DNA of 17,537 bases, from the NCBI GenBank assembly GCA_029555885.1, contig JAKPQT010000252.1, positions 1-17,537 of the forward strand, written 5' to 3'. Both the position numbers and the translations under genes were made by a program. Every line of letters begins with the position of its first letter. Within the stretch, counting starts at the first letter, position 1. The notes under the pieces are model-generated. The model did not search any database, was not told the DNA's origin, and saw only the letters and a program-made list of their open reading frames with translations. This document shows, piece after piece, positions 1-17,537 of this stretch. Origin of the DNA: Chloroflexota bacterium (lineage in GTDB: Bacteria > Chloroflexota > Anaerolineae > CG2-30-64-16).

Positions 1-30
1 GTCGTGGGGGTGGTGACGCAGCGGGCGTGA
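1..30 (+). CDS. 3' end of a gene, probably a second RNase J (partial)
   Basis: Frame 1 from the window edge reads VVGVVTQRA and then a TGA stop. The leftward RNase J at 79-1740 ends VVGVVTQRG. The two 3' ends match at 24 of 25 bases as an inverted repeat (1-25 against 84-108), so this is most simply the tail of a second, closely related RNase J gene converging on the first. Only ten codons are visible. The last residue and stop codon differ (TGA here, TAA there), which argues for two real diverged copies rather than a fold-back assembly error, but the stretch is too short to be certain. Confidence 0.5.
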   Translation, partial: VVGVVTQRA

Positions 31-33
31 TGC

Positions 34-70
34 CCTCACCCCGGGCGACCTTCGGCCGCACGGGGTGAGG
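34..70. terminator. Shared hairpin between convergent 3' ends
   Basis: A perfect 10-bp stem (CCTCACCCCG at 34-43, CGGGGTGAGG at 61-70) encloses an inner stem, GCG/CGC and CC/GG around a TTC loop (45-59). It lies four bases after the stop of the rightward gene and eight bases beyond the stop of the leftward RNase J, so it could end transcription from both sides. There is only a weak pyrimidine run (TCGCTCTCTT) after it on the + strand, so it may work as a stable hairpin rather than a classical intrinsic terminator. Confidence 0.6.
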
Positions 71-78
71 TCGCTCTC

Positions 79-1740
79 TTATCCCCGCTGCGTCACCACC
101 CCCACAACCATGGGCCGGCGGCGGGTTTCCTCGTAGAAGAACTTGTTGAGCACGTCTTGTGTGCGCTCCACGATGGCCTGCCGCCGCTTCAGACCGCTGC
201 CCTGGAGCGCAACCCAGGCGCGCTCCGCGGCTCGATCCAGCAGTCCCCCGCTCTCCCGCAGATAGACAAAGCCGCGCGAGACCAGCTCCGGCCGGCCGTT
301 CGGCTCGCCCGTCGTGGGAGTGACCGGGATGACCGCGATGACGAAGCCATCGCGCGCCAGGATCTCGCGTTCGGCCATCACCTTCGGGCCAATGTCACCG
401 ACGCCGGAACCTTGCACGAAGACATTACCGCTGGGCACCTGGTCCACCACCTGCGCAGTGTCTTTGGTGAATTCGACCACCGTGCCGTTCTCGATGATGA
501 ACGTATTCTCGCGCGGGATGCCCAAGCGCTCGGCCAGCCGCGCGTGCGCGTGGAGATGGCGCAGCTCGCCGTGGATGGGCACGAAGAAGCGCGGCCGGAT
601 GAGCGACAGCATCAGCTTGAGTTCTTCCTGGCTGGCGTGGCCGGAGACATGCACCGGCATCAGCGGCGGGTAGATGACCTCGGCCCCGCGCGCAATCAGC
701 CGGTTGATGACGCGCGCGACCTCTTCCTCGTTGCCGGGAATCGGCGTCGAAGACACGACCACGGTGTCGCCGGGCTTAACTTCGATTTGCCGGTGCGTGC
801 CCTCGGCCATGCGGGCCAGCGCCGCCTCCGGTTGACCCTGGCTGCCGGTCGTGACGATCGCGACGCGTTCATCGGGCAGGCGCAGCGCCTCCCACAGGTC
901 GACCATCAGATCCGGCGCGACCTGCAGATGGCCCAGCTCGCGCGCGATCTCGGTGGTCTTGACCATCGAATAACCTGCCACGGCCACGACCCGGCCATAC
1001 CGCTGCGCTGCATCGAACACCTGCTGGACCCGGCTAAGCAGGGAGGCGAAGGTCGCCACGATGATGCGGCCCTTGGCGTTGCGGAAAATCTGGTCGAAGG
1101 CGGGTTCGATGACCGCCTCGGACAGGGTATAGCCGGCCCGTTCGGCGCCCGTGGAATCGCTGAACAGCGCGAGCACGCCCTGCGCACCTAGCTCACCCAG
1201 CCGCGCAAACCCCGGCTGGCCCCCGCGCACAGGCGTATAGTCGAACTTGAAGTCGCCGGTGTGCACGACGGTGCCGATGGGCGTATGCAGCGCCAGCCCG
1301 ACGCCGTCGGGGATCGAGTGGGTGATGGCGAGGAACTCGACGCGGAACGGACCCACGGTGAACGACTCGCCCGGCAGGATGCGGCGCAGGTTGAGGGCCT
1401 CGCGGCCCGGATACTCGGCCAGCTTGGCCTGGATCAGCCCGCCGGCAAGCCGGGTTGCATATACCGGCGTGGCCGCAGGCAGCACGTCGTTCAGCAGGTA
1501 GGGCAGCGCGCCGATATGGTCTTCATGTCCGTGGGTGATGATGACCGCAGCCACCCTGGCCGCGTTCTGGCGCAAATACGTAAAGTCCGGGATGACCAGG
1601 TCGATGCCCAGCATATCGTGTTCCGGAAACATGATGCCGGCATCCGCGACGATTAGCGTGTTGCCGTACTCGAACAGCATCATGTTCTTGCCGACCTCGC
1701 CCAGGCCGCCCAGCGAGATCACCCGCAGTTTATCTGTCAT
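79..1740 (-). CDS. rnj: Ribonuclease J
   Basis: This is a metallo-beta-lactamase/beta-CASP ribonuclease of 553 residues, the usual length for RNase J. The family acts in the cytoplasm as an RNA 5'-3' exonuclease and endonuclease in mRNA turnover and rRNA maturation. The N-terminus has the typical GGLGEVGKN motif, and the zinc-binding HGHEDHIGA lies at residues 70-78. Further motifs are HTGDFKFD for a later metal ligand, the beta-CASP segment with VVSSTPIPGNE, and HVSGHAS near residue 366. A C-terminal domain with ERTQDVLNKFFYEETRRRP completes it. The ATG at 1740 is preceded by GAGGT about 8 bases upstream, and an extended -10 promoter lies 52 bases upstream. It is divergent from the PqqD/radical SAM cassette and convergent with what looks like a second copy at the window edge. 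Confidence 0.96.
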   Translation of the reverse strand: MTDKLRVISLGGLGEVGKNMMLFEYGNTLIVADAGIMFPEHDMLGIDLVIPDFTYLRQNAARVAAVIITHGHEDHIGALPYLLNDVLPAATPVYATRLAGGLIQAKLAEYPGREALNLRRILPGESFTVGPFRVEFLAITHSIPDGVGLALHTPIGTVVHTGDFKFDYTPVRGGQPGFARLGELGAQGVLALFSDSTGAERAGYTLSEAVIEPAFDQIFRNAKGRIIVATFASLLSRVQQVFDAAQRYGRVVAVAGYSMVKTTEIARELGHLQVAPDLMVDLWEALRLPDERVAIVTTGSQGQPEAALARMAEGTHRQIEVKPGDTVVVSSTPIPGNEEEVARVINRLIARGAEVIYPPLMPVHVSGHASQEELKLMLSLIRPRFFVPIHGELRHLHAHARLAERLGIPRENTFIIENGTVVEFTKDTAQVVDQVPSGNVFVQGSGVGDIGPKVMAEREILARDGFVIAVIPVTPTTGEPNGRPELVSRGFVYLRESGGLLDRAAERAWVALQGSGLKRRQAIVERTQDVLNKFFYEETRRRPMVVGVVTQRG

Positions 1741-1791
1741 GGTTGACTACCTCGATTGTTGTGCACGATCCGTACGCAAACGTTATGGTAC

Positions 1792-1800
1792 ATTATACCA
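1792..1800 (-). promoter_or_regulatory. Extended -10 promoter of RNase J, inside a palindrome
   Basis: On the - strand the sequence reads TGGTATAAT: a perfect TATAAT (1797-1792) with the TGn extension. No good -35 lies at 17 bases, which fits an extended -10 promoter. The predicted mRNA start is near 1785, giving a leader of about 45 bases. The -10 lies inside a perfect inverted repeat, TGGTA N5 TACCA (1786-1800), which could be an operator. Confidence 0.6.
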
Positions 1801-1826
1801 CTTTTGTGCATTGTAAGCTTGCTGCG

Positions 1827-1855
1827 TTGACGCCAGGCCGGTCTGCCGCTATACT
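1827..1855 (+). promoter_or_regulatory. Sigma70-type promoter of the PqqD/radical SAM cassette
   Basis: TTGACG (1827-1832), a 17-base spacer and TATACT (1850-1855) each match the consensus at five of six positions with optimal spacing. The mRNA would start near 1862, about 37 bases before the TTG start of the first gene, leaving room for its AAAGAGGTGA ribosome site. Confidence 0.65.
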
Positions 1856-1898
1856 GGCCGCGGCAATGTACTGCACGTCCGGCAGAAAGAGGTGACAC

Positions 1899-2183
1899 TT
1901 GGACGGAAGCGGGGATCAGCGCAGGCCCAAACACCATCCGCGCACGGCCGCACGCGTGTTCAGCGGCGAAGCGGTGGTCATCAGCCCTGCGGAGAACATG
2001 GTGCGCATGTTCAATCCGGTCGGTTCGCGCATCTGGGAACTGGCAGACGGCCAACGCACCGTCGAGGAGATTGTGCGGCAATTGACGGAGGAGTATGCCG
2101 TCGAGTTGTCCGCTGCGCGGGCCGAAGTCGGGGAGTTTGTGGATGCGCTGGCCGCCAAGGGGCTTCTGACTTTTGCCGAATGA
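1899..2183 (+). CDS. PqqD-family peptide-binding protein (RiPP recognition element)
   Basis: This 94-residue protein is a stand-alone PqqD domain. Such proteins bind the leader of a RiPP precursor and present it to the partner radical SAM enzyme. The typical pattern is visible: a hydrophobic beta region (VFSGEAVVISPAENMVRMFN), then GSRIWELADGQRTVEEIVRQL, then a C-terminal helix FVDALAAKGLL. The start is TTG at 1899. An in-frame TGA lies two codons upstream at 1893, and AAAGAGGTGA sits about 5 bases before the TTG; the next alternative start, GTG at 1956, would cut into the domain. The first 20 residues are polar and probably disordered. It is the first gene of the cassette, with 77 bases between it and the radical SAM gene. 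PqqD proteins also occur outside RiPP clusters, but the small peptide gene nearby supports the RiPP role. Confidence 0.88.
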   Translation: MDGSGDQRRPKHHPRTAARVFSGEAVVISPAENMVRMFNPVGSRIWELADGQRTVEEIVRQLTEEYAVELSAARAEVGEFVDALAAKGLLTFAE

Positions 2184-2201
2184 TGCGGATTAGTATATAG
2201 T
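2173..2201 (+). promoter_or_regulatory. Possible internal promoter before the radical SAM gene
   Basis: TTGCCG (2173-2178), a 17-base spacer and TATAGT (2196-2201) lie across the end of the PqqD gene. The -35 matches at four of six positions and the -10 at five of six. The gap is AT-richer than its surroundings. It could give extra transcription of the maturase and peptide genes, but chance is not excluded. Confidence 0.25.
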
Positions 2202-2260
2202 GGTGTTGCTTTATTTGCGTGCGTGTTCAGGTCAGCGTGCGAGAAGGGTGTATTGGTGAT

Positions 2261-3478
2261 ATGGCGAACGTTCCGCTTCATCTGAATCTAGGATCCGTTA
2301 CCGTCGATTCAGCGGCGCCGCTGGATCGTGGTTTCCCCGCCTGCGGCGCCGTTACGGAAGCACGCGACCCCTATGAAGCTCTGCTTTCCCGCCTGGGGCA
2401 TGAATACGTGCCCTTTACGGTGCTGTGGGAGCTAACGCACGTTTGCAATCTCAACTGCATCATGTGTTACAATGTGCCCTTGAAGCAGCCTGAGTTGTCA
2501 ACGGCAGAGTGTCATGCCATCCTTGAGCAACTGGCCGAAGCGGGCACGCTGCGGCTGACCCTGACGGGCGGCGAGATTTTGTCCCGCCGTGACTTCTTTG
2601 ACATTGCCGGCCGGGCGCGTGAGCTGGGCTTTGCGCTGGATCTGAAGACCAACGCCACCCTGATTACGCCGGCCATTGCGGATCGGTTGGCTGAACTGGC
2701 GCCGGTGCAGGTGGATGTCAGTCTGTTGGGCGCGACGCCGGAGACCTTCGATGCGGTTTCTGGCGCGCGTCATTCGCTCGAACGGGTCCTGCGGGGGGTC
2801 AAGCTGCTGCAGGAACGCGGCGTGCGGGTCAAACTCAATACATTGCTGCTCGACCTGAACGTGCATGAGCGCATGCAGATGCTTGACCTGGCGCGAAATC
2901 TTGGTGTATACTACGAACAGGTTTTGAAGGTCTCCCCAGCGGATGATGGCAGCAACGTTGCAGGCCTTCACCAGTTGTCGCTGGCACAGATGTCGGATGC
3001 CTTTGTTGCTGACCAGACGCCGTTTACACCTACGCAGCCGGGTCCGGCAGCTCGGACGTGTGGCGTGGGGCTATCGTCCTGTCTCATCAGCCCCTATGGT
3101 GTCGTCTATCCGTGCATCGAGTTGCGCATCCCGGCAGGAGATCTGCGGCGTCAGTCCTTCCGTGAAATCTGGACGACGGCGCCCATCTTGCAGCGGCTGC
3201 GGACCAACCACACCTGGGCCAATCTGCCCGAGTGTCGGGTCTGTCCGCTGAATACCTACTGCGAAGGGCGATGTGCCGGTATCGCCTGGAAGGAACACGG
3301 TGACCTGTACGGCGGTCACCTGACGGCCTGTCAGCAGGCGCAGGCGCGTTATGCGCAGGTTAACCCAGGGCAGCCGATCCCTGAGACGCCCTTGCAGGCG
3401 AAAATGGGTGGGGCGCCAACATCTGTGCCCGCGAGCGATGGGGTATCATTCGCTCAACCGATTCGACTCTTGGACTAG
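2261..3478 (+). CDS. Radical SAM/SPASM peptide maturase
   Basis: This 405-residue enzyme is predicted to modify a peptide using S-adenosylmethionine and Fe-S clusters. The radical SAM motif CNLNCIMCY gives C62, C66 and C69, and LTLTGGE is the SAM-binding GGE motif. The C-terminus is a full SPASM domain: C267-x12-G280-x4-C285, then C325-x2-C328-x5-C334-x3-C338 and C357, enough for two auxiliary 4Fe-4S clusters. Such enzymes make thioether, carbon-carbon or related crosslinks; the bond type cannot be read from sequence. I chose ATG 2261, preceded by GAAGGGTG with a slightly long 10-base spacing, over GTG 2219, which adds 14 residues and has no clear ribosome site. It lies between its PqqD partner and the putative substrate at 3577. 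Confidence 0.93.
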   Translation: MANVPLHLNLGSVTVDSAAPLDRGFPACGAVTEARDPYEALLSRLGHEYVPFTVLWELTHVCNLNCIMCYNVPLKQPELSTAECHAILEQLAEAGTLRLTLTGGEILSRRDFFDIAGRARELGFALDLKTNATLITPAIADRLAELAPVQVDVSLLGATPETFDAVSGARHSLERVLRGVKLLQERGVRVKLNTLLLDLNVHERMQMLDLARNLGVYYEQVLKVSPADDGSNVAGLHQLSLAQMSDAFVADQTPFTPTQPGPAARTCGVGLSSCLISPYGVVYPCIELRIPAGDLRRQSFREIWTTAPILQRLRTNHTWANLPECRVCPLNTYCEGRCAGIAWKEHGDLYGGHLTACQQAQARYAQVNPGQPIPETPLQAKMGGAPTSVPASDGVSFAQPIRLLD

Positions 3479-3564
3479 TGTTGGGTTGCATCCTCGGCCA
3501 TTTGCGCCGGCAAGGCTGCGTCGAGGACTTACTGTGGAGTTTGTTTCGTCTGCATAGCTATAAT

Positions 3565-3570
3565 GGAGGT
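3565..3570 (+). promoter_or_regulatory. Ribosome binding site that sets the peptide start
   Basis: GGAGGT lies 6 bases before ATG 3577, the strongest Shine-Dalgarno match in the cassette. It picks the 64-residue product over a 97-residue reading from GTG 3478, which overlaps the stop of the maturase gene. It fits a substrate peptide made in larger amount than its enzyme. Confidence 0.75.
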
Positions 3571-3576
3571 CACTCA

Positions 3577-3771
3577 ATGGACGCAAATGCGCTGAATGCA
3601 CGGGATGAGATGATATCGGATGTGCGCAAGGCCTGGGAAACACCGCGCATCGTGTTGGAACGATCGCTGGAAGTATCCGCCCAGGGTGGCCCTCCTGGCG
3701 GCGCACCGAACGGCTTTATCGGGCCGTTGAGCACGTCCGGCGGTGCCGGCACGTGCGTCGCACCTTTCTGA
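3577..3771 (+). CDS. Putative RiPP precursor peptide
   Basis: This 64-residue peptide is not one I can assign to a named family. Residues 1-36 are charged and helix-prone and look like a leader. The stretch W20-E-T-P23-R-I25 resembles the aromatic-x-x-Pro-x-aliphatic element that leaders of lasso-type and other PqqD-dependent peptides use to bind the recognition element. The tail from G37 is rich in Gly and Pro: GGPPGGAPNGFIGPLSTSGG and then AGTCVAPF. It has a single cysteine (C60), two aromatics (F47 and C-terminal F64), and Ser/Thr at 52-54 and 59. Two Gly-Gly pairs (37-38 and 41-42) are possible cleavage sites, giving cores of 26 or 22 residues. It starts 98 bases after the maturase and 76 bases before the secreted C25 peptidase. 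The maturation chemistry is inferred from context only. Confidence 0.78.
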   Translation: MDANALNARDEMISDVRKAWETPRIVLERSLEVSAQGGPPGGAPNGFIGPLSTSGGAGTCVAPF

Positions 3772-3792
3772 GCCTTATTGTGCTAGACTACT

Positions 3793-3833
3793 CCAATGTC
3801 ATCGCGACGAGCTTCATTCAAGCGGTACATTGG
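3793..3833 (+). repeat. Inverted repeat between peptide and peptidase genes
   Basis: CCAATGT (3793-3799) and ACATTGG (3827-3833) are perfect 7-bp complements around a 27-base loop. The loop contains a small GCTT/AAGC hairpin (3811-3823). The right arm ends five bases before the GGAGA ribosome site of the peptidase. It could slow read-through, protect the peptide mRNA 3' end, or hide the peptidase ribosome site. There is no U-run after it. Confidence 0.4.
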
Positions 3834-3847
3834 CGACGGAGATCGTA

Positions 3848-6800
3848 ATGCGACAACCCCGGCCCCGTCTTTGGCGCGGTGCAGTGTGGGAGATTCTCGT
3901 AGCCTTTATCCTGGTGGTCAGCATGGCCGCGCCGTCTGGCGCGGCTTTCGCGTCCGCCAGGGACACTGCCACGCCCACAACGCTGCTCCTGCGCACCCCC
4001 GAATATCATCTGTCTGACACTGGTATCACTGTACCTGGTTACGCCGCCGAAACGACGCCTGGATACCCACTCTTGCCGGTCTATGGCACGCTGGTTGCGC
4101 TGCCGCCGACCGGCGATTGGGAGTTGGCCTTCGAGACTCCTGGTGTTCAGCTATTAGAGACGCGCATTGCGGTGCCGGCCGTGCCCGTGCCGGACCTCGA
4201 TGTAAGCGGCGCGGCGAGCTGGCTCACGCTGCCGCCGGAAGAGCGCCCTTCGGCGGTGCCGGTGGTCGACCGGCCCGATCCCGCGGTCTACGGTGTGGAT
4301 GCTTTCCACCCCGCAGCGCCGGTGGTGACCGGTGAGCCCATCTGGCATGGCGAGCAGCGCCTGCTGCCTGTGCGCGTCTACCCGTTCCAATATAACCCGG
4401 TCACGCGGCGGCTGCGCTACTACCCCGAGTTCCGCATCCAGATCACCCCGACCGCGGCCCAGGCCGGAGAGCCGGTTGGCGCGGCAGAGGCCGCCGCACC
4501 AGCAGCCGCACTCGCTCCGGCCGCGACCAACGCCCTGCGCATCCGCACGAGCAGCGAGGGGATGCACCGGCTGACATACGCGGACCTGACCGCTAAGGGA
4601 GTTCCTGCGGGCACGAGCACGGCCAGCTTCGCGATGACCTACCTGGGCCAGCCCATCGATATCCAGGTGCTCGACGCGGACGGGGTGTTCAATAGCGGCG
4701 ACCTGGTCATCTTCTACGCGGAGGCGTACCGCGGCCGCTATATGCGGGACAACGTCTACTTCTTCTCCTACGGCGGCGCACTCTCGGGTGATCGCATAGC
4801 CCAGCGGACAGTCACGCCGACCGGCAGCGAGCCGGTGCGGACGGCTATGACGCGCACGCTGCATATCGAGTTTGACGAGGCCTATTTCGGGGACTATCCC
4901 CTGCCATCGACGGCCGATCATTTCTTCGACAGTCCGACGTTAGCGGTCGATGGCACCACCACGGTCAGCACGCTGAACTACGATCTGGCATTGGTCGATC
5001 CCCTGCCGACCGGGCAGGTGGCCTTCCGCGGCCAGTTCTATGGCGTCACGGAGCAGGCGACTGCGCCTGACCAGTCGGTTCAGGTGCGCCTGAACAGCCA
5101 CATGCTTGGAACGTTCACCTGGGATGGCCGCGTGGGGCATACCCCGCAGGCCACCGGGCCGGCGACCTGGCTCGATGCCACGCCGAATACTTTGACGGTC
5201 GAAGCCGCGCTCGCCCAGTTGCCGGCAGTGACCGGCTATTCGGTATATGTCGACTGGCTGGAGCTGGACTACCCATCGCTGGCGAAGGCCCAGCAGGACC
5301 GGCTGCATATCAAAGGGTTGAACCTTGCACCCACCGATACATCCGTCAGGGTTGACACAACGGGTTTCACCACGGACCAGGTAATGGTCTACGATATCCG
5401 CGACCCGCGACAGCCGGTTGTCCTCGCGACGCCGCAGGCGATCAACACGGGTGCGGGCTATGATGTGCATTTCTGGGATGCGTGGCCCGCTGGCAGCCCG
5501 GCCCCGAGTTACTTCCTGACGAGCCAGGCCGCGCTCCTGGCGCCAACTGCGGTGGAGGTGGCCGATGCGCCGGCCTGGAATACAGCCGCCAACAACTATG
5601 ACTATATCGCCATTGTCCATCGTTCCCTGTGGGATGCCGTCCAGCCGCTGCTGAATTTCCGCACCGCCCAGGGGCTTCGCGTGGCGAAAGTCGATGTGCA
5701 GCACATCTACGACCTGTACAGCGGCGGGCGAATGGACCCAGAGGCGATTCGCGCGTTCCTGACCTATGCCTATTTCAACTGGAATCCGGGCGGCCCGCGA
5801 CCGCACTATGTCGTGCTCGTGGGTGACGGGCACTATGACTTCAAGAACGTTCTCGGTACGCCGATGCTGAACCTGATTCCGCCGTATCTGCTCCATGTGG
5901 ACCCGTGGATCGGGGAGACCGCGGCCGATAATCGGTATGTCAGTGTCAATGGACCGAACGACTACATACCCGATATGGCACTGGGACGAATCCCCGCGCA
6001 GAGTCCGGCGGAACTGACCACGGCAGTCGACAAGATTCTGCGGTATGAGGACGCGACGCGACCCGACTATGCGCCGGATGGTGACTGGCAGAAGATGGTG
6101 AGCTTCGTGGCAGATCAGGCGGACGACCCGGCGGGCGACTTTCAGGCGTTCAGCGAGGATGTGCGCCTCAATTGGCTGCCCGCGTCGTACGATAGCCGCC
6201 ATGTCTACTGGGAAACGGACTATCAAGTCGCCAATCCTGATATGGTGAATGCCATTAAGGCCGCGCTTGGGGACAGCATCATGCTCCAATGGTTCGGCCA
6301 TGCCTCGCGGTTCCGGTGGGGCAGCACGCAAGTCTTCAGCACCTTCTCGGTCAAGAGCATGTCTCCCACAGCGCAGTGGCCTTTGACGGCAGACTATTCA
6401 TGCTGGACGGGCTACTTCATCAATCTCTACAACGCCTCGGGCGACTACCGGTCGCTCAGCGAGGTCATGCTCCTGACCGCCAATCAGGGTTCGGCGGCGA
6501 CGATTGGGCCGAGCGGCCTGCACGTCGGAGGCGCGCTGCTGACGCTGAATCAGGGGCTCGTCAAGGCCATTTTCCAGGACGAAGTCCTGCCTGTGGGCGA
6601 TGCGCTCAATGCTGCCAAGCAACACTTCCTGGCGAATAGCAATAGCTGGCACGATGTTGTTGACACGACCGTGCTGTTCGGTGACCCGGCCATGCGGCTG
6701 CGGCTGCCGGTCGATCCGAAAGCAGCCCCGAATCCGCCCTACATCGGCATTTCCCGTGCAGGCAGCGCGGTCGATCTGTCCTGGCAGCATCCCGACCGGA

Positions 6801-7129
6801 CGCTGACCCAGTACCAGGTCTGGCGCAGCGAGGCCCCGTACTTCGAGCCGGCCCAGGGCCAGGGCACGCAGATCGATAGCTATAGTTACCTGCAATCGGT
6901 CTATGGCGAAGGTGCGCCGTTCAGCTACGTGGATGATGGATCGTGCGGCTACTTTGTGGCCGGTGGTCAACCGCTACTGCCGTGTGCGCCGCAAGCGCCT
7001 ACCACGACGGTTATCGGTGATCCGGCTCACAACTACTTCTGGGTGGTGCGCGGGGGGAATAGCTCGAACGAATTCGCGGATTCGAACCACGTGGGGGTGT
7101 TCAACTACGCGCTGATAAAGGGCGACTAA
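3848..7129 (+). CDS. Secreted C25 (gingipain-like) cysteine peptidase
   Basis: This 1093-residue protein has a signal peptide (RPRLWR, a hydrophobic core to about residue 28, then an AAFA/SA cleavage-like site). A propeptide-like region with repeated Pro/Val-rich beta strands covers about 45-230. The C25 catalytic region spans about 580-950: YVVLVGDGHYDF near 653, H818 in FGHAS, and C852 in DYSCWTGYF, matching the His and Cys dyad of gingipains. GDPAMRLRLP closes that domain, and a fibronectin-III-like tail (about 963-1093) holds YQVWRSEAPYF. No C-terminal anchor or type IX sorting domain is seen. ATG 3848 is preceded by GGAGA at 5 bases, and upstream extension lacks a signal peptide. Being last in the cassette, it may cut the leader after export or act with the mature peptide; its substrate is unknown. 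Confidence 0.9.
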   Translation: MRQPRPRLWRGAVWEILVAFILVVSMAAPSGAAFASARDTATPTTLLLRTPEYHLSDTGITVPGYAAETTPGYPLLPVYGTLVALPPTGDWELAFETPGVQLLETRIAVPAVPVPDLDVSGAASWLTLPPEERPSAVPVVDRPDPAVYGVDAFHPAAPVVTGEPIWHGEQRLLPVRVYPFQYNPVTRRLRYYPEFRIQITPTAAQAGEPVGAAEAAAPAAALAPAATNALRIRTSSEGMHRLTYADLTAKGVPAGTSTASFAMTYLGQPIDIQVLDADGVFNSGDLVIFYAEAYRGRYMRDNVYFFSYGGALSGDRIAQRTVTPTGSEPVRTAMTRTLHIEFDEAYFGDYPLPSTADHFFDSPTLAVDGTTTVSTLNYDLALVDPLPTGQVAFRGQFYGVTEQATAPDQSVQVRLNSHMLGTFTWDGRVGHTPQATGPATWLDATPNTLTVEAALAQLPAVTGYSVYVDWLELDYPSLAKAQQDRLHIKGLNLAPTDTSVRVDTTGFTTDQVMVYDIRDPRQPVVLATPQAINTGAGYDVHFWDAWPAGSPAPSYFLTSQAALLAPTAVEVADAPAWNTAANNYDYIAIVHRSLWDAVQPLLNFRTAQGLRVAKVDVQHIYDLYSGGRMDPEAIRAFLTYAYFNWNPGGPRPHYVVLVGDGHYDFKNVLGTPMLNLIPPYLLHVDPWIGETAADNRYVSVNGPNDYIPDMALGRIPAQSPAELTTAVDKILRYEDATRPDYAPDGDWQKMVSFVADQADDPAGDFQAFSEDVRLNWLPASYDSRHVYWETDYQVANPDMVNAIKAALGDSIMLQWFGHASRFRWGSTQVFSTFSVKSMSPTAQWPLTADYSCWTGYFINLYNASGDYRSLSEVMLLTANQGSAATIGPSGLHVGGALLTLNQGLVKAIFQDEVLPVGDALNAAKQHFLANSNSWHDVVDTTVLFGDPAMRLRLPVDPKAAPNPPYIGISRAGSAVDLSWQHPDRTLTQYQVWRSEAPYFEPAQGQGTQIDSYSYLQSVYGEGAPFSYVDDGSCGYFVAGGQPLLPCAPQAPTTTVIGDPAHNYFWVVRGGNSSNEFADSNHVGVFNYALIKGD

Positions 7130-7152
7130 CGGGGACTCTCCCGATAACCCAA

Positions 7153-7186
7153 CAGGGCCACGAACTCAAGCGAGTTCGCGGCCCTG
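7153..7186. terminator. Hairpin between convergent genes
   Basis: CAGGGCC-A-CGAACTC pairs with GAGTTCG-C-GGCCCTG around an AAGC loop: a 15-position stem with a single A/C mismatch. It lies 23 bases after the C25 peptidase stop and 27 bases beyond the stop of the leftward ATPase, so it can end transcription from both sides. Neither side has a clear U-run. Confidence 0.75.
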
Positions 7187-7213
7187 CTCATTGAAGCATT
7201 CTATCAGGCGCCG

Positions 7214-9820
7214 CTAAGCCGCCTTTTGGTAACCGGCGAGCGTCTCGCTGCGCTGGCGGCCGCGGGCATCCTCATAGCTGACCTCCCACGAGGGCGCCCA
7301 GGCCAGCGCGACGCTGTGTACTTTCACGTCGGTCTTGCGCGGCTTGACCTCGATTTCCTCGATGTCGTTGGCTGCGTTGCTCCATTGCTCGGTCAGGGCC
7401 TCGGCCTCCTGCTCCATCTCGGCCTTCAGCGCCTCGAAGTCGGCCTTCAGCCGTTCGATTTCCGCTTCCGACTCCGCGATATCGGCCTTGGCCGAGCTGG
7501 TCATCCGGCGTTTGGTCGCTGCGCGCGTCAGCCCGCCCAAGCTTCTGCTCTTGCGCCCGAGGACGCCGAGCGCACCGATGACGCTTGATAGGCCGGACAG
7601 CACTTCCTCGCCTATGCGGCCTTTGTATTCCGCCTTGTCTTCTTCCAGCTCGCGCTCCTCGCGCGTCAGCCGTTCCTCCAGGCGTTGCAGCTTAACTTCG
7701 TATTTGTCGCGCAGAGTGTCCACGGCCTTGTCGCGTGCCGCGCGGGCGGCCTCCTGGCAGCGGACGCTGAACTCGCGCTCCGATTCGTCTGCCTGCGCAT
7801 ACAGTTTGAGGGTGCGATTGTAGGGCAGCTTGAACACCTCGCTGCGGTACAGATAATCGGCGAAGCCGGATTGCAGGCTGGTGTAGGTGCGGGGTGAACT
7901 GGCGCCCTCCGGCAGGTCCGCCGCGAAGAACGCGCCGTCAGCGGGTGCGCTGTCCAGGTGGCGCGGGCTGGCATCGAGCGGCTCGGCATCGCGCCAGGAG
8001 ACTAGCTTCAGGTCGCGCGGCTCCGGCAGCAGGAAGGCGAGGTCTCGTTCCTCATCCAGCCCGATCTTGCGGTCGGTGAAGCGCACCGTGGCAAAGCCGA
8101 CCAGTGCGGGACGGTAGATGAGCTGTTGGTGTGCGACCGTGACCTGCGCACCGACCAGTTCAATTACACTTCTCTCAGCCTCGCGCTCCGAGACGGCTAC
8201 GGGCAGGTAGCGTGGCTCGATGCCGGGCGGCAGCATCGGCGGCTGCTGGCTCAGGCCGGCGGGGGTTGCCGGCGCTGCTGCGGCGCGGGCAGGGACTGCT
8301 CCCGCAGTCACGCTGACCGATTGTGCGTCGAGCCGTTGTACTTCGGGCTGCGCGCCGATGACCCGCACCGGGCCGGCTGCCGGCCGCACGGGCGCTGGTT
8401 TGGCGGCCTTACGCTCGGCCATCAGCGAGCGCACCTGTTGCCGCGTCAGCGGTCCGCGCAGATAGCTCATAGCCCAGCGCGTCATGAAAACGACCGGCCC
8501 GTCCCCGTGGACGTTGTGGAGCAGGAAGACGCGGCTATCCAGCGCGGTAATCAGCCGGTCCAGTTCGCTCCGGTTCATGCTGGCGCCCGACTCTGACAGC
8601 GCGCCCTCCAGCCCGTCGAGCAGCCGCTGCTTGTCGCGTTCGGCCTGGAGTTTGCCGATGAACCATGTGCCGGTATTGGTCAGCCCCTTGTAATCCAGGT
8701 CGACCGGGTTTTGCGTCGTGAGCGTGACGCCCAGGCCGAATGCGCGCGCCTGCTTGAGCAGGGTGAGCATCGGGCGCTTGCTGGGTGGGTTGGCCGTGGG
8801 CGGGAAGTAGCCGAATACCTCGTCCATGTAGAGCAGGGCGCGCAGGCTCGTCGTGCCCGGCTGGGCGCGCATCCAACTGATGATGTTTTCGAGCAGGATG
8901 GTGACGAAGAACATGCGCTCCGCGTCATTCAAATGCGCGATGTAGAAGATGGTGTGGCGGGGCTTGCCCGACGGCGTGTGCAACATCGCAGCAACATCGA
9001 GCGCTTCGCCCTGCAGCCAGGCCCCGAAGGAGGGCGAAGCGACGATGTTGTTGAGCGCCATCGCCAGGCCGAAGCGGTCCTTCTCCGGGTAGAATGCGTC
9101 GACATCCAGCACGCCCACCTGGCGGAACGGCGGCTTCTGCACGGCCTGGATGAGCTTCGCCAGGTCCAGGTCCTGCCCGGCGCGCCAGGCGCTTTCGACG
9201 ATCGTCGAGAGCAGGATGTGCTCACGGCTACGCACCGGGTCCGCGTCGATGCCGACCAGCCCCAGCAGCGCGGAGACGGTCCCCTGGATGCGCTCGCGCA
9301 GCGTCTCGGTCTCGTCGTCCCAGTTGAGGTCAGGCGCCTGGAAGCTGCTCAGGATGCTGACAGGCAGCCCGGCATCCGAGCCGGGGGTGTAGATTGAGAA
9401 GTCCGCGGATTCCTTCAGCGCCCGGATTCGTTCGGGGCCTTCCTCCCAGCTTGCCAGCCCTTCGCGCCACAACTTGGCCTGCGCAGCCGCGAACTCCTCA
9501 GGGGTCTGGCCCTTGCGCCGCGCGTCGTCCAGGTTGATCCAGGGCAGGAAGTCCTCCGGGCGCAGCTCCGGGAAGGTCAGCAACAGATTGGTGATGTCGC
9601 CTTTGGGGTCGATGATGATGGCGGGCACGCCGTCGAGCGCCGCCTCTTCCAGCAGGTCGATGCACAGGCCGGTCTTGCCGCTGCCGGTCATGCCGACGCA
9701 GACGGCATGGGTGGTCAGGTCGCGCGCGTCGTAGTTGATGGCGGCGTCGCCTAGCTTCCGCGTCGCCAGATCGTACGTCTTGCCCAGATAAAAACTGCCC
9801 AGTTTTTCGATGATCGGCAT
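7214..9820 (-). CDS. HerA/FtsK-type P-loop ATPase with coiled coils
   Basis: This 868-residue ATPase has Walker A GMTGSGKT at residues 43-50, a DPKGD motif at 71-75 and Walker B LLYMDE with D333-E334. A conserved TLTTQNPVDLD stretch follows, as in HerA-like (DUF87-type) ATPases that move DNA or protein. After a Pro/Ala-rich linker near residue 500, the C-terminal half has two charged coiled coils (about 690-735 and 770-815) separated by a Gly-rich hydrophobic stretch. A final beta-rich piece follows. I chose ATG 9820, with GAGGAG about 8 bases before it, over GTG 9835, which falls inside that site. No nuclease such as NurA, and no secretion genes, are next to it, so its process is unknown. 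It is convergent with the C25 peptidase. Confidence 0.82.
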   Translation of the reverse strand: MPIIEKLGSFYLGKTYDLATRKLGDAAINYDARDLTTHAVCVGMTGSGKTGLCIDLLEEAALDGVPAIIIDPKGDITNLLLTFPELRPEDFLPWINLDDARRKGQTPEEFAAAQAKLWREGLASWEEGPERIRALKESADFSIYTPGSDAGLPVSILSSFQAPDLNWDDETETLRERIQGTVSALLGLVGIDADPVRSREHILLSTIVESAWRAGQDLDLAKLIQAVQKPPFRQVGVLDVDAFYPEKDRFGLAMALNNIVASPSFGAWLQGEALDVAAMLHTPSGKPRHTIFYIAHLNDAERMFFVTILLENIISWMRAQPGTTSLRALLYMDEVFGYFPPTANPPSKRPMLTLLKQARAFGLGVTLTTQNPVDLDYKGLTNTGTWFIGKLQAERDKQRLLDGLEGALSESGASMNRSELDRLITALDSRVFLLHNVHGDGPVVFMTRWAMSYLRGPLTRQQVRSLMAERKAAKPAPVRPAAGPVRVIGAQPEVQRLDAQSVSVTAGAVPARAAAAPATPAGLSQQPPMLPPGIEPRYLPVAVSEREAERSVIELVGAQVTVAHQQLIYRPALVGFATVRFTDRKIGLDEERDLAFLLPEPRDLKLVSWRDAEPLDASPRHLDSAPADGAFFAADLPEGASSPRTYTSLQSGFADYLYRSEVFKLPYNRTLKLYAQADESEREFSVRCQEAARAARDKAVDTLRDKYEVKLQRLEERLTREERELEEDKAEYKGRIGEEVLSGLSSVIGALGVLGRKSRSLGGLTRAATKRRMTSSAKADIAESEAEIERLKADFEALKAEMEQEAEALTEQWSNAANDIEEIEVKPRKTDVKVHSVALAWAPSWEVSYEDARGRQRSETLAGYQKAA

Positions 9821-9881
9821 GGCCTTACTCCTCACTCGAAGCAGTGTTTTCGCGACTGATGCGTGATGCTCTGGTGTAGCC

Positions 9882-10838
9882 TCAATCGTGGGCGGCCACC
9901 ATCAATCGTTCGATGTGTTCTGCCGGGACGGTCGCGGCCCGCTGGACCGCACGGCGCCAACCGAGCACGCGCGTCAGGCCGGCTAACCCTGCAAATTGAC
10001 CGCGCAGCCGCGCGCGCGCGGCAGCGCCCCGCCAGGCAGCCAGCGCGTCGCGCGTAATCCGCCACTGCGCGGCCACGATGCGCCCGAAATGGCGGCGGAG
10101 CAGCGGGCCGGGCATGTCTTTGGCAATGACCCAAATGGTGTTGCGGCCCGTATAATAGCTCGACAGGACGCCGCCGCCCGTCGCGCTCAGGTGATGGTAG
10201 AGCCGCGCGGCGGGCACGAACACTGCGGGCCAGCCGCGCAACTGCAGCCGCCACGCCAGGTCCACGTCTTCCAGGTACATGAATAGCCGCGCGTCGAAGC
10301 CGCCGGTCTGCTCCCACGCGGCGCGGCGATAGGCCACCCCGCCGCCGCACCCGCCGAACACAACCGGCTGGTCATCGTACTGGCCCTCGTCGCGCTGCCA
10401 GACCCCGCGGTTGCGCGGGATGCCGTCTACGCCCATGACGTCGCCCGCGTTGTGCAGCGTGTCGCGGCGGTCATAGAGCAGCATCTTGCTGGCAAATGCA
10501 CCGGCGTCCGGGTGAGCCTCTGCGGCTGCGGCCAGCGCGGCCAGCCAGCCCGGCTCGGCCTCCGTGTCGTTGTTGAGCATCACCAGCAGGTCGCCCGTCG
10601 CCGCGGCGGCCCCTGTGTTGCAGCCGATTGCGAGGCCGCTGTTCTGCGCCAGCCGGACGACCCGTACCTCGGGATAGTGTGCCTGCACGAACGGCACCGA
10701 CTCATCCGTCGATGCATCATCGACTAAAATGACCTCGGTCAACTCACGAGGGTAGGTCTGATTGCGCAGCGCGTCCAGACACGGCTGCAAGAATTGCAGG
10801 CCATTGTAGTTAGGAATAACAATACTGCATTTCAGCAT
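9882..10838 (-). CDS. Family 2 glycosyltransferase, rhamnosyltransferase-like
   Basis: A 318-residue inverting GT-A glycosyltransferase of the COG1216 type. Visible are the N-terminal SIVIPNYNG, the nucleotide-binding VDDAST (D40-D41), the NND metal-site motif (residues 89-91), and YLEDVDLAWRLQLRGW with E190/D191/D193 as acid and base candidates. YHHLSAT near 214-220 is common in rhamnosyltransferase-like members. No transmembrane segment is evident, so it probably acts at the inner face of the membrane on a lipid-linked sugar. The ATG at 10838 has a poor ribosome site, and the gap to the upstream rfbD gene is only 34 bases, which fits translation in one operon. The pairing with rfbD suggests dTDP-rhamnose as donor; this is inference. 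Confidence 0.9.
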   Translation of the reverse strand: MLKCSIVIPNYNGLQFLQPCLDALRNQTYPRELTEVILVDDASTDESVPFVQAHYPEVRVVRLAQNSGLAIGCNTGAAAATGDLLVMLNNDTEAEPGWLAALAAAAEAHPDAGAFASKMLLYDRRDTLHNAGDVMGVDGIPRNRGVWQRDEGQYDDQPVVFGGCGGGVAYRRAAWEQTGGFDARLFMYLEDVDLAWRLQLRGWPAVFVPAARLYHHLSATGGGVLSSYYTGRNTIWVIAKDMPGPLLRRHFGRIVAAQWRITRDALAAWRGAAARARLRGQFAGLAGLTRVLGWRRAVQRAATVPAEHIERLMVAAHD

Positions 10839-10872
10839 GGCGGTATTTCAACCAGTATTGCGCTGCAACGGA

Positions 10873-11712
10873 TCATTCTGTGGTCAAGCTCTTGATGTAC
10901 TCGGCCAGCGCCTCCTGCCAGGGGCGCAGGGACAAGCCGAGCGCCGCGCCCGCGGTGTTTGCCAGGACGGCATGGAGCGGGGGCTTCGACGGCCGGGGCC
11001 AGTCGGCGCTCAGGATGGGCGTGACCGGCACATCCGCCCGGCCTGCCAGCCGGAGGATGTGCTGCGCGAACTCGAAGCGCGAGCAGAAGCCGCTGTTCGT
11101 CAGATGGTAGATGCCGTAGTGCCCGGTCTCCGCCAGCCGTACCAGCGCGAGAGCCACATCGGGCGCATAGGTGGGATTGCCGAACTCGTCTGCAGCGACG
11201 CGCAGGCTGCCGTACTTCTGCGCGCCGGCAAGGATCTTCGTGACGAAGTTGGTGCCGCCCGGCCCGAACAGCCAGGCCACGCGCACGATGTACCGCCGCG
11301 GCAGCAGGTCCGTCACGATGCGTTCGGCTGCGGCTTTGCTGCGCGCATAGACGCTGAGGGGGTTCACCGTGTCCCATTCGCGATAAAGCTCGCGGCGCGT
11401 GCCGTCGAACACTTCGTTGGTGCTGATGTGCAGCAGGGCTGCGCCTGCGCACTGCGCGCCAAGCGCGACGTTCTGTGTGCCGATGGCATTCACCCGGAAA
11501 GCTCGCTCGGGGTCGGCCTCGCAGCCGTCCACATCGGTGTAGGCCGCGGCATGGATGACTAGATCCGGCTGGAAGTCGCTGATGCACGTCACCACGCCCG
11601 GCTGAGTGATGTCGTCGCAGGGCAAATCCAGCGGCAGGACGGTGTGTGCAGCGAATGCCGTCAGCAGTTGGCGGCCCAGTTGTCCGTTGTGGCCGGTGAT
11701 GACCACGCGCAT
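10873..11712 (-). CDS. rfbD: dTDP-4-dehydrorhamnose reductase
   Basis: A 279-residue RmlD-type short-chain reductase that makes dTDP-L-rhamnose using NAD(P)H. The nucleotide-binding GHNGQLG is at residues 7-13, DLVIHAAAYTDVDGCE at 50-65, STNEVFDG at 97-104 (the family usually has STDYVFDG), and the catalytic Y122-x3-K126 in YARSK. DEFGNPTYAPDVA matches the family's substrate-site region. ATG 11712 is preceded by AAAGGAT with about 8 bases spacing; a longer reading from 11817 would translate the octamer repeat array and is rejected. The other rhamnose genes (rfbA, rfbB, rfbC) are not in the window. Confidence 0.93.
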   Translation of the reverse strand: MRVVITGHNGQLGRQLLTAFAAHTVLPLDLPCDDITQPGVVTCISDFQPDLVIHAAAYTDVDGCEADPERAFRVNAIGTQNVALGAQCAGAALLHISTNEVFDGTRRELYREWDTVNPLSVYARSKAAAERIVTDLLPRRYIVRVAWLFGPGGTNFVTKILAGAQKYGSLRVAADEFGNPTYAPDVALALVRLAETGHYGIYHLTNSGFCSRFEFAQHILRLAGRADVPVTPILSADWPRPSKPPLHAVLANTAGAALGLSLRPWQEALAEYIKSLTTE

Positions 11713-11730
11713 GGGCGATCCTTTCTCGTA

Positions 11731-11783
11731 TGACAAGGTGACGGGGTGACAAGGTGAAGAGGTGACGGGGTGAAGAGGTGACC
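11731..11783. repeat. Octamer tandem array, left arm
   Basis: Six uninterrupted 8-bp units (TGACAAGG, TGACGGGG, TGACAAGG, TGAAGAGG, TGACGGGG, TGAAGAGG) and a partial seventh, consensus TGAnnnGG. The array begins 18 bases upstream of the rfbD start codon. A second array of the same family in the opposite orientation follows at 11841-11878. Between them (11784-11840) there is a small hairpin TCGCT/AGCGA at 11791-11803. Confidence 0.85.
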
Positions 11784-11840
11784 GTTCTCTTCGCTTTGAG
11801 CGAGGCGGCACACCCAAGTAGCATGGCGCTGCATTTCAGC

Positions 11841-11878
11841 TCACCAAGTCACCAAGTCACCAAGTCACCTTGTCACCC
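11841..11878. repeat. Octamer tandem array, right arm (opposite orientation)
   Basis: TCACCAAG occurs three times in a row, then TCACCTTG and TCACCC, again with exact 8-bp spacing. On the - strand the units read TGACTTGG and TGACAAGG, the same TGAnnnGG family as the left arm, so the two arms can pair partly. The pcm stop codon (11873-11875) lies within this array. Confidence 0.85.
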
Positions 11879-12565
11879 GTTCAGTAGCTCGCGCAGCCGG
11901 CGGCGCAGCGCAGCCAGGGTCGGGTCCGGCTCAGGGCGCGGATGCCGGGCGACCAGCGGCACGAAGCGCACTTCGGCCAGTCGTGCGGCGCGCAGCGCAT
12001 CGTCCGGCCCATCGCCAAGCCCCTTCTCGACCAGCCAGAGCATCTGGTCCCACGCGCTGCCGCCGACCGGCATGACGAGGCGGCCGCCCGGTGCGAGCTG
12101 CTGGACGAGCGCGGGGGGAATCTCAGCCCCCGCCGCCGTGACGATGATGGCATCGTAGGGTGCGTGTTCCGGCCAGCCGAGACTGCCGTCGCCCACTTTG
12201 AGTTGCACCGCGTGGCCCAGGCCCCGCAGCCGTTCGTCTGCCGCACGGGCCAGCTCAGGCAGCACTTCGACGCTCCAGACGTGCGGCGTGATATGGGCGA
12301 GAATCGCCGTCTGATAGCCCGAGCCGGTGCCGATTTCCAGCACGCGGCTATCGGGCGTCAGGCGGAGCGCCTGGGTCATCAGAGCGACGATGTAAGGTTG
12401 CGAGATGGTCTGTCCCTGGCCGATGGGCAGGGCGATATCCTCGTAGGCCTGGTCGCGCAGCTCCGGCGGAACGAACAGGTGGCGGGGGGTTGCGGCCAGT
12501 GCAGCACGGACGGCCTGGTCGGTGATATCCGGCCAGCGCGGCGGCCACCCCTCGCGACCTTGCAT
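11873..12565 (-). CDS. pcm: Protein-L-isoaspartate O-methyltransferase
   Basis: A 230-residue SAM-dependent methyltransferase that repairs isoaspartyl damage in cytoplasmic proteins. GQTISQPYIVALM (51-63) is the family's substrate-binding loop, and LEIGTGSGYQTA (76-87) is the SAM-binding motif. WSVEVLPELA is motif II-like, and YDAIIVTAA with PALVQQLAPGGRLVMPVG completes the fold. ATG 12565 is preceded by GAGGAG at about 9 bases. Upstream in-frame codons run into the heptad repeat array and were excluded. The stop TGA is formed by the octamer repeat, so the repeat touches the coding end. Confidence 0.95.
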   Translation of the reverse strand: MQGREGWPPRWPDITDQAVRAALAATPRHLFVPPELRDQAYEDIALPIGQGQTISQPYIVALMTQALRLTPDSRVLEIGTGSGYQTAILAHITPHVWSVEVLPELARAADERLRGLGHAVQLKVGDGSLGWPEHAPYDAIIVTAAGAEIPPALVQQLAPGGRLVMPVGGSAWDQMLWLVEKGLGDGPDDALRAARLAEVRFVPLVARHPRPEPDPTLAALRRRLRELLNG

Positions 12566-12586
12566 GCCTACCGCTCCTCTTTCACG

Positions 12587-12661
12587 GGTTGAAGGTTGGA
12601 AGGTTGAAAGTTGGCGAACACCTACCTGCAACCTGTAACCTGTAACCTTCAACCTGCAACC
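12587..12661. repeat. Heptad repeat arrays in inverted orientation
   Basis: The left arm (12587-12614) has four GGTTG-type units with 7- to 8-base spacing. The right arm has five perfect heptads (CCTGCAA, CCTGTAA, CCTGTAA, CCTTCAA, CCTGCAA at 12625-12659). On the - strand these read TTGCAGG, TTACAGG and TTGAAGG, the same family as the left arm, so the region can form an imperfect long hairpin. It fills nearly the whole gap between folE and pcm and may act as a processing or attenuation structure. Confidence 0.85.
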
Positions 12662-12667
12662 GTGCGC

Positions 12668-13303
12668 CTACCGTCGCCGCGTCAGCTCCAGGAACTCGCT
12701 GCGGACGCGGGGGTCGGTCAGGAAGCTCCCGCGCACTGCGCTGGTGACGGTCGAGCTGCTCTGCTTCTCCACCCCGCGCATCATCATGCAGAAGTGGCTG
12801 GCCTCCAGGATGACGCCGACGCCGTGAGGCGTCAGGATGTCCATCATCGCGTCGGCCACCTCGTTCGTCAGTCGCTCCTGGACCTGCAGCCGCCGTGCGT
12901 ACATGTCGACGAGCCGCGCCACTTTGCTCAACCCGATGATGCGGCCATTCGGGATGTAGCCGACTGTGGCCCTCCCGAAGAAGGGCAGCATGTGGTGCTC
13001 GCACATCGAGTAGAACTCGATGTCCTTGACGACTACCATTTCCTCGCAGCAGTTCTCGAAGATGGCGTCGTTAATGACATCTTCGAGCTTGGTCTGATAG
13101 CCGCTGGTCAGGAAGTCCAGCGCCTTCGCCACGCGCAAGGGCGTGCGGCGCAGCCCCTCGCGCTCCGGGTCCTCGCCCAGGCGGACGAGCATCTGCGCGA
13201 CCAGGGCCTCGAACTGGGGGTCGTACACCTCATTGGCGGCTGCGTCAATATCGGTGGCATAGTGGGCGTCCGTGAGGGTTGTTGCAACTCGTGAATCTAC
13301 CAC
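12668..13303 (-). CDS. folE: GTP cyclohydrolase I
   Basis: A 211-residue homodecamer-type GTP cyclohydrolase I that makes 7,8-dihydroneopterin triphosphate, the first step to folate. Zinc ligands are visible: C101 and H104 in [12 protein letters not shown] and C172 in [20 protein letters not shown] (182-192) is also conserved. The start is GTG 13303, overlapping the folB stop by 7 bases, with AGGA about 9 bases upstream; this suggests coupled translation. The first 25 residues are not conserved in the family. The product could also feed queuosine-type pathways, but folB next to it favours folate. Confidence 0.96.
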
Positions 13304-13692
13304 GCCAGGAGTTCCTTTCTCTCTCGATACAGTGTGACGCCGACGGAGCGCGCAAAGCGCAGCGCTCCCGGCTTTTCGACTGTCAGCTCGACGGCCTGCA
13401 CGCGGGGCTCCTTCTCGAAGCAGATGCGGACGAGGTCCAGCGCGAGCCGTTCCACCAATTGCGGGGCGCCATCTTCGATATGGGCGATCAGTGCCTTGGC
13501 GATGGTCCGGTAGTTGGCGGCATCCGCAATGTCATCACTTGTGCTGGCTGTGCGCAAGTCGACCCACAGTGTGACGTTGACCAGGATGTCCTGGCGGTTG
13601 AGCCGTTCCTCCGGGTTGATGCCGACGATGCCGCGCACCAGTAGATCACGAATCACGACGCGGTCGAGCTTAGAGATTTCGGTTTGAGTCAT
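13297..13692 (-). CDS. folB: Dihydroneopterin aldolase
   Basis: A 131-residue FolB-type enzyme that splits 7,8-dihydroneopterin to 6-hydroxymethyl-dihydropterin and glycolaldehyde. Motifs typical of the family are [20 protein letters not shown] (21-40), the substrate-contacting Tyr in NYRTIAK (60-66), the acidic helix VERLALDL, and [10 protein letters not shown] with the catalytic Lys (107). ATG 13692 lies 8 bases after the proS stop with AAAGGG just before it. The order proS-folB-folE is tightly packed, so the three are probably co-transcribed. folK and folP are not in the window. Confidence 0.94.
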
Positions 13693-13700
13693 CTTTCCCT

Positions 13701-15149
13701 TTAGTATGCCCTTGCGAAGATGGCGACCTGGTCGGTGCGCTGGCCCGTGTAGAAGCAGGCACCTTCGCCTTCCGGCTTCTCGAACGGGAAGCAGCGGATG
13801 GTGGCCTTCGTCTCTTCCTTGATGCGATCCTCGTCCTCGCCCGTGCCGGCCCAGTGGACGCGGATGAATCCGCCCTGGGCTTCGAGCACCTGCTTGAACT
13901 CGTCGTAGGTTTTGGCCGTGCGTGTGTTAGCGTCGCGGTACTCCGTCGCGCGGCGCAGCAGGTTGGCCTGGATGGTCGTCAGCATCTCCTGGACGACAGC
14001 CGTGAGGCCGTCCACCGGCACACCGAACGTCTTGCCCTCCTTGCCCGGCACGTCGCGCCGCGCGAGGACGACGGCATTTTGCTCCACGTCGCGCGGGCCG
14101 ATTTCGATGCGCAGCGGCACCCCGCGCATCTCCCAGTCGTTGAACTTGAAGCCCGCGCTGAGCTCGTCCCGGTCGTCCAGCTTGACGCGGATGCCCGCCT
14201 CCTTGAGCAGGGCAAACACCTGCTGTGCCAGCCCGCGCACGGCTGCCTGCTCCGCATCCTTGCGCCAAATGGGGACGATGACCACCTGCAGCGGGGCGAG
14301 CCGCGGCGGCAGGACGAGGCCCTGGTCGTCGCCGTGCGCCATAATAATCGCGCCGACCATGCGCGTGCTGAGGCCCCAACTGGTTGTCCAGGCGTGATCC
14401 AGCTCGTTGTTCTGGTTGAGGAAAGTGATGTCGAAGGCCTTCGCGAAGTTCTGGCCGAGGAAGTGGCTCGTCCCCGATTGCAGCGCCCAGCCGTTGCCCA
14501 TCATGGCCTCGATGGTGTAGCTGTCCACCGCGCCGGCGAATTTCTCGCGCTGGCTCTTCTTGCCCTGGATGACGGGAATCGCGGCCTCGTTGATGGCGAA
14601 GTCGGCATAGACGCCCAACATGCGGATGGTCTCTTCGAGCGCTTCCTGTTCGGTGGCGTGGGCCGTGTGACCTTCCTGCCACAGGAATTCGGTCGTGCGC
14701 AGGAACAGCCGCGTGCGCAGCTCCCAGCGTACCACGTTGCCCCACTGATTGATGAGCACGGGCAGGTCGCGGTAGGAGCGAATCCACTGGCTGTACATAT
14801 GGCCGATGATCGTCTCCGATGTCGGGCGCACCACCAGCGGCTCATCCAGCTCCTTACCGCCGCCGACCGTGACGACGGCCAGCTCCGGCGCAAAGCCCTG
14901 GACGTGCTCCGCCTCCTTTTGCAGGAAGCTCATCGGGATGAAGAGGGGGAAGTACGCGTTGACGTGGCCGGTGTCTTTGAAGCGCCGGTCAAGCGCGGCC
15001 TGGATGTTCTCCCAGAGGGTGTAGCCGTAGGGCCGGATAACCATGCAGCCCTTGACCGGCGAGTAATCGGCCAGCTCGGCCTTCTGCACGACATCGGTAT
15101 ACCAGCGCGCGTAGTCTTCGCTGCGTGGGGTCACGCCTTTTTCTGCCAT
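13701..15149 (-). CDS. proS: Prolyl-tRNA synthetase, archaeal/eukaryal type
   Basis: A 482-residue class II aminoacyl-tRNA synthetase that charges tRNA-Pro. Motifs seen include VIRPYGYTLWENIQ near the N-terminus, LVVRPTSET, motif 2 RWELRTRLFLRTTEFLWQEGH, the Pro-pocket GTSHFLGQNF and GDDQGLVLPP. An anticodon-binding domain (about 290-390) precedes the C-terminal extension ending IFARAY, so it is the short form without the YbaK editing insert. In the C-terminal domain, where relatives bind zinc with four Cys, the pattern reads WAGTGEDED and ACFYTGQ, so most ligands are gone. ATG 15149 has AGGAG about 11 bases upstream; the longer reading from 15350 runs antisense-frame through the next gene and is rejected. 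Confidence 0.95.
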   Translation of the reverse strand: MAEKGVTPRSEDYARWYTDVVQKAELADYSPVKGCMVIRPYGYTLWENIQAALDRRFKDTGHVNAYFPLFIPMSFLQKEAEHVQGFAPELAVVTVGGGKELDEPLVVRPTSETIIGHMYSQWIRSYRDLPVLINQWGNVVRWELRTRLFLRTTEFLWQEGHTAHATEQEALEETIRMLGVYADFAINEAAIPVIQGKKSQREKFAGAVDSYTIEAMMGNGWALQSGTSHFLGQNFAKAFDITFLNQNNELDHAWTTSWGLSTRMVGAIIMAHGDDQGLVLPPRLAPLQVVIVPIWRKDAEQAAVRGLAQQVFALLKEAGIRVKLDDRDELSAGFKFNDWEMRGVPLRIEIGPRDVEQNAVVLARRDVPGKEGKTFGVPVDGLTAVVQEMLTTIQANLLRRATEYRDANTRTAKTYDEFKQVLEAQGGFIRVHWAGTGEDEDRIKEETKATIRCFPFEKPEGEGACFYTGQRTDQVAIFARAY

Positions 15150-15178
15150 GTGTATCTTACTCCTACCGAATGGTGAGG

Positions 15179-15703
15179 TTAGTCTAACAATCTCACTGCC
15201 TCTGCGGGCGTCTCTGCGATCTCTGTCAATGCCGCAATGGACGATCCCAGGTCCGTATGTTCCAGCAGCGTCGCGACGACCGGCCGCCACTGCGCGCCGA
15301 GCAGGACGAGTGCCCGGCCCTCCAGGCTGCGCACCTGGAGCAAGCTCCATACGAGCGTCAGCTCGGACAGCGTGCCGATGCCGCCGCGCAGCGCCACAAA
15401 CCCGTCAGCCCGCTCGATCATCAGGGCCATCCGCTCGATGAGCGTGGCGGCCTTGACTTCCTCGGTCACCCACGGGTTGCAGGGGGCCGGGTCGAAGAGG
15501 GCGCACGTCACGCCGACGACGTGGCCGCCGGCCTCCGCCGCGCCCTGGCTGACTGCCCCCATGCTGCCCGCGTAGCCACCCGATAGCACGGTGTGGCCCG
15601 CGCTCGCAAGCAACCGGCCCAGCTCGTACGCCTCCGCGTAGCAGGGGCTATCGACCCGACAGCGTGAACTGCCGAAAACCGCAATGGTTCGTCCCGCATG
15701 CAT
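15179..15703 (-). CDS. LOG-family (TIGR00725-like) protein
   Basis: A 174-residue Rossmann-like protein related to LOG/lysine-decarboxylase-like phosphoribohydrolases. IAVFGSSR is at the N-terminus, SGGYAGSMGA (41-50) is the phosphate-binding loop, and GGIGTLSEL (107-115) matches the GGxGTxxE signature. The residue before the signature is Arg (ALRGG) where the family commonly has Pro. Classic LOG enzymes cleave N6-modified AMP to free base; the substrate of this subgroup is not established. ATG 15703 is preceded by GAGGA about 7 bases upstream, and only 29 bases separate it from proS, so the two are probably one transcript. Confidence 0.85.
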   Translation of the reverse strand: MHAGRTIAVFGSSRCRVDSPCYAEAYELGRLLASAGHTVLSGGYAGSMGAVSQGAAEAGGHVVGVTCALFDPAPCNPWVTEEVKAATLIERMALMIERADGFVALRGGIGTLSELTLVWSLLQVRSLEGRALVLLGAQWRPVVATLLEHTDLGSSIAALTEIAETPAEAVRLLD

Positions 15704-15734
15704 TCTGTTCCTCAGCTAGCTGCCGTATAGGTTT

Positions 15735-15842
15735 CAGGTTGGAACGTTACAGGTTGCAGGTTTGCTGCAAACGACGCTACGTCAGCACATCCGGCGCGCC
15801 ACGCGACAGTGATGCAACCTGCAACCTGTTTACCTTCAACCG
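15735..15842. repeat. Heptad-type repeat arms in inverted orientation
   Basis: ACAGGTTGCAGGTT at 15749-15762 is a perfect 14-bp inverted match to 15816-15829. Looser GGTTGGA- and GGTTGAA-type units extend both arms (15737-15765 and 15814-15842). The 53-base spacer is GC-rich. The units belong to the same family as the array at 12587-12661. It fills the gap between the metallophosphoesterase and LOG genes. Confidence 0.8.
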
Positions 15843-15848
15843 CCCCCG

Positions 15849-16553
15849 TCACCGGCTGCTGCTCACCAGCTCCCAGCCGGTCGTCCGTCCGTTGTCGCCC
15901 GTTCGCCGCCCCAGCTCGAGCACCCGGTAGCCGTAGGTGTTGATAATCCGTGTCTCGCCGTAATCGGTCTCGGTCGTCATGCTGCGGTTGTAGACGTGCT
16001 GATGGCCGTGAATCATCAACGCCGGGGTGAAGCGGCGCAGGAAAGCCAGATAGGTCTCGAACCCCTGGTGGGGCAGGTCCTCGTCGTCGTGGATGCCGCG
16101 CGGGGGTGCGTGGGTGATGAGAATGTCCAGGTAACGGCCATAGCGCAGCCGGTTAAGCAGCAGCCGTGCGCCCAACACCTGTGCCTGCCAGCGCACCGCG
16201 GTCTCGCGGTACTGGAACGGCGCGCCGGGATTGTACTGGCGGCAGCCCTCCAGCCCGGCCAGCAGCAGCCCATCGTGACAGCCGCGCCGCATGTGCAGGT
16301 TGGTCGCCCAACTCAGCGGCTTAATCGTCGTGACCGGCTCCACGCGCAGGTCCTCGTGCGGCTGTGTGATGACCTTGTCGTGGTTGCCGTGGACATAATA
16401 CAACGGCACATCGAGCAGCCCAACGATGTATTCCAGGTAATAATAGGGCAGGTCGCCGCACGCCAGGACCAGGTCTACTTTGCCCACGCGCTCACGGATG
16501 TAGGGGCCGTAAAGCACCGGCTCCACTTTGTCGCTGACGGTTAGGATGCGCAT
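15849..16553 (-). CDS. Calcineurin-like metallophosphoesterase
   Basis: A 234-residue metallophosphoesterase with most metal-site motifs: D8 in VSDKVEP, GDLPYYYLE with D34, GNHD (56-59), THAPP with H148, and IHGHQH with H184 and H186. Motif I usually reads D-x-H; here the His position is Val, as far as can be read. The substrate is unknown; relatives cleave phosphodiesters. ATG 16553 has only a weak ribosome site (AGGGA about 13 bases upstream). It is the first gene after the strong leftward promoter at 16615-16644. Confidence 0.9.
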   Translation of the reverse strand: MRILTVSDKVEPVLYGPYIRERVGKVDLVLACGDLPYYYLEYIVGLLDVPLYYVHGNHDKVITQPHEDLRVEPVTTIKPLSWATNLHMRRGCHDGLLLAGLEGCRQYNPGAPFQYRETAVRWQAQVLGARLLLNRLRYGRYLDILITHAPPRGIHDDEDLPHQGFETYLAFLRRFTPALMIHGHQHVYNRSMTTETDYGETRIINTYGYRVLELGRRTGDNGRTTGWELVSSSR

Positions 16554-16614
16554 GCGGCAGGCACGTCCCTGGATTCCTGATGGCCGGGTGGTCAGTTGAC
16601 GCTCAAGTGGTCGA

Positions 16615-16644
16615 AGTATAGCACGGCCGCGGGATGACTGTCAA
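16615..16644 (-). promoter_or_regulatory. Strong leftward sigma70-type promoter
   Basis: On the - strand, TTGACA (16644-16639), an 18-base spacer and TATACT (16620-16615): a perfect -35 and a -10 with one mismatch. The mRNA would start near 16608, leaving a leader of about 55 bases before the metallophosphoesterase. It can also serve the LOG, proS, folB and folE genes downstream. Confidence 0.75.
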
Positions 16645-16677
16645 CGAACGCGCGGAGACTGGGAAGTGGAGGGTCTT

Positions 16678-16707
16678 TTGACAACCCTCTCGCCCCCGTG
16701 TTAACAT
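16678..16707 (+). promoter_or_regulatory. Rightward promoter of the NusG-like gene, with an inverted repeat
   Basis: A perfect TTGACA -35 (16678-16683), 18 bases, then TAACAT (16702-16707), four of six. GAGGGT (16669-16674) and ACCCTC (16684-16689) form an inverted repeat around the -35, a possible operator. The mRNA would start near 16714. Confidence 0.55.
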
Positions 16708-16735
16708 TCACAGGCTCTTGACGGGAAGCCCAGAC

Positions 16736-16743
16736 AGGAGGTG
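16736..16743 (+). promoter_or_regulatory. Ribosome binding site that sets the NusG-like start
   Basis: AGGAGGTG is a near-perfect Shine-Dalgarno sequence nine bases before GTG 16753. The other in-frame GTG (16741) lies inside this site and so cannot be the start. Confidence 0.8.
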
Positions 16744-16752
16744 AGGCAAGCA

Positions 16753-17307
16753 GTGTCGGAAGCCTGGTATGCGATCTATACCAAACCCAACGCGGAGGCG
16801 CAGGTGGCGCGCACGCTGATCGAGCGCGGCTTCCATACGTTCCTGCCCATGCTGCCCCCGCGCGGGGAGGGCCGGGCGCGGCCGGTGTTTCCGACCTATC
16901 TGTTCGTCCGCTGTGACCTGTCGCAGGTCATCATCGACAATTTGCAATGGATCCCCGGGTTGCAGTACATTCTCAGCTTCGAGGGCCGGCCCGCGGTCGT
17001 GCCGGACGAAGCCATCCAGCTGATCGAGACCGCAGTACGCGAAATCGAGGCCGCGGGCGGGCTAACGCTGCATCGCTTCAAGCCGGGCGACCGGGTCGTC
17101 ATCGACGAAGGCCCGCTGGCCGGACTGCGCGGCGTCTTCGAAGGGCCCGTCAAGCCGGCGGAGCGCGTGCGCATCCTCATTCGTTTCCTCGGTGAGACCA
17201 ACCGGGCGGAGGTGCCCGTCGAGGTGCTGCGCAAGGCCAGCGATGATGAGCTGCTGCCCCGCCGCCGCGGCACGCGCGGCCGCGGGCGGCGGATTCGCTA
17301 TGACTGA
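16753..17307 (+). CDS. NusG/RfaH-like transcription elongation factor paralogue
   Basis: A 184-residue protein with a NusG N-terminal domain (about 3-95: AWYAIYTKPNAEAQVARTL, and PVFPTYLFVRCDL as in RfaH-like members) and a KOW domain (RFKPGDRVVIDEGPLAGL and beyond). It ends in an Arg-rich tail (RRRGTRGRGRRIR). NusG proteins bind RNA polymerase and either promote or suppress pausing and termination. The lack of secE and ribosomal-protein neighbours (rplK, rplA) marks it as a specialised paralogue rather than the housekeeping NusG. The start is GTG 16753. Only 15 bases separate it from the MFS gene, so it may control that operon; the target is not visible here. Confidence 0.88.
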   Translation: MSEAWYAIYTKPNAEAQVARTLIERGFHTFLPMLPPRGEGRARPVFPTYLFVRCDLSQVIIDNLQWIPGLQYILSFEGRPAVVPDEAIQLIETAVREIEAAGGLTLHRFKPGDRVVIDEGPLAGLRGVFEGPVKPAERVRILIRFLGETNRAEVPVEVLRKASDDELLPRRRGTRGRGRRIRYD

Positions 17308-17322
17308 TAGAGGACGGGCCTG

Positions 17323-17537
17323 ATGCCCGGCTGGCGGCGCACGCTCTATACGGTCTGGCTCACGCAGTTCATCGCGGTGGCGGGCTTCTCGTTCATCATG
17401 CCCTTCATCCCTTACTACATCCAGGAACTCGGTGTGACGGACGTCCGGCAGGCCGGGCTGTGGGCGGGGGTGGTGACGTCCGCGCAGGCGATCAGCATGA
17501 CGCTGATGGCGCCCGTCTGGGGCGCGCTGTCGGACCG
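17323..17537 (+). CDS. MFS transporter, N-terminal part (cut by window edge)
   Basis: Seventy-one codons are visible. The first transmembrane helix is LYTVWLTQFIAVAGFSFIMP, followed by an extracytoplasmic loop (YYIQELGVTDVRQ) and helix 2 (WAGVVTSAQAISMTLMAPVW). The start of MFS motif A, GALSDR, comes at the edge. This fits a drug/metabolite exporter with 12 or 14 helices. ATG 17323 has GAGGACGG about 7 bases upstream and follows the NusG-like gene closely, suggesting one transcript. The substrate cannot be told. Confidence 0.88.
   Translation, partial: MPGWRRTLYTVWLTQFIAVAGFSFIMPFIPYYIQELGVTDVRQAGLWAGVVTSAQAISMTLMAPVWGALSD

What the first reader, a model, noticed from the sequence alone, without database searches (positions are those of the whole stretch)
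1827..7186. Candidate new RiPP cassette: PqqD, radical SAM/SPASM, Gly/Pro/Cys peptide and secreted C25 peptidase
Seen: four co-directional genes behind one good promoter and before one long hairpin, encoding a leader-binding PqqD domain, a SPASM maturase with all expected Cys, a 64-residue peptide with a leader-like first half and Gly/Pro-rich tail, and a large secreted gingipain-like protease. Known: PqqD plus SPASM plus small peptide is a common RiPP arrangement. A C25 peptidase as the fourth member is not one I recognise from named RiPP classes. Inference: a peptide is modified inside the cell and cut by, or acts with, the secreted peptidase. No exporter or immunity gene is present, so export may use genes elsewhere.
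Basis: partly seen in the sequence, partly recalled or inferred. Interest (0 to 1): 0.85.

Follow-up and report, generated by a model that had tools for sequence, protein, structure and literature searches.

The report
Chloroflexota RiPP cassette with C25 peptidase
A small, strongly conserved peptide of Chloroflexota bacteria is encoded together with a leader-binding protein, a radical enzyme and its own secreted gingipain-like peptidase, and the radical enzyme occurs where the peptide carries a cysteine, which points to an unrecognised kind of modified-peptide system.

Summary
The four genes are real and where stated: PqqD, radical SAM/SPASM enzyme, 64-residue peptide, secreted C25 peptidase. 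The small ORF is a true gene: 29 relatives by one sequence, 102 by profile, no Pfam, NCBIfam or PHROGs match. Relatives occur at 30 places in 20 of 396 genomes of one Chloroflexota class. A C25 gene lies just downstream in 21 of 30 loci; 20 of these C25s form one fully supported clade apart from 21 other C25s, so the peptidase is dedicated. The peptide beside a SPASM gene always has a C-terminal Cys (16 of 16 loci); cassettes without SPASM encode Cys-less peptides (9 of 9). Genomes agree: 15 of 15 against 0 of 5, though only about three evolutionary changes underlie this. Many relatives, not the window, add an HPr-kinase-like protein, a nucleotidyltransferase and an S26-type peptidase; the leader ends in (V/A)-x-A|Q, which suits the latter. 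Best reading: a new RiPP family in which SPASM modifies the Cys and a dedicated secreted C25 trims or attaches the product. The chemistry and C25's role are inferred.

The parts
1827..1855 (+). promoter-like site TTGACG-17-TATACT
   Evidence: scan, 10 of 12 positions; both hexamers kept in L063
1899..2183 (+). PqqD-like leader-binding protein, 94 aa, TTG start
   Evidence: PF05402 4.4e-18; SD-like stretch and TTG kept in L063
2261..3478 (+). radical SAM/SPASM maturase, 405 aa
3577..3681 (+). leader part of the precursor (residues 1-35): W20-x2-P23-x-I25, E28-R29-x-L31, V33-x-A35
   Evidence: alignments; Ala35 in 120 of 123 unique peptides. The leader/core border is inferred
3682..3771 (+). core part of the precursor (Q36-F64) with GPL motif and single Cys60 (codon 3754-3756)
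   Evidence: alignments
3848..7129 (+). secreted C25 peptidase, 1093 aa; dyad His818 and Cys852 (codons 6299-6301 and 6401-6403); N-terminal hydrophobic segment; propeptide-like region
   Evidence: PF01364 1.8e-71 and PF08126; alignment to PorU and gingipain; dyad in 38 of 38 rows long enough
7153..7186 (+). strong hairpin after the C25 gene, without T-run
   Evidence: fold -33.8 kcal/mol, z -5.3

Best explanation
A new RiPP family of Chloroflexota. PqqD holds the precursor by its W-x2-P-x-I...E-R-x-L leader (inferred). The SPASM enzyme modifies the single Cys near the C-terminus, most likely forming a thioether to a nearby core residue (target inferred from presence/absence; bond type inferred from enzyme class). 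The leader is cut at (V/A)-x-A|Q, probably by an S26-type peptidase that several relatives encode in the cluster and that would have to act from elsewhere in the window's genome (inferred). A dedicated clade of secreted C25 peptidases is inherited with the peptide (shown); outside the membrane it trims the released peptide or joins it to a surface partner (inferred). Cassettes without SPASM keep the same leader, PqqD and C25, mostly with an HprK-like protein, and encode a Cys-less core, so PqqD-peptide-C25 is the constant module and the radical step is an add-on.
For: Conserved precursor with no known family. C25 downstream in 21 of 30 loci, and 20 peptide-adjacent C25s form one clade with support 100 in a tree of 41. 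Cys beside SPASM in 16 of 16 loci, no Cys in 9 of 9 loci with PqqD but no SPASM (Fisher 4.9e-7); by genome 15 of 15 against 0 of 5 (6.4e-5); three genomes (G109, G129, G148) hold one cassette of each kind. Cysteines of both cluster regions invariant. Ala35 in 120 of 123, Val or Ala at 33 in 114 of 123, with S26-type peptidase genes in 8 of 30 loci. His-Cys dyad of C25 in 38 of 38 rows.
Against: The Cys-SPASM coupling rests on few independent events: three changes of each trait on the C25 tree, 2 to 3 well-supported independent pairs, and a single Cys-less clade is not rejected (AU p 0.064). If L039 is scored by the peptide next to its C25, which is Cys-less although a SPASM cassette lies about 3.5 kb away, Cys changes four times and one pair does not agree. 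No S26-type, HprK-like or nucleotidyltransferase gene was seen beside the cassette in the window or L063. Peptides occur without adjacent C25 in L036, L038, L045, L046, L053 and L055. No exporter is known. No chemistry was tested.
Confidence: 0.6

Rival explanations
1. Sorting system: C25 is a PorU-like transpeptidase and the modified peptide is a handle that becomes joined to surface proteins or exopolysaccharide, rather than a diffusible product.
For: Nearest solved sequence of C25 is the type IX sortase PorU (1.4e-10); NCBIfam PorU model 185.2 bits. Wzc-like autokinase in 9 of 30 loci, glycosyltransferases and a sugar transferase in L057 and L060, large secreted proteins next to the C25 or the peptide in several relatives.
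Against: NCBIfam score far below the cut-off of 420. The shared C-terminal domain turned out to be a generic fn3-like module. No acceptor or common sorting signal was established. The window has no such partner protein downstream.
Confidence: 0.2
2. The peptide regulates the peptidase: it is a modified inhibitor or activator of its own C25, like a propeptide in trans.
For: Strict linkage of the peptide with one C25 clade; both would be exported; Ser/Thr and Gly/Pro-rich core without obvious toxin features.
Against: The C25 already carries a propeptide-like region (PF08126). Orphan peptides without C25 exist in L045, L046 and L053, and L038 and L055 have another secreted protein next.
Confidence: 0.12
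3. The Cys-SPASM association is inheritance only: two old cassette lineages that happen to differ in both traits, with SPASM acting on another residue such as the shared GPL or Ser/Thr stretch.
For: Few independent changes and AU p 0.064. The two peptide types also differ before GPL (mostly GF(L/I) against a Pro and F). Ser/Thr after GPL is common to both types (66 of 69 and 42 of 45 with at least two).
Against: On the best tree the Cys-less rows fall in three places within the SPASM-bearing clade; Cys spacing from GPL is tight (9 residues in 43 of 69); GPL is shared by Cys-less peptides that have no SPASM.
Confidence: 0.2

Closest known systems
SynChlorMet cassette (NCBIfam ScmC, ScmD, ScmE, ScmF)
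   Same: an HprK-like protein, a PqqD-like protein and radical SAM/SPASM enzymes in one cassette; weak matches of our proteins to these models
   Different: all matches are below the curated cut-offs (ScmC 37.2 or less against 125; ScmD 36.1 against 100; ScmE 98.7 and ScmF 75.9 against 400); no paper in the library names the system, so its peptide and partners could not be compared
sactipeptide and ranthipeptide pathways (SkfB, StsB, the maturase of 5wgg)
   Same: SPASM maturase with three invariant plus seven invariant cysteines and a Cys-bearing core (StsB model 128.2 bits)
   Different: stand-alone PqqD, one Cys only, no C39 exporter seen, C25 instead; StsB cut-off 625 not reached; thioether not shown
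lasso peptide pathways with kinase and nucleotidyltransferase (paeninodin, pseudomycoidin)
   Same: PqqD-like leader binder; HprK-like and NTP_transf_5 genes in relatives; PadeK and PsmK phosphorylate a C-terminal Ser and PsmN adds hexose (PMC9266682, passages)
   Different: no lasso cyclase or transglutaminase-like protease among scanned genes; SPASM and C25 present
gingipains and PorU (peptidase family C25)
   Same: C25 domain, propeptide-like region, His-Cys dyad
   Different: encoded with a RiPP cassette, in a clade of its own among the C25s compared; below the NCBIfam PorU cut-off
PQQ and mycofactocin pathways
   Same: PqqD-like protein, SPASM enzyme and small peptide; PqqE is the nearest solved sequence (5e-15)
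   Different: PqqE model 102.5 against 381 bits, mycofactocin 130.7 against 265, PqqD 37.9 against 46; peptide unrelated by NCBIfam

Membership tests
RiPP | ribosomal precursor with conserved leader and a core, encoded with a leader-binding protein and a maturase | tested here: met
RiPP | post-translational modification of the core | not testable with these tools
   needs mass spectrometry
radical SAM/SPASM peptide maturase | CX3CX2C cluster motif and seven SPASM cysteines | tested here: met
   all ten invariant in 40 sequences; Pfam cut-offs passed
sactipeptide or ranthipeptide | Cys thioether to a core residue | not testable with these tools
   Cys tracks SPASM, bond not seen
StsB sactipeptide maturase | NCBIfam NF045574 cut-off of 625 bits | tested here: not met
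   128.2 bits
SynChlorMet system | NCBIfam cut-offs for ScmC, ScmD, ScmE, ScmF | tested here: not met
lasso peptide | Asn-synthetase-like cyclase and transglutaminase-like protease in the cluster | tested here: not met
   none among the window proteins scanned or the relatives' genes scanned; scans covered part of each locus
peptidase family C25 | C25 domain over the curated cut-off and His-Cys dyad | tested here: met
   241.8 bits against 23; dyad aligned
type IX secretion sortase PorU | NCBIfam NF033707 cut-off of 420 bits | tested here: not met
   185.2 bits
type IX secretion sortase PorU | transpeptidase activity | not testable with these tools
   needs assay

The most novel reading that the evidence does not exclude
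Chloroflexota use a ribosomal peptide, tailored by radical SAM chemistry on Cys or by an HprK-like kinase on Ser/Thr, as a covalent surface handle, and a dedicated PorU-like C25 transpeptidase joins it to secreted proteins or exopolysaccharide: a sorting system built on a RiPP.
Probability: 0.13. Interest if true: 0.88.

Novelty: new variant of a known kind. Interest (0 to 1): 0.62.

Why it matters
I know of no RiPP system with a dedicated secreted C25 peptidase. Word searches of a review of RiPP leader proteases (PMC10885120) found no C25, gingipain, signal peptidase or S26, and library searches that paired C25 or gingipain with radical SAM, RiPP, Chloroflexi or Anaerolineae terms listed no description of such a system among the titles and abstract openings shown; the single 'C25' is a residue number. 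The library is open access only. If the reading is right, the natural presence or absence of SPASM together with one Cys makes the target residue directly testable, one leader serves cassettes with and without the radical step, and a mostly uncultured phylum gains a surface-linked peptide system to study.

Tried and rejected
A shared C-terminal sorting domain on C25 and partner proteins: an iterated profile grew from 26 to 79 matches and became a generic fn3-like module, so it was dropped. C-terminal Leu-Pro endings: 12 of 66 secreted-like against 14 of 208 other ORFs in a biased set of loci, and 2 of the 12 were another ending caught by the pattern; left as a note. The first peptide listing sorted by the wrong column and was redone. 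Distant SPASM relatives L002-L004 show no PqqD, peptide or C25 with these profiles. A phylum-wide draw added little: 3 of 400 genomes with a match, one of them the centre G001. In some searches at most 15 first-look candidates per genome were scored, so their counts are lower bounds. Order-level searches found no further genome with a strong (over 50 bits) match. Solved structures of SuiB, 5wgg, SkfB, ChlB and anSME tie, so the fold does not tell the reaction. Rows left out: P0008 (second half unlike the rest) from A1; L036, L046 and L054 from A2; L053, whose peptide copy has an in-frame stop, from the peptide list. Ten partner proteins were scanned with Pfam; others were not. In the tree L039 was labelled by its SPASM-side peptide; the other labelling is.
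Full report
What is there. On the + strand between 1827 and 7186 the window holds a promoter-like site, a PqqD-like protein (1899-2183), a radical SAM/SPASM enzyme (2261-3478), a 64-residue peptide (3577-3771), a C25 peptidase with a hydrophobic N-terminus (3848-7129) and a strong hairpin. The flanking genes run the other way: RNase J upstream, and downstream an 873-residue protein without a Pfam match at 1e-5. The promoter hexamers, the Shine-Dalgarno-like stretch and the TTG start of PqqD are kept in the relative L063 although the sequence around them has diverged. The hairpin lacks a T-run.

The peptide is a real gene. A one-sequence search of 5.8 billion proteins gave 29 relatives; a profile of 32 rows gave 102 at E 0.01 or better. 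In 29 aligned rows (the window and 28 of the 29 hits) M1, W20, P23, I25, E28, R29, L31, A35 to P40, G46, G49 to L51, G58 and C60 are invariant. Those rows were found by shared words, so this overstates conservation. In a wider set of 32 rows M1, P23, E28 and L31 stay invariant, and W20, R29, A35, G49 and P50 are at 90% or more. No Pfam, NCBIfam or PHROGs family matches the peptide. Between window and L063 dN is 0.228 and dS 0.780.

Where it occurs. L001, the one close hit of a scan of genome contigs (90% identity; the other three are at 25 to 29%), is a Chloroflexota MAG. In its class 20 of 396 drawn genomes have the peptide, at 30 places. A draw of 400 genomes from the phylum gave matches in 3. 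Source names in the protein lists include Anaerolineae and Caldilineales. The SPASM enzyme has at least 412 relatives at E 1e-20 (8000 candidates scored). No genome is held for the window itself.

A dedicated C25. All 30 places were fetched, as 29 loci; with the window 30 loci were annotated with profiles. C25 lies within 3.5 kb downstream on the same strand in 21 of 30, L062 included (labels). Of the other nine, L050, L060 and L063 end at a contig edge, with the start of a C25-like protein visible in L050 and by eye in L063 (L001); L038 and L055 have another secreted protein next; L036, L045, L046 and L053 have no C25 match. In a tree of 41 C25 sequences the 20 beside peptides of the window's leader type form one clade with support 100. 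The other 21 are the two C25s of L062 and 19 from further loci. Those 19 are a selection: one search lists 2 to 14 C25 matches per peptide-bearing genome. They are not all free of peptides: L062, L102 and L113 each have a C25 near a sister-type peptide, and these three C25s share a clade of five rows (support 98), so the sister type may have a C25 line of its own. The His-Cys dyad is present in 38 of 38 rows that reach it; three rows are truncated. The nearest solved sequence is PorU, then gingipain R2.

Cys tracks SPASM. In the 16 loci with a SPASM gene the peptide next to it has a Cys near its end (16 of 16). In the nine loci with PqqD but no SPASM (L036, L050, L056 to L062) the peptide has none (9 of 9) (Fisher 4.9e-7). 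L036 and L062 among the nine are of the sister leader type. The remaining five loci (L035, L037, L045, L046, L053) have Cys peptides but neither gene in the fetched stretch; they belong to two genomes, G001 and G181, with SPASM elsewhere. By genome, a SPASM homologue of 51 to 90% identity is present in 15 of 20, each with a Cys peptide, and absent in 5 of 20 (G177 has only one at 34%), none with a Cys peptide (6.4e-5). G109, G129 and G148 carry one cassette of each kind. Against this: the tests treat related loci as independent. On the C25 tree Cys and SPASM each change three times, with 2 well-supported independent pairs that agree, and a single Cys-less clade is not rejected (AU p 0.064). 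L039 has a second, Cys-less peptide next to its C25, about 3.5 kb from its SPASM gene; scored by that peptide Cys changes four times and one of three pairs does not agree. MAGs can miss genes, although in the Cys-less cassettes PqqD stands directly before the peptide with no room for SPASM.

Two peptide types. Of 123 unique peptides 70 carry the Cys and 53 do not. In the Cys type the Cys stands 9 residues after the L of GPL in 43 of 69 that could be anchored, with Gly two before it in 58 of 69. At least two Ser/Thr follow GPL or GPF in 42 of 45 anchored Cys-less peptides, but also in 66 of 69 of the Cys type, so Ser/Thr is common to both and only the Cys tail is extra. Both share the end of the leader: Ala at 35 in 120 of 123, Val or Ala at 33 in 114, Gln at 36 in 103. 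This is the (-3,-1) pattern of signal-peptidase-type enzymes (recalled rule).

Partners in relatives. By profile at 60 bits, of 30 loci: PqqD in 24, C25 in 21, HprK-like in 19 (in L048 only weak, split matches), SPASM in 16, NTP_transf_5 in 9, Wzc-like autokinase in 9, S26-type peptidase in 8. HprK-like matches over 200 bits keep a Walker A motif in 19 of 19 (this set includes L106, L108 and L112). The S26-type protein has SMxPTL-like and HRL motifs in the sequences and matches archaeal signal peptidase I and nickel-SOD maturation protease models below cut-off. The window and L063 have none of these beside the cassette, so they act from elsewhere or are dispensable.

Novelty. The parts are known kinds; I cannot find their combination. 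PMC10885120 (word searches only) describes C39, C1A and C96 cysteine proteases and has no hit for C25, gingipain, signal peptidase or S26. PMC10352776, on Bacteroidales RiPPs, has no hit for C25 or gingipain (word search). Library searches were made, seen as listings with abstract openings; the library is open access only. A description in a subscription journal or preprint is possible.

Noticed in passing
L102-L112 (e.g. L108:8311-8394, L112:7746-7838); also L036, L062, L113: Sister precursor family with leader PYE.PAVVYEA.LEVRAGSP and a short, different core, next to PqqD and HprK-like genes in L036, L062, L106, L108 and L112; Cys-less and without SPASM in the fetched loci.
   Followed up: partly
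L114, L115, L120: Tandem C25 genes with a PqqD match and a weak HprK-like match nearby on the other strand, in genomes that also hold the cassette; no peptide recognised there.
   Followed up: no
L037, L040, L044, L045, L048, L049, L051, L058: Secreted proteins beside the peptide or C25 end in a Leu-Pro motif such as LWLPLL; in L041, L052 and L055 a hydrophobic stretch plus Arg tail; in C25 of L052, L059 and L061 a dockerin-like repeat (reading by eye). Possible sorting signals.
   Followed up: partly
G181: L037, L039, L045, L046, L053: One genome with six copies of the peptide, most away from PqqD and SPASM; the L053 copy has an in-frame stop.
   Followed up: partly
L042:5934-6383 (-) and relatives in L038, L039, L049, L051, L055, L056, L062: Small S26-type peptidase with SMxPTL-like and HRL motifs in the cluster: candidate leader peptidase of a kind not named in the RiPP protease review searched.
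   Followed up: partly
L057:4364-5272 (-): A sulfotransferase between the HprK-like gene and PqqD of a Cys-less cassette.
   Followed up: no
window 7214-9835 (-): 873-residue protein with a P-loop-like start, convergent with C25; no Pfam match at 1e-5.
   Followed up: no
window 16741-17307 (+): Short NusG-like protein (PF02357), possibly an RfaH-type specialised antiterminator; sugar genes (GT2, RmlD) lie in the same window.
   Followed up: no
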